DNA from: Bordetella genomosp. 5
GTDB taxonomy: Bacteria; Pseudomonadota; Gammaproteobacteria; Burkholderiales; Burkholderiaceae_B
Length of the DNA: 64,000 bases
Reading direction: 5' to 3'
NCBI RefSeq assembly: GCF_002261475.1
Contig: NZ_NEVN01000001.1
Location: 682,001 to 746,000 of the forward strand
Shown: in pieces, positions 1 through 64,000 of the stretch
Position numbering within the stretch: the stretch's first letter is position 1
Layout of the letters: each line of letters begins with the position of its first letter
The notes under the pieces: generated by a model
What the model saw: the letters and a program-made list of their open reading frames with translations, nothing else
What the model was told of the DNA's origin: nothing
Databases searched by the model: none
Made by a program: the position numbers and the translations under genes

Positions 1-526
1 CTTCGGGGTAGCCCATCGCCTCGAGCAACTGCGCGCGCTCTTCGTCGGTCAGGCCCTTCTGCACTTCGGCCACCACGTCGGGCGGCAGGTCGGGCGCGAG
101 ATCCGCGATCTCGTCGGCATCCATGTTGCCGGTGGCCGCGACCAGATCCTGGCGGTCCATCGCCTCGATCAGCGATTCGCGCACCCAGTCTTCGACCTCG
201 AGCAGCACATCGGCGTCGTGGGTCGGGTCGACCAGGCGCCACACGGTCTGGCGCTGGGCCTTCGGCAGCGACTCGAGAATGAACGCGATGTCGGCCGGAT
301 GCAGGTTGTTGACCAGCGTGGTGAGCTCGACCTCGTGCTGACGATGCACGAGGTCTTCGACCAGGCGGCCTTTGGTGTCGCTCTGCTCCTGGCGATGCAC
401 CAGGTCTTCGACCAGCTGCTGGCGGCGCAGACACTCCTGCACCTCTTCGAGGGCGCGCTGGGCGTCTTCGGGATCGAGGCGGCGGGGCGTGGGCAGGACT
501 TTTTCGGGTGCGTCGGACTGCGTCAT
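1..526 (-). CDS. mgtE: Magnesium transporter MgtE, N-terminal part (runs off window)
   Basis: The reverse strand from the ATG at 526 reads continuously to the window edge, giving about 175 residues beginning MTQSDAPEKV. The segment around LVNNLHPADIAFILESLP, followed by WRLVDP and DEIADLAPDLPPDVVAEV, matches the acidic superhelical N domain of MgtE Mg2+ channels, which senses cytoplasmic Mg2+. The CBS pair and five-helix membrane domain would lie beyond base 1. A short internal duplication (LVEDLVHRQ occurs twice, about 18 residues apart) precedes the N domain. The start is eight bases upstream of the thioesterase stop codon, with both genes on the same strand, so the two are probably cotranscribed. 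Confidence 0.85.
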   Translation of the reverse strand, partial: MTQSDAPEKVLPTPRRLDPEDAQRALEEVQECLRRQQLVEDLVHRQEQSDTKGRLVEDLVHRQHEVELTTLVNNLHPADIAFILESLPKAQRQTVWRLVDPTHDADVLLEVEDWVRESLIEAMDRQDLVAATGNMDADEIADLAPDLPPDVVAEVQKGLTDEERAQLLEAMGYPE

Positions 527-534
527 GCCAGCAC

Positions 535-942
535 TCAGAGCGTGGGAAGCGGGCGGCTGCGACGGGCCTCGTCGGTGGCGACGTAGGTGAGCGTGGCCTC
601 GGTCACCTTGACCACCTCGGCATCGAGGCGCTGGCGCTCGGCATAGACCTCGACATCGACCGTGACCGACGTGGCGCCGGTTTTGGTGATGCGGGCGTAC
701 AGGCTCAGCAGGTCGCCGACGAAGACCGGCTGTTTGAACTGGAAGGCGTTGACGGCCACGGTGGCCACGCGGCCGGCGGCCCGGCGCGCCGCGGGGATCG
801 ATCCGGCGATATCCACCTGCGACATGATCCAGCCGCCAAACACATCGCCATGGATGTTGGCGTCGGCCGGCATGGGCATCACACGCAGTACGGGTTCGCG
901 GCCAGCGGGCAGTTGAGTGAAGGTATTCTTGGGCGCTGTCAT
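535..942 (-). CDS. Acyl-CoA thioesterase, hotdog fold (YciA-like)
   Basis: A protein of 135 residues. The motif NIHGDVFGGWIMSQVDIAG is the hotdog-fold thioesterase signature with the catalytic Asp in the D-x-A-G turn, followed by VNAFQFKQPVFVGDLLSLYA, typical of hexameric YciA/BACH-type enzymes. It would hydrolyse cytoplasmic acyl-CoA thioesters. The start at 942 (MTAPKNTF) is preferred over an upstream one because AGGAG sits at the right distance and the family begins about here. The C terminus is short and charged. It lies just upstream of mgtE on the same strand. The substrate range cannot be told from sequence. Confidence 0.85.
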   Translation of the reverse strand: MTAPKNTFTQLPAGREPVLRVMPMPADANIHGDVFGGWIMSQVDIAGSIPAARRAAGRVATVAVNAFQFKQPVFVGDLLSLYARITKTGATSVTVDVEVYAERQRLDAEVVKVTEATLTYVATDEARRSRPLPTL

Positions 943-1026
943 GGCCGGCTCCTGGTATCGAACCGACCGATTATGCAGGAAAAATGCGACACCGGCGCGC
1001 GACCGCGCCGGCACTCACGCAAGGGT

Positions 1027-2079
1027 TCAGGCCACCGCCATGACCAGGCCGTAGCCGCCCAGCAGCAGCCACACATACAGCACCAGACCCAGCGCCAGCA
1101 CGCGCGGTCCGGCCTTGCGGATCTGGGCGAAGCGGGTTTCGATGCCGAGGGCCGTCATGGCCATCGTGAGCGCGAACACATCGAGGCGGCGGATGGCGTT
1201 CACGAGATCGGCCGGCAGCACCTGCAGAGAGTTGATGATGGCGAAGACCAGGAAGCCCACGGCGAACCACGGCACGGGCAGACGGTTCGCGCCCTGATCG
1301 GTTTCGCCCGAGCGGCGCGCCGCGCTGCGCAGCCACAGGCCCAACACCAGCAGGACCGGCACCAGCAGGGCCACGCGCGTCATCTTCACGATGGTGGCGA
1401 CCTCGGTGGTGGCGGGGTCGATGTTGCTGGCCGCGCCCACGACCTGCGCCACCTCGTGGATGGTGCCGCCGATGTAGATGCCGAGCGCCTGCGTGTCGAA
1501 GGGCAGCCAGCCCGCGTGATACAGAACCGGGTAGAGGAACATCGACACGGTGCCGAACAGCACGACCGTGGCCACCGCGACCGCGCTCTTGTGAGGCGCC
1601 GCGCGCAGGGTGGGCTCGAACGCGAGCACCGCGGCCGCGCCGCAGATCGCGCTGCCGGCCGAGGTGAGCAAGGCGGTGTCGCGATCCAGCCCGAGCAGAC
1701 GCTGGCCGATGACGGCGCCGATCACCAGGGTGCCGACCACCACGGCGACGGACACGGCCAGGCCGGGCAGCCCGACGGCCACGATCTGCTGGATGCTGAT
1801 ATTCAAGCCATAGAAAGCGACGGCGATGCGCAGCAAGCGGCGCGCGGTGAAGTTCACGCCGGCACCCCAGTCGGCCGGCATGGTGCCGCGCAGGAAGTTG
1901 CCGTAGAGCATGCCGCACACGATGCCGACCACCAGCGGGGAGAGGCCCATGGAACGGATGGCGGGCAGATCGGCGAGCTGCACGACCGCGCCGGCCATGA
2001 GCGCCACGAAGAGTACGCCGTTGAGTTTGTCGCGCCAGGGAGTGGGGGCGGGAAGGGCGGCGGCGGGTACGGAGCTCAT
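1027..2079 (-). CDS. yeiH: YeiH/UPF0324 family membrane protein (putative sulfate exporter)
   Basis: A protein of 350 residues with about ten hydrophobic segments. It has the YeiH signature LSPLVVGIVCGMLYGN near the N terminus and the central GSAICGAAAVLAFEP block, with GGTIHEVAQVVGAA later; these are the conserved signatures of UPF0324. Members are often annotated as sulfate exporters, but transport has been shown for few. It is divergent from a LysR-type regulator across about 109 bp, the classic arrangement for yeiH/yeiE-type pairs, so it is likely the regulator's target. Confidence 0.85.
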   Translation of the reverse strand: MSSVPAAALPAPTPWRDKLNGVLFVALMAGAVVQLADLPAIRSMGLSPLVVGIVCGMLYGNFLRGTMPADWGAGVNFTARRLLRIAVAFYGLNISIQQIVAVGLPGLAVSVAVVVGTLVIGAVIGQRLLGLDRDTALLTSAGSAICGAAAVLAFEPTLRAAPHKSAVAVATVVLFGTVSMFLYPVLYHAGWLPFDTQALGIYIGGTIHEVAQVVGAASNIDPATTEVATIVKMTRVALLVPVLLVLGLWLRSAARRSGETDQGANRLPVPWFAVGFLVFAIINSLQVLPADLVNAIRRLDVFALTMAMTALGIETRFAQIRKAGPRVLALGLVLYVWLLLGGYGLVMAVA

Positions 2080-2188
2080 GCTTAAAAGGGATATTTAAAT
2101 AACTGGGAGAAATATTAAAACCGGCTCCGTTATATGAAAAATCTTTATTTACAATAATGACCATCAGGATTTCCGATATCGACGGCCC
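2080..2188. promoter_or_regulatory. Divergent yeiH / LysR control region
   Basis: A 109-bp A+T-rich spacer between divergent genes, unlike the G+C-rich flanks. It includes the palindromic core ATATTTAAAT near 2090 and a second A+T stretch near 2140. LysR regulators usually bind such a shared spacer. I did not find a convincing T-N11-A box, so the exact operator is open. Confidence 0.5.
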
Positions 2189-3076
2189 ATGACGCCCGAT
2201 CAACTGCTCAGCTTCGCCACCGTGGCCGACACGGGCAACATCAGCCGCGCCGCTGCGCTGCTGCACCTGTCGCAGCCGGCGCTGTCCGGCCAACTGCGGG
2301 CCCTGCAGACCTGGTTCGGCGAGCCGCTCTACCGGCGCAGCGGTCATGGCATCGTGCTCACCGACGCCGGCGAGCGCCTGGCGATGCAGGCGCGCGCGCT
2401 GCGGCAGGTGTATGCGCAGGCCCGCGCGGTGCGCGACGCCGCCCGCGGCCTGGAAACGGGCTCGTTGCGGCTGGGGGCGAGCACCACGCCCGCCAGCTAC
2501 TTGCTGCCCGCGCTCGTGGCCGACTTTCGCAAGCGTCATCCGGCGATCGCGCTGCATCTTTCCGACGGCAATACCCGCGAGATCGTCGACCGCCTGTCGG
2601 GCCTGGATCTGGCGTTCATCGAGGGCGAAGTGCCCGGTGGCCTGCCCACGGACACGGCGGTGCACGATTGGCGCCACGATGAGGTGGTGGCCATCGTGCG
2701 CGCCGACCATGCGCTCGCGGGCCGGCGTTCGGCCGCGCTGCCCGAGTTGTCGCAGTGGCCGCTGGTCATGCGCGAGCCCGGCTCTGGCGTGCGCCGCCTG
2801 GTGGAACGGGCCTACGACCAGGCGGGCCTGACGCCCGCGATCGGGCTGGAGCTGGCCGGCGTGGAGGGCGTGAAGCAGGCGGTGCGCGCGGGGTTGGGCG
2901 TGGGATTCGTCTCGATCATGTCGATGCAGCACGAAGACGGCACGCTGGCGGTCTTGCGCCTGCTGCCCGAACCGCTCACCCGCACGCTCAGCATCCTGGT
3001 CCCGCATGCGCAGGCCAGCACGCGCGCGGCGCAGCGCTTTCTCGAGGCCTGCCTGGCCTTGCCCGAGCCGGACTGA
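2189..3076 (+). CDS. LysR-family transcriptional regulator
   Basis: A protein of 295 residues. Residues 1-60 form the winged HTH (ATVADTGNISRAAALLHLSQ, then QPALSGQLRALQ), and the rest is the periplasmic-binding-like effector domain (GSLRLGASTTPASYLLP; GVKQAVRAGLGVGFVS). It sits head-to-head with yeiH, which it probably controls. The effector could be a sulfur compound or organic acid and is unknown. No strong Shine-Dalgarno precedes the ATG; no better in-frame start was seen. The C terminus is only about 10 bp from the convergent AraC gene. Confidence 0.9.
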   Translation: MTPDQLLSFATVADTGNISRAAALLHLSQPALSGQLRALQTWFGEPLYRRSGHGIVLTDAGERLAMQARALRQVYAQARAVRDAARGLETGSLRLGASTTPASYLLPALVADFRKRHPAIALHLSDGNTREIVDRLSGLDLAFIEGEVPGGLPTDTAVHDWRHDEVVAIVRADHALAGRRSAALPELSQWPLVMREPGSGVRRLVERAYDQAGLTPAIGLELAGVEGVKQAVRAGLGVGFVSIMSMQHEDGTLAVLRLLPEPLTRTLSILVPHAQASTRAAQRFLEACLALPEPD

Positions 3077-3086
3077 GGCGCGACGC

Positions 3087-3872
3087 TCAACGCCATTGGC
3101 GGGGCGCGCTGCCCAGCTGCCGATGAAACATCGCCGAGAACGCGCTGGGGCTCTGATAGCCCAGGTCGAGCGCCACGGTGGTGACCGGCACGCCTTCGGC
3201 GAGCCGCCGTACCGCTTCGAGCAGACGCGCCTGCTGCGCCCAGCGGGTGTAGCTAAGACCGGTCTCGTCCAGAAAGCGGCGGTAGAGCGTGCGCGCGCTT
3301 ACGCCCAGCCGGGCCGCGGCCTGCCGGGGCGCATCGGCCAGGCTCAGATCCTGCAGCAGCGATTCGCAGAGCGCGCGCAGATCGGCGCTGCGCGGCAGCG
3401 GCAGGTCGAAGGCGCGCGCCTCCAGACGGCCGAGCTCGGCCACCAGCAGCGCGCTCAGCAGCTCGTGGTCGGCGTTGGCCAGGTGCGGCGGGTCGCCCTG
3501 CGCCAGCGTGGTCGTGATGCGCACGACGAGTTCGCGCATCAACGGGGTTACCTCGAGCACCGCGCAGTCGGCCGGCATGGCCTGTACCAGCGCCGCGTCG
3601 ATGTAGAGCGAGCGCATATCGACCGCGCTGGTCATGCGGATCTCGTGCACCACCTGCGCCGGGATCCAGAGCGCTCGCGTGGGCGGCACGATCCACAGCC
3701 GCCGCGGCGTCGTCACGCGCATGACGCCGTGCGAGCAACACAGCAGCTGCGCGCGTTCATGCCAATGCGGTTCGACGTGAAAGTCGGCTGCCAGCTGGCG
3801 CCGGCGCGTGACCACGCCCGGGGCGTCCGGGTAGGTGACGCTCACGATCGGGGCGGTGGGCTGCGTGTCCAT
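3087..3872 (-). CDS. AraC-family transcriptional regulator
   Basis: A protein of 261 residues with an N-terminal cupin-like sensor (HVEPHWHERAQLLCCSHGVM, then a WIPAQVVHEI strand) and a C-terminal double HTH (AARLGVSARTLYRRFLDETG; TTVALDLGYQSPSAFSAMFH; ending APRQWR). Cytoplasmic DNA-binding activator or repressor. The start at 3872 (MDTQPTAP) is preferred to the longer frame because the cupin domain begins right after it. It is divergent from an MFS transporter at 4001 and is the likely regulator of that gene. Confidence 0.88.
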   Translation of the reverse strand: MDTQPTAPIVSVTYPDAPGVVTRRRQLAADFHVEPHWHERAQLLCCSHGVMRVTTPRRLWIVPPTRALWIPAQVVHEIRMTSAVDMRSLYIDAALVQAMPADCAVLEVTPLMRELVVRITTTLAQGDPPHLANADHELLSALLVAELGRLEARAFDLPLPRSADLRALCESLLQDLSLADAPRQAAARLGVSARTLYRRFLDETGLSYTRWAQQARLLEAVRRLAEGVPVTTVALDLGYQSPSAFSAMFHRQLGSAPRQWR

Positions 3873-4000
3873 ATCTCGATAGTTTTGTACAAAAGCTCGA
3901 AGGACAGAATAACCGGTCGACGGCAAACTGCGCCTTCCCGCATCGCATCCGGCCACGGCGTGGCAAACGGATCGGTGAGTTTTTCCTTTACGTGCGCACC

Positions 4001-5230
4001 ATGACTTCTTCTTCCGACCCTGCTTCCGTTCAGCCGTTTGCCCGCCCGGTCACGCTGCTGCTCAACATCGCTCATGCCATCGACCACATGTTCCTGCTGA
4101 TCTTCGCAGCGGCAGTGGGCACGATCGCGGCCGATTTCGGTTTCGCGCACTGGGAAGATCTGATGCCGTATGGCGTGGCGGCGTTCTTTCTATTCGGCAT
4201 CGGTTCGTGGCCGGCGGGACGCCTGGGCGATCTGTGGGGGCGGCGGCGCATGATGCTGCTGTTCTTCTTCGGCATCGGTGCGGCGGCCATGCTGTGCGCG
4301 CTGGCTCAGAACGCCTGGCAACTGGCCGGTGCGCTGGCACTGGTGGGGCTGTTCGCCGCGATCTATCACCCCGTGGGGATTCCGATGATCGTGCAGCACG
4401 CGCCCAATCCGGGCGCGGTGATCGGCATCAACGGCCTGGCCGGCAATCTCGGCGTGGCGGTGGCCGCGCTCGTGACGGGCCTGCTGGTGCAGGCGCTGGG
4501 CTGGCGCGCCGCCTTCGCGGTGCCCGGGGCCTTCGCGCTGCTGTGCGGTGTCGTGTTCATGCGCATCTGCCCGCACGAAGCCGAGCCGCCGTCGCGGCGC
4601 AAGAGCCGCGCCGCGGTGACGCTGGCACCGCGCGCGCTGGCGCGGGCCTTCGCCGTGATGACGGCGGCCGCCGTGACCGGCAGCCTGCTTTTCAACTTCA
4701 CCACCAATGGCAACGCCCAGCTGCTCGACGAACGGCTGAGCGGTGTCGTGCAGGATCCGGTGCTGTTGGGCGCGCTGCTGGCGGGTATCTATGTGGTGTC
4801 GTCGCTCACGCAGGTGATCGTGGGCCGGCTGCTCGACCGCGTCGCGCTCAAGCCCTTGTACCTGAGCATCGCGGTGGCGCAGATTCCCCTGCTGCTTTGG
4901 GCGGCCTGGGCTCAGGGCTGGGCACTCTATGTCGCGCTGCTGGGGGCGATGATCTTCATCTTCGGCGCCATTCCGTTCACCGACGCCATGATCGTGCGGT
5001 ATGTGGACGACCGCAGCCGCTCGCGCGTGGCCGGCATGCGCCTGACCGTGTCGTTCGGGGTGAGCTCGCTGGCGGTGTGGCTGCTGGGGCCGATGGTCAA
5101 GCAGGCCGGGTTCACGACGCTGCTGCTGGTGATGACCGTGATCGCCGCGTGCACCGCGGCCATGGTGACCCTGCTGCCCAGCGAACACGCCGCCGACGCC
5201 GCGCCGGCGCTGGAGCCGGACGCGTCCTGA
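4001..5230 (+). CDS. MFS transporter
   Basis: A protein of 409 residues with 12 predicted membrane segments. The major-facilitator loop motif is seen as PAGRLGDLWGRRRMM after helix 2. The ATG at 4001 (MTSSSDPAS) is used; an in-frame GTG lies at 3992. It is divergent from an AraC regulator, which suggests inducible efflux or uptake, but the substrate is not evident. A strong inverted-repeat terminator follows within 55 bp. Confidence 0.85.
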   Translation: MTSSSDPASVQPFARPVTLLLNIAHAIDHMFLLIFAAAVGTIAADFGFAHWEDLMPYGVAAFFLFGIGSWPAGRLGDLWGRRRMMLLFFFGIGAAAMLCALAQNAWQLAGALALVGLFAAIYHPVGIPMIVQHAPNPGAVIGINGLAGNLGVAVAALVTGLLVQALGWRAAFAVPGAFALLCGVVFMRICPHEAEPPSRRKSRAAVTLAPRALARAFAVMTAAAVTGSLLFNFTTNGNAQLLDERLSGVVQDPVLLGALLAGIYVVSSLTQVIVGRLLDRVALKPLYLSIAVAQIPLLLWAAWAQGWALYVALLGAMIFIFGAIPFTDAMIVRYVDDRSRSRVAGMRLTVSFGVSSLAVWLLGPMVKQAGFTTLLLVMTVIAACTAAMVTLLPSEHAADAAPALEPDAS

Positions 5231-5281
5231 CGCGTTCGATGAGTCAAACGCTCGATGTATGAATCGTGCGCTGAATGAAAG

Positions 5282-5303
5282 CGGGCCCGTTTTTACGGGC
5301 CCG
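5282..5303. terminator. Bidirectional terminator between convergent genes
   Basis: A perfect 9-bp inverted repeat (CGGGCCCGT / ACGGGCCCG) with a short T loop. It lies between the stop codons of the MFS gene (+) and the M20 peptidase gene (-), so it can serve both. Confidence 0.7.
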
Positions 5304-5317
5304 TGTGCTTGATGGGA

Positions 5318-6514
5318 TTACGGCCGCGCCAGCCACTTGAGCGCGAGCTGGACCCAGTAGGTGGCGCCCAGCGGCAGCAGATCGTCGTTGAAGTCGTAGC
5401 TGCCGTTGTGCAGCGTGCAGGGACCCGCGCCGTGACCGATGTCGCGGTGGTCGCCGGTGCCATTGCCGATCCAGACGTAGGCGCCGGGCTTCTCTTGCAG
5501 CATGAACGCGAAGTCTTCGGCGCCCATCGTGGGCTGCACGTGGTCGTTGACGTTGTCGGGTCCGACGATGTCACGCATCACGTCGGCGCAGAAGGCGGCT
5601 TCGGCGGAGTGGTTGATCGTGGGCGGATAGTTGCGCTGGAACGCGACCTCGACCTTGCAGTCGAGCGCTTCGCACGTGTGCCGCGCGATGTCGTTCATGC
5701 GGCGCTCGATCAGATCGAGGGTCTCGAGCGTGAAGGTGCGCACGGTGCCACGCATGATGGCTTCGTTGGGTACGACGTTGTCGGCGCTGCCGGTGTGGAT
5801 CTGCGTGATGCTCAGCACGGCGGCGTCGAGCGGGTTGCGGTTGCGCGTGATGATGGTCTGCAGGCTCTGCGCGAGCTGCACGGCGGTCATGACGGGGTCG
5901 ACGCCCAGATGCGGCATGCCGGCGTGCGTGCCCTTGCCGCGGATCGTGATCGCGAATTCGTTGGACGAGGCCATGATCGGCCCGGCCGTCAGGCCGAACT
6001 GGCCGACTTTCATGCCAGGCCAGTTGTGCATGCCGAACACTGCATCCATCGGGAAGCGCGTGAACAGGCCATCGTCGATCATGCGCTTGGCGCCGCCACC
6101 GCCTTCTTCGGCGGGCTGGAAGATCACGTAGACGGTGCCGGCGAAGTCCCGATGCTGCGAGAGATAGCGCGCCGCGCCGAGCAGCATGGCGGTGTGGCCA
6201 TCGTGGCCGCACGCGTGCATCTTGCCCTCGTGCTTGCTGGCATGCGGGAAGGTGTTGACCTCCTGCATCGGCAGCGCGTCGAGGTCGGCGCGCAGGCCCA
6301 GCGTGCGGGCGCTCTCGCGCGAACCGCGGATGATGCCCACGACGCCGGTGCCGCCCAGGCCGCGGTCGATCTCGATGCCCCAATCCTGCAGCTGCTTCGC
6401 GACGAGGTCCGCAGTGCGGAACTCTTCGAAGGCGAGTTCGGGATGGGCATGGATGTCGCGGCGCAATGCGGCGATTTCTTCGCGCCAGGTCACGATAGGT
6501 TCGAGCAGATTCAT
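5318..6514 (-). CDS. M20 family amidohydrolase (hippurate/N-acyl-amino-acid hydrolase type)
   Basis: A protein of 398 residues. M20D metal-ligand motifs are present: ACGHDGHTAMLLG, QPAEEGGGGAKRMIDDGL and, near the C terminus, TMGAEDFAFMLQEKPGAYVW. The N terminus DIHAHPELAFEEFRTADLVA is typical of hippurate hydrolase/IAA-amino-acid hydrolase relatives. It hydrolyses N-acyl amino acids in the cytoplasm using two metal ions. The start at 6514 (MNLLEPIV) matches the family; the longer frame would run into the divergent promoter of the acyl-CoA ligase gene. Confidence 0.9.
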   Translation of the reverse strand: MNLLEPIVTWREEIAALRRDIHAHPELAFEEFRTADLVAKQLQDWGIEIDRGLGGTGVVGIIRGSRESARTLGLRADLDALPMQEVNTFPHASKHEGKMHACGHDGHTAMLLGAARYLSQHRDFAGTVYVIFQPAEEGGGGAKRMIDDGLFTRFPMDAVFGMHNWPGMKVGQFGLTAGPIMASSNEFAITIRGKGTHAGMPHLGVDPVMTAVQLAQSLQTIITRNRNPLDAAVLSITQIHTGSADNVVPNEAIMRGTVRTFTLETLDLIERRMNDIARHTCEALDCKVEVAFQRNYPPTINHSAEAAFCADVMRDIVGPDNVNDHVQPTMGAEDFAFMLQEKPGAYVWIGNGTGDHRDIGHGAGPCTLHNGSYDFNDDLLPLGATYWVQLALKWLARP

Positions 6515-6591
6515 ACGAGGTTTGAAGTGCTTTGGAAACAATAGATCAAGGGTATCATCAAACAAAATACGAAATAAGGGAGACAAACACC

Positions 6592-8313
6592 ATGCTTCGT
6601 CCCTGGCTCGCGAGCTATCCCCAAGGTGTACCGGCCGAGATCTCCACCGCCGATTACACCTCGCTCACCGATCTGCTCGACCGTGCGGTCAAGCGCCATG
6701 CCGATCGTATCGCCTGCACCTCGCTGGGCTCCGACATCACCTACGCCACGCTCGATGCGCACGCCCGCGCCTTTGCCGCCTATCTGCAAAGCACCGGCCT
6801 GCCCAAGGGCGCGCGCGTGGCGCTGATGATGCCCAACGTGCCGGCCTATCTGGTGGCGCTGCTGGGCACCTTCCGCGCGGGCATGGTGGTAGTCAACGTC
6901 AATCCCCTTTACAAGAGCGAAGAGCTCGAGCGCCAGCTGCTCGACAGCGGCGCCCAGGTGATCGTGATCCTGGAAAATTTCGCCAAGACCCTGCAAGACG
7001 TGCGCGACAAGGGCGATCTGCGTCATGTGGTCGTGGTGGCGCCCGGCGATCTGCTCGGCGGGCTCAAAGCGCCGATCGTCAATTTCGTGGCGCGTCACAT
7101 CAAGAAGCTCGTGCCCGACTGGCAGATCGACGAGGCCCGCCTGCTTCCCGAGGTGCTCAAGGCGGGCGCGAGCGCGCCGTTCACGCCCCCCGCGCTCGCG
7201 ATGAACGACCTCGCGGTGTTGCAGTACACCGGCGGCACGACCGGCACGCCCAAGGGCGCCATGCTGTCGCACGGCAATCTCGTGGCCAACGTGCTCCAGA
7301 CCGAAGCCGTGGCGCAGCCCGCGGTCGAGGGGCATCAGGGTCAGCTCACCATCATCAGCGCGCTCCCGCTCTATCACGTGTTCGCGCTCACGACCTGCGG
7401 CCTGTTCGGCATGCATGCCGGCATGCGCAACCTGATGATCATCAATCCGCGCGATCAGCCCGCGCTGATCGCCGCCTGGAAAAAAACACCGGTCAATCTG
7501 TTCCCCGGCGTCAACACCCTGTTCAACGCGCTGGCCAACAACGCCGAATTCGCGAAGCTCGATTTCTCGGCGCTGCGCCTCACGCTCGGCGGCGGCATGG
7601 CCGTGCAGCAGGTGGTGGCCGAGCGCTGGCTCAAGCTCACGGGCAAGCCGCTGATCGAAGGCTACGGGCTGTCCGAGACCTCGCCGGTCGCCACGGTCAA
7701 TCCCACCAACGCCACCGAATACTCGGGCGCGATCGGCCTGCCGCTGCCGTCCACCGACGTGGCCATCCTCGATGATGCCGGCCACGAAGTCCCGTACGGC
7801 GAGCGCGGCGAAGTCTCGATCCGCGGTCCGCAGGTGATGCTGGGCTACTGGAACAAGCCCGACGAAACGCGCCAGGTAATGACCGCCGACGGCTTCTTCC
7901 GGTCGGGTGACATCGGCATCATGGACGAGCGCGGCTATGTGCGCATCGTCGATCGCAAGAAAGACATGATCGCGGTGTCGGGGTTCAAGGTCTATCCGAA
8001 CGAGGTCGAGGGCATCATCGCCGCGCATCCCAAGATTCTGGAGTGTGCCGTGGTGGGCGTGACCGACCCGCACTCGGGCGAGGCGGTGCGCGCCTACGTC
8101 GTGCCCAAGGACCCCAGCCTCACGGTGGCCGAGGTCGAGGCCTGGTGCCGCGAGAAGCTCACCGGCTACAAGCGGCCGCGCCAGATCGAGCTGCGCCAGG
8201 AATTGCCCAAGAGCAACGTCGGCAAGATCCTGCGTCGCGAACTGCGCGACGAGGCGCAGGCCGAGGCCGACAGCGAAGGAGCCGGGGCGGCGCAACGCCC
8301 CACCGGCACCTGA
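6592..8313 (+). CDS. fadD: Long-chain fatty-acid--CoA ligase (FadD-like)
   Basis: A protein of 573 residues. AMP-forming adenylate domain motifs: P-loop YTGGTTGTPKGAMLSHGN, GYGLSETSP, FRSGDIGIMDERGYVRIVDR and the lid lysine region LPKSNVGKILRREL. It activates fatty acids to acyl-CoA for beta-oxidation or lipid synthesis. The start at 6592 (MLRPWLAS) has AAGGGAGA at good spacing. The protein ends in an Ala/Gln-rich tail. The thioesterase and FadE genes elsewhere in this window are functionally linked but not cotranscribed. Substrate chain length is inferred only from overall FadD likeness. Confidence 0.88.
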   Translation: MLRPWLASYPQGVPAEISTADYTSLTDLLDRAVKRHADRIACTSLGSDITYATLDAHARAFAAYLQSTGLPKGARVALMMPNVPAYLVALLGTFRAGMVVVNVNPLYKSEELERQLLDSGAQVIVILENFAKTLQDVRDKGDLRHVVVVAPGDLLGGLKAPIVNFVARHIKKLVPDWQIDEARLLPEVLKAGASAPFTPPALAMNDLAVLQYTGGTTGTPKGAMLSHGNLVANVLQTEAVAQPAVEGHQGQLTIISALPLYHVFALTTCGLFGMHAGMRNLMIINPRDQPALIAAWKKTPVNLFPGVNTLFNALANNAEFAKLDFSALRLTLGGGMAVQQVVAERWLKLTGKPLIEGYGLSETSPVATVNPTNATEYSGAIGLPLPSTDVAILDDAGHEVPYGERGEVSIRGPQVMLGYWNKPDETRQVMTADGFFRSGDIGIMDERGYVRIVDRKKDMIAVSGFKVYPNEVEGIIAAHPKILECAVVGVTDPHSGEAVRAYVVPKDPSLTVAEVEAWCREKLTGYKRPRQIELRQELPKSNVGKILRRELRDEAQAEADSEGAGAAQRPTGT

Positions 8314-8360
8314 CAATCATCGGCGCGCCCCCCGACGGCGCACCGGGGCATGCTCAAAAA

Positions 8361-8395
8361 AAAAGCGGGCGCGGCCATGAGGCCGCGCTCGCTTT
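8361..8395. terminator. Bidirectional terminator
   Basis: An inverted repeat AAAGCGGGCGCGGCC / GGCCGCGCTCGCTTT around an ATGA loop, with an A run on its left and a short T run on its right. It separates the convergent acyl-CoA ligase and inositol monophosphatase genes. Confidence 0.65.
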
Positions 8396-8408
8396 CTTGT
8401 TGGCGTGT

Positions 8409-9278
8409 TCAGCCGCGTGCCTTCAGATGCGGCGCGATCATGCGGGCCAGCGCTTCGGCCACTTGCGGGTTGCCGGACACCACGCGGCCGCCCACCGGCC
8501 AGGGCTCGTCGCCGTGCATGTCGTGGCACACGCCGCCGGCTTCGCGCAGGATCAGGGTGCCCGCGGCCACGTCCCAGGGGGCCAGGCCCATTTCCCAATA
8601 GCCGTCGTAGCGGCCGGCGGCCGTCCACGCCAGATCGAGCGCGGCCGCGCCCATGCGGCGCACACCGCGCGCGGTGCAGATCGCGTCGCGCAGCATCGGC
8701 ATGTATTGGTCGGCGAACGAGAAGTCGCGGAACGGGAAGCCGGTGGCCAGCACCGACTCTTCGAGGGTGGCGGTGCGCGAGCAGGTGATGCGGCGGCCGT
8801 TGAGCCAGGCGCCCACGCCGTGCACGCCGGTGAAGAGTTCTTCGCGGTTGGGGTCGTACACGACACCGATCACCGGCGTGTCGATGTCGAGCGGCGCGCC
8901 CGGGCCCACTTGCGTGCCGGCCTTGGCGACCAGCGCGATCGACACGCAGTAGTGCGGGATGCCGTGCAGGAAGTTGGTCGTGCCATCCAGCGGATCGATG
9001 TACCAGGTGGCGGCGCCTTGCGCCTCGCCACCGGTTTCTTCGGCCACGATGCCGTACTGCGGCGTGCGTTCGCGCAGCACCTCGAGCACGGCGGCCTCGG
9101 CTTCGCGGTCGGCCTGCGAGACCAGGTCGTTGTGCGCCTTGTGGTCGATCACGAGATCGTCGCGACGGTGCGCATAGGATTGCAGGATCGCGGCGCCCGC
9201 GTGAGCGGCCGACACGGCGGTGTCGATGGCGGCGCCGAGATCCAGCGCGGCCTTGGGGGAGGAGGAGGGCGTTTGCAT
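8409..9278 (-). CDS. suhB: Inositol monophosphatase family protein (SuhB-like)
   Basis: A protein of 289 residues. Metal-binding motifs: GIVAEETGGE, WYIDPLDGTTNFLHGIPHY and, near the C terminus, LDLAWTAAGRYDGYWEMGLA followed by WDVAAGTLILREAGG. These are the complete set for Mg2+-dependent, Li+-sensitive inositol monophosphatases. In bacteria the SuhB homologue also joins the rRNA antitermination complex. The start at 9278 (MQTPSSSP) is chosen because the upstream extension is non-conserved and overlaps the spacer before mnmC. Confidence 0.87.
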   Translation of the reverse strand: MQTPSSSPKAALDLGAAIDTAVSAAHAGAAILQSYAHRRDDLVIDHKAHNDLVSQADREAEAAVLEVLRERTPQYGIVAEETGGEAQGAATWYIDPLDGTTNFLHGIPHYCVSIALVAKAGTQVGPGAPLDIDTPVIGVVYDPNREELFTGVHGVGAWLNGRRITCSRTATLEESVLATGFPFRDFSFADQYMPMLRDAICTARGVRRMGAAALDLAWTAAGRYDGYWEMGLAPWDVAAGTLILREAGGVCHDMHGDEPWPVGGRVVSGNPQVAEALARMIAPHLKARG

Positions 9279-9490
9279 GACTCCAGTGTAAGCCTGCGTG
9301 TGCGACGTTTTGACGAAACCCCGGCCACGCGTGCCTGCCGGGCCGGTTTGGCGTGGCGCAAGGCCAACGAAGACGGGGCGTCGCTCGCGGGCGGTGCGCA
9401 CCAGCGCGCGCTGGTCTTGTCATCGCGCAGGGGCGCCGCGCGGTCTTGGCGTTAGACTCGCGGCGCAATGTCTTTAGGCACAATAACCCC

Positions 9491-11347
9491 ATGTCCTCGT
9501 CCTATCTCCCTCTCACGCCGGCCGCGGTAGCGCTCGATGCCCAGGGCCGGCTCGTGAGCCCGCTCTATGGCGACGTCTATAACTCGCCGGCGGATGCCTA
9601 CGGACAGACGCAAACGGTCTTCCTGCAGGGCAATGGCCTGCCGGGGCGCTGGCAGGGCAGGGCCCGCTTCACGGTGTGCGAAACGGGCTTCGGCCTCGGC
9701 ACCAACTTTCTGGCGTTGTGGCAGGCGTGGCGCGCCGATCCGGCGCGTTGCGCGCGCTTGCACATGGTGTCGATCGAGGGTCATCCGTTCGATCGCGAGA
9801 CCCTGCAGGCGCTACGCGATACGCACGTGCCCGAGCCTTTGCGCGAACTGGCCGATGCGCTCATCGCGCAATGGCCGCCGCTGTTGCCGGGATTGCATCG
9901 GCTCGAGTTCGACGACGGGGCCGTGACGCTCACGCTCGCATTCGGACCCGCCGATCGCATGGCGGCGCAGCTGCGTGCACGCGTCGACGCCTATTTTCTG
10001 GATGGCTTCTCGCCCCGGCTCAATCCGCAGATGTGGGATGAAGGGGTGCTGCGGCGTCTGGGCCGGCTCGCGGCGCCGGATGCCACGCTGGCCACCTGGA
10101 GTGCCGCGGCCTCTGTGCGTGACGCGCTGCGGCGGGCGGGCTTCGACGTCGCCCGTCAGCCCGGCGAGGCGGGTAAATGGCATATCACCGTGGGTCGACG
10201 TACGGCGTGGGCCGCCGCGCAGACGCCCGTGGTGCCCGAGGCTGTGGCGTTGCGGCAGGCCGTGCTGGTCGTGGGGGCCGGGCTGGCCGGCGCCGGCGTG
10301 GCGCACGCGCTTGCGCGCCGCGGGTGCGATGTCGTGGTGCTCGCCCCGGAGTCTGCTGCGCATGGCGATCACCTCGCCGCCGCGCTGACGCCGGTGATCG
10401 CCCGCGACGACAACGCGCGGGCTCGCCTGTCGCGCGCTGGAAGCCGCATGGCGCAACTGCGCTGGGCGCACCTCTCCGCCGATATCGTGCGGCGTACCGG
10501 CACCTTGCAACTCGAGCGCGACGACACGCGGCCCCTCCTGCAAGACGCCCTCGCCGCGCTCGCTTTCCCCGACTCGTGGGCGCGCCCCGTCACGCGCGAG
10601 GAGGCCAGTGCGCTGGCCGGCATGGCGCTCGCGCGCGGTGGCGTGTTCCTGGCCGATGGCATGCAGGTGCGGCCGCAAGCCCTCATCGACGCCTTGCTCG
10701 ATCACCCGCGGATCACGCGCCGGGTGGGGCGGGTGGAGCGGCTGACATCCGAGGGCGAGGCCTGGGCCGCCGTCGCCGCCGACGGGGGCGTGCTCGCCCG
10801 CGCGGACGTCGTGGTGCTGGCCAATGCCGTGGGCGCGCGCGCGGTGCTGGCGCAGAGCGGCTTGCTCGAGGCGTTGCCGCGCCTGGCGCAGATGCACGCG
10901 CTGGCGGGCGAGGTCACGCAGATTCCGGCATCCGCCCTGGGCGGCGGGCCGCGCTGCGTGGTCGCCGGCGAGGGCTATCTCCTGCCCGAAGTCGACGGCT
11001 GGTGCGTGGCGGGCGGCACCTATGTGCACGGCGCCGAGCATTCGGCGGTGTCCGAGGCCGGGCAGCTGACGAACCTCGGCAAGGCCGCGGGCCTGCTGGC
11101 GGCCGCGGAATCCTCACTGCCGGCCGCCGGCACCCTGCCGGGCTGGGCCGGCTGGCGGGCGGTGCAGCCGGGGCGGCTGCCGGCCGTGGGCGCGCTGGCG
11201 CATGGGCCCGGCGTATGGCTGGCCACCGGCTACGCGTCGCGGGGCCTGTCCTGGTCGGCACTGATGGGCGAGGTGATCGCGGCTGCGCTGCATGCCGAGC
11301 CGGCGCCCCTGGAAGCGGACCTGCTCTCAGCCGTCGCGCCGCGCTGA
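9491..11347 (+). CDS. mnmC: Bifunctional tRNA mnm5s2U biosynthesis protein MnmC
   Basis: A protein of 618 residues. The N-terminal half is the SAM-dependent methyltransferase MnmD domain ([53 protein letters not shown]). The C-terminal half is the FAD-dependent oxidoreductase that removes the carboxymethyl group ([20 protein letters not shown]; late [17 protein letters not shown] and [15 protein letters not shown]). Both catalyse the last steps of wobble-uridine modification in tRNAs such as tRNA-Lys(UUU), a gene for which lies in this window. The ATG at 9491 is where the family begins. Confidence 0.93.
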
Positions 11348-11630
11348 GGCTGGGGCGTGCCTGGCCGCCTCGAACGGCAGGGTTACCCTAGGGCTGCGTT
11401 CTATACGTGCGATGTTGCCGATTTACTGCCAGAATGGGCGAAATTCGGACCTTTATTGCGGGGCTGGCGCCACTTTCTGCCGGGCCGGCCGGCGCGTGCG
11501 CGGAGCCCCCGCCATGCCCCCTGGCGGCGGCGGTTGGCCCCTAAAACAGGGACCGAGTTTATTTCAAGGGCCAAATCCGTCAAAATAACGACTTTTATTG
11601 GTTTTTTTGGCTAAAGCCGGGGGATGCTCT

Positions 11631-13856
11631 GTGCCGCCGAAGTACGACTTTGATCATACTAATCAGCTCGATACCGTCGAGCTGCTGACCTCGCGTCCCA
11701 GTCGCAATGATTTCGACGCGGGTGATGGCCTGCGGCTGGTCATCGAGGCGCACGCGCCCGGCGTTTTTCGCCTGCGTTGTGCGCTGACACCGCATTTCAA
11801 CGAAGACAAGCCCAGTGCCCGCGCGCGTGCACTGAGCGAGATGCTGCTCGCCCGCGAAGAAGCCGTGGGAGAGGCAACGCTTGCCCCGCGCGACGACGCG
11901 AGCGGCTGGCGCATCACCCAGGGCGATGTGTCGCTCGAGATCCTCACCAACCCGGTTCGTGTCGTGCTCTGGCGCGGCGAGACCCAGGTCCTGACCTCGG
12001 AAGTGTCGGCGCATACGCCGGCCTTCGGCCATAACGCGCTCGACGAAGACGCGCACGCCGCCTGGCATGTGGGCTTCGCCCTCACCACGGGCGAGCGCGT
12101 CTACGGCCTGGGCGAAACCCCGGGCGATCTCAATCGCCGCGACGAGTCCGTCGTGTCCGACGATCCCGAGCACCGGGCCCTGCCGCTGGCCTGGAGCCCC
12201 AAGGGCTGGGGGGTCTATGCCAACACCTTGCGCCGCGTCGAGCACGCGGTGGGTGTGGCGCCGGCCGACACCGCCTATATCCTGGCCGTCGACGACCCCG
12301 TACTGGATCTGTTCCTGTTCGCGGGTGAGCCTGCCGAGATCCTCAATCAGTACAGCGCCCTCACCGGCCGGGCCGGTCAGCCCGTGCTGTGGGCACTGGG
12401 CGCCTGGCTGACCCAGGCCGAAGGCGAGATGCCGACCCAGACCGTGGCCCTGGTGGAGCAGTTCCGCGCCAACCAGATCCCGCTCGACGTCGTCTCGCTG
12501 GCCACGCCGGCCGCCTGGCATTTCGCCGCGGACAAGTCGGTCTTCGAGTGGGACGCCCAGCGTTTCCCGGATGCGAAGCAGGTGCTGGCGCTGTTCCACA
12601 AGTTCAACGTTCATGTCTCGGGTACCGGCTTTCCTGGCGTGCTCAAGCAAAGCCCGCTCTTCGAAGAACTCGAAGATCGCGGCTGGCTGCTCACGAAGGA
12701 CGACGGCAGCGCGCAGGTGTTCGATGGCGTGCCCGCCACGCAGGGCCAGCCTTACGGCCTGCTCGACCTGACGTACCGCGACGCCTACGCCTTGTGGGTG
12801 GAACGGCATCGCCAGCTGGTGGACGACGGTCTGGATGCGCCGGCCTGCGACGCGCAGATCGCGATTCCCGATGGCGTGTCCGCCCGCAATGGCGAATCGG
12901 GTCCGTCGCTGCGCACGCTCTATCCGCTGCTGGCGCGCCGTGCCCTGTTCGACGCCGTGGCCGGCCACAAGGTGCCGCCCGAAGGCGTGGTCCCGAGCAC
13001 CGATTTGTTTCCGGCCGCGCAACGCCTGCCCTGGCAGGCCGGCCCGAAGGTCAGCAACGACTGGGACGGCCTGCAGCACACGCTGCGCACCGCGCTATCG
13101 ATCGGCGCGAGCGGTCTGCCCGTCCAGGTGCATGCGCTCGGATCGGCGCAGTCCAGCCTTGCGGGCATGAGCCCCGAGCTGTACCTGCGCTGGCTGCAGG
13201 CGGCCGTGTTCTCGGCCAACTTCAGCTTCCAGGGCGTGGGCGGGCTGCTGCCGTGGGCGTTCGGCGACGACACGCTCAATCAGGCTCGCACCTGGCTGCA
13301 GTGGCGCTATCGCCTGATTCCGTACGTGCTGGGCGCCATCGAAGATGCCGCGCGCACCGGTTTGCCGGTGCAGCGTTCGATGGCCATGTCGTTCCCGAAC
13401 GACCCCGATGCGCACGACCACGATCTGCAATACCTGCTGGGCCCGGCCCTGCTGGTGGCGCCCGTCGTGGCCCCGGGCAATTCGGTGCGTGTCTATCTGC
13501 CCAAGGGCGAAGCCTGGTGGGATCTGAACACCGGTCACCGTTACGAGGGCGGCACCACCTGGACGCTCGAGTGCGGCACGGATCAGTTCCCGGTGTTCGG
13601 CCGCGAAGGGCACATGCTCTGTCTCGGGCCGGTGGCACAGCACACGGGCGAGTTCAACTCGGCGCGCATCCTCGACGAAGTCTGGATGTTCGGCATGCCC
13701 GTGCATAACCCGGTGGTGATGCGCAATAAAATCCGGGTGATGCAGATGCAGGGCTCGAGCTACATCAAGGGCCTCGAAGGCTTGCGCATCCTGCCCTCCG
13801 AAGGCCTGGAAGTGAAGCGCCGCGGCGCCGAAGTCCGCATTTCGCGGGCGCGCTGA
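11631..13856 (+). CDS. Glycoside hydrolase family 31-like protein with altered catalytic motifs
   Basis: A protein of 741 residues from a GTG at 11631, which has GGGGG about eight bases upstream. The N-terminal galactose-mutarotase-like and barrel domains (VYGLGETPGDLNRRDESVV; PVLWALGAWLTQAE) and C-terminal beta domains (LLGPALLVAPVVAPGNSVRV; WWDLNTGHRYEGGTTW) are those of GH31 alpha-glucosidase/xylosidase. The nucleophile block, usually K-x-D-F-G/N-E, reads ACDAQIAIPDGV (Asp407 kept). The acid/base block, usually G-D-N-x4-W-x-G-L, reads KVSNDWDGLQ without an Asp at the usual place. Enzyme activity is therefore doubtful or shifted. It stands alone; a hairpin follows. Confidence 0.75.
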   Translation: MPPKYDFDHTNQLDTVELLTSRPSRNDFDAGDGLRLVIEAHAPGVFRLRCALTPHFNEDKPSARARALSEMLLAREEAVGEATLAPRDDASGWRITQGDVSLEILTNPVRVVLWRGETQVLTSEVSAHTPAFGHNALDEDAHAAWHVGFALTTGERVYGLGETPGDLNRRDESVVSDDPEHRALPLAWSPKGWGVYANTLRRVEHAVGVAPADTAYILAVDDPVLDLFLFAGEPAEILNQYSALTGRAGQPVLWALGAWLTQAEGEMPTQTVALVEQFRANQIPLDVVSLATPAAWHFAADKSVFEWDAQRFPDAKQVLALFHKFNVHVSGTGFPGVLKQSPLFEELEDRGWLLTKDDGSAQVFDGVPATQGQPYGLLDLTYRDAYALWVERHRQLVDDGLDAPACDAQIAIPDGVSARNGESGPSLRTLYPLLARRALFDAVAGHKVPPEGVVPSTDLFPAAQRLPWQAGPKVSNDWDGLQHTLRTALSIGASGLPVQVHALGSAQSSLAGMSPELYLRWLQAAVFSANFSFQGVGGLLPWAFGDDTLNQARTWLQWRYRLIPYVLGAIEDAARTGLPVQRSMAMSFPNDPDAHDHDLQYLLGPALLVAPVVAPGNSVRVYLPKGEAWWDLNTGHRYEGGTTWTLECGTDQFPVFGREGHMLCLGPVAQHTGEFNSARILDEVWMFGMPVHNPVVMRNKIRVMQMQGSSYIKGLEGLRILPSEGLEVKRRGAEVRISRAR

Positions 13857-13863
13857 CGCGGTA

Positions 13864-13889
13864 CGGTCCGGTGCCTTGGCGCCGGACCG
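13864..13889 (+). terminator. Possible terminator hairpin after the GH31-like gene
   Basis: CGGTCCGGTGCC pairs with GGCGCCGGACCG (one wobble) eight bases after the stop codon. No T run follows, so this may be a rho-dependent or weak stop. Confidence 0.4.
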
Positions 13890-14058
13890 CTCCCGGACCG
13901 GCCCGCAGCCGTCTCCGTCTCGCCTATTCCATTGACCCGTTCGTGCATGCCGTGCGCATGCGTGGCCGGGTCATAGCCGTTTTATATTACTCCTAGTTAT
14001 TAAAAGAGGATAAATCAGTCGTTCTCTTTAGAAAGCTGGCAATAGAAAATTACATGCC

Positions 14059-15147
14059 ATGATTCATATTCAAAACCTATCCAAGACGTACGCCACGCCG
14101 CGCGGCCGTTTCGAGGCCTTGCGGGGGATCAATCTGCGCATCGAGCAGGGCGAGATCTTCGGCATCATCGGTCCCAGCGGGGCCGGTAAAAGTACGCTGG
14201 TTCAGTGCATCAACCTGCTCGAACGGCCCGATCAGGGCACGATCACCATCGGCGATCAGGTGCTCACCGGTTTGTCCGAGGCGCAGCTGCGCGCCCAGCG
14301 CCGCCGCATCGGCATGGTGTTCCAGGGTTTCAATCTGCTCGCGCGCCGCACGGTGTACGGCAACGTCGCGCTCCCGCTGGAGATCGCGGGCGTGCCCAAG
14401 GCCGAGATCCCGGCTCGCGTCGAACGTCTGCTCGCCCTCGTGGGGCTGGAGCACCTGCGCGACCGTTATCCCAGCCAGATCAGCGGCGGCCAGAAGCAAC
14501 GCGTAGGGATCGCGCGCGCCCTGGCCAACGACCCCGACGTGCTGCTGAGCGACGAGGCGACCTCGGCGCTCGATCCCGAAACCACCCACAACATCCTGGC
14601 CCTACTGCGCGACATCAATCGCAAGACCGGCGTCACCGTGGTCATGATCACGCACCAGATGGAAGTGGTGCGCGAAGTGTGCGATCGCGTGGCGGTGCTG
14701 TCGCAGGGCGAAGTCATCGAAGTGGGCCGCACGCAGGACGTCTTTGCCCAGCCGCGCCACGACGTGACGCGCGGCATGGTGTCGGCCGCCACCGCGTCCG
14801 ACCTGACCGACGGCACGCTGACGGCGGTGCAGGCCCGCATCGCCGATCTCGCCGCCGCGCGTCCGGACCAGGCCGTGCGTTTGTGGCGCCTGAAGCTGTC
14901 GGGCAGCGATGCCACCGGCGCGGTGCTTTCCGACCTGTCGCGTCAGTACGCGCTCGACGTCAGCCTGGTGCAGGCCCGCATCGAAGACATCAAAGGCGTT
15001 GCCGTAGGCACGCTGTTCGTATTGGCGCAAGGCGCGCCGCAGGCGGTCAAGGACGCGCATGCCGCGCTGACCGCCCGAGATATCACCGTGGAAGAAATTG
15101 CTCATGAGCCCGCAACTGATCGACCTGCTTATCACGTCGCTGCTTGA
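14059..15147 (+). CDS. metN: Methionine ABC transporter ATP-binding protein MetN
   Basis: A protein of 362 residues. Walker A GPSGAGKST (about 40), Q-loop MVFQGFNLL, signature SQISGGQKQRVGIARALA, Walker B VLLSDEATSALDP and H-loop MITHQ are all intact. The C-terminal 100 residues form the ACT-like NIL domain that senses methionine (transinhibition). It powers D/L-methionine import with MetI and MetQ, encoded next in the same operon; metI starts within metN (44-nt overlap). The 200-bp upstream spacer is A+T-rich and presumably holds the promoter. Confidence 0.95.
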   Translation: MIHIQNLSKTYATPRGRFEALRGINLRIEQGEIFGIIGPSGAGKSTLVQCINLLERPDQGTITIGDQVLTGLSEAQLRAQRRRIGMVFQGFNLLARRTVYGNVALPLEIAGVPKAEIPARVERLLALVGLEHLRDRYPSQISGGQKQRVGIARALANDPDVLLSDEATSALDPETTHNILALLRDINRKTGVTVVMITHQMEVVREVCDRVAVLSQGEVIEVGRTQDVFAQPRHDVTRGMVSAATASDLTDGTLTAVQARIADLAAARPDQAVRLWRLKLSGSDATGAVLSDLSRQYALDVSLVQARIEDIKGVAVGTLFVLAQGAPQAVKDAHAALTARDITVEEIAHEPATDRPAYHVAA

Positions 15148-15757
15148 AACCCTGCTGATGGTCGGCGTGGCCGGCGGGGTCGCGGTGCTGGTGGGTATTC
15201 CGCTGGGCGTGATCCTGATCGTGACCGCGCGCGGCGCGATGCTCGAGAACCTGGCCGTCAATAGCGTGCTCGGCGTGATCGTCAACGCCACCCGCTCGGT
15301 GCCGTTCGTGATCCTGATGGTCGCCATCATTCCGTTCACGCGCTGGATCGCGCAGACCTCGATCGGCACCACGGCCGCGATCGTGCCGCTGGCGGTGGCC
15401 GCGATTCCGTTCATGGCGCGCATCGCCGAGAACGCGATGCGCGAGATCGACCCCGGCCTCATCACCGCCGCCCGCGCCATGGGCGCCTCGCCGATGCAGA
15501 TCATCGCCAAGGTGCTGTTGCCCGAAGCGCTGCCCGGTCTGGTGGCCGCCACCATCGTCACCATCGTGAGCTTGATCGGCTACTCGGCCATGGCCGGCGC
15601 GATCGGCGGCGGCGGTCTGGGCGACCTGGGCATCCGCTACGGCTATCAGCGCTTCCTGCCCGAAGTGATGCTGGCCGTGGTGGTCGTGCTGATCGCGCTG
15701 GTCCAGGCCGTGCAGAGTTTTGGCGACTGGCTCGTGCGCCGCATGTCGCATCGTTGA
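15104..15757 (+). CDS. metI: Methionine ABC transporter permease MetI
   Basis: A protein of 217 residues with five membrane helices. The EAA-like coupling loop is seen (MREIDPGLITAARAMGASPM, then IIAKVLLPEALPGL). It starts at MSPQLIDL, overlapping the end of metN by 44 nt, which implies translational coupling. It forms the inner-membrane homodimeric channel for methionine with MetN. It is followed by metQ after 55 bp. Confidence 0.95.
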   Translation: MSPQLIDLLITSLLETLLMVGVAGGVAVLVGIPLGVILIVTARGAMLENLAVNSVLGVIVNATRSVPFVILMVAIIPFTRWIAQTSIGTTAAIVPLAVAAIPFMARIAENAMREIDPGLITAARAMGASPMQIIAKVLLPEALPGLVAATIVTIVSLIGYSAMAGAIGGGGLGDLGIRYGYQRFLPEVMLAVVVVLIALVQAVQSFGDWLVRRMSHR

Positions 15758-15812
15758 TACCCGAATTTTTTACCGCAACACCCCTTCCTCCTTTGTCGGA
15801 ACACACCGCATC

Positions 15813-16610
15813 ATGAGCACCAAGTTTCTGAAGTCGCTGGCCGCGTTCGCCCTGGGCGCCGCCGTTTTCGCCCAGCCGGCCCTGGCGCAGGACAAGCCGC
15901 TGAAGATCGGCGTGACGGCCGGCCCGCACGCCCAAATCTTCGAAGTGGTCAAGCAGGAAGCAGCCAAGCAGGGCCTGAACCTGCAGGTCATCGAGTTCTC
16001 CGACTACGTTCAGCCCAACGTGGCGCTGGCCGCCGGCGACCTCGACCTGAACAGCTACCAGCACCAGCCCTACCTCGACAACGCCAACGCCGACCGCGGC
16101 TACAAGCTGGTCAGCGTGGGCAAGACCGTGATCTTCCCGATCGGCATCTACAGCAAGAAGGTCAAGAGCCTGGACGACCTGAAGAGCGGTGCGCGCATCG
16201 GTATCCCCAATGACCCGACCAACGGCGGCCGCGCGCTACTGCTGCTGCAAAGCAAGGGCCTGATCAAGCTGCGTCCGGAAGCCGGCCTGAAGGCGACGCC
16301 GATCGACGTGGTCGAGAACCCCAAGAAGCTGCGCTTCATCGAGCTGGACGCCGCCCAACTGCCGCGTTCGCTGGACGACACCGACGCATCGGCCGTGAAC
16401 ACCAACTTCGCGCTCGAAGCGGGCCTCGATCCCAAGAAGGACGCCATCACCCAGGAAGCGCCGGATTCGCCCTACGCGAACGTGCTGGTCGTGCGCGCCA
16501 AGGACAAGGATCGTGCCGACATCCAGAAGCTCGTGTCGGTCTATCACAGCGCGCCGGTGAAGGAATTCATCGCCACGAAGTACAAGGGCGCCGTGCTCGC
16601 CGCCTGGTAA
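15813..16610 (+). CDS. metQ: Methionine-binding protein MetQ (NlpA family)
   Basis: A protein of 265 residues. The signal peptide is cleaved near PALAQDKP; there is no lipobox Cys, so this looks like a soluble periplasmic protein rather than the E. coli-type lipoprotein. NlpA-family motifs: LKIGVTAGPHAQIFEVVK, VIEFSDYVQPNVALAAGDLD, NSYQHQPYLD, GIPNDPTNGGRALLLLQ. It delivers methionine to MetNI. A strong terminator follows within 35 bp, closing the metNIQ operon. Confidence 0.94.
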   Translation: MSTKFLKSLAAFALGAAVFAQPALAQDKPLKIGVTAGPHAQIFEVVKQEAAKQGLNLQVIEFSDYVQPNVALAAGDLDLNSYQHQPYLDNANADRGYKLVSVGKTVIFPIGIYSKKVKSLDDLKSGARIGIPNDPTNGGRALLLLQSKGLIKLRPEAGLKATPIDVVENPKKLRFIELDAAQLPRSLDDTDASAVNTNFALEAGLDPKKDAITQEAPDSPYANVLVVRAKDKDRADIQKLVSVYHSAPVKEFIATKYKGAVLAAW

Positions 16611-16640
16611 TCCAGCGCGACTGCGTTTTGCCTGAAGCTG

Positions 16641-16666
16641 AGGCCGTCCTTCGGGACGGCCTTTTT
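16641..16666 (+). terminator. Rho-independent terminator of metNIQ
   Basis: A perfect 9-bp stem AGGCCGTCC / GGACGGCCT with a tetraloop and a T5 run. Confidence 0.9.
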
Positions 16667-16709
16667 CTTGGCCGGTTCGGTGTCGCGAACCGGATGCGTG
16701 CCGGTCGCC

Positions 16710-16738
16710 TTGACCCGACCGGCATATTGAGCCATAAT
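16710..16738 (+). promoter_or_regulatory. Sigma-70 promoter of tRNA-Lys(UUU)
   Basis: TTGACC (16710-16715) and CATAAT (16733-16738) are separated by exactly 17 bp, 15 bp before the tRNA 5' end. Confidence 0.75.
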
Positions 16739-16753
16739 GTTTGGCTTAGGTTG

Positions 16754-16829
16754 GGTTGTTAGCTCAGTCGGTAGAGCAGCGGACTTTTAATCCGTTGGTC
16801 GCGAGTTCGAGTCTCGCACAACCCACCAA
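16754..16829 (+). tRNA. tRNA-Lys(UUU)
   Basis: A 76-nt cloverleaf. Acceptor GGGTTGT pairs with ACAACCC, the D arm is GCTCAGTCGGTAGAGC, the anticodon stem-loop GCGGA-CTTTTAA-TCCGT has anticodon TTT, the T arm is GCGAG-TTCGAGT-CTCGC, and the gene encodes the discriminator A and CCA. Its wobble U is a known substrate class for MnmC. Island 1 begins 163 bp downstream. Confidence 0.97.
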
Positions 16830-16840
16830 ATCGAATGCGA

Positions 16841-16875
16841 AAAATCGCCGCTCCTTGTGAGCGGCGATTTTTTTT
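16841..16875 (+). terminator. Terminator after tRNA-Lys(UUU)
   Basis: AAAATCGCCGCTC pairs with GAGCGGCGATTTT around a 5-nt loop, with a T run of eight or more. Confidence 0.88.
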
Positions 16876-16902
16876 GCGCTGGCGTAGCAGGCGCGCCTCA
16901 CA

Positions 16903-16992
16903 GGTAACGTCCGCGCGTCACGCGTAACGTCCACGCGTCACGCGTCACGCGTCACGCGTAACACGCGCGCGTCACGCGTAGCGTTCGCCCGC
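16903..16992. repeat. Degenerate short tandem repeats (GCGTCACGC/GCGTAACGTCC)
   Basis: About 90 bp built of GCGTCACGC and GCGTAACGTCC variants in tandem, right against the left end of the island 1 repeat. The right-hand copy of the island repeat is preceded by the single element GCGCGCGTCACG (27295-27306), suggesting this array expanded at the left junction only. Confidence 0.75.
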
Positions 16993-17109
16993 CACGATTT
17001 TTTCACGGCTCGGCCCCTTTCATCGCTGCTCGATGGAGCAGGGCGGGATGCTGGATTCGCTTGAACCGACATGCTCCCGATTCGTGCTTGTCGTCCAGGG
17101 AATCTATGT
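16993..17109. repeat. Island 1 left direct repeat (117 bp)
   Basis: Aligns without gaps to 27302-27418, with 9 mismatches over 117 bp by eye. It ends on an ATG (17106) that corresponds to the start codon of the glycosyltransferase gene in the right copy, including the CAGGGA ribosome-binding region. The left copy is therefore a detached duplicate of that gene's 5' region. Confidence 0.92.
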
Positions 17110-17244
17110 GCTGGACCATATCAATGGTCTCCCACCCGCTGCGAAGGCAATAGAGAGAACTACTCACTCTCACGCATTCCTGTTGCCGCCGCGCCGACAG
17201 TTGCGTCGCGCATCCACTCCAAGCGCATTGCCCATGTCAGTCCC

Positions 17245-17526
17245 ATGATCGCGCCCGGAGGCTCCCGTCGCACGCGGACATCCGGCTCGACGGAGGCAGT
17301 CGATGCCGAGAAGGGCAAACCGCTTCTGGCGATGAAGAAGGGCCAGGCGGCCAGCGCAGCCTAGCAACTGCTGGAGGGTTCGGGGTGGGTGCGGGATTTG
17401 ATGCGCGGCCGTCCCCTGCCACCAGCGCCCCGGGTCAACAGTGACGGCGAAGGGGGCAATAGTTCGAGGATGCCAGCCGGGTGCCCAACCCTTGGACAGG
17501 GGCGGTCTAGCAGGAAAGGAAAATGA
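17245..17526 (+). pseudogene. Possible ParB-family C-terminal remnant with in-frame TAG
   Basis: One reading frame gives GKPLLAMKKGQAASAA, then a TAG at 17362-17364, then QLLEGSGWVRDLMRGRPLPP. This pattern (Lys-rich helix, then Gln-Leu-Leu-x-Gly-x-Gly-Trp-x-x-Asp-x-Met/Leu-Arg) is like the C-terminal end of plasmid ParB proteins as I remember them. There is no HTH or nuclease domain upstream. It lies just inside the left repeat. Apart from this and the operator, 17110-17589 shows nothing else. Confidence 0.35.
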
Positions 17527-17553
17527 CCATTTTATATGGTCATTTTTTATGAT
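17521..17553 (+). promoter_or_regulatory. Operator/promoter of the Phd/VapC pair
   Basis: A perfect 10-bp inverted repeat AAATGACCAT / ATGGTCATTT with a 5-bp spacer (17521-17545) is followed at once by a -10-like TATGAT (17548-17553). The palindrome would cover the -35 region, as expected for conditional autorepression by an antitoxin-toxin complex. A half site (ATGACC) recurs at 17569. Confidence 0.75.
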
Positions 17554-17589
17554 AGAGTGACTATACGAATGACCAGTGAAGGGGCAGCG

Positions 17590-17829
17590 ATGCAGAGCCG
17601 GCACGTTTCGAAAACCGAGTTCAAGGCGCGCGCGCTTGAGCTATTCCGCCAGGTCGAAGCAACGGGGGAGTCCATTGTGGTGACCGACCATGGCAAGCCT
17701 GCGCTCGAAATCCGGCCCTATCGGGAGGCGGCGAAGCGTAATCCGCTCGATGTGCTGCGCGGCTCTGTCCTCCGCTTCGATGATCCCCTGTCGCCGGTGG
17801 GCGACGATGCATGGGAGGCAGCGCAGTGA
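17590..17829 (+). CDS. Phd/YefM-family antitoxin
   Basis: A protein of 79 residues. The N-terminal Phd/YefM fold is seen in VSKTEFKARALELFRQVEAT and ESIVVTDHGKPALEIRPYRE, followed by an acidic C-terminal toxin-binding tail. It would neutralise the PIN toxin encoded next and bind the upstream palindrome. The ATG at 17590 has GAAGGGG upstream; an in-frame ATG at 17569 is possible but falls on an operator half site. Its stop overlaps the toxin start (GTGA). Confidence 0.88.
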   Translation: MQSRHVSKTEFKARALELFRQVEATGESIVVTDHGKPALEIRPYREAAKRNPLDVLRGSVLRFDDPLSPVGDDAWEAAQ

Positions 17830-18221
17830 TCGCGTTGGACACGCATGTGCTGGTGTGGTGGGCGGCAGGTGACGAGCAATTGAGTCGTGCCGCGCGCGAA
17901 GCCATCGAGGCTGAGCTGCACGATGGAGAAATTCTGGTTTCGGCCATCAGCGCCTGGGAGATTGCCATGCTGGCCAAAACTGGCCGCTTGGCGTTGACAA
18001 TGGATGCCCAAGCCTGGTTGGACACCGTTGCCGAAGTCCCGGCGATTCGCTTTGTGCCGGTAGATGTGCGCACCTCCGTCCATTCTGTTGACCTGCCTGG
18101 AGAGTTTCACAAGGACCCGGCTGATCGCCTCATCGTGGCCGTGGCACGGCATCATTCGGTGCCGTTAGTCTCTGCCGACATGAAGATTCGCGATTACCCC
18201 CACGTACAGACCATCTGGTGA
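17826..18221 (+). CDS. vapC: VapC-family PIN-domain toxin ribonuclease
   Basis: A protein of 131 residues from a GTG at 17826 that overlaps the antitoxin stop codon. The PIN acidic residues are present: Asp in ALDTHVLVWWAAG, Glu in SAISAWEIAMLAKTGR, Asp in FHKDPADRLIVAVARHH and Asp in VSADMKIRDYP. VapC toxins cleave RNA (often tRNA or 23S rRNA) with Mg2+. The pairing with a Phd-type antitoxin is common. A hairpin terminator follows after 16 bp. It probably stabilises the island. Confidence 0.88.
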   Translation: MIALDTHVLVWWAAGDEQLSRAAREAIEAELHDGEILVSAISAWEIAMLAKTGRLALTMDAQAWLDTVAEVPAIRFVPVDVRTSVHSVDLPGEFHKDPADRLIVAVARHHSVPLVSADMKIRDYPHVQTIW

Positions 18222-18237
18222 TGTGACCCATCCTGCC

Positions 18238-18274
18238 AAAGCAAAGGGCCACCCTGTCGGGTGGCCTTTGCTTT
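18238..18274 (+). terminator. Terminator after the toxin-antitoxin pair
   Basis: AAAGCAAAGGGCCACCC pairs with GGGTGGCCTTTGCTTT (one bulge) around a short loop. Confidence 0.75.
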
Positions 18275-19226
18275 AGTGTCGGCGGCGGCCTAATGCGGCG
18301 GGCGAATCGCGCCGGCTGCGCCGGCGGGGCCGTCGTTTGGACGTTGTGAGCGTCCGCCCGGACGCTCACCGGGTGCCCTCAAGCCCCGGCCGCGTACCCG
18401 CGCCCGTTCCGTTGAAGCCCCCACACGGGACGCATCCTTTGGGTGCGGTCATCTCCCTGATTTTTTGGTTTTTCCTTGCGGAGGGCGGTTTTCTTTTGTC
18501 TGACAACGAAAAGCGCTCCAAAACAGAAGCTCGCGTAAGTGCGGGCTTGTGCTGGCATCCTCGCTGTATACAAACGTCGGATTTTACGGACATTTGCGCT
18601 GCGACTGCCCGGCTTGTGACGGCTGGCTTACCCGTTGTGACGCCTGGTCTACACGTTGTCTATGCAACGTGACAGCTCGTCGACAAGCATATGGACTTCG
18701 CTCGTACATGAACTCTCGTCGCACCAGGATACGTGACATTTCAGGCAGCCGTCCGGTCGAGCCAAATGTGTAGCCGCGACCTCATCCGCAGTAGCGGCGG
18801 TGCCCCCCATCCGCGTGAGAAATTTCTCGCCGTCCTACGCCCGACGGCAAACTTCAGAGGCAAGGGCTTGTGTGGTAGACGAAGGCTGCTCATTAGTCCG
18901 TGCTCGAACCAACCGCCAGCAGCTTGGCACTGACGCGCCTCCACGTGTCGCGTCTCGTGAAAAAGCGGGTGTCTTATCCTGGCCGAGCCGCGACTTCGTG
19001 CGGCAGATTTCGACCCAATGCAGTCGTTCGAGCAGCTCCTAGCAGTTTCTGCTGTGAAGTGACTGCTCCATCGCTTTTGCAAGCCGAGGTCACACTAACT
19101 CGCTCGGTGCGGTATTTTGGTTTCGCTATTCTTATGATGGTATAAACGGTGCACTTCATCGGCTCAGGGTGTGTCTGCTGTGTCGCAATTTACCTGCGCC
19201 CGTACGGACCAATGGGAGGATTCGCT
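18275..19226. other. About 950 bp without a recognisable gene
   Basis: Mixed-composition DNA with short open frames on both strands, none with family-like sequence. A hairpin GAGCGTCCG / CGGACGCTC lies near 18348-18367. The stretch just before 19227 becomes A+T-rich and likely carries the promoter of the next two genes. It may be debris from island rearrangement. Confidence 0.5.
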
Positions 19227-19520
19227 ATGACATTTATGAAAGGCCTGGACGATCTGCAGAGAACTTTAGCGGATGCGCAGAAAGCGCTTGAGACAGTAAG
19301 CGGCGAGCTCGGAACTTTGTCCTTTAACCCAGAGGATCCAGAGAGCGTCGAGGCGGCGATTGCTAAGTCCGAACGGTTGGTTGATGAACGACTGGGCGAA
19401 TACGCGAACAACTCGATCGTCGGTCCGCTGATAGTTCAGATGAAGGATTCGTTCAGGACTGCCGTGATCGAGAAGGCAGCCGAGGCGCGGCTGAAGGGAG
19501 AAGCGTCAGATGGCGAATAG
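19227..19520 (+). CDS. Hypothetical small acidic helical protein (island 1)
   Basis: A protein of 97 residues that is acidic and almost wholly helical in appearance (GLDDLQRTLADAQKALETVS; PESVEAAIAKSERLVDERLG). The start at 19227 follows GGGAGGA at good spacing. It ends inside the start of the next gene (11-nt overlap), so the two are translationally coupled. No family is recognised. A partner or chaperone role for the 262-residue protein is only a guess from the overlap. Confidence 0.7.
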   Translation: MTFMKGLDDLQRTLADAQKALETVSGELGTLSFNPEDPESVEAAIAKSERLVDERLGEYANNSIVGPLIVQMKDSFRTAVIEKAAEARLKGEASDGE

Positions 19521-20298
19521 AGAGGTCCTGTTTAAACGGATCAACAATGCCCTGTTCGATATGCAAGCGGCGACGTCGCAGACCTTTGGACAGCATTTCC
19601 TGACCTTTGCCCGACTTCTTGCGGATTCGTCACTACAGGACTTCAATCAAAAGCTGACAGTCAATCTGGATGTGGAACGTTTCTTGGAAGCCAGTTCTAG
19701 GTCACAAGGCAGCATGGTGGGTTCCGCTCGTCTCGCATGGCCTGAAAGCGCGGACGATGTGCTGGGGCTGCAGTGGCTACTGGTTCAAAAGTTCGCGCGT
19801 GAACCGGGAGGGTTGTTAGATTTTGCGCACACATACTACACTGTGGGGCGCAACCTCACTGGTGAGCTGCATAGCCTCACACGTCAGTTACTTATCCCGT
19901 TTGCCCGCGACTACAAGGACTACGTGATGGCCATGGAGCAATCGCATGTGGCAGCTTCCGTGAGCAGCACCGGAGACAGCATCGGAAGCGCCCCAGCACA
20001 AATCACTTACCACATCAATGGAAATAACGTTCGCGTCAACAATCACTCAGTCGACAAATCGACGAATATCATAAACGTCGGCGCTGACTTTCGCGAATAC
20101 ATCGACGGCCTACGCCAAGTCATTCAGAGCCTGACTGATGCCCAACAAAAGCAGGGAGCGATGGAAATTGTCAATGCTGTAGAAGCGCAGCTTGCATCGC
20201 CGAAGCCCAGCAAGACGGTGGTATCAACTTTGTTGAATGCATTGCCTCACGTGGCAAGCATTGCCACGCTAGCATCCGCGATTATCTCAGGACTCTAA
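19510..20298 (+). CDS. Hypothetical protein with polar HINGNNVRVNN strand motif (island 1)
   Basis: A protein of 262 residues. Residues 1-150 are helical (LFDMQAATSQTFGQHFLTFA; LLIPFARDYKDYVMAMEQ). Residues about 167-190 carry TYHINGNNVRVNNHSVDKST, a polar beta motif that I remember in the C-terminal parts of AbiT-like and other abortive-infection-associated proteins, though I cannot confirm it here. The C-terminal 25 residues are hydrophobic (ALPHVASIATLASAIISGL) and could insert in a membrane. It is coupled to the preceding 97-residue gene. A helical sensor plus a membrane-active tail would fit a defence effector, but this is inference. Confidence 0.7.
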   Translation: MANREVLFKRINNALFDMQAATSQTFGQHFLTFARLLADSSLQDFNQKLTVNLDVERFLEASSRSQGSMVGSARLAWPESADDVLGLQWLLVQKFAREPGGLLDFAHTYYTVGRNLTGELHSLTRQLLIPFARDYKDYVMAMEQSHVAASVSSTGDSIGSAPAQITYHINGNNVRVNNHSVDKSTNIINVGADFREYIDGLRQVIQSLTDAQQKQGAMEIVNAVEAQLASPKPSKTVVSTLLNALPHVASIATLASAIISGL

Positions 20299-20596
20299 TC
20301 GATGTCCAGAACAATGGTGCCAGACTACCTTTTCGCTGTTCGCTGAGCCTCCCACGCAGCCGCATAGCACAGGAAAGGCAGTCTGACACCAATTCTTCCA
20401 CAGTATGCCAGGCGCAACTTACCCGGGTCGTCGAGTACGATTGCGACGCTCGGTTGTGCCCGCGTACCAGTCGGCTTTCTCCTGACGCTGCCGCCACTTA
20501 GGTGTTACGCTCGTTTCCTGCTTAAGGGACACGCCACAAGTAAGTTTGCTCGCCACCTAGTAGCACCGGCTGTGTTTAATCGCGAAACTGCAGCGC

Positions 20597-21067
20597 TTAG
20601 ACTTCACACTCTGCCCGGGTATGGAGAACTTCTTGTCTTGATTCATCGGAGGGCGGCTGCAGTAGTTTCCAATTGTCTTCATGAGACCGTACCCGCGAGT
20701 TCATGGCCTTCTGACTCATCGTTAGAGTTCGCTTGCCGCCGGACCTCTTCTCATTTGAAGCGGAAAGGAGCGCATCAAGCTCCGCGTGCTCGAAGACAAA
20801 AAATCGGCTTCGCGGATTTTTCCTATCGAGCAGCACGACAATAAGGTAGTCGAAGCCCCCTGAGAAATTCCCGTTAACTGCTTGTTGTTTCGGCCAATCG
20901 ATGGTTTTGACTTGAACACGCCTTGTGCTTTCGTTCGTGACGATCACCACATCCCAGCCCTTCTGCGTTTCGCCGTGCGCTAAATAAGCTTCAATGTTCC
21001 TTTTCAGAAGTTCGCCAAGAACGAGGTGTTCACCAATGGCGGCGGAGATCGAGCGGTTACTATTCAT
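20597..21067 (-). CDS. PD-(D/E)XK-like nuclease fold protein (island 1)
   Basis: A protein of 156 residues. Residues 7-60 give a compact E...D...QxK pattern: Glu13 in SAAIGEHLVLGELLKR, Asp39 in KGWDVVIVTN and Gln52-Val-Lys54 in RRVQVKTID, followed by a FDYLIVVLLDR strand and RFFVFEH. This is the arrangement of small PD-(D/E)XK proteins. The Ser/Arg-rich C terminus is unlike a catalytic core. It is last in the leftward gene set, separated by 228 bp from the NYN gene, so it may have its own promoter. No strong Shine-Dalgarno was seen. Confidence 0.65.
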   Translation of the reverse strand: MNSNRSISAAIGEHLVLGELLKRNIEAYLAHGETQKGWDVVIVTNESTRRVQVKTIDWPKQQAVNGNFSGGFDYLIVVLLDRKNPRSRFFVFEHAELDALLSASNEKRSGGKRTLTMSQKAMNSRVRSHEDNWKLLQPPSDESRQEVLHTRAECEV

Positions 21068-21295
21068 TGGGCTAAGAGGTTAAGGCAGAAATGCGCTGCG
21101 TCATGAAGATCAGTCAACAACTTCGCAGCGTCTGGGTGGACGGCCGCTCCTAGGAGCTCTGTTTGACGAGGCGACGGACCGCTGTCGACCCAGAGCGGAC
21201 GCTGGGCGCCACTCGCAAAAGCGGTTATTGAGCGGAAGAGGCATTAACAAGTGATGCTTCCGGCCTATAGCTGTCGTTCGTGCCGAGCGGCTGCT

Positions 21296-22534
21296 TCAGG
21301 CCGCAGCTGTATCCGCTCCCAGTTCGATTGGCGCCGCTATGCGCAGATCGTAGATGCGCACCATTTTTCCGACAATTTCGTGCCGCAACACTCGTTCTTC
21401 CTTGATCGCAGACTTTTCAGGAAACTCTGCAAACCGATCATTGCTGAGAATAAACGTGGAAGGATCCTCACCAGCAACGTCCAAGATAAGTTCATCGGCT
21501 TTGCGCTTGCTTGCAACGGTGTGCACCCGGGTAGCCTCCGGAAAGGCAGCAACAATATCTTTGTCGTTTAACTTCAGCTTGCGGCGGATGCTGGCATCAA
21601 AAATGAGCGTCACCGTGTAATCTTCGGCGAGAATGGGGATGATCGCTTTTAGCGGGGCCAGACCAACGAGCTCCTTCCCCTCGTAGCACAGGTTGCTGCC
21701 GTCGATGACGATGTTCCGAACATCTCGGCTGGCGATTTTGACAAGTTCGGCTATCCGAGCGCGAAGCTTCTCAATGTTGGCATCAACACGACGTAGGGCT
21801 TTGCGGCTCTCCTGCATGACTGCCCCTGGACTCTCGTCTCCCAATGAACTGCCGCATTCTAAATGTATCTGCCGCTTTTCATAGCCGTTCGAGGCTTTGT
21901 TGAGTTTTCTATCGAAGATCTCCGCGAGATCGATCCGGGTCAGCAGCCGGGCGCGCTGCGCGTCTTCGTCGTACAACCTTAGCTGTGGCTCCTTTAGTGT
22001 CTTGTCCAATTTTTCGCTGCGATGACGTAAGGCGGTCAACTGAGGGGCAATCCGATCCAAGGTTGCTTGAAGCGCGGCGATTGCCGACTGCGCAAGCAAG
22101 GGGTCGAAGATGCGCGCCCTTTCAATCTCATCTTGGATCGCGCGGCCGTCTTCGACTGCCTGCGAGATGACCGTTTCCAAACGCGCAGCCGACTTCTGCC
22201 CTTCGGCCAGCTTTTGTTGCATGGAGGCGAGTTGCCTCTTTGCGACGGCACGTTGCGATGAGAACCAGTGGCGCGGGTCGATTCCCATGCCTGCCTCTGC
22301 CTCCAGGCGGTGCACCGATGTCTCCAGGTCGCCAATGTCTTGGCGCATGAGTCCGAGGCGCGCTTGGCTTTCTTCTTTCATTCGTTGGGCGCGCATAAGC
22401 TCGCTACTGGCACATTCGAGGTCGACGCCCGTGAACCAAGAGAGCTCTGTCTTCCAGCGACCCAATTCGTCCCTGGCTGCCTCATAGTTACGCTCTAGCG
22501 CTACGATTTCTGCGATAAATGGATTGCTATTCAT
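21296..22534 (-). CDS. Coiled-coil protein with C-terminal NYN/PIN ribonuclease domain (Zc3h12a-like)
   Basis: A protein of 412 residues. Residues 1-265 are mostly long coiled coil (charged heptads, no Cys/His cluster). Residues 272-400 form a NYN/PIN-like nuclease: Asp278 and Asn281 in NIVIDGSNLCYEG, Asp313 in TLIFDASIRRKL, Asp347 in ASKRKADELILD and Asp366 in TFILSNDRFAEF. These are the four acidic positions expected for Mg2+-dependent cleavage in Zc3h12a/Regnase-type domains. The coiled coil may oligomerise the nuclease or sense a partner. It lies downstream of a YaaW-like gene and a 37-codon membrane-peptide gene. Confidence 0.75.
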   Translation of the reverse strand: MNSNPFIAEIVALERNYEAARDELGRWKTELSWFTGVDLECASSELMRAQRMKEESQARLGLMRQDIGDLETSVHRLEAEAGMGIDPRHWFSSQRAVAKRQLASMQQKLAEGQKSAARLETVISQAVEDGRAIQDEIERARIFDPLLAQSAIAALQATLDRIAPQLTALRHRSEKLDKTLKEPQLRLYDEDAQRARLLTRIDLAEIFDRKLNKASNGYEKRQIHLECGSSLGDESPGAVMQESRKALRRVDANIEKLRARIAELVKIASRDVRNIVIDGSNLCYEGKELVGLAPLKAIIPILAEDYTVTLIFDASIRRKLKLNDKDIVAAFPEATRVHTVASKRKADELILDVAGEDPSTFILSNDRFAEFPEKSAIKEERVLRHEIVGKMVRIYDLRIAAPIELGADTAAA

Positions 22535-22604
22535 TATTTTCTAAAGATTCTAGTGGGGAATGTGCCGCCGTATATCGGTACTTCAGGCTGAGACGTCCGC
22601 GTCG

Positions 22605-22718
22605 TTAGTTACTGACGTTCTGATCTTCAAAACTCTGGTGTGCCAGCAAAGCACCTATTGCCATTGCAATCGCGTAGGAAGCAAAAACGCGCAGAGGTGT
22701 AGAGACGATGATCAACAT
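22605..22718 (-). CDS. 37-residue single-span membrane peptide (candidate gene)
   Basis: ATG at 22718 with AGGA nine bases upstream, 16 bp after the stop of the YaaW-like gene and on the same strand. The product is MLIIVSTPLRVFASYAIAMA followed by IGALLAHQSFEDQNVSN: one hydrophobic span of about 25 residues and a short polar tail. Good ribosome-binding spacing and operon position argue that it is translated. It could be a membrane partner or a toxic peptide of the operon. No homologue is recognised. Confidence 0.55.
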   Translation of the reverse strand: MLIIVSTPLRVFASYAIAMAIGALLAHQSFEDQNVSN

Positions 22719-22734
22719 GATGTGCGTTCCTGTC

Positions 22735-23571
22735 TCAGTTTTCTTGAGTGAGGGCCAGGTGCTGTTGGGTGAGGGGGCTGCCACATTCGCCGCAGAACTT
22801 CTTGCCGATTTGGACAGTTGCCGAGCAGGTCGGACAACTGCGATATGCGTCCTTTTGGCGCATGTAGGCGATTTGAACAACGCAGGGCACCGTCACGCGG
22901 TAAGCCGGGCTGCCAAGATCGAACAAGGTCCAGATCGCGGTGATCGCCCAGCCGATCGGCCCGGCGAATACGCTGATACCGCGCATTAACCCGGCTGTGG
23001 CACCGAAGGCTAACCCTCGTCCTAGAATGGCCTTGGCAATGGCGTTGGCCACCACTGCTGCAAGCTTGAAGGCGCCGAAGCCGGAGGCCTTGATCGCAGC
23101 CTGTAGTGCCGCCATCACTGCTGGGCCGGCGCCTGGGACGTAGGTGCCACCGAATTCGGCGAACAGACGCTCTTTGTCCTGTTCGCTCATTTTGTCCAGC
23201 GACTGCTCCAGTATTGCCTCCAGGATGGCGATTTCAATCTGTGCGCAATCACTCTTGGACGAGTACCGGGCCCCGACATGACTCGCCACGTCGCAGAGCA
23301 CTTCCTTGTAAGGTACGCCAGCGCCGCCTCGCATCAGATTAAAAAGCGAGTTGCCGCCAAAACGCTGTAGTTCTTCAGCTATTAAGGCTCGGCAAGCGTC
23401 GTCCACGTGTCCTGCCGATTTCGCGTCGACGAGCTTCTTGCTCGCTGCCGATGACAGCGAGATACGTCCTTCACCCTTGTCTGTAATGTGATCAATCAGT
23501 ACGGCGAGGTCGTCGACGTCGGCGCCGTCCAGCACCTGCGCGAGATCTGGATCGGATATTAGGGAAGTCAT
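22735..23571 (-). CDS. YaaW/UPF0174-like protein with C-terminal zinc ribbon
   Basis: A protein of 278 residues. Residues 1-130 resemble E. coli YaaW (DLAVLIDHITDKGEGRISLS; RALIAEELQRFGGNSLFNLM; YKEVLCDVASHVGARY). A hydrophobic Ala/Gly-rich middle (about 150-215) is followed by the YaaW end motif SPAYRVTVPCVVQIAYMR (221-238). Beyond the usual end of YaaW there is an added zinc ribbon with Cys246, Cys249, Cys260 and Cys263 (SCPTC...FCGECG). YaaW function is not known. The hydrophobic middle suggests membrane association. It is encoded 25 bp after the HTH gene and 16 bp before the small membrane peptide. Confidence 0.75.
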   Translation of the reverse strand: MTSLISDPDLAQVLDGADVDDLAVLIDHITDKGEGRISLSSAASKKLVDAKSAGHVDDACRALIAEELQRFGGNSLFNLMRGGAGVPYKEVLCDVASHVGARYSSKSDCAQIEIAILEAILEQSLDKMSEQDKERLFAEFGGTYVPGAGPAVMAALQAAIKASGFGAFKLAAVVANAIAKAILGRGLAFGATAGLMRGISVFAGPIGWAITAIWTLFDLGSPAYRVTVPCVVQIAYMRQKDAYRSCPTCSATVQIGKKFCGECGSPLTQQHLALTQEN

Positions 23572-23596
23572 AAGAGAGGTCCGAATTGTCTAGGAG

Positions 23597-24220
23597 TTAA
23601 GTTGACTCGCTGGGATTGAACGGCGTCATTTCGTTGGCCAGAGCTGCCGACAGCGCAGTCAGGTCAGCAAACTGTCGACGATCTCCTCGCGCTGCCGGCT
23701 GGGCGAGCGCGGCCATCACAAGGCCGGTTCTGCGCCGCCGCTCGTTGCGGGCGTCGAGGCGCTGAATTTCCTGGGCGTCATAGGCCGCGCCAAGAGGAGG
23801 GTATTCAGGATGGACCTTGCAGCGTTTCAGAACCGATTCCGCCAACGCCGGCCCGCCGAGAGAGTCGGTTACTAGGCCGTGCGCAGCGGTCCGGTAGTCC
23901 GACAGGGCAGCAATGGCCTTTATCAGATCGCGCCAATCGTCAGGTGTCATCAGAAGGAACGCCAGTGGCACTCCCATCGTCTCTGCCAGCTTTTGGAGAG
24001 TCGACAGGTCCGGGTTACGTTGGATCGAATCGGTCATATCAAGGAGCGGTTTGAGTGTGGTCCGTGACATACCCGTGCGACGCATGACATCGATCTGACG
24101 AAGCTTGCTCGGCTTGCCATCACGATCAGGCCCGGCGACGCGGAGCGCCGCCGTAACGCTGAGAGCGAGTTGTTGCTTCGGTGTGTATTTCAGACCATCG
24201 AATGGCGGAGGTGCGGTCAT
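23597..24220 (-). CDS. HTH (Cro/C1-like) regulator heading the island 1 leftward operon
   Basis: A protein of 207 residues. Residues about 40-95 form a lambda-repressor-type HTH (LRQIDVMRRTGMSRTTLKPL, then STLQKLAETMGVPLAFLL). The C-terminal half is helical and unrecognised. It is the first gene of the leftward set, 25 bp before the YaaW-like gene, so it is likely an autoregulator of the operon. The 358 bp upstream (24221-24578) contain no gene I can support and should hold the promoter. Confidence 0.8.
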   Translation of the reverse strand: MTAPPPFDGLKYTPKQQLALSVTAALRVAGPDRDGKPSKLRQIDVMRRTGMSRTTLKPLLDMTDSIQRNPDLSTLQKLAETMGVPLAFLLMTPDDWRDLIKAIAALSDYRTAAHGLVTDSLGGPALAESVLKRCKVHPEYPPLGAAYDAQEIQRLDARNERRRRTGLVMAALAQPAARGDRRQFADLTALSAALANEMTPFNPSEST

Positions 24221-24578
24221 ATTGGTTGGTTACGTAATGTGACCGGCACAGATTATCGTCATTCGGGGGGCGCAGAGCGGATAAAACGATCGTGAACAGT
24301 CGCTTATTTGAAGAATTGGATCGTCTTCGATATGTTTCTGAGGAGTGCGCGCGAGCCTCGTACGGAAGGGTGCTAACTTTTAGGACAATCACCTACGCGC
24401 CAGAATGGGCCCACTCTCATGGAGAGTACGAACGAGTGCTTCTGGCCGCACTCCTACCGATGAGATGGTAATACCCCCAACCTCGGCACGCGGCTTACGT
24501 CATTTCGCGGGCACATTTACTTCATAGCTTTAAGCTAGCAAACTGTTGCGCCAACGTGCGTCGCCGGAACCCATCCGC
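24221..24578. other. Intergenic, nothing recognised
   Basis: About 360 bp between the HTH gene and the Nmad3-like pseudogene. There is no family-like frame; A+T-rich patches near 24230-24330 may include the promoter of the leftward operon. Confidence 0.4.
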
Positions 24579-25181
24579 CTATCGCACGCTTGATAGAACC
24601 GGAGAATCCGACCGTATCTGCGATCGAAGGCACTGTTGGTGCACCCCATTTGATATTGGAATAGCACGTTCGAGTAATTTCGAGTTTTCTTTATCGCCCT
24701 CGATCACCACCAGCTTGTCCTCACGTTGCACGCGACGAAAGCGGGCATTGTTCAGGTGCGATGAGATGGCTGGTGGCCACGGAAGGTCTGCGCTCATTGC
24801 ATGAACAGCATCGACTGCGAACTAGTCGATTACACAGCATATACCTGTTGCGATGCCATCCCCCTGGAATCCCGCATAGAAAACAAGATAGTCGCCACGA
24901 TTCAGGGTTAATAGTTGGGAGCGCTTTGGATGACTAGGCTCCCCATAGCTGTAGGTGACAAACTCCGGATCATGGTGAGCCGGCGCATCCAGGCCAATGG
25001 CTTGCGGGAGGAGGCCTCCCCGGCGCGATGGAATGTCGCCGAATCTAAGGGCATTGTGTACTGGCGCCCTTTCTGGAATGTGTACGTACTCAAAGCTGAG
25101 ATCGCTTTCAAGGGGCGATAGCCGACCGCCGCATCCACGGTCGATTCCTACGCGCAGGAAGAGAATTTTCGCTTCTGGCAT
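24579..25181 (-). pseudogene. Nmad3-like protein gene interrupted by an in-frame TAG
   Basis: From ATG 25181 the frame reads KILFLRVGIDRGCGGRLSP, HDPEFVTYSYGEPSHPKRSQ and LNRGDYLVFYAGFQ, stops at TAG (24822-24824), then continues in the same frame with LPWPPAISSHLNNARFRRV and KLVVIEGDKENSKLLERAIP to 24579. Together about 200 codons look like one nucleotide-modification-associated domain 3 (Nmad3) protein, a family linked by others to hypermodified DNA. The assignment is from memory. The single amber codon makes it a recent pseudogene, unless it is a sequencing error or suppressed. Confidence 0.6.
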
Positions 25182-25670
25182 TTTGTTGAGAGGCGCTTTG
25201 GAGCACAATTAAACTGCTTCGTCTCGATTTTTCCTTTACCAAGCGCCGGCGAAGGGGGCGCGTCATGCGCAAGATGCAGGATAGCCATTAGTTCCGCATA
25301 CAAATCTTCGAACACGCTGTCAGATGTGATGATGCGTCGATGTTTCAAGCATATGCCTATACAGCAAAGGGTAGTTCAACTGAAGCAAGGGGCCGCGCTC
25401 GTTGAGCAGAATGAAATGCTCAAAAGCCCATATCGCGTGACCATTGCGAATGGCGCCGTACGCTTTCCTGCCTATCCCAATCCAATTCACTTTCTTCGCT
25501 ATTCCTTCGTCGCCAGGCAAAGTGCTTGCTCCTCCAATACCAATTACGTGGTTGAAGTTCCAGTCTCGTACCGATCCCATGCAGTTATTGCATCCAAAGA
25601 GGCCACTTTCGTTGGGATCACCCGTATGGGTTCTTTTGTAAATGAGAATTCTTGGTCTACTCTCGGGCAT
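25148..25670 (-). pseudogene. Nmad-associated-type gene with a frameshift
   Basis: From ATG 25670 (upstream GAGACAAAG) the frame reads RPRILIYKRTHTGDPNESGL, FGCNNCMGSVRDWNFNHVIG and KVNWIGIGRKAYG, and ends at 25320. An overlapping frame shifted by one base (25348-25148) continues with SDSVFEDLYAELMAILHLAH. The YKRTHTGDP...CMG...VIGIGG type is one I remember next to Nmad3 genes, here directly downstream on the same strand. I read the two frames as one gene of roughly 170 codons broken near 25320-25350. The 240 bp upstream, to the TraI fragment, hold no supported gene. Confidence 0.5.
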
Positions 25671-25912
25671 CGCTTTGTCTCAATAGAGTGTCGCAGCGGC
25701 CATCACGTAAATCGCCGCAATCGTGGAAATCAGGGTACGTGCCAGATTGTCGCCAATCGGGGCTTGTCGGTCCAACGACCACTTCTGGCCGGAAGCGGTA
25801 GCCCATCGCTGGCCTAGGTCGCCTACGGACTAGCCTGCAATGGCCGAGCCAGCGAACATCCTCCTCGATGGCCTTTGTGAACCGGATTTCCACTAACTCC
25901 GACTCGTGCGTC

Positions 25913-27300
25913 CTACGTTGTGGAGATTTCCATGGCAGCTGGCGCCTTTTGAGAACGCCACGGGCGGCTGGCTTCCAATCCGATGTCCAAGGCCGCAGTT
26001 TTTTCTTCGAGCCGATCTACAACGCCCGCCAACTCAGTGGCGTCGTTCGTGAAGATCTCCGTCTGGTGACGGGCGCGAGAGATCGCCACGTAGTAGACGT
26101 CCCGCTGCGTGGTCCGGCTGAAGCTCTCCGCGTTGATGAGTGCGCGATCGCACGTGAGCCCTTGGGCGCTATGACTGGTCGTGGCATATGCGCGATCCAG
26201 GTGTAGCGGGCCAGTGGCAGCGTCCAGCGTGAGCCGGCGGCCGCCGCCACCGATGGTGACGGTCGTGGGGGCTACCTCCAGCACCTCGAATCGGCCACCG
26301 TTGACCAGGTCCAGCTTGGCGTTGTTCCGGGTCACTCGCACCCAGTCGCCTGCAGACAGCTCCGCCGGGACTGGCTCGTATACGGAAAGCTTGGCAGCAC
26401 GTGCAGGATTGAACTGTGTGCGTTCCCCGGTTACGACGTGTTCCACGACCAGATCATTGGGCTTATCGGGCGCTGTGCCGATGACGCGGTACATCTCGGT
26501 CTGGCGTAGTTTGCCGGTCTTGTAGTCGCGCTCGGGTTGGAGGATGTCGCCGGCGCTGTAGTACTTCGCGACCCGCCGTTCCGCCTGTGTCGTGTCGCGA
26601 CGGGTAAGCAGACTGAAGTCGAATCCACGGCCGGACAGGCCCAGCGCCTGGTGCGTTGCTTCGTTCAGTGCCTTGCGCGAATCGTTCGTGCCGGTGACGT
26701 TCAGCGTTTCACGCCTCTCATCCGCTTCGAGGTTGGCGTACTTGGAAGCGATGGCGTCGTAGCGGGCGCCGTTGTCGTCGATGGAGTGGACGGCCTTGAG
26801 CTTTCCATCCAGCAAGGCGAGAAATGCGGATGCGTGGCCCGCCGCGGCAAGTTCTACGGCAGCTTTCAGTTCTGGCGACTTCTGACGGATGATGTCTCCC
26901 ATAAGCGAGGTCTCCATGCCGGCTGCCTGCAACTGGTGAAAGGTTCGGCCCGCTTCAATCGCCTTGGTCTGGCCCCTGTCGCCGAGCACCACACGGGCAC
27001 CGTCCACCTCGGCCATTTTCATCAGGCGTTCCATGATCCGGGCAGGGACCACGCCGCCTCGTCGATGACGAGAACCGTCTTCTCGTCCAACTTGAAGCGG
27101 TTCTTCTGGCGCGCTTCGAGGACGGAGGGCGCTGCACGAGCCTCCATGTTCAGCTCTCGTAGCGCCTCGATCTGCTTGCCATACGACGCGACCGCCTGAA
27201 CGCGATAACCGGCCGCCTCTGCCGCCTCCTTGACCTGCGCCAGCATGTGAGACTTCCCACTGCAGGCCAATCTCTGGACGCCGACAAAGCGATGCGCGCG
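25913..27300 (-). pseudogene. traI: TraI (MobF relaxase) helicase-domain fragment, truncated and frameshifted
   Basis: Two frames combine. 27300-27050 gives FVGVQRLACSGKSHMLAQVK (Walker A) and KTVLVIDEA (Walker B). After a frameshift near 27050, VPARIMERLMKMAEVDGARV and VVLGDRGQTKAIEAG follow, down to helicase motif VI-type sequence (YATTSHSAQGLTCDRALINA; QRDVYYVAISRARHQ). This is the RecD-like helicase of MobF conjugative relaxases. The whole relaxase domain is absent because the sequence stops exactly at the right island repeat. It cannot start conjugation. Confidence 0.85.
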
Positions 27301-27301
27301 T

Positions 27302-27418
27302 CACGATTTTTTCACGGCTTGGTCCCTATCATCGCTGCTCGATGGAGCAGGGCGGAATAGTGGATTCGCTTGAACCGACATGCTCCGGATTCGTGCGTGT
27401 CGTCCAGGGAGTCTATGT
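27302..27418. repeat. Island 1 right direct repeat (117 bp)
   Basis: The counterpart of 16993-17109 (9 mismatches, no gaps). This copy is in its working context: it carries the CAGGGAG ribosome-binding site and start codon of the glycosyltransferase gene at 27415 and so is the original chromosomal side of the junction. Confidence 0.92.
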
Positions 27419-28425
27419 CGAAGTCCATCACCGGCGGGTTCGTGGCCCGCAATCCGGCCATTTACCTATCCGGCGGCATCGGGGATGGCGTGCTCAATAT
27501 GGTGTTTGCCCGGGCGCTGGCCGAGCAGGCCGGGGCGCCCGTCACGCTGCTCATGACGCAGGGCGAATCGGCCCTGGATCTGTTTCGATCGCAGCCTTAC
27601 GTGAAGCGCGTGGTTTCGCTGCAGGAACTCGAACGCACGCGCGGCTGGCAGCGCATCAGGCGTCTGCGTGATGCGCTGCGCGCCGAGGCTTTCGACGCGC
27701 TGTTTCTTTTTACCTTCCGACCTTATGTGGCGCTGGCCGCAAGCCTGGCGGGCATTCCGTGCCGGGCGGGTTTCGTGCGCCAGCATCAGCCGCACTTCGC
27801 GCCGCTCTTCACACATCGAGCCTGGGTGCGGCGCAAGGGCACGCCGCATCCGGACACGCACGCGTGGCTTCCGCGCGTGCTTGACGAGGCGGGTTGCCGG
27901 TTCGAGCCGCGCTACCCGTCCATGGAGATATCCGCCCCGGCCCGCGCGGCCGCGGCCGACCTGAGCGCCGCGTTGCCGCGCATGGTCGGGTTCGGTCTGA
28001 ACGCGTCGGCGCCCCGGCGCCGTTACAGCGCGCAGGCCTACGCGGAGGTGGCGCGGCAATTGCATGCGCGCGATCCAGGGCTGGGGTTTCTGCTTTGCGG
28101 CGGGGCCGATGTGCGGCACATCGGGCAGGAGATCCGCGCGACATTGCCCGCCGGGATTCCGGTGCTGGATACGACCGAGCTGGACACCGCCATCTGCGTC
28201 AGCCAGGCACTGATCGCGCGTTGCCTGGCCTTCGCCTCCAACGACAGCATGGGGCTGCACATCGCGGTGGCCCACGGTGTGCCCACCATCGGGCTGTTCG
28301 GCAGCAGCCCGCCCATGCATTACGCGCCGTGCCTGCACGCGCTGGCGCCGGCGCAGGGGGCGGGGATGGACGCCATCGCGCCGGCCGATGTGGCGAACGC
28401 GGTATGGAGCCGCCTGCCGGGATAG
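27415..28425 (+). CDS. Glycosyltransferase family 9 (heptosyltransferase-like)
   Basis: A protein of 336 residues. GT9 features: N-terminal IYLSGGIGDGVLNMVFARAL, with Asp-Gly after Gly-Gly-Ile-Gly; RYSAQAYAEVARQL; and the ADP-sugar-binding end FASNDSMGLHIAVAHGVPTI followed by GLFGSSPP. Such enzymes transfer heptose or related sugars to LPS core at the inner membrane. The start at 27415 has CAGGGAG four bases upstream. Its whole 5' leader lies within the island 1 repeat, so promoter changes from the insertion could affect it. Confidence 0.85.
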   Translation: MSKSITGGFVARNPAIYLSGGIGDGVLNMVFARALAEQAGAPVTLLMTQGESALDLFRSQPYVKRVVSLQELERTRGWQRIRRLRDALRAEAFDALFLFTFRPYVALAASLAGIPCRAGFVRQHQPHFAPLFTHRAWVRRKGTPHPDTHAWLPRVLDEAGCRFEPRYPSMEISAPARAAAADLSAALPRMVGFGLNASAPRRRYSAQAYAEVARQLHARDPGLGFLLCGGADVRHIGQEIRATLPAGIPVLDTTELDTAICVSQALIARCLAFASNDSMGLHIAVAHGVPTIGLFGSSPPMHYAPCLHALAPAQGAGMDAIAPADVANAVWSRLPG

Positions 28426-28472
28426 GGCTCCTATAGAATGGGGTACATCCCGACGCACTGGCTGATGCCCCC

Positions 28473-29081
28473 ATGCCGCCCACCGAACCGGACCGTTCCA
28501 ATGTCGTGAACCTCGACCGCCGCGCGCGCAAGAAGCGGCGACCGGTGCCGGCGATCGTGGTGGCCGGGGTGGTGCTGGTGGTCATCGTGCTGACCTTCCT
28601 GGTGGTCGACACCCTGCGCGAGACCACGCCGCAATGGCGCGAGCGCGTCAGCACGGCGTCGAATCAGCACAGCACGGTGTACCTGCCCGATGGATCGTTC
28701 ATGGCTGTCAATGGCAACACGGAGCTGCTGGCCGAGGTGTTTCCGCGCAGACGCGAGATCGCGCTCACGCGCGGCGAGGTCTGGCTGCAGGTGAGCTACC
28801 AGTATTTGTCCACGTTCAGCGTCAAGACCGGCACTGAAGGCGTCGACATCGTGCCCGCCTCGGATTCCACGCCGGACCTCGCCTTCAACGTGCGCTACGT
28901 GCCGGGCACCGAGCTCGCCGTGCAGGTCGAGCGTGGGCCGGTGCGCGTGCGCACCCGCACCGCCGGCACGCGCGACTTCATCGAACTCAAGACCGGCGAG
29001 GCCATCAAGGTCGATCTCGAGATGCGCCGCCACAGCATCGGGCCCGTCGATCCCGACCACGTCGGAGCGTGGCGCGGCTAG
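28473..29081 (+). CDS. FecR-domain membrane protein
   Basis: A protein of 202 residues. A basic N-terminal tail ([11 protein letters not shown]) precedes one membrane span ([20 protein letters not shown]). The periplasmic part contains a FecR-type beta domain ([47 protein letters not shown]). FecR proteins signal from the outer membrane to ECF sigma factors, but no sigma factor or TonB receptor gene is adjacent and the N terminus lacks the usual anti-sigma helix bundle. It is probably a stand-alone sensor or scaffold. It follows the GT9 gene by 47 bp. A 7-bp tandem array begins 79 bp after the stop. Confidence 0.8.
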
Positions 29082-29160
29082 GGTGATGCGCGGTCGCGAT
29101 GGTGAAGACGACCAGGCGGACGAGTAAGCGCAGACGCGCACAATCGACCGGCGGCCGAGC

Positions 29161-29545
29161 GACCGGCGACCAGCGACCAGCGGCCAGCGACCAGCGGCCA
29201 GCGACCATCGACCAGCGACCAGCGACCGCCGACCGGCGACCATCGACCATCGACCATCGACCGGCGACCAGCGACCATCGACCAGCGACCAGCGACCAGC
29301 GACCATCGACCGGCGACCGGCGACCGGCGACCGGCGTCCGGCGACCGGCGACCAGCGACCAGCGATCAGCGACCGGCGACCATCGACCGGCGACCGGCGA
29401 CCATCGACCGGCGACCGGCGACCATCGACCGGCGACCGGCGATCAGCGACCGGCGACCAGCGATCAGCGACCGGCGACCATCGACCATCGACCAGCGACC
29501 AGCGACTAGCGACTAGCGACTAGCGGCCAGCGACCAGCGACCGAG
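29161..29545. repeat. 55-copy 7-bp tandem array (consensus GACCRKC)
   Basis: Exactly 385 bp in perfect 7-bp phase. The units are mainly GACCGGC, GACCAGC and GACCATC, with rare GATCAGC, GACTAGC, GGCCAGC, GACCGCC, GTCCGGC and a final GACCGAG. A 21-bp higher-order unit (GACCGGC GACCGGC GACCATC) repeats in the middle. It lies in the convergent spacer between the FecR-like gene and ridA. All six frames are open through much of it, so the apparent ORFs there are artefacts. Confidence 0.97.
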
Positions 29546-29588
29546 GGACCAGCGACCGAGCGATCGAACGCCCTAGACGGCCGCTGTC

Positions 29589-30038
29589 TCAGCGCGGCAG
29601 CGGCAGCACTGCCGTGGCTTCGATCTCGACCAGCATGCCATCGAGCGCGAGGCGCGGCACCGGGATCAGCGTGCAGGCCGGGGCCAGGCGCTTCTCGCCC
29701 CAGCGCCGTGCGATCTCCGCGCTGTAGTGCGCCAGCTTGGTTTCGTCGTGGTCGACGATGAGTAGTTGCAGCCGCACGATGTCGCCCAGCCCCGCATGCA
29801 CGCCGCGCAGGGCCGTCTCGACGTTGTCGAGCGCCTGCCGCAACTGGCTGGGGAAGTCGCCGGCGAGTTCGCCGCGCTCGTTTTCGCCGCCCTGACCCGA
29901 GGCCAGCACGAGCCGTGCGGGCGTGTCGGCCACCGCCACGTGGGAATAGCCGTTGGCGCGCGGGTCGTACAGGCCCGGAGGATTGAAGAACACCGGGCCG
30001 GGATGGCTGGCGGGCAAGGGGAGGGAAGTGACGGCCAT
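29589..30038 (-). CDS. RidA/YjgF/YER057c/UK114 family protein
   Basis: A protein of 149 residues. Family features: PANGYSHVAVA-type N-terminal strand (seen as DPRANGYSHVAVADTP), LASGQGGENERGELAGDFPS, QLRQALDNVETALRGVHAGL and the ending RLALDGMLVEIEATAVLPLP. RidA enzymes deaminate reactive enamines/imines, and some members act as chaperones under oxidative chlorine stress. The start at 30038 has GGAGAC upstream. A SoxR-type promoter (30100-30130) points into this gene, suggesting redox-stress induction. Confidence 0.88.
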   Translation of the reverse strand: MAVTSLPLPASHPGPVFFNPPGLYDPRANGYSHVAVADTPARLVLASGQGGENERGELAGDFPSQLRQALDNVETALRGVHAGLGDIVRLQLLIVDHDETKLAHYSAEIARRWGEKRLAPACTLIPVPRLALDGMLVEIEATAVLPLPR

Positions 30039-30099
30039 GAAGCGTCTCCGTGCGGCGAGCATGCAGGATCTCCGACATGCGAGGTTCTGAGGAGCTGCT

Positions 30100-30130
30100 A
30101 GTATCAGACCTCAACTTAACTTGAGGTCAA
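30100..30130 (-). promoter_or_regulatory. SoxR-box promoter reading toward ridA
   Basis: On the minus strand, TTGACC (30130-30125), a 19-bp spacer, and GATACT (30105-30100). The spacer contains the near-perfect SoxR box: on the plus strand GACCTCAA-CTTAAC-TTGAGGTC (30107-30128), which differs from the E. coli soxS box mainly at its centre. An over-long 19-bp spacer bearing the operator is the hallmark of MerR/SoxR-activated promoters. The box ends four bases before the soxR start, so it can also autorepress soxR. Confidence 0.88.
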
Positions 30131-30132
30131 GC

Positions 30133-30666
30133 ATGCCGGCCGGAAAATCTCGAGCACCCGCGAAGATCACGCGCGACCGCCCGCTGTCGGTGGGCGAGCT
30201 GGCCGAACGCACCGGGGTCGCCGTCTCGGCGCTGCACTTCTACGAATCGCGCGGGCTGATCGCGAGCGAGCGCAGCGACGGCAATCAGCGGCGCTATGCC
30301 CGGGCCACGCTACGGCGCGTGGCGGTCATCAAGGTGGCGCAGCGCATGGGCCTGCCGCTGGCCGCGATTGCCGATGCGCTGGCGCGCCTGCCGCAGGGCC
30401 GCACGCCCACGGTGGCCGATTGGCGCAAGATGTCGGCGGGCTGGCGCGGCGAGCTCGACGAGCGCATCCGCACGCTGACGCAGCTGCGCGATCAACTCGA
30501 CGGCTGTATAGGCTGCGGCTGCCTGTCGCTCAAGCAATGTCCGCTGCGCAATCCGCAGGACATGATGGCGAGCCACGGCCCGGGGGCGCACTTTCCGCCC
30601 GATGCGCCGGGTGCGGCGCCATCGGCCGTGCGTGCGCCCCGCAAGCGTCAGGCGGCGCGCGGCTGA
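30133..30666 (+). CDS. soxR: Redox-sensitive transcriptional activator SoxR
   Basis: A protein of 177 residues. The MerR-type HTH ([20 protein letters not shown], then ESRGLI) is followed by the dimerisation helix and the [2Fe-2S] ligand set C-x2-C-x-C-x5-C, seen as [12 protein letters not shown]. It senses redox-cycling compounds or superoxide and activates a promoter with a long spacer. The C-terminal extension after the cluster is longer than in E. coli SoxR. No soxS is adjacent; the only SoxR box seen lies between this gene and ridA, so ridA is the likely target here. Confidence 0.95.
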
Positions 30667-31115
30667 TCGGGATGCAAGGGGTCGGCCGGTCCGACGGGAT
30701 CGTTGCCGGCGTCGGGGCGGGGGGCGAGCGGGCGCAGGCCGCGCGCCAGGCGCAGCCGCTGGCAATCCGGATTGACCTGGCCGTCGGCTTGCCACACGTC
30801 GAACTCGCGGCAGGGCGTGGGGCGCTGTTCGTAGATCGCGCAGTGGATGCCCGGCTGGCCGAGCTCGCCGCGCAAGGCCACGCAACGGCCGCCGCCCTGT
30901 TCGGTGCCCTGCATGCAGGCGCGCAGCGGACCGATCTGGGTCACGAGGTCGGCGGGCACGAGACCGCCGTCGGGGCCGGCAATCTCGCCGCAGTAAAAGG
31001 ACACCCGGAAATGCGAGCAACAGGCCCCGCAGGACAGGCAGGGATTGGGGTCGAACGACACGCCTTCGAGCGTGGCGAGAGGGGTGGGCTGCGCAAACGG
31101 AGGGAGCTGCGACAT
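30648..31115 (-). CDS. YkgJ-family cysteine-cluster protein
   Basis: A protein of 155 residues. The CxxCxxCC cluster is seen as [20 protein letters not shown], with further Cys at [23 protein letters not shown] and PDC. This is the pattern of the UPF0153/YkgJ putative zinc- or iron-chelating domain. It starts at 31115 (MSQLPPFA). Its stop lies 19 bp inside the end of soxR on the opposite strand (tail-to-tail overlap). Function unknown. Confidence 0.82.
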
Positions 31116-31321
31116 GGACGTGTCCTGGAAGCCCGGCGCATGAGGTGGCCGGGCGCTGATATTAGCAGGGCGCACGGTTCGTGAGGAGCCCGCAAGTCTC
31201 TGAAATCATGAGGAAAAGCCCGGATTGTGGGCGGCGTGCAACGTCGCGTTTTCGGCACGCACCGGGCCTGCGTCGCGCCCCCGCGGGTTAGCATGGCGCC
31301 GCTACGCACAAGGAGAATGGC

Positions 31322-31933
31322 ATGCAGGCTCGTACGGACTTCGAAGACGGCAAACCGCGCTGTGGCTGGGTCGACGGATCGCCCGAATACACGGCCTATC
31401 ACGACGACGAATGGGGCTGGCCGCAGGCCGATGAGCGGGCTCTCTTCGAACAACTGTGCCTCGAGGGCTTTCAGGCCGGGCTGAGCTGGCGCACGATTCT
31501 CAACAAGCGCGAAGCGTTTCGCCGTGGCTTCGCCGGATTCGACTACGCCAAGGTGGCGCGATATACCGAGAAGGACGTGACGCGCCTGCTCGGCGATGCG
31601 GGCATCGTGCGGCACCGCGGCAAGATCGAGGCCGTGATCAATAACGCCAAGCGCTTGCTCGAGATGCACCAGCGTGGCGAGTCCTTGGCAACGCTGGCAT
31701 GGTCGCATGCCCATGCGCCGCGGGATCCCAAGGCCGCGTTCGAGGTGCGAGCCACCTCGCCCCAGGCCACGGCGCTGTCCAAGGCGCTCAAGAAGCTGGG
31801 ATGGGGCTTCGTGGGGCCGACTACGGTCTATGCGTTCATGCAATCGGTGGGCATGGTCAACGACCATCATCCCGATTGCTTCGCCTGCAAGCCCTGCGAC
31901 CGCGCACGGGCGGGCTTCGAGCCCCCGCGCTGA
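31322..31933 (+). CDS. tag: DNA-3-methyladenine glycosylase I
   Basis: A protein of 203 residues. Tag motifs: CGWVDGSPEYTAYHDDEWG (with first zinc-ligand Cys), LFEQLCLEGFQAGLSWRTIL, NKREAFRRGFAGFD, GWGFVGPTTVYAFMQSVGMV and the zinc-binding end NDHHPDCFACKPC. It removes 3-methyladenine from alkylated DNA as the first base-excision step. AGGAGA precedes the ATG. Monocistronic. Confidence 0.95.
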   Translation: MQARTDFEDGKPRCGWVDGSPEYTAYHDDEWGWPQADERALFEQLCLEGFQAGLSWRTILNKREAFRRGFAGFDYAKVARYTEKDVTRLLGDAGIVRHRGKIEAVINNAKRLLEMHQRGESLATLAWSHAHAPRDPKAAFEVRATSPQATALSKALKKLGWGFVGPTTVYAFMQSVGMVNDHHPDCFACKPCDRARAGFEPPR

Positions 31934-32189
31934 CCCCGGCCGGGATGCCGTCGGGCACGCCAGTTGCTCGACTGCCATCCCCTGATGCTCCGGGTCGGGC
32001 ATGACCGGTCGTTGCTTTTTGTGTCGATGCGTCCTGGCCGGCTGTGCCGGGGACAGGTCTGCGCTACCCTGATTTGAGCGGCATTCGGTGACGGATCGCA
32101 GCCCAGCTGCGCCCGGGATGCGCTGGCCGCTGCGGCATCGAGGGTGCTTCGCGCAGCGGAGCCTGGCTAAGAAAAAAGGCGGACAGACA

Positions 32190-34628
32190 ATGACGCGTAC
32201 ACGCAAAACCCTGATTGGCATCCTGGTGATCCTGCTGTTGATCCCGGTTGTCCTGGTCGTGGTGATCGCCACCTTGGACTGGAACCGTTTCAAGCCCACG
32301 ATCAACGAGAAAGTGTCCGCCGCTATCGGCCGTCCCTTTGCCATCAATGGCGACCTCAGCGTGAAGTGGGCGCGCGATCCCGAGGAGGGCGGCTGGCGTG
32401 GCCTCGTGCCGTGGCCGCACGTGCGTGCACAGGATCTGACCGTCGGCAACGCGCCCTGGGCCGAGGCGCCCACCTTCGCCAAGCTGAATGAGGCGTCGTT
32501 CCGCCTGTCGCCGCTGCCGCTCATCGTGCGTACCGTGCGCATCCGCAGCATCCAACTGACGGGCGCGGAGGTCGACCTGCAGCGCCGTGAGGATGGCGAG
32601 GCGAACTGGGTGTTCAAGATGCCCGAGAGCGGCGAGCCGTCGCCCTGGACCATGGACATCGATGCGATCGGCTTCGACCAGGGGCGTATCACCTACAAGG
32701 ACGTGCCGCTCAAGGCCGACCTCGAGGTGCTGATCGATCCACTGGGCAAGCCGATTCCGTTCGCCGAGATCGCGGGCGGGCCGACGGCGGTGCCGGGCGA
32801 GAAGAACGGCGACGGCAAGAACGCGAAAGATGCGAAGGACGCGAAGGAAAGCAAGGACGCCAAGGACGCCAAGCGCGTCGAGAATGCCGCCGACAAGCCC
32901 GCCGGCAAGGCACCCGAAAAGGCCGCGGACAAGACCGCTGCCGCGTCCGACAAGGCGGCGGGCAAGGCCGGGGCCGAAGCCCCCGCGAAGGCCAACGGCG
33001 CGAAGCCCGCGGACGCCCGGACGGCGGACAAGACCGCCGCCACCTCGGCCGCGAAGCCCGGCGACAAGCCGGCGGACGGCGCGCCGGGCAACTCAGCGGA
33101 CGCCGCCGGCCAGCCCGGCGATGCCAAGACCACCGATGCCGTCGCCGAGGCGCGCAAGGAGCAGCCGCCCCCGGACTACCTGTTCGGCTGGAAGGTCAAG
33201 GGCACGTACAAGGACCTCGCCGTGCAAGGCGAGGGCAAGATCGGCGGTCTGCTGGCCCTGCGTGACGGCAATGTGCCGTTCCCCGTGCAGGCGGACGTCA
33301 GCGCCGGCTCGACCAAGGCGGCCATCGTCGGCACCGTGACCGATCCGCTGAGCCTGGGCGCGCTGGACCTGCGCCTGAAGCTCGCGGGCAATTCCATGGC
33401 CAATCTGTATCCGCTCACCGGCGTGACGCTGCCGGACACACCGCCGTATTCCACCGACGGCCACCTCACGGCCAATCTGCAGGATCCGCAGGGCCCGGTG
33501 TTCGATTACCGCAACTTCAACGGCAAGGTGGGTGCCAGCGACCTGCACGGCGATCTGCGCTTCGCGCTGCAGGCGCCCCGGCCCAAACTGACGGGCAAGC
33601 TCACGTCCCGCCAGCTGCGCATGGAAGACCTCGGGCCGCTGATCGGCGTGCAATCGGGCGCGGGCACGACGGCCAAGACCGTGCGTGCCGAAGGCGAGAA
33701 GGCGTCCAAGCAGCCCGCCGACAAGGCCCTGCCGGTGCAGGAGTTCCGCACCGATCGCTGGCGCGACATGGACGCCAACGTCGCGCTCGCGGCGGGCCGG
33801 ATCATCCACAGCAGCAAGCTGCCGTTGTCGGACCTCGACACGCGCGTGGTGCTGCAGGACGGCGTGCTGAACGTCGATCCGCTCAATTTCGGCATGGCGG
33901 GCGGGCGGCTGACCTCGTCGGTGCGCCTCGATGGCTCCAAGGCGCCGATGGACGGCCGCGCCCGCATTTCGGTGCGACGACTGCAGCTCAAGCAACTCTT
34001 CCCCGAGGTGGAGTCGATGCAGAAGACGCTGGGCCAGTTGCAGGGCGACGCCAACCTGGCCGGCACCGGCAACTCGATCGCGGCGCTGCTGGGCACCGCC
34101 AACGGCGACGTGCAACTGCTCGTCAACGATGGCGTGATCAGCCGCTCGCTGATGGAGATCGCCGGCCTCAACGTGGGCAACTACGTGGTCAACAAGCTGT
34201 TCGGCGACGACGAGGTCAAGATCAACTGCGGCGCGGCCGACCTGAGCATGAAGTCCGGTCTCATGAAGACCAATCTGTTCGTGTTCGACACCGAGAACGC
34301 GCTAGTGACGGTCGACGGCACCATCAACTTCAAGAACGAGCAGATGGATCTGGACATCACGCCGGACAGCAAGGGCTTTCGCATCTTCTCGCTGCGCTCG
34401 CCGCTGTATGTGCGCGGTACGTTCAAGGATCCCAAGCCCGGCGTGCACGCGCTCCCGCTGGCCGCGCGCGGCGCGGGCGCCGTGGCGCTGGGCGTGGTGC
34501 TCACCCCGGCCGCCGGCCTGTTGGCGCTGATCGCGCCCAGCAACAACGACGAGGGCAACCAATGCGCCGAGCTGTTCGCGCGCATGAAGCAGACGCCGGC
34601 CAAGAAGCCCGCGCCGGCGAAGAAGTGA
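32190..34628 (+). CDS. AsmA-family protein with a Lys/Ala/Asp-rich insertion
   Basis: A protein of 812 residues. An N-terminal membrane anchor (TLIGILVILLLIPVVLVVVI) is followed by the AsmA start (DWNRFKPTINEKVSAAIGRP) and the C-terminal AsmA repeat-beta region (VDGTINFKNEQMDLDITPDS; FSLRSPLYVRGTFKDPKPG). AsmA-like proteins bridge the periplasm and affect outer-membrane lipid supply. Between about residues 215 and 335 there is a low-complexity insert of Lys, Ala, Asp and Pro (units such as KDAKDAK and ADKTAA). The start at 32190 follows an A/G-rich stretch; the longer frame is not family-like. Confidence 0.87.
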   Translation: MTRTRKTLIGILVILLLIPVVLVVVIATLDWNRFKPTINEKVSAAIGRPFAINGDLSVKWARDPEEGGWRGLVPWPHVRAQDLTVGNAPWAEAPTFAKLNEASFRLSPLPLIVRTVRIRSIQLTGAEVDLQRREDGEANWVFKMPESGEPSPWTMDIDAIGFDQGRITYKDVPLKADLEVLIDPLGKPIPFAEIAGGPTAVPGEKNGDGKNAKDAKDAKESKDAKDAKRVENAADKPAGKAPEKAADKTAAASDKAAGKAGAEAPAKANGAKPADARTADKTAATSAAKPGDKPADGAPGNSADAAGQPGDAKTTDAVAEARKEQPPPDYLFGWKVKGTYKDLAVQGEGKIGGLLALRDGNVPFPVQADVSAGSTKAAIVGTVTDPLSLGALDLRLKLAGNSMANLYPLTGVTLPDTPPYSTDGHLTANLQDPQGPVFDYRNFNGKVGASDLHGDLRFALQAPRPKLTGKLTSRQLRMEDLGPLIGVQSGAGTTAKTVRAEGEKASKQPADKALPVQEFRTDRWRDMDANVALAAGRIIHSSKLPLSDLDTRVVLQDGVLNVDPLNFGMAGGRLTSSVRLDGSKAPMDGRARISVRRLQLKQLFPEVESMQKTLGQLQGDANLAGTGNSIAALLGTANGDVQLLVNDGVISRSLMEIAGLNVGNYVVNKLFGDDEVKINCGAADLSMKSGLMKTNLFVFDTENALVTVDGTINFKNEQMDLDITPDSKGFRIFSLRSPLYVRGTFKDPKPGVHALPLAARGAGAVALGVVLTPAAGLLALIAPSNNDEGNQCAELFARMKQTPAKKPAPAKK

Positions 34629-34944
34629 GGGCAGGCTGACGAGCTGAGGGGCGCGGGGCGCGAGCCAGAGCCCCGAGCCCCCGGCTCCGGGCTCCGGGCT
34701 CGGAGCTCCGCGCCCCGAGCTCCGCGCTCCGCGCCCCACGTCACCAGCCAAGAGCCGCGAGCACGGACGACTGGCGTCCGTGGCTCCGCTCGCCGATGCG
34801 TGGATCGCGACATGCCAGCCGCGCGCTTGCCGTTTGTGCGTCGAGCCTGGTTGCGGGCACGTCGCAGCTTGCGCATCGGAGCCTCGGATGCGGGCTCGGC
34901 ACTGAACCGACGGGTGCCACGAATTTGTAAAAATCCGGGGTGAG
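34629..34944. other. Intergenic with G+C-rich short inverted and direct repeats
   Basis: After the AsmA stop, 34645-34745 consists of repeated CTCCGGG, GAGCTCCG and CGCGCCCC words (for example GGCTCCGGGCTCCGGGCTC), able to form several hairpins that may stop transcription. The remaining 200 bp hold no gene. Confidence 0.5.
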
Positions 34945-34973
34945 TTGGACAAGATCGAAAAATCATGTATGAT
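34945..34973 (+). promoter_or_regulatory. Promoter of tRNA-Lys(CUU)
   Basis: TTGGAC (34945-34950), a spacer of exactly 17 bp, and TATGAT (34968-34973), about 85 bp before the tRNA 5' end. Confidence 0.75.
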
Positions 34974-35059
34974 TCGGCCTCTCGCAATTGCAGCAGTTCT
35001 GCGGCGGGGCTGACAGGCAAGTCTTGTTGGTCGCGAAGTTGGATAACACTGCATGCGTC

Positions 35060-35135
35060 GGGCTGTTAGCTCAGTTGGTAGAGCAGCGGACTCTTAATCC
35101 GTAGGTCGAGTGTTCGAGCCACTCACAGCCCACCA
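35060..35135 (+). tRNA. tRNA-Lys(CUU), integration site of island 2
   Basis: A 76-nt cloverleaf. Acceptor GGGCTGT pairs with ACAGCCC, the anticodon stem-loop is GCGGA-CTCTTAA-TCCGT (anticodon CTT), the T arm is GAGTG-TTCGAGC-CACTC, and CCA is encoded. Its 3' half from the anticodon loop onward is repeated at 42952, marking it as the attB of an integrated element. The gene was left intact by the insertion. Confidence 0.97.
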
Positions 35136-35141
35136 GAATTC
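35091..35141. repeat. attL of island 2 (51 bp)
   Basis: Identical to 42952-43002 except for one base (A versus G in the CCA end region). It starts at the anticodon loop of tRNA-Lys(CUU) and ends in GAATTC beyond the gene. Confidence 0.95.
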
Positions 35142-35303
35142 ATTGTGGTTGAAAATCAAGCACTTGCGCATAGGCGCCAGTGCTTTTTTTTCGTCCATTT
35201 CCGGGGCTGGTAGTGTCAAAAACTGGCCTTTGCCGGGATTTTGCCGGAACGGAAGAATGCCAACCTATGCGATCGCTAAACCTATCGCATGGAGTCTTCT
35301 GGC

Positions 35304-36384
35304 ATGGCATACATCAGTCAGCGTGGCGAGTACTGGCGCGCAGAGGTCCGCAAGCGCGGATACAAACCCGTCTATCACACCTTCGACACCAAACAGCAGG
35401 CCCAGCAGTGGGCGCGCCGCATCGAGGTCGAGATGGATGCGGGATCGTTCATAGACCGCACGGAAGCCGAGCGTACGACCTTGGCGGAGGCGCTGCGGCG
35501 CTATCAGAAAGAAATCGTCCCAGAGAAGCGACACCCCTATCAAGAGGGGCGGCGCATCGCGCGGTGGTTGGATAACGACTTGTCTTGTCGCACGCTGGCC
35601 ACGCTGAGGGGGGGGGGCGGACTTTGCTCGCTATCGGGATGACCGCCGGGCCGCTGGCCGGGCGGAAAACACGATACGCCTTGAGCTGCAGGTCATCCGT
35701 CATCTCTACGAGATAGCACGCAAGGAGTGGGGCATGGAAGGCTTGTTGAACCCGCTCGACAATATCCGCAAACCTTCGGGCAGTAAGGCGCGGGACCGGC
35801 GTTTGCGGCCTGGGGAGTTTGAGACGTTGAAGGCTTTGCTCATGGCAAGCCGCAATCCTTGGGCAGCACCCGCTTTTGAGTTGGCTATCGAAACCAGTCT
35901 GCGCCAAGGTGCGCTTTTCAGCCTTCGATGGGAATGGGTAGACCTGAAAAGCCGGGTCGTTCGTTTTCCTGTGGAGGCGCGAGGCGCTGACAACAAGGGC
36001 GTCCCGGCTGTGCTGCCGTTATCACTGCGAGCGGTAGACGTGCTTCGTCATCTGGCGGCAATTTTTGAGGGTGGGGATGCGCGGCTAGACCGCGCAGGGA
36101 ATGGTCCGCCAGATGTGCTGTACGACCTGTAAGGTCCAGTGCTTGCCACGAGTGTGAATGCTGAGATTTGTGTTTGGAAGCGGACCCTCCAGGCTGCTGG
36201 GAAAAATGATCTGGCTTTCCTGACGCTTCGATGGCATGACCTTCGTCATGAAGCAGCGTCACGACTCTTTGAGAAGGGCCTGCATCCCATGGGGGTGGCT
36301 GCCATTACCGGGCATCGAAGCATGCAGATGCTGAAACGCTATACGCACCTGAACCCCGAAAATTTGCTGGCCAAGCTCGGCTAA
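35304..36384 (+). pseudogene. int: Tyrosine integrase, broken by a G10 frameshift and an in-frame TAA
   Basis: From ATG 35304 (MAYISQRGEYWRAEVRK) the frame gives an N-terminal Arm/SAM-like domain. At the G10 run (35608-35617) it shifts, and the next frame reads NTIRLELQVIRHLYEIARKE, IETSLRQGALFSLRWEWVDL (catalytic Arg region). It then meets TAA at 36130-36132 and continues in the same frame with [19 protein letters not shown] and [20 protein letters not shown], which hold HxLRH, the GH and the Tyr nucleophile. All active-site residues remain encoded; two lesions separate them. Nine Gs instead of ten would restore the first join. Confidence 0.88.
35608..35617 (+). repeat. G10 homopolymer in the integrase gene
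   Basis: Ten consecutive Gs at the exact place where the integrase reading frame changes. It may be a slippage-prone mutation or an assembly artefact. Confidence 0.9.
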
Positions 36385-36439
36385 GGAGAGGGTAATGCCT
36401 GGGTATATACTAAAGATAGGAAAACTCAGAGAGACTGCT

Positions 36440-36733
36440 ATGTCAACGAAAGCCGTTTTCACGATGAAGCTGGAGCCAGAGCTGCGCGATATGTTCATGG
36501 CCGAAGCTGCCGCCGATGACCGGCCCGCTGCGCAGGTGGTGAGGGAACTGATGCGCGACTACATCAGCCGCCGCCGTCAGGCGCGGGAATACGATGAGTT
36601 CGTGCAGCGTAAGGTTGATCGCGCCCGCGCTTCCATGAATGCGGGCGTGGGGCTTCCCCAAGCAGAGGTCGAGGCTGATGCCGCAGCGCGGCGGGCGGAA
36701 TTGCTACGCCGTGCCGATGAGGCTGGTCTGTGA
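36440..36733 (+). CDS. Antitoxin, ribbon-helix-helix type (ParD/RelB-like)
   Basis: A protein of 97 residues. N-terminal RHH: KAVFTMKLEPELRDMFMAEA, DDRPAAQVVRELMRDYISRR. The C-terminal half is charged and helical and would wrap the toxin. The start at 36440 follows AGAGAGAC. The stop overlaps the toxin's GTG (GTGA), so translation is coupled. It likely autoregulates its promoter. Confidence 0.85.
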   Translation: MSTKAVFTMKLEPELRDMFMAEAAADDRPAAQVVRELMRDYISRRRQAREYDEFVQRKVDRARASMNAGVGLPQAEVEADAAARRAELLRRADEAGL

Positions 36734-37023
36734 AGGTAGTCTGGACCCCGGAGGCCAACCAAGACCGGCTAGACATTCAGGACCATATCGCAATCGACAA
36801 CCCTCGGGCGGCGGTAAGGGTAGATCAACTATTTCTGGACGCTGCCGCCAAGCTGGGAGATTTTCCAATGCTAGGGCGCATTGGGAAAATTCCTGGAACG
36901 CGAGAACTGATCCCGCATGAAAACTATCTGCTTATCTACGAGTTAGATGGTGCTGGCGATACGGTGTGGGTGTTGGCGCTGGTTCATACAGCCCGCCAAT
37001 GGCCCCCTGTGCAAGAGGGATAG
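36730..37023 (+). CDS. RelE/ParE-family toxin
   Basis: A protein of 97 residues from a GTG at 36730. Fold signature: WTPEANQDRLDIQDHIAIDN, FPMLGRIGKIPGTRELIPHE, NYLLIYELDGAGDTVWVLAL, VHTARQWP. The end VHTARQWP is the common ParE/RelE C-terminal strand. ParE acts on gyrase and RelE on ribosome-bound mRNA; which applies cannot be told. It maintains island 2. Confidence 0.87.
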   Translation: MKVVWTPEANQDRLDIQDHIAIDNPRAAVRVDQLFLDAAAKLGDFPMLGRIGKIPGTRELIPHENYLLIYELDGAGDTVWVLALVHTARQWPPVQEG

Positions 37024-37100
37024 GGCAACCGAAGTTTGCTAGGCCGGATTTACGCGGTAATTGTGTGCGCGGCTGTTGCGCGCACATTGTTCCGGTGGTT

Positions 37101-37268
37101 TGCCTATCCTGCGCTAGCTCTCACTCTCTACAGACTCTTGGTCATGACCAAGGCTGACTATTGCGGGCGATGGAGGTATGTGGTCGCGTAGTGTGATACG
37201 CTTTTCCGGCAACTGCCTATCCTGCAATAGTCCTCGCACTCTCCAATTTCTTCGTCATGACTAAGGCT
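37101..37268. promoter_or_regulatory. Paired 55-bp repeats with a 16-bp palindrome (putative operators)
   Basis: Two imperfect 55-bp direct repeats (37101-37155 and 37214-37268, about 12 mismatches) begin with TGCCTATCCTGC and end with AAGGCT. The first contains a perfect 16-bp palindrome CTTGGTCATGACCAAG (37137-37152); the second has the decayed form CTTCGTCATGACTAAG. They fill the spacer before the phosphatase gene and look like binding sites of a dimeric regulator, perhaps of the old phage. No regulator gene is next to them. Confidence 0.6.
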
Positions 37269-37329
37269 TTTAGGATGCGCAGCGAACTATGCCGGATGGG
37301 TGCTTGGGATCGTTCATGGAAACCAAGGA

Positions 37330-38013
37330 ATGAGGTCTGATAATTCCCGAGTCCAACACTTCCGGTTAAACACTCAGGGCCGTGATTTTGCCGTAGGAGA
37401 TATCCACGGCCATTTCGGCAGGCTCAGCTATGCACTGGCTGCTATCAAGTTTTCACCCGAGCGCGACAGGTTGTTCTCGGTAGGGGATTTGGTGGACCGT
37501 GGGCCAGAGTCTCGTGATGCGCTGTCATGGCTGGAGCAGCCATGGTTCCATGCCATATGCGGGAATCATGATCTGATGACCTGGCGTCGGGCCATGCGTA
37601 ACCCCATCCCGGATATTGACCATCTCGCGCACGGTGGCCAATGGTTGGACGCTTGTGATGGTGATGCACAGGTACGTATCGCCGCTTCCTTGCAAAACTT
37701 GCCGCTGGCTATCGAGGTGGAAACGCCGAGCGGCATTGTCGGTCTGGTGCATGCCGACTTTCCCTACGATGACTGGCAAGCCATCCATAGCGCTACGTTC
37801 AGCCCTGAGGATGAGGATGCCTGCCTGTGGTCAATAGACCGCTATCGAATGCAATATGCCCAACCAGTCCGAAACGTGCGTGCGCTTGTCCATGGACATA
37901 TGACGCTGCACAAGCCGACGCAGCTTGGCAATGTTTACTACATTGATACTGGCGGATGGCAGGATGGCGGGAGGTTTACGTTGCTGGATCTGCATACGCT
38001 CAAGCCTTGGTGA
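37330..38013 (+). CDS. Metallophosphoesterase, PrpA/lambda-phosphatase type
   Basis: A protein of 227 residues. PPP-family metal motifs: GDIHGHFGRL, FSVGDLVDRGPESRDAL and ICGNHDLM, then later HADFP and VHGHM. Size and motifs match phage lambda Ser/Thr phosphatase and PrpA/PrpB. The start at 37330 (MRSDNSRV) has CAAGGA upstream. Phage copies of this enzyme are frequent, supporting a phage ancestry of island 2. Confidence 0.87.
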   Translation: MRSDNSRVQHFRLNTQGRDFAVGDIHGHFGRLSYALAAIKFSPERDRLFSVGDLVDRGPESRDALSWLEQPWFHAICGNHDLMTWRRAMRNPIPDIDHLAHGGQWLDACDGDAQVRIAASLQNLPLAIEVETPSGIVGLVHADFPYDDWQAIHSATFSPEDEDACLWSIDRYRMQYAQPVRNVRALVHGHMTLHKPTQLGNVYYIDTGGWQDGGRFTLLDLHTLKPW

Positions 38014-38055
38014 TATTGCACAACATCTGCTCGATGAGTCTGCCTGTCAGACGGG

Positions 38056-38631
38056 TCAAGAGGTAGCCGTCGACGTTCTGCTGACCTTTCTTGGTTGTGC
38101 ATGAGAGTTTTCAAAGCATGCTCTGATGCGTGCCTTGAAAGAAGACATTGTCTCGCCGGGCCTGGCATTGAGGTTGAGTGCTTTTCCCGCTGCGACGACG
38201 CCTTCATCACTTTCCCACCATCCAGGTGGTAGTGACGCATTTGTTTCCTTCGTAGAAGGAAACACCACCCCCATCTCCACCCCCACCCCCTTCCCAGGTC
38301 TTGGCTTTGATTTATAAGCATTTTTTAATTCAGTGGATAACTTTTGGTTTTTTATGCGGTCGATGGATGACCAGAGCGCTCCACGAGATCTGACTGTCTC
38401 AAACCTCAGCCAGCGTGGCCAATCAAGAACAAAAATTTCTCCAGTGTCATGATCCAGGGCAACCAACTTGCGACGCGCAAATTCGCGCAGTGCTTCTTCC
38501 AGAGCTTCCACCGATAGCGAAAGATCGGCGGCTGCACGAGGTCTTGGCAAGAAGTAGCAGCCACATGCATTGGCATCTGGTGAAAAGAATAGGTACGCAA
38601 AAATCAGTTTCTGCTCTGGCAGGAGGTTTGA
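38056..38631 (-). pseudogene. Phage replication-protein-like remnant without a standard start
   Basis: The open frame runs from just after TGA (38632-38634) to 38056. It reads KLIFAYLFFSPDANACGCYF, AAADLSLSVEALEEALREFA and FVLDWPRWLRFETVRSRGAL. This is the N-terminal winged-helix-like region of phage replication-initiation proteins as I remember them. No ATG or GTG precedes the conserved part (only CTG at 38622 or TTG at 38550), and the rest is short and polar. I read it as a 5'-truncated copy overlapped by the rightward gene at 38643. Confidence 0.5.
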
Positions 38632-38642
38632 TCAGAGGAGAT

Positions 38643-38882
38643 ATGGCGAATATCGGGCCAAACAAAGGGCGACGACTGAGAGCCGCGTTGTCCCGTTTTT
38701 CTGCGATGCTGATCGAAGAGGCGCGTTCGGTTTCTGGGTTGAGCTATGCTCAGCTTGATGAGGCTTTAGGTTTGTCAGAAGGGCAGGCGTACCGCTATTC
38801 GCTTTACCCGATGGAAGCGAAGACTCGTGCGCCGCAAGCCGGTTCGATTCAGCGACTAGAGAATCGAGTCGCTGCGTTCTGA
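38643..38882 (+). CDS. Small helical protein, possible HTH (island 2)
   Basis: A protein of 79 residues from ATG 38643, with GAGGAGAT just upstream. The segment EEARSVSGLSYAQLDEALGL followed by SEGQAYRYSLYP resembles a Cro/C1 HTH core, with a closing SIQRLENRVAAF helix. The longer frame starting at 38415 overlaps the replication remnant and is not preferred. It is 17 bp upstream of the next gene's possible GTG start. Confidence 0.6.
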   Translation: MANIGPNKGRRLRAALSRFSAMLIEEARSVSGLSYAQLDEALGLSEGQAYRYSLYPMEAKTRAPQAGSIQRLENRVAAF

Positions 38883-38899
38883 AGCGACCCGCACATAAA

Positions 38900-39331
38900 G
38901 TGGTCGCCGAAAATAATCGGTGGGTTCATCAGAGAAATGCTTTCGCTGCTTCGGGGTCGGTCATGGGCAATCCCGATGAGTTCCTTGACTTGGATGATGC
39001 TGAGGCAACAGATCTGCAGCTGGGCTGTGAGGATGACTGGCCTACCTTCCGTAGGTTGAAGGCCCCGGGCAGGGGAGCTGCTAGCGAACCGATTAGCTCA
39101 TTGGCAGCACGCTGTGCCAGCTTTGAAGAGTGGCCGGAGATGTTTGCGCTATGTGCGTGGCAATGGGGCTTTTGGTGGGGCAGAGGAGTTCCGTGGCTAT
39201 CCAGGGGCGCCTATGATCTTCCTGCCAATTTGCCTGCCGAAATGGTGGTGGCGCACATCTACGAATCAGCGAAATGGTTGCGTAGCATTAGGCCCGTACA
39301 ACAAAAATCAGATACGGCTCAGCAACAATAA
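38900..39331 (+). CDS. Hypothetical protein (island 2)
   Basis: A protein of 143 residues from a GTG at 38900, or 122 residues from ATG 38963 (MGNPDEFLDL). It is rich in Trp and acidic residues (ASFEEWPEMFALCAWQWGFW). No family is recognised. It lies directly after the small HTH-like gene on the same strand and is probably cotranscribed with it. Neither start has a strong ribosome-binding site. Confidence 0.55.
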   Translation: MVAENNRWVHQRNAFAASGSVMGNPDEFLDLDDAEATDLQLGCEDDWPTFRRLKAPGRGAASEPISSLAARCASFEEWPEMFALCAWQWGFWWGRGVPWLSRGAYDLPANLPAEMVVAHIYESAKWLRSIRPVQQKSDTAQQQ

Positions 39332-39510
39332 GCAAACTTGGTGCGAGTCAGTTAACGGTTAAAAGGCCCGAGAAAGTTTCCTACAAGGAGCTAGGCGATG
39401 CTCAGTGCTGTCTGCTCCAAAGGGCATCTATCGGTCAAACAGCCAATGATGGCTAGTGAAAACAGACTCTCAACACCGGCGCTAAGCTGCGCCTCAGCGA
39501 AGCGAAGGGA

Positions 39511-39533
39511 ACCAACAGGCAGAGCCTGTTGGT
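39511..39533. terminator. Hairpin between convergent island 2 genes
   Basis: A perfect 10-bp stem ACCAACAGGC / GCCTGTTGGT with an AGA loop, between the rightward 143-residue gene and the leftward 366-residue gene. There is no T run. Confidence 0.5.
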
Positions 39534-39551
39534 GGCAGCTTGAACCACCAG

Positions 39552-40652
39552 TTAGGCCTCGTCGTCATCGAACGCAAGTTCGAACTCCTGTGCGTGAACA
39601 AGCAGATTGCCAGGCTCTGCAATTATGCTGAGGCGTTGGTACAACTGCTCAAGTTCTTCGTACGGAACAGGCCGGGAGCCTACCTTGTTGTAGGTAAACA
39701 TGTATTCGAACGCAGTTCCCGACAAGGACGTCCGACGAATTCCTTCAAAATCGAGCACGGGGGTATTAAAGCGATTCGTCTTTGCGCATTCTTCAATGCG
39801 GCAGATCGGAAGATGCTCTCCGCTGCTGATCAATTTTTGATCTGGATTCTGAAGTTTGTCAGTGGGTCGCAAGAATGCAGCACAGTGGGGAAATCGGTAC
39901 GGAGTGTTCACATTGCCGATGGAGCACAGGCCGCCGTCACAGACTACGGATTTGAGCTTCACCAGCTGTGCCTGCATGCGAGGATCATTAAGGCTGAGAC
40001 TCTGCTTCTCCCAAATTTTGTATTGCACAAACACTAGCGTTGCGCTATCGGTAGATGGATCATGTCGTTCATATAGGACGTCTGCTCCAGACACGTGTTC
40101 AGGTTTGTCGGGATGGAAGACATGCACGCGAAGCGCATTGCCATCAGGGAGTTCGAAGGCTTTATAACCTTTACCATTTCCGAGTGTAGGAAGCCCAGCC
40201 GGAAACGCGCTTGTATCCCGCGCAATCAGTTGGGTTTCGGTGTGACCAGGAGGAGCAATCTCGTCTCTCGCGCGGCGGAGCGTCTTGAGCCGATTCTTCA
40301 ATTGATCGACTCGCCCTTTCTCTTTTGATTTTTTGGCCAAATCAAGCAGTTGCACCAGCTCCGAAATATCGGCGTCAAGCAGGCCAAGTGGATGAATCGG
40401 ACTGCCTGCTGCTTCGCTCTTCAATCGCGCCCGCTGCCGATATTCACGTGCAGTGTTTGATTCATTTGCCTGACGAAGAATGCTTGATTCGATACCCAGG
40501 AGTGCTGGGTATAGAACGGAACCGAACTCAAACGCTTCCGCGTAAGTAGACTTCGACATGCTGCCTTTGGTCGAAATCTTCAGAAGCTCGCGGAATGCGC
40601 TGAGTGCTATCCATTCCGCATCTATACGAAGGTCGGGTTGCAGTTTATTCAC
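39552..40652 (-). CDS. Uncharacterised 366-residue protein with possible D...QxK nuclease core, downstream of OLD nuclease
   Basis: A protein of 366 residues. Residues 1-135 are helical, with a basic coiled stretch (DQLKNRLKTLRRARDEIAPP). Residues 165-215 contain alternating strands GNALRVHVFHPDKPEHVSGA, Asp191 in SGADVLYERHD and ATLVFVQYKIWE with Gln210-Tyr-Lys212, a spacing compatible with a PD-(D/E)XK fold. There are several Cys/His in the second half (CDGGLCSIG; PHCAAFL; LPICRIEEC), possibly metal sites. The end is acidic (FDDDEA). It follows the OLD gene by 121 bp on the same strand. I do not recognise the family. Confidence 0.7.
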   Translation of the reverse strand: MNKLQPDLRIDAEWIALSAFRELLKISTKGSMSKSTYAEAFEFGSVLYPALLGIESSILRQANESNTAREYRQRARLKSEAAGSPIHPLGLLDADISELVQLLDLAKKSKEKGRVDQLKNRLKTLRRARDEIAPPGHTETQLIARDTSAFPAGLPTLGNGKGYKAFELPDGNALRVHVFHPDKPEHVSGADVLYERHDPSTDSATLVFVQYKIWEKQSLSLNDPRMQAQLVKLKSVVCDGGLCSIGNVNTPYRFPHCAAFLRPTDKLQNPDQKLISSGEHLPICRIEECAKTNRFNTPVLDFEGIRRTSLSGTAFEYMFTYNKVGSRPVPYEELEQLYQRLSIIAEPGNLLVHAQEFELAFDDDEA

Positions 40653-40773
40653 TCTTCGGATCCTGTTTTTCGCTGAATGACGTGGATCACTGCCACAGTG
40701 CAGTTCGTGGTTGGCATCATGTGGCTACTCCGCGCCAATCCCGCCGCTAGCTCGCAGCTCGCATCTTTGCCGC

Positions 40774-42597
40774 CTATAGCATTGCCCCAATCCTGCGGAA
40801 CCATTCCTTAACCTCTCCTGCAGGATCCCTCTCGGCCAGCCGCTGTGCAGTCATCCTGGGGAATGCCTTGTCCGCAAGACGTAGCTTTGCCTTGTCATCG
40901 CCAAGAACCCCATCGTAATGCTGCTGTGCCGAGAAGGCTTCAGCAAACATCCTTGGGACAGACTTCCCGTCGGCTCCGGGCTGATCGACAACAACAATCT
41001 CGACATCAAAGGCATCCTTGATCGCGTCTGCATGCAGATAGCATTCAATCTCGTGCTTGTTCGTTTGTACGGCCCAGGAGCCATCCGTACGCAGGTTTAC
41101 CTCAGCAACAGATTCCCCATACTTGGCCACGTCGCTGTCGTAGATATGTACCTCAGGGCGATTAAGCGACCTGAGATAGTGTTGTGTAACCCAGTGCTTA
41201 AGCGTCGAACCGCCGAGCAAGACGAAGGCAACTCTGTCATCTAAAGCTAGGTTTGGCAGCGTTTGGTCTATCGAATGCAACGCTTGGCTGAGCGATTTAA
41301 ATGCAGCTACGTCCGTGGGTCCTTCGACGCAGAGCAGGACCTTGACACGACTATCCGGCACGACGCCAAGCGTTTCAGCTACCTGTCCAAATACGTCAGC
41401 GCCCTCCTGGATAAGGGGCTGAAGATCTGCGTCGCGCGTTATAAACCTGATACTGGCGGTAGGTAGATCCGACGCGAAGCCAGGACTGTGCGTCGTGAGC
41501 AAGACCTGACATCCTGGCTCCAAAGCTAGTGTCTTGAATGACTCGATAAGGATGCGTTGGTTATTCGGGTGCTGCGCCGTCTCCGGCTCCTCGATCGCGT
41601 AAATGATGCTCCGGCTAGTCCCAGTCTTTAACCGGCGCTCAGCTTCCGCCTTGAAAAAGGCGACCAAGACAAGGCGACGGACGCCACTCCCACGCTTGTT
41701 CAGCGGAATACCGTCGTCGGTGTCCATGCCAACCGAAAACAACCCCGTCCATTTAGCTGCAGTCGGCGGCACAAATTGTGGTGTCAGCTCTTTGGCGAGA
41801 TTAGGATCGATAGTTTTCAAAGCCTCGTGAGTAATCTGCGCGATCAACTCAGCTTTCTCTCGCACCTTTTCCTGAATCCGATTGATATCGTCCTGCACTT
41901 CGGCAATGGCGGCCGCCACGGCGGCCTTCATTGGATTTTGTACCTCCCCGTCAGAATCGCGGCTGCTCCGGTCGCTCTGAAACAGTGCATACATCGGCAA
42001 ATAGTTTTCGAGCTGATCCCAGATCCGTTTGCTATCTTCCTTCGGCTTGGTGATTGGAAGAGCCACTTCCTTGAGTTCCAGGTCTTTCGCCGCCGCCCAC
42101 AAGGCCTGCCGCATGCCTGGATTCCCTTTAAGCGCGATGTCGATTTTTTGGTCTTTTACAAGTTTTTGAAGATCTTTTTCCTTCAGATCAAGAAGGTCTG
42201 CAACACCGGCTGCCGTCGGATGGTTCGCAAGAATATACACTTCGGAGGACGGCGTTCTCTTGCCGCAATCGAATACTTTCTGAATCTTCAGGGTGCCTTT
42301 GGCCGAGAGAAGAAACTCCTCTGCGAGAGTCGTCTCTGCCCCGGCGTCAAGACTCAACTTGGGCGGTAGATCAGAAAATTCGCACGTGATGGAAACTAGG
42401 GTGGAGCCGCTGTAGATGTTGGCGTCTCCTTGTTCGATCTTGACGGTTTCGTTGTTGAAGAATATTTCCAGCGCCTCGAGAACCGACGACTTTCCGATGT
42501 CATTTTTTCCAACAAAAGTCGTCAAGTCCGCCATCGACACCGTGGTTTCTTCGCGGTAGCAGCGGAAATTTTTTATCGAAACAGATTCCAGTCTCAT
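40774..42597 (-). CDS. OLD-family ATP-dependent endonuclease (ABC-type ATPase + TOPRIM)
   Basis: A protein of 607 residues. SMC/RecF-like ATPase: ESVSIKNFRCYREETTVSMA, Walker A GKNDIGKSS (30-38), signature region LNKRGSGVRRLVLVAFFKAE (299-318), Walker B IIYAIEEPETAQHP (331-344), H-loop LLTTHS (367-371). TOPRIM: Glu425 in VLLCVEGPTDVAAFKS, Asp487 and Asp489 in HIYDSDVAKYG, then HEIECYLH. Both domains are in one chain, as in P2 OLD and GajA. The neighbour is neither a UvrD helicase (Gabija) nor a reverse transcriptase (retron), and the chain is not split as in PARIS. Probably an anti-phage effector. Confidence 0.9.
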   Translation of the reverse strand: MRLESVSIKNFRCYREETTVSMADLTTFVGKNDIGKSSVLEALEIFFNNETVKIEQGDANIYSGSTLVSITCEFSDLPPKLSLDAGAETTLAEEFLLSAKGTLKIQKVFDCGKRTPSSEVYILANHPTAAGVADLLDLKEKDLQKLVKDQKIDIALKGNPGMRQALWAAAKDLELKEVALPITKPKEDSKRIWDQLENYLPMYALFQSDRSSRDSDGEVQNPMKAAVAAAIAEVQDDINRIQEKVREKAELIAQITHEALKTIDPNLAKELTPQFVPPTAAKWTGLFSVGMDTDDGIPLNKRGSGVRRLVLVAFFKAEAERRLKTGTSRSIIYAIEEPETAQHPNNQRILIESFKTLALEPGCQVLLTTHSPGFASDLPTASIRFITRDADLQPLIQEGADVFGQVAETLGVVPDSRVKVLLCVEGPTDVAAFKSLSQALHSIDQTLPNLALDDRVAFVLLGGSTLKHWVTQHYLRSLNRPEVHIYDSDVAKYGESVAEVNLRTDGSWAVQTNKHEIECYLHADAIKDAFDVEIVVVDQPGADGKSVPRMFAEAFSAQQHYDGVLGDDKAKLRLADKAFPRMTAQRLAERDPAGEVKEWFRRIGAML

Positions 42598-42951
42598 GCC
42601 GCCCTCGCTAGTTGTAGCGGATTATGGGTGAACGCCCAATGGTTACATTCTATGTGACATTAATACATGATGATATTTTTTGCAAAAGGAAGCGGCAGCA
42701 AATGATTGTTCTGTGGCGTTTATCTGAAGGACGGAGGGGTCGACAACAGTCGACGGGATGGAGACTGCAATATCAATTCCCGCAGGGGATACCTCCGAAC
42801 GAGATCTGGCTTTGAGTGCAGCAAGACATCGTTTCCCGCCGGAATTTGCCGGAATCGGCAGGAAATCCACAGGCGTTCTGAGAGATGGTGAGTGACGAAC
42901 TTCCTTGAGAAATCAAGTGATTGCCTGTAATCTACAGGCCGCTTGATTTGG
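42598..42951. other. Intergenic, upstream of the OLD gene to attR
   Basis: About 350 bp of lower G+C sequence. It should hold the leftward promoter of the OLD gene (an A+T-rich stretch near 42640-42690 is suitable). No gene is supported. Confidence 0.5.
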
Positions 42952-43002
42952 CTCTTAATCCGTAGGTCGAGTGTTCGAGCCACTCACAGCCCGCCAGAAT
43001 TC
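42952..43002. repeat. attR of island 2 (51 bp)
   Basis: A copy of the 3' half of tRNA-Lys(CUU) from the anticodon loop onward, with 1 mismatch to 35091-35141. The original tRNA terminator (43021-43050) lies just beyond it, which confirms that this side was once contiguous with the tRNA gene. Confidence 0.95.
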
Positions 43003-43020
43003 TCGAGGTCACCCTCGATC

Positions 43021-43050
43021 AAAAAGCCCACCGGCAACGGTGGGCTTTTT
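43021..43050 (+). terminator. Original tRNA-Lys(CUU) terminator, displaced by island 2
   Basis: A perfect 13-bp stem AAAAAGCCCACCG / CGGTGGGCTTTTT with a GCAA loop. Confidence 0.85.
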
Positions 43051-43131
43051 GCATTGGTCTCGTCGATGGGGTTCTGCTTGGGTCTTGCTGCGTGGAGGAT
43101 CGCAAATGTGCGTGGGCGTCGCCACTGAAGC

Positions 43132-43267
43132 GCATTGCCAGCGTCACCAGGGGCGCGCATTGCCAGCGTCTTCAGGGATGCGCGTTTCCCGCGCCATCAT
43201 GCACGCGCATGCCAGCGTCTTCAGGGGTGCGTCTTTCCTGCGCCTTCATGCATGCGCATGCCAGCCG
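43132..43267. repeat. Tandem repeats of GCATGCCAGCGTCTTCAGGG type
   Basis: The element GCAT(T)GCCAGC starts at 43132, 43157, 43207 and 43256. The two full central units are about 50 and 49 bp and share GCCAGCGTCTTCAGGG, TGCG and a GCGCC(A/T)TCATGCA stretch. They lie between the terminators of the tRNA and the chemoreceptor gene. Confidence 0.85.
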
Positions 43268-43273
43268 CAAAAA

Positions 43274-43303
43274 AATAAGCCTCCCGCGTGCGGGAGGCTT
43301 ATT
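43274..43303 (-). terminator. Terminator of the chemoreceptor gene
   Basis: A perfect 14-bp stem AATAAGCCTCCCGC / GCGGGAGGCTTATT with a 2-base centre, followed on the minus strand by TTTTTT. Confidence 0.8.
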
Positions 43304-43432
43304 GCTATTGGCGTGTCGGCGCAGGTTGGGGCGACCATCACGCGCTGAACGCGGCGCAAGGCCGTGAGAGGGCGTTCTCGCCAACTTGCCGATGGAGGCG
43401 GGCTGCGCGGCCTCCATCGCGCGCACGATGCG

Positions 43433-45535
43433 TCAGAAGCTTTCCCAATCGTCTTCGGCCGGCTTGCCGCGCGGGGCGGGGGGAGGCGGCGCGCTGACGG
43501 AGGGGCGCGGACGGCGCGGCGTGCGGGCGTCGGTGGCGCTGGCGGCGCGGCCGGCGGCGGTCTTCGGCGTGGCCGGGCGCGCCGTGGCGCGTGCGGGGGC
43601 GGCCACGCGAGGCACGGCCTGTGCCGATGCGGTCGGTGCGGCGGGAGTCGATGTTGCTGTGGGCGATGTTGCGGCGGCCGACGCCCCGCCCGATTGCGAT
43701 GCGCCTGCCGAAGCGGTGCCTGCCAAAGGTGCGGCGGCGGAAGCTGGGCCGGCCGGCCCAGCCGACCCAGCCGATGCCGCGGCGGCCGATGCCGCGGCGG
43801 CCGATGCCCCGGCGGTCGGTACCGCGGCGGCCGGTGCCGACGCGGAGACGCGTGCGGGGGCCTGAGCGGGCGCGTGAGCGGGGGAAGTGGCCGCGGGGCG
43901 GGCGTGGGCCTGCCGCGGTGCGTGCACGGCGCCAGGCGTCGTTGCGGGCGCGGCATGCGACGCCGCGCTTTCTTCGCTGCCCAGCTGGAACACGCTGACC
44001 AGCTTCACCAGCGTGGCGGCCTGTTCGTTGAGGCTGGCGGCGGCCGCGGCGGATTCCTCGACGAGGGCGGCGTTCTGCTGCGTGGTCTGGTCGAGCTGGT
44101 TGATGGCGTCGCTGACCTGCGAGATGCCCTGGCCCTGTTCCTGGGCCGCGGCGCCGATTTCGCCGATCAGGTCCGCCACGCGGCGCACCTGGGTCACGAT
44201 GTCGGTCATGGTGCTGCCGGCTTCGGACACGAGCTGCGAGCCGGTCTGGACGTTGCCCACGCTGTCGCCGATCAGCTGCTTGATCTCCTTGGCGGCGCCG
44301 GCGCTGCGCTGGGCCAGCGCGCGCACTTCGCTCGCCACCACGGCAAAGCCGCGGCCCTGTTCGCCGGCGCGCGCGGCTTCGACCGCGGCGTTGAGCGCCA
44401 GGATGTTGGTCTGGAACGCGATCGAGTCGATCACCGCGATGATGTCGACGATCTTGCGCGAGCTGGCCGAGATCTGATCCATCGTGCTCACGACATTGCC
44501 GACCACCTCGCCGCCGCGCGCGGCGGCCTGGCTGGCGGAGCCGGCCAGCTGGGTCGCGGTCTGGACCGAGTCGAGATTCTGTTTGATGGTGGCGTTCATC
44601 TGCTCCATCGAGGCGGCCGTCTCTTCGACGTTGGCTGCCTGCTCTTCGGTGCGCTGGCTCAGGTCGCTGTTGCCGGTGGAGATCTGCGTGGCGCCGGTGG
44701 CGATCGATTCGCTGGTCTGGCGCACCTGGCTCACGAGGCGGGCCAGGTTGGCGCGCATGGTCTCCATGTTTGCCAGAACGCTGGTGTCGTCGCCGTCGCG
44801 GCGTTGGACGCGCACGCCCAGGTTGCCCTTGGCCACTTCCTGCGCGATCCGCGCGGCGTAGGCGGGCTCGCCGCCGAGGCGGCGCATGACGGAGCGCACC
44901 AGCGACAGGCCGAGAATCATGCCGATCAGCGCGCACAGCACGATGAGGGCGGTGAGCGTCCAGAACGTGCGCTCGACGGCGGCGGCCGCGTCTTCGGTGT
45001 CGAGATGCGCCAGCTCTTCCTGGCGCTTGGCCGCTTCCATCAGGATGTTGCGCGCGGCCACATGCAGTTCGGCCGAGTCCTTGTGCAGCACGGTCATGGC
45101 GGTCGGGTCGTTGCGATCCGCGAGACTCTTCACGTTGTTCACGGCGGCCTTGTAGCGCGTCCAGGTGTCGGCGAGTCTGCCGCCCAGCGCGCGCAGCGCG
45201 GGATCCTGTTCCTGCAGGAGGCGGTCGCGCGCCTGCAGCACCGACTTTTCCGAATCCTCGTTCAGCCGGAGCTCGTTCTGCCGCGCCTGTGGGTCCGTGT
45301 TCCAGATATAGACATACATGCGGCGGAAGTGCGTGGCGCCCTGGCGGGCGGCGTCGACCACCACGCGCAACGGCATCACGGTCTCGGTGTACATGGCGCG
45401 CTGCTTCTGGCTGATGCTCCAGAGCTGCTGCATGGCGATGGCGCCGACGGCCAACAGCGTCACGATGAAGAACAGCACCAGGGCAATCAGGCTGCTCCGG
45501 AGCGAGAGATTTTTGAGTTTGGACATGATGGACAT
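43433..45535 (-). CDS. Methyl-accepting chemotaxis protein with long Ala/Pro tail
   Basis: A protein of 700 residues. TM1 ([20 protein letters not shown]), a four-helix-bundle periplasmic sensor of about 140 residues, TM2 ([20 protein letters not shown]), HAMP ([20 protein letters not shown]) and a full cytoplasmic hairpin with tip [40 protein letters not shown]. After the hairpin there are about 180 residues of Ala, Pro, Ser and Thr, ending DDWESF. A terminal D/N-W-E-S/T-F is the CheR/CheB tether. The sensor belongs to the 4HB_MCP type; its ligand is unknown. The start could be either ATG 45535 or 45526. Confidence 0.9.
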
Positions 45536-46054
45536 GCGACGGGGGCGCGGAATGCGCCCGCTACCCGAGCACTAGAGCACAGGATGTCGCAATGCAATAT
45601 GCGGAACTCCGGGCGAAAAAGCCGTATCGGATGCCTTTGCATTGGCGTCGTCCCGATATTCGGGATTACCCTAGTCCAAAGCGGCTAAGCCCCTGATATC
45701 AAGCGACTCTGCGGTCGGCAAAGACCCGGGGAGGACAAGCGACCAAAGGCGCGGAACCAGACCGGCGCCGGCATGGAATTGCTGCGTTGCAGCATCGGGG
45801 GCGCAGACCGCTTGGAGCCGGACGATGGGCGTTCGCGGCTCCGCCAAATGCAGCGCTACGCAATGGCGACGCGCGAGCAGGCTTTCGGCAGGCGTTCGTG
45901 GCTCCAACGCCGCGCCCCGCGCAGGCGCGCCCGCGAGCCGCGCGAGCGGAAGCTTTCGGCAGGCGTTCGCGGCTCCAACGCCGCGCCCCGCGCAGGCACG
46001 CCCGAAAGCCGCGCGAGCAAAATCTTTCGGCGGCCGCCTCGGCGGCGGAGGACC
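45536..46054. other. Intergenic region with 71-bp tandem duplication
   Basis: About 520 bp without a gene. It holds the chemoreceptor promoter side (A+T-richer 45590-45710) and the repeats at 45882-46023. Confidence 0.6.
45882..46023. repeat. Two 71-bp tandem repeats
   Basis: Each unit starts CTTTCGGCAGGCGTTCG and contains GGCTCCAACGCCGCGCC and GAGCC/AAGCC-GCGCGAGC. Units 45882-45952 and 45953-46023 differ at a few positions. A third start (CTTTCGGCGG) follows at 46024, and a related piece (GGCGTTCGCGGCTCC) precedes at about 45828. Confidence 0.88.
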
Positions 46055-46408
46055 CTAAGCCGCCGTCCAGACGGCCAGTTCGTAGCCGTCGGGATCGATG
46101 AAATGGAAGCGGCGGCCACCCGGGAATGCGAAGACCGCGCGGCTGATCGTGGCGCCGGCGGCTACCAGGCGCTGCTGCGTCGCGTCCAAATCGTCGGCGT
46201 ACAGAATGACCAGCGGGCCACCCGGGCGCACCGGTTCACCGGTGGTGAAGCCGCCCTTGAGACGGCCGTCGTTGAACTCGGTGTAGGTCGGCCCGAAGTC
46301 GATGAAGCTCCAGCCGAACGCCGCGCCATAGAACGCCTTGCTGCGCGCGATATCGGAGACGTTGAATTCGATGTTGTCGATCTGACGGTCGGGGCCGGCC
46401 TGGCTCAT
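46055..46408 (-). CDS. VOC-family (glyoxalase/bleomycin-resistance fold) protein
   Basis: A protein of 117 residues. One VOC module pair: DNIEFNVSDIARSKAFYGAA, then FGWSFIDFG, GGPLVILYADDLDATQQRLV, and the end GGRRFHFIDPDGYELAVW. The first strand carries Glu instead of the His common in glyoxalase I, so metal use may differ. It starts at 46408 (MSQAGPDR). It lies 137 bp downstream of an aldo/keto reductase on the same strand. The substrate is unknown. Confidence 0.83.
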   Translation of the reverse strand: MSQAGPDRQIDNIEFNVSDIARSKAFYGAAFGWSFIDFGPTYTEFNDGRLKGGFTTGEPVRPGGPLVILYADDLDATQQRLVAAGATISRAVFAFPGGRRFHFIDPDGYELAVWTAA

Positions 46409-46545
46409 GGTGTGTCCTGGTGATAGGAAAGGACGCCATTGAAGCACGACAGGCCCGGGCCTGGCCGCGGCGCGGCCCGGCCCGGAAACGCGGGTCGGCG
46501 AAACGCGGCGCGATGAGCTATCCGGCCGCGTTTCGGAGACCCGTC

Positions 46546-47595
46546 TCAGGGCGCCGGGTTGGGGTGGCGCGTGTGGATCTCGTCGATGGCCTTCCAGAGG
46601 TCTTCGTCGATGCCGACATCGACGCTGTCGATGTTTTCCTTGAGCTGTTCCAGGTTCGTGGCGCCGATCAGGTTGCTCGTGACGAACGGGCGCTCGTTCA
46701 CGAAGGCCAGCGCCAGGTGCGTGGGCGACAGGCCGCGCGCACGGGCCAGTTCGACGTAGTCGCGCGTGGCGGCTTCGCTCTCCGGGTTGCTGTAGCGGGT
46801 AAAGCGCGTGAACAGCGTGAGGCGCGCGCCCGCCGGCTTGGCGCCGTCGAGGTACTTGCCGCAGAGCATGCCCATGGCCAGCGGCGAGTAGGCCAGCAGG
46901 CCCACGTCTTCGTGATGGCTGAACTCGGACAGGCCCAGCTCATAGGTGCGGTTGAGCAGGCTGTAGGGATTCTGGATCGAGGCGATGCGCGGGAGCTTGT
47001 CCACCTCGGCGTGCTTGAGGAACTGCGCCACGCCCCACGGCGTTTCGTTGGAGACGCCGATGTGGCGCACCTTGCCCTGGCGCACGAAGTCCTGCAGGAC
47101 CTCGAGCGTTTCGGCGATCGGCACGGTGTGCTCGTCGTCGACGTAGGGGTAGTAGGGGCGGCCGAAGGTGGTGGTGGTGCGATCGGGCCAGTGCAGCTGG
47201 TACAGATCGAGGTAGTCCGTCTGCAGGCGCTTGAGACTGGCATCGAGTGCTTCGGTCAGGTTCTTGCGGTCGAGGTAGGTCTTGCCGTCGCGGATATGGC
47301 CGGGGCGCTTGGGGTCGCGGACCGGGCCGGCGACTTTGCTCGCCAGCACGATGTCCTTGCGGCGGCCGGTCTTGGCCAGCCAGGTGCCGATGTAGGCCTC
47401 GGTGCGGCCCTGGGTCTCGGGCTTGGGCGGCACCGGATACATCTCGGCGGTATCCACCAGGTTCACGCCGCGCGACAGGGCGTAATCGAGCTGTTCGTGC
47501 GCTTCTGCCTCGGTGTTCTGTTCGCCCCAGGTCATGGTGCCCAGGCCGATGAGGCTCACCTCGAGGTCGGTGCGGCCGAGTTTGCGGTATTTCAA
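46546..47595 (-). CDS. Aldo/keto reductase (Tas-like)
   Basis: A protein of 349 residues. AKR features: KYRKLGRTDLEVSLIGLGTM, NLVDTAEMYPVPPKPETQGR (catalytic Asp, Tyr), VLASKVAGPVR (catalytic Lys), LYQLHWPDR (catalytic His) and FVTSNLIGATNLEQLKENID. Length and the PVPPKPETQG segment match E. coli Tas-type reductases. It reduces aldehydes or ketones with NADPH in the cytoplasm. GGAG lies about 13 bases before the ATG. Confidence 0.9.
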   Translation of the reverse strand: MKYRKLGRTDLEVSLIGLGTMTWGEQNTEAEAHEQLDYALSRGVNLVDTAEMYPVPPKPETQGRTEAYIGTWLAKTGRRKDIVLASKVAGPVRDPKRPGHIRDGKTYLDRKNLTEALDASLKRLQTDYLDLYQLHWPDRTTTTFGRPYYPYVDDEHTVPIAETLEVLQDFVRQGKVRHIGVSNETPWGVAQFLKHAEVDKLPRIASIQNPYSLLNRTYELGLSEFSHHEDVGLLAYSPLAMGMLCGKYLDGAKPAGARLTLFTRFTRYSNPESEAATRDYVELARARGLSPTHLALAFVNERPFVTSNLIGATNLEQLKENIDSVDVGIDEDLWKAIDEIHTRHPNPAP

Positions 47596-47848
47596 GTCGA
47601 TGCTCCGTAATGCGAAGAAGGGGAGGCGAGGCCCGCCGGGCCCCGTCGCGTGGACCCGATCTTACTCGCCATGAGGCGTCGTTCCGGTCCTTGCGCCACG
47701 CGGCGCAGGGGTTTAAGCGTGCCGACAGTTCGCCATGGATGCTCGCAAGTCTGCGATGGTGCGGCTACAAATTGTCGCTGGCCAGACACACGCCGCTTGC
47801 TAGGATGATCCGGCCGGCATATGCCGGTTATTACCCGAGGAGGTCGTC

Positions 47849-48508
47849 ATGCGAGCAAAAACAATACTTGGACGCGTCGCCGTCATCGGCGTGGCAGGCG
47901 CGCTGCTGGCGGGTTGCGCCACTCCGCAACAGACCAACACCGCCGTCGGCACGGGCGCGGGCGCCGCCGTGGGCGCGGGCATCGGTGCGTTGATCGGTCA
48001 GGGCAAGGGCGCGGCGATCGGCGCCGGCATCGGCGCGGTGGCGGGCGGCCTCGTCGGCTACAACTGGAAGGCGGTGCGAGACGACGTTCAGCAGTCGGCC
48101 CAGCAGTCCGGCGCGGCCTCGCTCGGCGTGGATGTGGTCGAGATGCCGGACGGCACGCTCAAGGTCAATCTGCCGGGCAATGCGTCGTTCGACACCGACA
48201 AGTACGTGCTCAAGCCCGTGATGCTGCCGGTGCTCGACAGCGTGGCACGGGCCCTGGCCCAGCATCCGGAACTGCGCACCAAGGTCGTCGGCCACACCGA
48301 CAGCACCGGCGCGCTGGCGCATAACCAGACGCTGTCGGTCAATCGCGCACGCGCCGTGACCGATTACCTGGGTCAGAAGGGCGTGGCGCAAAACCGCATG
48401 AACGTCGAGGGCCGCGGTCCGAACGACGCCATCGGCGACAACAACACGCCCGAGGGCCGTGCGCTCAATCGCCGCGTCGAAGTCTACCTGTACGCGGTCA
48501 AGCAATAA
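47849..48508 (+). CDS. OmpA-family lipoprotein (YiaD-like)
   Basis: A protein of 219 residues. The lipoprotein signal peptide ends in the lipobox LLAGC. A glycine-zipper region (GAGAAVGAGIGALIGQGKGA; IGAGIGAVAGGLVGYNW) follows, then the OmpA peptidoglycan-binding domain (SFDTDKYVLKP; VVGHTDSTGALAHNQTLSVN; RVEVYLY). It anchors the outer membrane to peptidoglycan. GGAGG precedes the ATG. Confidence 0.92.
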   Translation: MRAKTILGRVAVIGVAGALLAGCATPQQTNTAVGTGAGAAVGAGIGALIGQGKGAAIGAGIGAVAGGLVGYNWKAVRDDVQQSAQQSGAASLGVDVVEMPDGTLKVNLPGNASFDTDKYVLKPVMLPVLDSVARALAQHPELRTKVVGHTDSTGALAHNQTLSVNRARAVTDYLGQKGVAQNRMNVEGRGPNDAIGDNNTPEGRALNRRVEVYLYAVKQ

Positions 48509-48572
48509 CGCGGCGGGATCGTGGCGGCCGATGGCGTAACATGAAGTTCGAATCACCACGCCAGGAGCCGCC

Positions 48573-48899
48573 ATGAGCATGCTGCCTCCCGCGCCGATCG
48601 GCGCCGCCTACGCGCTGCCCGCCCTGACGGGCTGGCAGGCGCATTCCACCCGCGACGCGCTGCAGAAGCGTTACCGCTTCGAGAGCTTCAACCAGGCTTT
48701 CGGCTTCATGACCCATGTGGCGCTGTTCGCCGAGCGCCTCGATCACCATCCCGAATGGCGCAACGTCTACAACCGCGTCGACGTGCTGCTGACCACGCAC
48801 GAAGCCGGCGGCGTGACCGAGCTCGACGTGCGCATGGCGCAGTTCATGGATGAGGCCGCCGCGCGCCTGGGCGGCGTGGGCCTGGCGGTACCCGACTAA
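48573..48899 (+). CDS. phhB: 4a-hydroxytetrahydrobiopterin dehydratase (pterin-4a-carbinolamine dehydratase)
   Basis: A protein of 108 residues. The family block FNQAFGFMTHVALFAERLDH and HHPEWRNVYNRVDVLLTTHE contains the catalytic His-His-Pro and Trp. It recycles the pterin cofactor of aromatic amino-acid hydroxylases. AGGAG is ahead of the ATG. There is no phenylalanine hydroxylase gene nearby. A bidirectional terminator follows. Confidence 0.92.
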   Translation: MSMLPPAPIGAAYALPALTGWQAHSTRDALQKRYRFESFNQAFGFMTHVALFAERLDHHPEWRNVYNRVDVLLTTHEAGGVTELDVRMAQFMDEAAARLGGVGLAVPD

Positions 48900-48926
48900 G
48901 CCCGGCGCGCCCCTCGCCTGAAAAGC

Positions 48927-48952
48927 AAAAAGCCCGGCGAGCCGGGCTTTTT
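48927..48952. terminator. Bidirectional terminator
   Basis: A perfect stem AAAAAGCCCGGC / GCCGGGCTTTTT with a GA centre, between the convergent phhB and coiled-coil membrane-protein genes. Confidence 0.9.
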
Positions 48953-48969
48953 GCCGTGGGGACCGGAGG

Positions 48970-49674
48970 TCAGCCGCGCACGTTGTAGATGCGGATGGCG
49001 ACCTGCTTGTCCTGCGCATCGAGCACGCGGATCGTGACGGTGCGCGCGTTGTAGTTGTCGGGCAGCGGCATCACGCCTTGCGCGTGATCGTAGCGGGACA
49101 GGTTGAGCGGCATCGGATCGGATTTGACGCGATCACGCCGGCCGTTGGAATACGTGCCGTCGATGTCGAGCTCGACCTTGCCCTTGAACGTGTTGTCGGT
49201 GACGTTCTCGCGCATCACGAGGATCTGGTAGGCGAGCCCGCCCGGCTGTTTGCGGAACGACGCGGCGCGTACGCCGATGTCGCCGCCGCGCGGATCCGGC
49301 GGCATGGCGTCCTGGAACAGCACGAGCTCCTGGTTCAGCTCTTCGATGCGGCTCTTGGCCTTGCCCAGGTCCGTGGTCAGCGTTTCGTGGGTGCTTTTGT
49401 TGTTGTCACGCTGGGTGATGGCCTCGTCGAGCTGCGCCTGCAGGCGCTGGCGCTCGACGTTCGACGCGCTCAGCTCGGTGTGCAACTGCTCGGATTGCTC
49501 GACGGTCAGGCGTTGCGGACCGTAGTTGGTCTGCAGGAACAGCACGCCGCCCGCACCGAGGCCGATGCCCACCAGCAGCAGCACCAGCCAGCGCGGCATG
49601 CGGCGCTGACGCTTGCCAGGTTGATAGACCGATGGCTTGAAAACCGATCGTTGCGAGCGTCCGAACATCCCCAT
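48970..49674 (-). CDS. Membrane-anchored coiled-coil protein (DUF6776-like)
   Basis: A protein of 234 residues. A basic N terminus, one membrane span (MPRWLVLLLVGIGLGAGGVL), a coiled coil of about 75 residues (EQSEQLHTELSASNVERQRL; LGKAKSRIEELNQELVLFQD), then a C-terminal beta domain (ASFRKQPGGLAYQILVMREN; RTVTIRVLDAQDKQVAIRIY). This layout matches a family of unknown function common in Burkholderiales. It is upstream of nothing obvious on its strand; murU/amgK lie behind it. Confidence 0.75.
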   Translation of the reverse strand: MGMFGRSQRSVFKPSVYQPGKRQRRMPRWLVLLLVGIGLGAGGVLFLQTNYGPQRLTVEQSEQLHTELSASNVERQRLQAQLDEAITQRDNNKSTHETLTTDLGKAKSRIEELNQELVLFQDAMPPDPRGGDIGVRAASFRKQPGGLAYQILVMRENVTDNTFKGKVELDIDGTYSNGRRDRVKSDPMPLNLSRYDHAQGVMPLPDNYNARTVTIRVLDAQDKQVAIRIYNVRG

Positions 49675-49882
49675 GCGAGCAAACTTCCTTCAATGCGTGT
49701 CCGCCGTGGCCGCGAGGTTCGCGGTGCCGGCGATTTCGATAAAGTGCCAGAGGATACCGCGAGGCGGGGCCCGGGTCTTCATCTGACAATTCTGGTTTCT
49801 TACGTAGATACCGTGAAATACGGGACGTACGTAGCCGATCTGGGACAAAAAGCAGCCCAGTGCGTCACGACACACCGGCCGA

Positions 49883-50575
49883 TCAAGGCGCCGTGCGCAG
49901 TGCGCTGTCGAGTTGGGCGAGACGCTCCGGGGTGCCGACGTCGGTCCAGCGGCCCGGATGACGGGCGCCGCCCACCTGCCCGCGACCCATGGCTGCGCGC
50001 ATCAGCGGCGCCAGCGGCGCGGCGACGCCCGCCTCGAGTCCGGCAAACATGGCCGGATCGTAGATGCCGATGCCGGCATAGGTCAAACGGGGCTCGGTCG
50101 CGGGCGCGTCGGCGACGCGTCCGTCCGCCAGGGCGAAATCCCCGTGCGGATGCTGCGGCGGGTTGTCGACCAGCAGCAGCCAGGCCTGATCGCCCCGGGC
50201 GCGCAGGGCCTGCGCACGCGGCGCGGCCTCCGCCGGATCCCAGTCGCACCAGACGTCGCCGTTGATCACCAGGAACGGCTCCGTTCCGAGCAGCGGCAGC
50301 GCCTGGACGATGCCACCGGCGGTCTCGAGCGCTGTCGCTTCGGCCGAGTAGCGGATGCGCACGCCCCAGGGCGTGCCGTCGCCCAGGCGGGCTTCGATCT
50401 GGGCGCCCAGCCAGGCGTGATTGATCACGACATCGCGCAATCCCGCCGCCGCCAGCCGCTCGAGATGCCAGACGATCAGCGGCTTGCCGGCGACCTCGAG
50501 CAGGGGTTTGGGGGTGTGGTCGGTGAGGGGGCGCATGCGCTCCCCGCGCCCGGCCGCAAGAATCATCGCGCGCAT
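49883..50575 (-). CDS. murU: N-acetylmuramate alpha-1-phosphate uridylyltransferase MurU
   Basis: A protein of 230 residues. Nucleotidyltransferase start MRAMILAAGRGERMRPLTDH with TPKPLLEVAGKPLIVWHLER, then FLVINGDVWCDWD (metal site) and the end GRWTDVGTPERLAQL. It makes UDP-MurNAc from MurNAc-1-phosphate in the peptidoglycan-recycling shortcut that bypasses fosfomycin-sensitive MurA. The start at 50575 lies 10 bp after the amgK stop. AmgK next door makes its substrate. Confidence 0.92.
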   Translation of the reverse strand: MRAMILAAGRGERMRPLTDHTPKPLLEVAGKPLIVWHLERLAAAGLRDVVINHAWLGAQIEARLGDGTPWGVRIRYSAEATALETAGGIVQALPLLGTEPFLVINGDVWCDWDPAEAAPRAQALRARGDQAWLLLVDNPPQHPHGDFALADGRVADAPATEPRLTYAGIGIYDPAMFAGLEAGVAAPLAPLMRAAMGRGQVGGARHPGRWTDVGTPERLAQLDSALRTAP

Positions 50576-50585
50576 CCGGGATCCC

Positions 50586-51626
50586 TCAGAAGGTGTAGCC
50601 GACCTTGACCTCGCGGTCATCGAGCTTGTCGAGCAGGCGCAGCAGCGGCGTGAAGACGCCATAACGCTGCGCGACCTGACGCACATAGGCGTTCATGCGC
50701 GGCATGTGGGCCAGGTAGTGCGCCTTGCCATCGCGGTGGTTGAGCCGCGCGAACACGCCCATGATGCGCAGGTTGCGCTGCAGGCTCATCCATTCGTAGG
50801 CGCGATGGAACTCGGCGAAATCCGGGTCGACGGGCAGGCCGGCGGCGCGCGCCAGCTCCCAGTAGCGGATCGCCCAGTCGAGCTGTTGCGGCTCTTCCCA
50901 GGTGGTGCGGGCGTCGGTCACGAGCGAGGCCAGGTCGTAGGTGATCGGGCCGGCCAGCGCGTCCTGGAAGTCGAGGACTCCCGGATTGGGACCGTAGGCC
51001 GCCTCGTCGCAGACCATCAGGTTGGGCGAGTGATAGTCGCGATGCACCAGTACCGTGGGCTGGCTGCCGTTGGTCTGCGACAGCAGCGTGAAGATCTGCT
51101 CGAGCGCGGCCGTGGTGCGTTCGTCGAGCGTGACGCCGTGGTGCACGCCCACGTACCACTGCGGAAACAGCGTGAGCTCGTCGCGCAGGCGCGCCGTGTC
51201 GTAGGTGGCCAGGCCGGTGGTGGCGGCCTGCTGCAGCTTGACCAGCGCGGCCAGGGCGTCGCGGTAGAGCGCTTGTAACTGGCGATCGTCGATGCCGGCC
51301 TGGATGCGGTGGTAGTAGGTGTCGCGGCCGAGGTCGGTCAGGAGCAGGAAGCCCTGGCCGGCATCCTGCGCCAGGATGCGCGGCACGTTCAGGCCGGCCT
51401 CGAGCAGCAATCCGTCGACGTGCACGAACGGCCGCACGTCTTCGTGGGGCGGGGGCGCGTCCATCACCACGAGGGTGCCGGCGGCGGCCTGCAGGCGGAA
51501 GTAGCGGCGGAAACTGGCGTCGGCGGAAGCGGGCGCCAGGGTGTCGAGGTGCAGGCCGAGGTCGGCGGGCAGGCTTTGCAACCAGGCGCGCAACAGCGCC
51601 TGGCGGGGATCGTCGGGGGTGTTCAA
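50586..51626 (-). CDS. amgK: Anomeric MurNAc/GlcNAc kinase AmgK
   Basis: About 346 residues if the TTG at 51626 is the start. An aminoglycoside-phosphotransferase fold: ASADASFRRYFRLQAAAGTL, QGFLLLTDLGRDTYY, VLVHRDYHSPNLMV (catalytic loop His-x-Asp-x5-Asn) and GVLDFQDALAGPITYDLASL (metal Asp). It phosphorylates MurNAc at C1 for MurU. An alternative ATG at 51719 adds 31 poorly conserved Pro-rich residues and would cover the -10 of the lptD promoter, so the shorter form is preferred with low certainty. It is divergent from lptD. Confidence 0.88.
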   Translation of the reverse strand: MNTPDDPRQALLRAWLQSLPADLGLHLDTLAPASADASFRRYFRLQAAAGTLVVMDAPPPHEDVRPFVHVDGLLLEAGLNVPRILAQDAGQGFLLLTDLGRDTYYHRIQAGIDDRQLQALYRDALAALVKLQQAATTGLATYDTARLRDELTLFPQWYVGVHHGVTLDERTTAALEQIFTLLSQTNGSQPTVLVHRDYHSPNLMVCDEAAYGPNPGVLDFQDALAGPITYDLASLVTDARTTWEEPQQLDWAIRYWELARAAGLPVDPDFAEFHRAYEWMSLQRNLRIMGVFARLNHRDGKAHYLAHMPRMNAYVRQVAQRYGVFTPLLRLLDKLDDREVKVGYTF

Positions 51627-51703
51627 GGAGCCGTCTCTAGAGGGAGCAGGGGGCAATTTCGGGACGCGCGAAATCCCGTAGGCCGGGGGTCGCGCGGCTT
51701 CTC

Positions 51704-51709
51704 TATAAT
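51704..51709 (+). promoter_or_regulatory. -10 element ahead of lptD
   Basis: TATAAT at 51704-51709 in otherwise G+C-rich DNA, about 75 bp before the lptD start. No good -35 is visible, so it may rely on an extra activator or another sigma factor. Confidence 0.5.
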
Positions 51710-51785
51710 ACCGGGTCATTCCAGCCCCGGTGGCCGCCTTGTGGCGGGCGGGTATTCTCTGTCACAAGGTTTTCGACTCGTGCAA

Positions 51786-54161
51786 ATGGTCAGGTGGTTG
51801 ATCCTCTCTGCTCTCGGCGTTGCCGGGGCCGTCCACGCCCAGGGCACTCAGGACAACGTCAAGCCGGCAACCGCCGCCGAACCCCGTCTCACGGCCAGCC
51901 CACGCATCGAATCCGGATTGCGCCAGGACAGCCGGCTGCGCGAACGCCGCATGACCGACGACGCGGTGCCGGCCTTCATGGAAGCCGACGACATCCAGGG
52001 GGATCCCTCCTCCGAAGTCACCATGACGGGCAACGCCCAGGTCCGCCGCATCGATGGCGTGATCAAGGGCGATCGCATCAATTATCAGCACGAGACCGGC
52101 GACATCGATATCCAGGGCAGCGCGCGCATGATGCGCGACGGCACCCTGATCACGGGCCCCTCGGCCCGGATGAACGTCAATACCTATAGCGGCGAGATCG
52201 AGAAGCCCAATTTCTGGATCGGCGCCAATGGCGGCAAGGCCGTGGCCGAGCACGCCGACCTGTTCAGCAGTTCGCAGATGCGCCTGACCACGGTGACCTA
52301 CAGCGGTTGCCCGTGCGAGAAGCCGTCGTGGTACATCAAGGCCAACACGGTCGACATCGACTTCGACGAGAACGAAGGCGTGGCGCGCAACGGCGTGCTG
52401 TACTTCAAGGACGTGCCGATCCTGGCCTCGCCCTACCTGACCTTCCCGGTCCGCAAGGAGCGCAAGTCGGGCTTCCTGATGCCGACCTACGGCACCTCGA
52501 GCAAGAGCGGCCTGGACATCGCGCTGCCGTACTATTTCAACCTCGCGCCCAACTATGACCTGACGCTGACGCCCCGCTATCTGGGCAAGCGCGGCATGCA
52601 GCTGGGCGGCGAAGCCCGCTACCTCGGCAACACGTACTCGGGGTTCCTGCAGGGCACCTATCTGTCGAACGACAAGGACGCCGGCTTCGACCGCTGGATG
52701 TACCGGTCGGTGCATTACCAGTTGCTCGGCAATGGCTTCTACGCCGACTGGGATATAGCCAACGTCTCCGACGACAACTATTTCCGCGACATGTCGACGC
52801 TCGGCCTGAATCAGGCCTCGACGACCTACCTGACCCGGCGCGGCCGGGTGGGCTGGAGCTCCACGTACTGGGACACCTACGCCCAGGTGCTGAAGTACCG
52901 CACCCTGCAGGATCCGGGCGCGCCGCTCGCGCCGCCGTACGACAAAGAGCCCGAACTGGTCCTGAACGGCGCGCGCTACAACTGGCTGGGCGGCTTCGAC
53001 ACCGAATGGAACACGCAGGCCGTGCGATTCCGCCGTCCGCTGTTCCAGGGCGGCCGCATCGGGCCCGAGGGCGACCGACTGGTGTCGGTACCGACGATTT
53101 CCTTCCCGGTCGTGCGGCCGGGCTGGTACGTCACGCCCAAGGCGGCGCTGAACTACGCCAAGTACCAGACCGACTGGTACAACCGTGACTGGTTCGGCCT
53201 GGGCAACCTGTCCGAGTACCGCCGCGGCGCGTCGCGCACCGTGCCGATCTTCTCGGTCGATGCCGGCATGACCTTCGAGCGCGACACCACGCTGTTCGGC
53301 AAGGATTCCACCCAGACGCTCGAACCGCGCCTGTTCTATCTGCGCGTGCCGTACCGCAACCAGGACGCGCTGCCGGTCTACGACACCTCGCTGGCCGACT
53401 TCAGCTTCGAGCAGGCCTTCCAGGACAACATCTATACCGGCTACGACCGCATCGCCAACGCCAATCAGCTCACGATGGCGCTGACCACGCGCTGGCTCGA
53501 TGCCAACAGCGGCTTCCAGCGCGCGTCGCTGGGCGTGGCCCAACGCCTGTATTTCGAAGACCAGCGCGTGACGCTGCCGCGCGAAACGCCGCGCGAGAAC
53601 GTGCGCTCCGATTTCCTGGTGGGCGCCAGCGCCGCACTGACCGACACGCTGTCCACCGACGTGGCGGCGCAGTACAACCCCTACGACAACCGCTGGTCGC
53701 GTGGCCTGGTGAGCGCACGGTGGTCGCCGCAGCGCCTGACCACCATCGCGCTGGCCTATCGCTACCAGCGCGATCCGCAGCTCGATCAGATCTATTCGCC
53801 GCAAGGTCAGAACCAGGTCAGTCTGGGCGTGCAGTGGCCGTTCACCAACCGCTGGTATGGTGTGGGTCGCGTCGATTACTCCATGCGCCGTGACGAAAGC
53901 CAGGACGAAGGCCCCCGTATCACCCAGGCCATCGCCGGTCTGGAGTACAAAGGCGATTGCTGCTGGGTCGGACGCGTGGTTTACCAACGTTATGCCGTCG
54001 CCGCCAACGACACCAATAGCGCGATCTTTTTCCAGCTCGAGCTGACCGGCCTCGGTTCGCTCGGTACGGATCCGATCAAACTGCTTGACCGGAGCATTCC
54101 GGGTTATCAATCGGTCACGCCGCCCACTCAGGCGGGTACGACTTTTGAAAGGTATGAATGA
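51786..54161 (+). CDS. lptD: LPS-assembly protein LptD
   Basis: A protein of 791 residues. Signal peptide MVRWLILSALGVAGAVHAQ, then an OstA beta-jellyroll domain (MEADDIQGDPSSEVTMTGNA; GSARMMRDGTLITGPSARMN) and the large outer-membrane barrel domain (VLYFKDVPILASPYLTFPVR; RKSGFLMPTYGTSS). The paired Cys are C312-type (SGCPCEKPSWY) and late CCW (YKGDCCWVGRVVYQRY), forming the needed disulfides. It inserts LPS in the outer leaflet with LptE. surA overlaps its stop by 4 nt. ATG 51786 is the start; an in-frame GTG lies at 51780. Confidence 0.95.
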   Translation: MVRWLILSALGVAGAVHAQGTQDNVKPATAAEPRLTASPRIESGLRQDSRLRERRMTDDAVPAFMEADDIQGDPSSEVTMTGNAQVRRIDGVIKGDRINYQHETGDIDIQGSARMMRDGTLITGPSARMNVNTYSGEIEKPNFWIGANGGKAVAEHADLFSSSQMRLTTVTYSGCPCEKPSWYIKANTVDIDFDENEGVARNGVLYFKDVPILASPYLTFPVRKERKSGFLMPTYGTSSKSGLDIALPYYFNLAPNYDLTLTPRYLGKRGMQLGGEARYLGNTYSGFLQGTYLSNDKDAGFDRWMYRSVHYQLLGNGFYADWDIANVSDDNYFRDMSTLGLNQASTTYLTRRGRVGWSSTYWDTYAQVLKYRTLQDPGAPLAPPYDKEPELVLNGARYNWLGGFDTEWNTQAVRFRRPLFQGGRIGPEGDRLVSVPTISFPVVRPGWYVTPKAALNYAKYQTDWYNRDWFGLGNLSEYRRGASRTVPIFSVDAGMTFERDTTLFGKDSTQTLEPRLFYLRVPYRNQDALPVYDTSLADFSFEQAFQDNIYTGYDRIANANQLTMALTTRWLDANSGFQRASLGVAQRLYFEDQRVTLPRETPRENVRSDFLVGASAALTDTLSTDVAAQYNPYDNRWSRGLVSARWSPQRLTTIALAYRYQRDPQLDQIYSPQGQNQVSLGVQWPFTNRWYGVGRVDYSMRRDESQDEGPRITQAIAGLEYKGDCCWVGRVVYQRYAVAANDTNSAIFFQLELTGLGSLGTDPIKLLDRSIPGYQSVTPPTQAGTTFERYE

Positions 54162-55735
54162 TGCGTAGGTTGCATACGTCGCGCCGTTTCTGCGGCAGCC
54201 TGCTGGCGCTCGCCCTGGGCGCCGCCCTGCCTGGCGCCGCCTCGGCCCAGTCGGGCTCGCGCCCGGCCGCGCCCGCCGCCGCGCCCGCTGCCCCGTCCAA
54301 TGTGCCCGCGCCGTCGGAGCGCTTTGTCGACGGCATTGCCGCGGTGGTCAACAAAGACGTCATCACGATGCGCGAAGTGCGTGAAGCGTCCGCACAGGCC
54401 AGTGCCGACCTCAAGAAGCGCGGCATCCAGGTGCCGCCCACCGCCGACCTCGAGCGTCAGGTGCTGCAGCGTCTGATCTATGAGCGTCTCGAGCGCGGCG
54501 AAGCCGATCGACTCGGCATCCGCGTCGACAACGCGCAGGTCGATCAGGCCATCAATATGGTGGCCGCCCGCAACAAGATGACGCCGGTGCAACTGCGCGG
54601 CGAAGTCGAGAAGAGCGGCATCCCCTGGGATCAATACCGCAAGTCGCTGCAGGACGAGATCCGCATGGACCGCCTGCGCCAGCGCACGATCGATTCCAAC
54701 ATCGTCATCTCCGATGCCGAGGTCGATGCCTTCCTGCGCGATCAGGAGCACAACCCGGCTTCGATGATGAACGCCCCGGCCCAGGCCCAGCAGGCCCCGC
54801 AGGCGCCCCAGCCGGCGCCGCAGGCCCAGACCCAGGCGGGTCCGGTGCAGATCGCGCTGGCTCAGATTCTGGTGCGCGTGCCCGAAGGCGCGAGCTCCGA
54901 CGAAGTCGCGACCCTGCGCAAGAAGGCCGAAGGCCTGCTGGCGCGCGTGAAGCGCGGCGACGATTTCGCCAGCGTGGCCGCCGCCTCGTCGGATGGCCCC
55001 GAAGCGCTGCAAGGCGGCGTCATGGGTGCGCGTCCGCTCGACGGCTGGCCCGATCTGTTCGTGAAGGCCGTGGCGTCGGTGCCGGCGGGCCAGGTCTCGG
55101 GCCTGGTCCAGAGCGGCAACGGCTTCCATATCCTCAAGGTGCTGCAACGCGCCGGTGGGGGCGCACCCGCGCCGGCACCGCAGCAGCAGGCCCAGCAGCC
55201 CGCGCCGCAGCAGGCGCCGCAAGCGCCGCGTGACGCCGGCCTGGCCAAGCAGGGCCCGGTGCAGGTCACGCAGACCCATGCGCGCCACATTCTCATCAAG
55301 ACCTCCACCGTGATGTCGGATGAGCAGGCTCGCCAGCGCCTCGAGCAGATCTATCAGCGCCTGGTGAACGGCAGCGTCAAGTTCGAAGACATGGCGCGCC
55401 AGTACTCGCAGGACGCCACCGCGCCGCAGGGCGGCGATCTCGGCTGGGTCAATCCCGGCGAGATGGTGCCCGCCTTCGAGGCCGGCATGAACGCGCTCAA
55501 GGACGGCCAGATCAGCCATCCGGTGATGTCGCCGTTCGGCTGGCACTTGATCCAGGTGGTCGAGCGCCGTCAGCACGACGTGGCCGACGAAATGCAGCGC
55601 ATGCGTGCCCGCCAGATCCTGTACGAGCGCCGCGCGGGGCCGGCCTTCGAAGACTGGATGGAACAGCTGCGCAGCCAGGCCTACATCGACAACCGGCTCG
55701 AGAAGCGTGAGCGTCTCGAGCAGAACAACCGCTAG
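54158..55735 (+). CDS. surA: Periplasmic chaperone/peptidyl-prolyl isomerase SurA
   Basis: A protein of 525 residues. A signal peptide ends near GAASAQS, then come the SurA N domain ([40 protein letters not shown]) and two parvulin domains ([30 protein letters not shown]-type, seen as [37 protein letters not shown]). Gln/Ala/Pro-rich linkers (about 205-225 and 330-355) make it longer than the 430 residues of E. coli SurA. It delivers barrel proteins, among them LptD, to BAM. It is translationally coupled to lptD. Confidence 0.95.
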
Positions 55736-55749
55736 TTCGAGAGCTCTTC

Positions 55750-56538
55750 ATGTCCCAGCACCAGGCGCGCAAGCGCTTTGGTCAGCATTTCCTGACCGAC
55801 GAGAGCGTGGTCGAATCCATCGTGCGGGCAATCGCGCCCGCACGAGACGATCACGTCGTCGAGATCGGCCCTGGCCTGTCGGCGCTGACCGCGCCGCTTC
55901 TGCAACGCCTCGATCGCCTCACCGCGGTCGAGATCGACCGCGATCTCGCCGCGCGGCTGCGCAAGCACTATCCGCCCGAGCGTCTGACCGTGGTCGAGGC
56001 CGACGCCCTGACCGTCGACTTTGCTCAGTTCGGCGGCGCGCTGCGCGTGGTCGGCAATCTGCCCTACAACATCTCCAGCCCGCTACTGTTCCATCTGATG
56101 GCGGCGGCCGATCAGGTGCGCGACCAGCATTTCATGCTTCAGCGCGAAGTGATCGATCGCATGGTGGCCGCACCGTCCGAGGCCGACTACGGCCGCCTGT
56201 CGGTGATGCTGCAGTCGCGCTATCGCATGGAGAAGCTGTTCGACGTGCCGCCCGAGGCCTTCGATCCGCCGCCGCGCGTCGTGTCGGCGGTGGTGCGCAT
56301 GGTGCCGCTGCCGGCCGATCGGCCGCAGCCCGTCAGCGCGGCCGCGTTCGAAACCGTGGTGGCGCGCTCGTTCTCGCAACGGCGCAAGATGCTGCGCCGC
56401 GTGCTGGGCGATTGGGCGGGTCTGGTGCCCTGGGACGAGATCGGCATCGCGCCTACCGCGCGCGCCGAAGAAGTCGGCGTGCGTCAGTTCATCGCGCTCG
56501 CGGACGCGCTCGTCGCGGCCAAGGCGATCGGCGCCTGA
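55750..56538 (+). CDS. rsmA: 16S rRNA A1518/A1519 dimethyltransferase RsmA (KsgA)
   Basis: A protein of 262 residues. Motifs: [38 protein letters not shown] (SAM site), [11 protein letters not shown] and [18 protein letters not shown] (catalytic NLPY). It dimethylates two adjacent adenines in the 16S rRNA 3' end. It follows surA by 14 bp. pdxA, which sits between them in E. coli, is absent here. A terminator follows 18 bp after the stop. Confidence 0.96.
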
Positions 56539-56556
56539 ATCGGCTTGTCTGCATGC

Positions 56557-56582
56557 ACAAGGCGCCCCGCGGGGCGCCTTGT
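56557..56582. terminator. Terminator of the lptD-surA-rsmA operon
   Basis: A perfect inverted repeat ACAAGGCGCCCCG / CGGGGCGCCTTGT followed by T5. It also serves the convergent glycerate-kinase gene. Confidence 0.88.
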
Positions 56583-56602
56583 TTTTTGGGCCGTGGCCGG
56601 GT

Positions 56603-57745
56603 TCAGAGCCTGCGTTTGCCGGCCGCCAGCCAGAGTTGCGTGACGTCGCGTGCGCGGTCGGCCAGATAGCTGTCGGCATGCGCCAGCGCGTCGGCCAGCG
56701 TGACGGGGCCGGGGGCCAGGCTGAAGGCCGCCGTGATGCCGTGCGCATGCAGCTCCTGGTAGCCCGCGCCGAGGGAGCCGGCGAGCGCGACCACCGGCAC
56801 GCCGCGCGCGTGCGCGACACGGGCCACGCCGGCGGGCGTCTTGCCACGCAGCGTTTGCGCGTCCATGCGGCCTTCGCCGGTGAACACCAACGCGGCGCCT
56901 TCGATCGCGCTGTCGAGCGCGTTGAGCTCGGCCACCACCTCGACGCCGGGTCGGAAGCGCGCATCCAGAAAGGCGCGCGCGGCGAAGCCCAGACCGCCCG
57001 CGGCGCCCGCGCCGGGATGATCGCGCGCGTCGTGGTCGAGGGTGTCGCGGGCGATGTCCGCGAGCCGGGCGAGGGCGGCGTCGAGCTGCTCGACCTGCGC
57101 TTCGGTCGCGCCTTTTTGCGGGCCGAACACATGGGCCGCGCCCTGCGGACCGCACAGCGGATTGTCGACGTCGCAGGCCACCTCGACCTGCACCTCGGCC
57201 AGGCGCGCATCGAGACCGCTCAGGTCGATCGATGCCAATCGCGCGAGTGCGCCGCCGCCGGGGGGCAACGCCTTGCCGTCGGCATCGAGAAAGCGCGCGC
57301 CGAGCGCGCGCAGCATGCCGGTACCGCCATCGGTGGTCGCCGATCCGCCGAGACCCAGGATGAGCCGGCGGGCACCCGCGTCCAGCGCCGCGCGCAGCAG
57401 TTCGCCCACGCCATGGGTGTCGGCCGCGAGCGCATCGCGGCGCGCTTCGGGAATCTGGTCCAGGCCCGCCGCGGCGGCCATCTCGATGATGGCGGTGCCT
57501 TCGTCGAGTTCGCCCCAATGCGCGGTGATGGATTCGCCCAGGGCGTTGTGCGCCGGGCTGTGACGCAGCTTGCCGCCGGTGGCGGCCAGCACGGCGGAGA
57601 CGGTGCCTTCACCGCCATCGGCCATCGGGATGCAGACGGTTTGCGCGCCGGGGCACGCGGCCTGTACGCCACGCGCGATCGCGCGGGCCGCGGCTTCGGC
57701 GGAAAGGCTTTCCTTGAATGAGTCGGGAGCGATGACGATCTTCAC
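56603..57745 (-). CDS. Glycerate kinase (GlxK/GarK type)
   Basis: A protein of 380 residues from a GTG at 57745, with AGGA about nine bases ahead; the product starts VKIVIAPDSFKESLSAEAAA, the usual beginning of this family. Other motifs: PMADGGEGTVSAVLAATGG, ILGLGGSATTDGGTGMLRAL and GPGAGAAGG-like HPGAGAAGGLGFAARAFL, then FTGEGRMDAQTLRGKTPAGV. It phosphorylates D-glycerate to 2- or 3-phosphoglycerate, feeding lower glycolysis; the pyruvate-kinase gene is divergent 113 bp away. Confidence 0.92.
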   Translation of the reverse strand: MKIVIAPDSFKESLSAEAAARAIARGVQAACPGAQTVCIPMADGGEGTVSAVLAATGGKLRHSPAHNALGESITAHWGELDEGTAIIEMAAAAGLDQIPEARRDALAADTHGVGELLRAALDAGARRLILGLGGSATTDGGTGMLRALGARFLDADGKALPPGGGALARLASIDLSGLDARLAEVQVEVACDVDNPLCGPQGAAHVFGPQKGATEAQVEQLDAALARLADIARDTLDHDARDHPGAGAAGGLGFAARAFLDARFRPGVEVVAELNALDSAIEGAALVFTGEGRMDAQTLRGKTPAGVARVAHARGVPVVALAGSLGAGYQELHAHGITAAFSLAPGPVTLADALAHADSYLADRARDVTQLWLAAGKRRL

Positions 57746-57858
57746 GAGCACGATCCTGATTTGAGGTTTCAATCAACGGCGGTCGAAGGGCGATGATACC
57801 CGGGTGCCGCGCTCCGGCGTACCATAGGCGTTCGTCTCAACCCTGTCAGAGAGTATCC

Positions 57859-59301
57859 ATGCCTGTATTGCGCCGCACCAAAATCGTCGCCACGCTCGGC
57901 CCCGCCACCTCGACGCCCGACCGCCTGTCGGCATTGATCCAGGCGGGGATGGACGTGGCCCGGTTGAACTTCTCGCATGGCACCGCCGACGACCACCGCG
58001 AGCGCGCGCGGCTGGTCCGCAAGCTCGCGGCCGACCAGGGACGTTTCGTGGCGCTGATGGGCGATCTGCAGGGGCCCAAGATCCGTATCGCGCGCTTCAC
58101 CGAGAAGCAGGTCATTCTGCACGTGGGCCAGCCTTTCGTGCTGTCGCGCGTGCATCCCAAGGATGCCGGCACCGACCAGATCGTGGGCATCGATTATCCC
58201 GAGCTCGTCGAAGACTGCCGCGAGGGCGATGAGCTCCTGCTCGACGATGGCCGCGTGGTGCTGGTGGTCGACCGCACCGCCGGCGACGAAGTGCACACCA
58301 CCGTGACGGTGGGCGGCGTTCTGTCCAACAACAAAGGCATCAATCGCCGCGGCGGGGGTCTGTCGGCGCCCAGCCTCACCGACAAAGACCGCGCCGACAT
58401 CAAGGTCGCCGCCGAACTCGAGCTCGATTATGTGGCGGTGTCGTTCCCGCGATATGGCCATGACATCGACGAGGCGCGCGCGCTGCTGCAGGCAGCCGGC
58501 AGCAACGCCTGGATCATCGCCAAGATCGAACGCGCCGAAGCCGTGGCCGACGACGAGGCGCTCGATGCGCTGATCCGTGCGAGCGACGGCGTGATGGTCG
58601 CGCGCGGCGACCTCGGTGTTGAGGTGGGCGATGCCGAACTCGTCGGCATCCAGAAGCGCATCATTCAGCACGCCCGCACGCTCAACAAGGTCGTGATCAC
58701 CGCCACGCAGATGATGGAGTCGATGATCTCCAGCCCCATGCCCACGCGCGCCGAAGTGTCGGACGTGGCCAATGCGGTGCTCGACTACACCGATGCCGTC
58801 ATGCTGTCCGCCGAAAGCGCGTCGGGCCAGTATCCGGTCGAGGCGGTGCAGGCCATGGCGCGCATCTGCCTGGGCGCCGAGAAGCACCCGACCACCACGC
58901 ATTCGCATCATCGCCTGGGCGAAACCTTCACCCGCTGCGACGAGACCATCGCGCTCGCCGCCATGTATGCCGCCAATCATTTCCCCGGCGTGAAGGCCAT
59001 CATCGCGCTGACCGAGAGCGGCCATACGCCGCTGATCATGTCGCGCATCCGCTCGGGCGTGCCGATCTATTGCTACAGCCCGCACCCGGTCACGCAGCAT
59101 CGCGTGTCGATGTTCCGCGGCGTGTACACGATCCCGTTCTCGCCGGCGGATCACGATCCGGCGGTGTTGAGCGACGTGGCGATCGAAGAGCTGCGCAAGC
59201 GCGGCCGTGTCGAAGCGGGCGACTGGGTGATCCTGACCAAAGGCGATTTCTATCGCGACAGCGGTGGCACCAACGGCATGAAGATCCTGAAGGTCGAATG
59301 A
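57859..59301 (+). CDS. pyk: Pyruvate kinase
   Basis: A protein of 480 residues. Motifs: RRTKIVATLGPATSTPDRLS, GMDVARLNFSHGTADDHRER, LMGDLQGPKIRIARF, VMVARGDLGVEVG and VITATQMMESMISSPMPTRA, with the catalytic Lys in WIIAKIERAEAV. It makes pyruvate and ATP from PEP in the cytoplasm. The start at 57859 (MPVLRRT) is the family norm. It is divergent from glycerate kinase; the short shared spacer could coordinate the two steps. Confidence 0.95.
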   Translation: MPVLRRTKIVATLGPATSTPDRLSALIQAGMDVARLNFSHGTADDHRERARLVRKLAADQGRFVALMGDLQGPKIRIARFTEKQVILHVGQPFVLSRVHPKDAGTDQIVGIDYPELVEDCREGDELLLDDGRVVLVVDRTAGDEVHTTVTVGGVLSNNKGINRRGGGLSAPSLTDKDRADIKVAAELELDYVAVSFPRYGHDIDEARALLQAAGSNAWIIAKIERAEAVADDEALDALIRASDGVMVARGDLGVEVGDAELVGIQKRIIQHARTLNKVVITATQMMESMISSPMPTRAEVSDVANAVLDYTDAVMLSAESASGQYPVEAVQAMARICLGAEKHPTTTHSHHRLGETFTRCDETIALAAMYAANHFPGVKAIIALTESGHTPLIMSRIRSGVPIYCYSPHPVTQHRVSMFRGVYTIPFSPADHDPAVLSDVAIEELRKRGRVEAGDWVILTKGDFYRDSGGTNGMKILKVE

Positions 59302-59365
59302 GGCCAGGGTCGGGGCCGGCGCCGCTCGCGCCTGCCACGGCGCGGCGCCCCGGTCTGCCCGGGGC

Positions 59366-60595
59366 TCAGCCGAAGAACCAGTAGCACACGCCGATCGCGG
59401 CCAGCACGCCGGCCAGATCGGCCAGCAGCGCGCAGCCCACGGCATGGCGCGCCCGCATGATGCCCACCGCGCCGAAGTACACGGCCAGCACATAGAACGT
59501 GGTTTCGGTGCTGCCTTGCATGACGGCCGCCAGCAACGCGGGGAAGCTGTCGACGCCGTGGTGCGTCATGGTCTCGAGCATCATGGCGCGCGCGGCGCTG
59601 CCCGAAAAGGGTTTGACGAGTGCGGTCGGCAGCGCGTCGACGAAGCGCGTGTCCCAGCCCGCCCCGCTGGCGATCCAGCGGATGCCGTCGAGCAGGAAGT
59701 CCAGCGCGCCCGAGGCACGCAGCACCCCGACCGCGCAGAGCATCGCCACCAGATAGGGCAGCAGATTGCGCGCGATCTCGAAGCCTTCTTTGGCCCCTTC
59801 GATGAAGGCCTCGTACACCGGCACCTTGCGCCAGGCGCCCACGATCAAAAAGGCCAGCAGCACCGCGAACAGCGTGAGGTTGCCCAGCAGCGACGACAGC
59901 GCCGCGATGGCGCTGGCCGACATGCTCGCCAGCAGCGCCATGAAGCCGCCCAGCAGCAGCGCCGTGCCGCCCAGCCAGGCCAGCACCACGGGATCCCACA
60001 GGCGCAGGCGCTGGCAGAACGCGACGGCGAGCAGGCCGGCCAGCGTGCTCATGCTGGTGGCGAGCAGAATGGGCAGGAACACCAGGGTGGGATCGGCGGC
60101 GCCTTGTTGGGCGCGGAACATGAAGAGCGTGACCGGCAGCAAGGTCAGCGACGAGGCATTCAGCACCAGAAACAGGATCTGCGCGTTGCTCGCGGTGTCG
60201 GGGCGCGGATTGAGCGACTGCAACGCATGCATGGCGCGCAGGCCGATCGGCGTGGCCGCATTGTCGAGCCCGAGGCCGTTGGCCGCGAAGTTGAGCGTGA
60301 TGAGGCCGATGGCGGGGTGGTTGCGCGGTACCTCCGGCATCAGGCGTGCGAACAGCGGCCCCAGCAGGCGGGCCAGGGCCTCGACCAGACCGGCGCGCTC
60401 GGCAATGCGCAGAAAGCCCAGCCACAGCGTGAGCGTGCCGAACAACAGCACCATCACTTCGACCGAAACGCGCGCCATGTCGAACAGGCTCGCGACGATG
60501 AGGCGGAACACGTCGGCATCGCCGAGGGCGATCCACCGATAGCCGCCGGCCAGGGCGGCAACCAGAAAAAAGGCCAGCCAGAGCTTGTTGAGCAT
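59366..60595 (-). CDS. SpmA-SpmB fusion (nucleoside-recognition domain membrane protein)
   Basis: A protein of 409 residues with about ten membrane segments. The N-terminal half is SpmA-like (MLNKLWLAFFLVAALAGGYR; LITLNFAANGLGLDNAATPI; NAQILFLVLNASSLTLLPVT). The C-terminal half is SpmB-like (VPVYEAFIEGAKEGFEIARN; DALPTALVKPFSGSAARAMM; GSTETTFYVLAVYFGAVG). In Bacillus the two are separate spore-maturation proteins; in Gram-negatives fused forms are frequent, with unknown transport roles. It starts at 60595, without a clear ribosome-binding site. Monocistronic. Confidence 0.87.
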   Translation of the reverse strand: MLNKLWLAFFLVAALAGGYRWIALGDADVFRLIVASLFDMARVSVEVMVLLFGTLTLWLGFLRIAERAGLVEALARLLGPLFARLMPEVPRNHPAIGLITLNFAANGLGLDNAATPIGLRAMHALQSLNPRPDTASNAQILFLVLNASSLTLLPVTLFMFRAQQGAADPTLVFLPILLATSMSTLAGLLAVAFCQRLRLWDPVVLAWLGGTALLLGGFMALLASMSASAIAALSSLLGNLTLFAVLLAFLIVGAWRKVPVYEAFIEGAKEGFEIARNLLPYLVAMLCAVGVLRASGALDFLLDGIRWIASGAGWDTRFVDALPTALVKPFSGSAARAMMLETMTHHGVDSFPALLAAVMQGSTETTFYVLAVYFGAVGIMRARHAVGCALLADLAGVLAAIGVCYWFFG

Positions 60596-60748
60596 GAGTG
60601 CGGAAAGGAGGTGGGCGTGGTGAGGCGCCGCCCATTGTCGCAGACTCGCCGGCGCAATCCAGCACTTCGCCGTGCGGCGCGCATAGGCCGCCCCGTACAT
60701 TTCTGGTAAGTTGCCCCCTATCTGTCACCATCTGAAACGAGGACGGGC

Positions 60749-63013
60749 ATGGACTTCAAGGATTGGCGCCGGCGCCGCATTTCCGAACCCGCATTCCGCT
60801 GGGCGCGCGCGGCGCTGCCCGGCCTGTCGGACACGGAGCGCGAGGCGATCGAGGCCGGTGATGTCTGGTGGGACGGCGATCTGTTCACGGGCAACCCCGA
60901 CTGGAATCGACTGCTGGCCGTGCCGCCTGCCACGCTCACCACCGAGGAGCAGGCCTTCATCGACGGGCCGGTGGCCGAGTTGTGCGGCATGCTCGACGAA
61001 TGGGACATCACCTGGAAGCGGCGCGATCTGCCGCCCGAGGTCTGGGCCTTTCTCCGCGCGCATCGCTTTTTCGGCATGATCATCCCGAAGGAATACGGCG
61101 GGCTGGGCTTCTCGCCCTACGCGCATTCCGAGGTGGTGCGGCGCATTTCCGCGTGGTCCATTACGGCCGGCGTGACCGTGATGGTGCCCAACTCGCTCGG
61201 ACCCGGCGAGCTGCTGATGCAGTTCGGCACCGACGCGCAGCGCGAGTTCTGGCTGCCGCGCCTGGCCGATGGCAGCGAGATCCCGTGCTTCGGCCTCACC
61301 AGCCCCGAGGCCGGATCCGACGCCGCGTCCATGACCGACACGGGCGTCGTGTGCCGTCAGGTCGTCGACGGCCAGGAGCTGCTCGGCATCCGCCTCAACT
61401 GGCACAAGCGCTACATCACGCTGGGCCCGGTCGCGACCGTGCTCGGCCTTGCCTTCAAATTGCAGGACCCCGACGGCTTGCTGGGCGGCGCCGTGGATAT
61501 CGGCATCTCGGTGGCGCTCGTGCCGACCGATGCGCCGGGCGTGGAGATCGGGCGGCGTCATCTGCCGTCGATGCAGGTGTTCCAGAACGGGCCCAATCGC
61601 GGGCGTGACGTGTTCGTGCCCATCGAAGCGCTCGTCGGCGGGCCGGCCCGCGCCGGTCAGGGCTGGCAGATGCTGATGAGCGCGCTGGCGGCAGGACGCG
61701 GCATTTCGCTGCCCTCGCTGTCGGCGGCCGGCGCGGTGATGTCGGCCCACGCCACCGGCATGTACGCGCGGGTGCGGCGTCAGTTCAATATTCCGGTAGG
61801 GCAGTTCGAGGGCGTGCAGGAGAAGCTCGCGCGTCTGGCCGGCAACGCCTATTTGGTCGAAGCGGCGCGGCGCCTGACCTGCGCGGCGCTCAATCAAGGC
61901 CACAAGCCGGCCGTCGTGTCGGCCATCATGAAATACCACGCCACGGAGCGCCTGCGCGTGTCCGTGAACGACGCGATGGACGTGCACGCCGGCAAGGCGG
62001 TGATCGACGGCCCGCACAACTATCTCGGCTCGCTGTATCGCGCGCTGCCGATCGCGATCACGGTGGAGGGCGCCAACATCCTCACGCGCTGCCTGATCGT
62101 GTTCGGCCAGGGGGCGATCCGCGCCCATCCGTATCTGATGAAAGAAGTGCTGGCGCTGGGCGATGCCGACGAGCGCGAGGGTCAGCGCGTGTTCGATCAG
62201 GTGTTCTGGCAGCACATGCGGCATACGGCCGGCACGGCGTTGCGCGCCTGGGGCCGTGCCTGGACCGGCGGCCTGCTGGCACCCGCGCCCGCGGCGGGCC
62301 CGGTCACGCGGCATTACCGTCAGCTCAGCCGCTATGCGGCGGGCTTCGCGCTGCTGGCCGACGCGGCCATGGGGCTGCTGGGCGGCGCGCTCAAGCGGCG
62401 CGAAATGATTTCGGCCCGATTGGGCGATGTGTTGTCCGAGCTGTATCTGCTGTCGGCCGTGCTCAAGCGCTGGGACGACGAAGGCCGCCATCATGCCGAT
62501 CTGCCGCTGGTGGCGTGGTGCATGGAGGAGGGGAAGCTGCGCATCGAACAGGCGCTCGACCAGGTGCTGGCCAATCTGCCGAACCGGCCGGTCGCGGTGC
62601 TGTTGCGCACTCTGATCCTGCCGGTGCGCACGGCGCGGGGGCCGTCGGATGCGCTCACGCGCGAATGCGCGGCATTCCTGATCGAACCCTCGCGTACGCG
62701 GGACCGGCTGTCGGCCGATCTGGTGCGGGGCGGCGGCAGCGATGCGCTGGGTCAGCTCGAAGAGGCGTTCAGGGATGTGTGCGCCGTGCAGAGTCTGCAA
62801 GACCGGCTGCGGCGCGAGGGCGTGCGCAATTGGCGCGATGCCCATCTGGGCGGCGCCATCACCGATGAGCAGGTGGAGGCCTTGATGGCGGCCGAAGCGG
62901 CCGTCGCGCGGGTGGTGGCGGTGGACGATTTCGCACCCGACGAGCTCACGCCGCCGGGCGCGGGGTTCAGTCGTCCTGGTTCGGATCCAGATCCGGAAAC
63001 AGCACCTCGGTAA
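60749..63013 (+). CDS. fadE: Acyl-CoA dehydrogenase FadE
   Basis: A protein of 754 residues. The FadE-specific N terminus ([40 protein letters not shown]) precedes the dehydrogenase core ([56 protein letters not shown]) and an extra C-terminal DUF1974-type domain. It oxidises acyl-CoA to trans-2-enoyl-CoA with FAD in beta-oxidation. The last 47 bp overlap the end of the peptide-deformylase gene on the other strand. Confidence 0.95.
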
Positions 63014-63500
63014 AGCCGAACTGCGAGTAGTCTTCGATGCGCGAGGGGTAGAGCCGGCCGATCAGATGATCGCACTCGTGCTGTACCACGCGCGCATGGA
63101 AGCCTTCGGCTTCGCGCTCGATGGGATTGCCATCGGGATCGAAGCCGCTGTAGCGGATATGGCGCCAGCGCGGCACCAGGCCACGCAGGCCCGGCACCGA
63201 CAGGCAGCCTTCCCAGCCGCTTTCGCGCTCGTCGGAGAGGGGCGTGATGACCGGGTTGCACAGCACGGTCTGCGGCACCGCAGGAGCGTCCGGGTAGCGC
63301 GGGTTGCGCTCGAAACCGAAGATCACCAGTTGCAGGTCCACGCCGATCTGCGGCGCGGCCAGACCCACGCCGTTGGCATGGATCATGGTCTCGAACATGT
63401 CGTCGATCAGCGCGCGCAGCTCGGGCGTGCCGAAGCGCTCGACCGGCGGCGCCACGCGCAGCAGGCGCGGGTCGCCCATCTTCAGGATCGGGTGGATCAT
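62967..63500 (-). CDS. def: Peptide deformylase
   Basis: A protein of 177 residues. The three motifs [18 protein letters not shown] and the metal-binding HECDHL (seen as [15 protein letters not shown]) are complete. It removes the formyl group from nascent proteins. The C-terminal extension DLDPNQDD is short. Its 3' end overlaps fadE tail-to-tail by 47 bp. It may be a second deformylase copy, as no fmt gene is beside it. Confidence 0.95.
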
Positions 63501-63515
63501 GACGGCGCGCTCCGA

Positions 63516-63911
<396 letters not shown>

Positions 63912-64000
63912 GGAGGTGTCCTTTTTTGCACAATTGAAGCCAGGCCTCAATCGTAGCAGTTGCGCCCGCCGCCACGCCACGCCGCCGCGTCAGGGGAACG

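Follow-up and report, generated by a model that had tools for sequence, protein, structure and literature searches.

A conserved four-gene operon joining a JukA-family protein to a coiled-coil NYN protein, most likely for phage defence

The window, that is, the whole 64,000-nucleotide stretch of Bordetella genomosp. 5 DNA analysed here, carries five minus-strand open reading frames (ORFs). Their positions and spacing (25, 16, 70 and 228 bp between the HTH, JukA, micropeptide, NYN and PD-(D/E)XK genes) were recovered as reported in the initial annotation. The genes and two neighbouring features are as follows.

23597..24220, minus strand: HTH regulator ORF of 207 aa, opening the core operon
22735..23571, minus strand: sensor-type JukA protein (YaaW/DUF3944) of 278 aa, zinc ribbon at its C-terminus
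22605..22718, minus strand: micropeptide, 37 aa, with one hydrophobic helix and an N-terminal STPL motif
21296..22534, minus strand: coiled-coil NYN protein, 412 aa, predicted RNase and candidate effector (helices at residues 6-268, NYN domain at about 271-398)
20597..21067, minus strand: PD-(D/E)XK-like ORF, 156 aa, outside the conserved unit
24822-25208: partial Nmad3 domain, neighbour of the operon
25913-27304: helicase-like piece, neighbour of the operon

Within the window, GC content is 0.52-0.60 over 19-26 kb versus about 0.67, and a 124-bp direct repeat (copies at 16986-17109 and 27295-27418) flanks about 10 kb. The earlier description of intact genes inside a decaying island holds in part, with the Nmad3 fragment and the helicase-like piece lying nearby. 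A scan for promoters and terminators scored no better than shuffles.

The conserved unit consists of four genes: HTH, JukA with its C-terminal zinc ribbon, the one-helix micropeptide and the coiled-coil NYN. Scanning genome_contigs (84,980 species) supplied 22 loci that encode this NYN, of which 9 carry contiguous HTH-JukA-NYN. An HTH orthologue lies 5' of JukA in these nine (L019 is cut by a contig end) and likewise in the nine closest Pseudomonas loci. Among 298 genomes of Pseudomonas, the genus of L029, 11 match the L029 NYN protein; the eight matches with at least 39% identity, L029's own genome included, all adjoin JukA, directly 3' of it. Starting from JukA instead, 30 Pseudomonas loci were fetched, one being L029's genome again: NYN lies 3' of JukA in 8 of the 9 loci with at least 53% identity to the window JukA and within 1.5 kb in none of the 21 remaining, more distant ones. 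In total, NYN stands behind JukA in 17 operons. On the JukA tree this linkage is clustered (3 changes against a shuffled mean of 12.8, with none of 500 shuffles as low), and JukA and NYN distances correlate across the 17 operons (rho 0.84; none of 2000 permutations reached this value). A lack of conserved co-occurrence elsewhere had been named beforehand as refuting; the core genes do co-occur in other genomes. The viral contigs gave no match in the NYN scan, and phage records gave two matches to JukA and none to NYN.

The PD-(D/E)XK-like ORF, which the initial annotation had counted as a member of the operon, was rejected as a fifth gene of the unit: it accompanies the rest in none of 94 other loci, none of the 22 NYN loci and no plasmid. 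Its domain call is weak (PDDEXK_5, E=0.014; 15.8 bits, cutoff 26.1). Preservation had been taken to suggest selection, and all four core genes are under purifying selection in the pairs compared. Relative to L016, dN/dS is 0.08 for JukA and 0.15 for HTH, and in the micropeptide non-synonymous changes are fewer than synonymous ones (Fisher p=1.3e-4). The locus is more than a chance arrangement, given this selection and the presence of the same gene order in further genera.

The protein previously labelled YaaW-like belongs by profile to JukA (PADLOC PDLC04113, E=4.9e-62; PDLC04111, E=8.1e-62), so the YaaW label was incomplete, while the extra zinc ribbon noted with it is visible as CxxC...CxxC. 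Pfam matches to the ribbon fall below cutoff (best E=3.4e-4), and its cysteine pattern is found in 16 of the 17 NYN-linked JukA proteins. The C-terminal half of JukA is hydrophobic. By sequence, JukA matched solved structures over the zinc ribbon only; the structure model used in the fold search was of low confidence. The HTH protein matches HTH_3 at E=2.3e-4 (21.6 bits, below the cutoff of 23). The membrane micropeptide proved to be a real gene: its ORF fills the JukA-NYN gap in 14 of the 17 operons, and M1, P8 and L9 are invariant in an alignment (A4) of eight members.

The earlier prediction of a nuclease in the NYN protein is supported, and we place the predicted enzyme with the Regnase type. 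The window protein matches PF11977 (Zc3h12a-like NYN RNase) at 30.6 bits, above the cutoff of 23, and the L029 orthologue at 20.5 bits, below it. The domain models like Regnase/KHNYN nucleases, with acidic catalytic residues and a PIN-like fold, and D278, D313, D347 and D366 are invariant in all 23 aligned NYN proteins. Searched by sequence against solved structures, the protein gave a single insignificant match (E=0.88); with the NYN profile, the 60 matches shown fall on the coiled-coil part. KH or CCCH domains accompany the NYN-PIN domain in the KHNYN and Zc3h12a/Regnase RNases, whereas the window NYN is bacterial, carries a long antiparallel coiled coil in their place and has a predicted RNase activity. 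Kinship with Lamassu/Wadjet was also considered and rejected: the matches to LmuB and JetC (E 0.006-0.77) reflect weak coiled-coil similarity only, and the window protein is without an ATPase head.

The initial annotation knew of no named defence system with this combination, but a named system, Juk, has the same sensor. According to PMC13282480, only a handful of immune systems are known that stop nucleus-forming giant phages, and Juk (jumbo phage killer), which acts through the early infection vesicle, is one of them; JukA senses the infection, JukB is the known, pore-forming effector, and JukA occurs with varied effectors. The same paper states that these phages keep their DNA out of reach of DNA-targeting restriction and CRISPR-Cas, whereas RNA-targeting systems can still get at their transcripts. 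With JukAB as described there, the window operon shares the JukA sensor family and a JukA gene adjoining an effector gene, here a candidate one, in a conserved operon; it differs in having the coiled-coil NYN instead of JukB and in adding the zinc ribbon on JukA, the micropeptide and HTH. JukB matched none of seven window genes scanned (E up to 1) and nothing in the whole window genome, in a search whose controls gave no match either. In our literature search, which did not cover the primary Juk paper (Cell 2025, doi 10.1016/j.cell.2025.02.016), no link between JukA or Juk and NYN surfaced.

One Pseudomonas locus, L072, bears directly on the role of NYN. It reads HTH-JukA-micropeptide-JukA2-JukB, followed by the same downstream cassette as its sister operons, and its JukA-JukB pair occupies the position that NYN holds in them. 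To judge from this replacement, the effector slot is most likely where NYN belongs. Known defence genes are also found around these loci: Druantia III genes adjoin L072, HmaC lies near L030 and a type IIG enzyme adjoins L020, and proteins of the flanks matched 105 PADLOC families against 5 in control regions. Read from sequence, the four genes form one conserved operon, most likely for phage defence.

Three other explanations were weighed. That the micropeptide kills, as a small pore, with NYN an accessory limiting phage or host RNA within a JukA defence operon, seems unlikely to us. The pore-forming nature of JukB would fit it, the micropeptide lies 3' of JukA even where NYN is lacking (L047 and L072), and a short contig, L005, lacks NYN but has HTH, a small membrane protein and a JukA whose tail is zinc-ribbon-like. 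However, the micropeptide is missing from three of the 17 NYN operons (L020, L021 and L045), all of which retain NYN, and one helix of 20 residues offers little from which to build a pore. Quite improbable, too, is a toxin-antitoxin or stress operon, with an HTH repressor and an RNase toxin, that stabilises the mobile island and affects phage only incidentally. The HTH-RNase combination and the island location resemble toxin-antitoxin loci, and NYN genes without adjacent JukA are present on Pseudomonas plasmids, yet the best-conserved gene is JukA, whose family includes an immune sensor established by experiment, and neither the JukA2-JukB swap nor the defence neighbourhoods would be expected of an addiction module.

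The downstream cassette (radical-SAM/PHP/PRTase-like/glycosyltransferase) might instead be the true partner, conferring a surface-glycan or nucleotide-modifying trait, with the Juk genes merely guarding or regulating the locus. The PRTase-like gene is strong in 6 of 296 Pseudomonas genomes, always beside this JukA module (one further match, weak and partial, lies away from it), and JukA is found about 4 kb upstream in all three plasmid records with this gene. The radical-SAM/PHP/PRTase-like genes lie 3' of NYN in 8 of 17 NYN operons. We nonetheless consider this reading very improbable, given that the other nine operons, the window's included, show none of the cassette genes in as much flank as was available, and that the PRTase-like gene is unmatched in the window genome. 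A distant DNA search of E. coli genomes for it found nothing, and our literature search surfaced no description of a radical-SAM/PHP cassette in defence. Viperin identity for the radical-SAM gene was rejected, as matches were weak.

We regard a horizontally spread Juk-type anti-phage operon with an RNase effector as the probable reading. Where the phage DNA enters, JukA would detect a structure formed early by the phage, which for PhiKZ-like phages would be the early infection vesicle; the hydrophobic C-terminal half of JukA suggests membrane contact. The zinc ribbon and the micropeptide may serve as an adaptor or as a partner in the membrane. Once activated, the complex would recruit the coiled-coil NYN through the long helical hairpins of NYN, and the Regnase/KHNYN-like domain would cut RNA there, the target being either early transcripts of the phage or, in an abortive response, RNA of the host. 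Expression would be under the control of the HTH protein. Some genomes add the cassette pathway; the window version would work without it.

More tentatively, these operons may form a distinct Juk branch across Beta- and Gammaproteobacteria, whose core of JukA-zinc-ribbon and micropeptide passes detection on to interchangeable effectors (the NYN RNase, JukA2-JukB, or a 528-aa protein with another JukA on enterobacterial plasmids), often coupled to the cassette pathway, whose product could be a modified nucleotide or glycan for immunity. If true, this branch would be a bacterial counterpart of KHNYN and ZAP, with RNA decay where the virus enters. A JukA sensor with an RNase would hit exactly what nucleus-forming phages cannot hide. 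The micropeptide is an easily overlooked component, the cassette connects Juk in a testable way with the chemistry of small molecules or glycans, and the effector-slot swap offers a natural experiment on how different weapons are driven by one sensor.

The five same-strand ORFs proposed in the initial annotation are present on the minus strand of the window (682001-746000 of a 5.2-Mb genome), with the claimed gaps of 25, 16, 70 and 228 bp. These genes encode an HTH protein, JukA (a YaaW protein with a C-terminal zinc ribbon, homologous to the sensor of the Juk, or jumbo phage killer, system), a micropeptide, a coiled-coil NYN protein and a PD-(D/E)XK protein. GC content drops to 0.52-0.60 at 19-26 kb, compared with about 0.67 in the surroundings. 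A search with the NYN protein of 61 genomes (its own and 60 relatives) matched the window genome only, and the operon is therefore a sporadic and probably acquired trait. The following features were found in and around its island.

Features of the window
16986-17109 and 27295-27418: 124-bp direct repeat, copies 91% identical, bounding an island of about 10 kb; the right copy stops close to where a GT9 glycosyltransferase gene begins
17811-18221 (+): PIN-domain protein, VapC-like (PF01850, E=3.3e-18)
19149-19520 (+) and 19510-20298 (+): gene pair adjoining the operon, the first without PADLOC match, the second matching candidate defence family PDC-M14B (E=2.9e-8)
20597-21067 (-): PD-(D/E)XK gene
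21296-24220 (-): HTH, JukA, micropeptide and NYN genes
24822-25208 (-): partial, apparently truncated Nmad3, a nucleotide-modification-associated domain (profile positions 1-116 of 247, E=1.1e-16)
25913-27304 (-): helicase-like piece (AAA_30 over profile positions 99-181 of 191 only, UvrD_C_2 weak), perhaps part of a conjugative relaxase, which would fit a decayed mobile element
29099-29509 (+): near-tandem short repeats, RPATSD-like; probably a low-complexity ORF and not a conserved protein
35060-36132: tRNA-Lys(ctt), then integrase-like pieces in differing frames (PF00589 weak), with GC low up to 43 kb; probably a second, separate island

Conserved co-occurrence elsewhere, which had been set as the check on this gene set, was recovered for its HTH, JukA and NYN genes. 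A pattern from the NYN alignment was used to scan genome_contigs and gave 22 loci, to which the window proteins were compared by tblastn. The HTH, JukA and NYN genes were contiguous, in the same order and strand, in nine of them: Achromobacter anxifer (84/93/68% identical to the window HTH/JukA/NYN), Comamonas suwonensis, two Variovorax (in one, the contig end cuts the HTH gene), Hydrogenophaga, Stenotrophomonas, a Chromatium MAG and two Pseudomonas. At L028, JukA lies about 3 kb from NYN on the opposite strand, with ORFs between them that appear transposase-like by eye, and a JukA match was absent from the fetched flank in the other 12. The PD-(D/E)XK gene does not belong to the operon as had been proposed, being found at 0/22 NYN loci, 0/94 loci other than its own and in no plasmid.

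The same association was recovered from either gene in Pseudomonas, where 72/298 genomes carry a JukA-like match. Thirty JukA loci were fetched with 1.5-kb flanks, including that of L029, a Pseudomonas NYN operon. In the nine with JukA at least 53% identical to that of the window, HTH lies upstream in 9/9 and NYN downstream in 8/9; no NYN was found downstream within the flanks of the remaining 21. Conversely, the L029 NYN protein matched 11/298 genomes. Eight matches at 39% identity or more (one being the query itself) all adjoin JukA and are the same eight loci, and the other three are weak, partial (25-30%) and located elsewhere. Counting each once, this gives 17 NYN operons (the window, nine tblastn loci and seven further Pseudomonas).

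NYN linkage requires three changes on the JukA tree (38 rows; shuffled mean 12.8, as low in 0/500), and JukA and NYN distances across the 17 operons are correlated (rho 0.84; 0/2000 permutations equally high). The NYN tree, with 31 rows, gathers all linked NYNs except L022 (16/17) into a single group with support of 94/94, under the starred level; L022 falls outside it on an open fork. Between the window and the operon L016, dN/dS is 0.15 for HTH, 0.08 for JukA, 0.19 for the micropeptide and 0.24 for NYN. The JukA structure model was of low confidence (71.5).

A hydrophobic one-helix ORF occupies the JukA-NYN gap in 14/17 operons and was not found there in L020, L021 and L045; it also comes after JukA in L047/L072, which lack NYN. 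M1, P8 and L9 are invariant among eight aligned members, synonymous exceeds non-synonymous change in all three pairs tested (one-sided Fisher p=1.3e-4, 6.4e-4 and 5e-6), and dN/dS ranges from 0.15 to 0.43 in five pairs. The zinc-ribbon pattern is present in 16/17 NYN-linked JukA (all except L021). Judging from the pattern, the ribbon is not exclusive to NYN operons, because six JukA without adjacent NYN also carry it (L007, L028, L047, L051, L052, L053).

What occupies the NYN position varies. L072 (Pseudomonas G524; same location as L047) encodes HTH, zinc-ribbon JukA, micropeptide, a second JukA (PDLC04111, E=1.8e-100) and JukB, the known Juk effector (PDLC04114, E=1.7e-7), followed by a cassette of further genes; in sister operons, NYN takes the place of the second JukA and JukB. 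This single genome gives the strongest pointer, a hint from gene order, that NYN would serve as an effector. An enterobacterial plasmid (L101, 3215-12454) encodes a WYL regulator, a 404-aa JukA fusion, a 528-aa protein (HNH-like by eye), radical SAM, PHP, PRTase-like and GT-like proteins; as read from its sequence, this arrangement is a third version of the slot. On a phage-like plasmid of Escherichia marmotae (L015, 4345-5573), an HTH-JukA pair with no obvious effector lies amid head and portal genes. Two NYN genes without JukA (L024, 7078-7983; L023, 3500-3988) each lie beside a glycine-rich hydrophobic protein; these two proteins are related (BLASTP E=3e-7) and gave no PADLOC match. NYN may have membrane-inserting partners besides JukA. 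Hydrophobic proteins matching candidate defence family PDC-M09A (L014, 5710-6183, E=1.1e-13; L036, 6966-7430, E=1.1e-9) were also seen, one adjoining a plasmid JukA and the other near an NYN gene without JukA.

Using L074 proteins as tblastn queries, radical SAM, PHP and PRTase-like genes were found after NYN in 8/17 operons (Comamonas L017, Variovorax L018, Pseudomonas L073, L074, L075, L077, L078 and L079), and L072 has them behind JukB. In eight of these nine loci (all but L018) the cassette continues with a glycosyltransferase-like gene, and seven (all but L017 and L018) have a convergent GT9-like gene. Cassette genes were not found in the window, L016, L019, L020, L021, L022, L029, L030 and L076 (9/17), whose flanks are partly short. 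The L074 proteins match Radical_SAM (PF04055, E=2.7e-7) and PHP (E=6e-26), and, below cutoff, PRTase_3 (E=9.3e-5; no match for the L017 copy), Caps_synth (E=8.2e-5) and heptosyltransferase II (E=4.4e-11). Strong matches to the PRTase-like gene occur in 6/296 Pseudomonas genomes, in every case no more than about 5 kb from operon-type JukA; a further match, in G348, is weak and partial. One weak match was found in 300 genomes from the same order as the window, a set that includes the window genome, which gave none. The gene is also on three plasmid records, and in all three JukA lies about 4 kb upstream of it. The order inspected in one of them, Raoultella NZ_CP114775.1, is WYL regulator, JukA fusion, 528-aa protein, radical SAM, PHP, PRTase-like, a hypothetical matching the L074 glycosyltransferase-like gene, and GT9. 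Though GT9-like genes end the cassette in Pseudomonas and the plasmid, the L074 GT9-like protein did not match the window GT9 at E<=1e-5 (tblastn).

Known defence genes lie near several operons: the Druantia III gene DruH and the first part of DruE adjoin L072, HmaC is near L030 and a type IIG enzyme adjoins L020. Ten flank proteins searched there gave four strong defence matches, one weak (PbeA) and five without match. Across 16/17 loci, 70 flank proteins, picked by eye from 111, matched 105 PADLOC families at E<=1e-10, often several on one protein, compared with five families for 70 proteins drawn at random from 17 control regions in six of these genomes; since the flank proteins were not randomly chosen, this contrast is supportive only.

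In PMC13282480, Juk effectors vary, with phospholipases and transcriptional regulators among those named, JukB is a pore former, and JukA alone protects in some cases. On the basis of this biology, we infer that the operon would act through a chain from sensor to adaptor to RNase. Our literature search did not find a Juk-type operon that combines an RNase-like effector with a micropeptide; the primary Juk paper (Cell 2025) was outside its scope and may already list an NYN effector. An ordinary first look at this operon would yield 'YaaW plus hypothetical genes'; the comparisons made here support a conserved Juk-type operon with a predicted RNase-like effector and a micropeptide.
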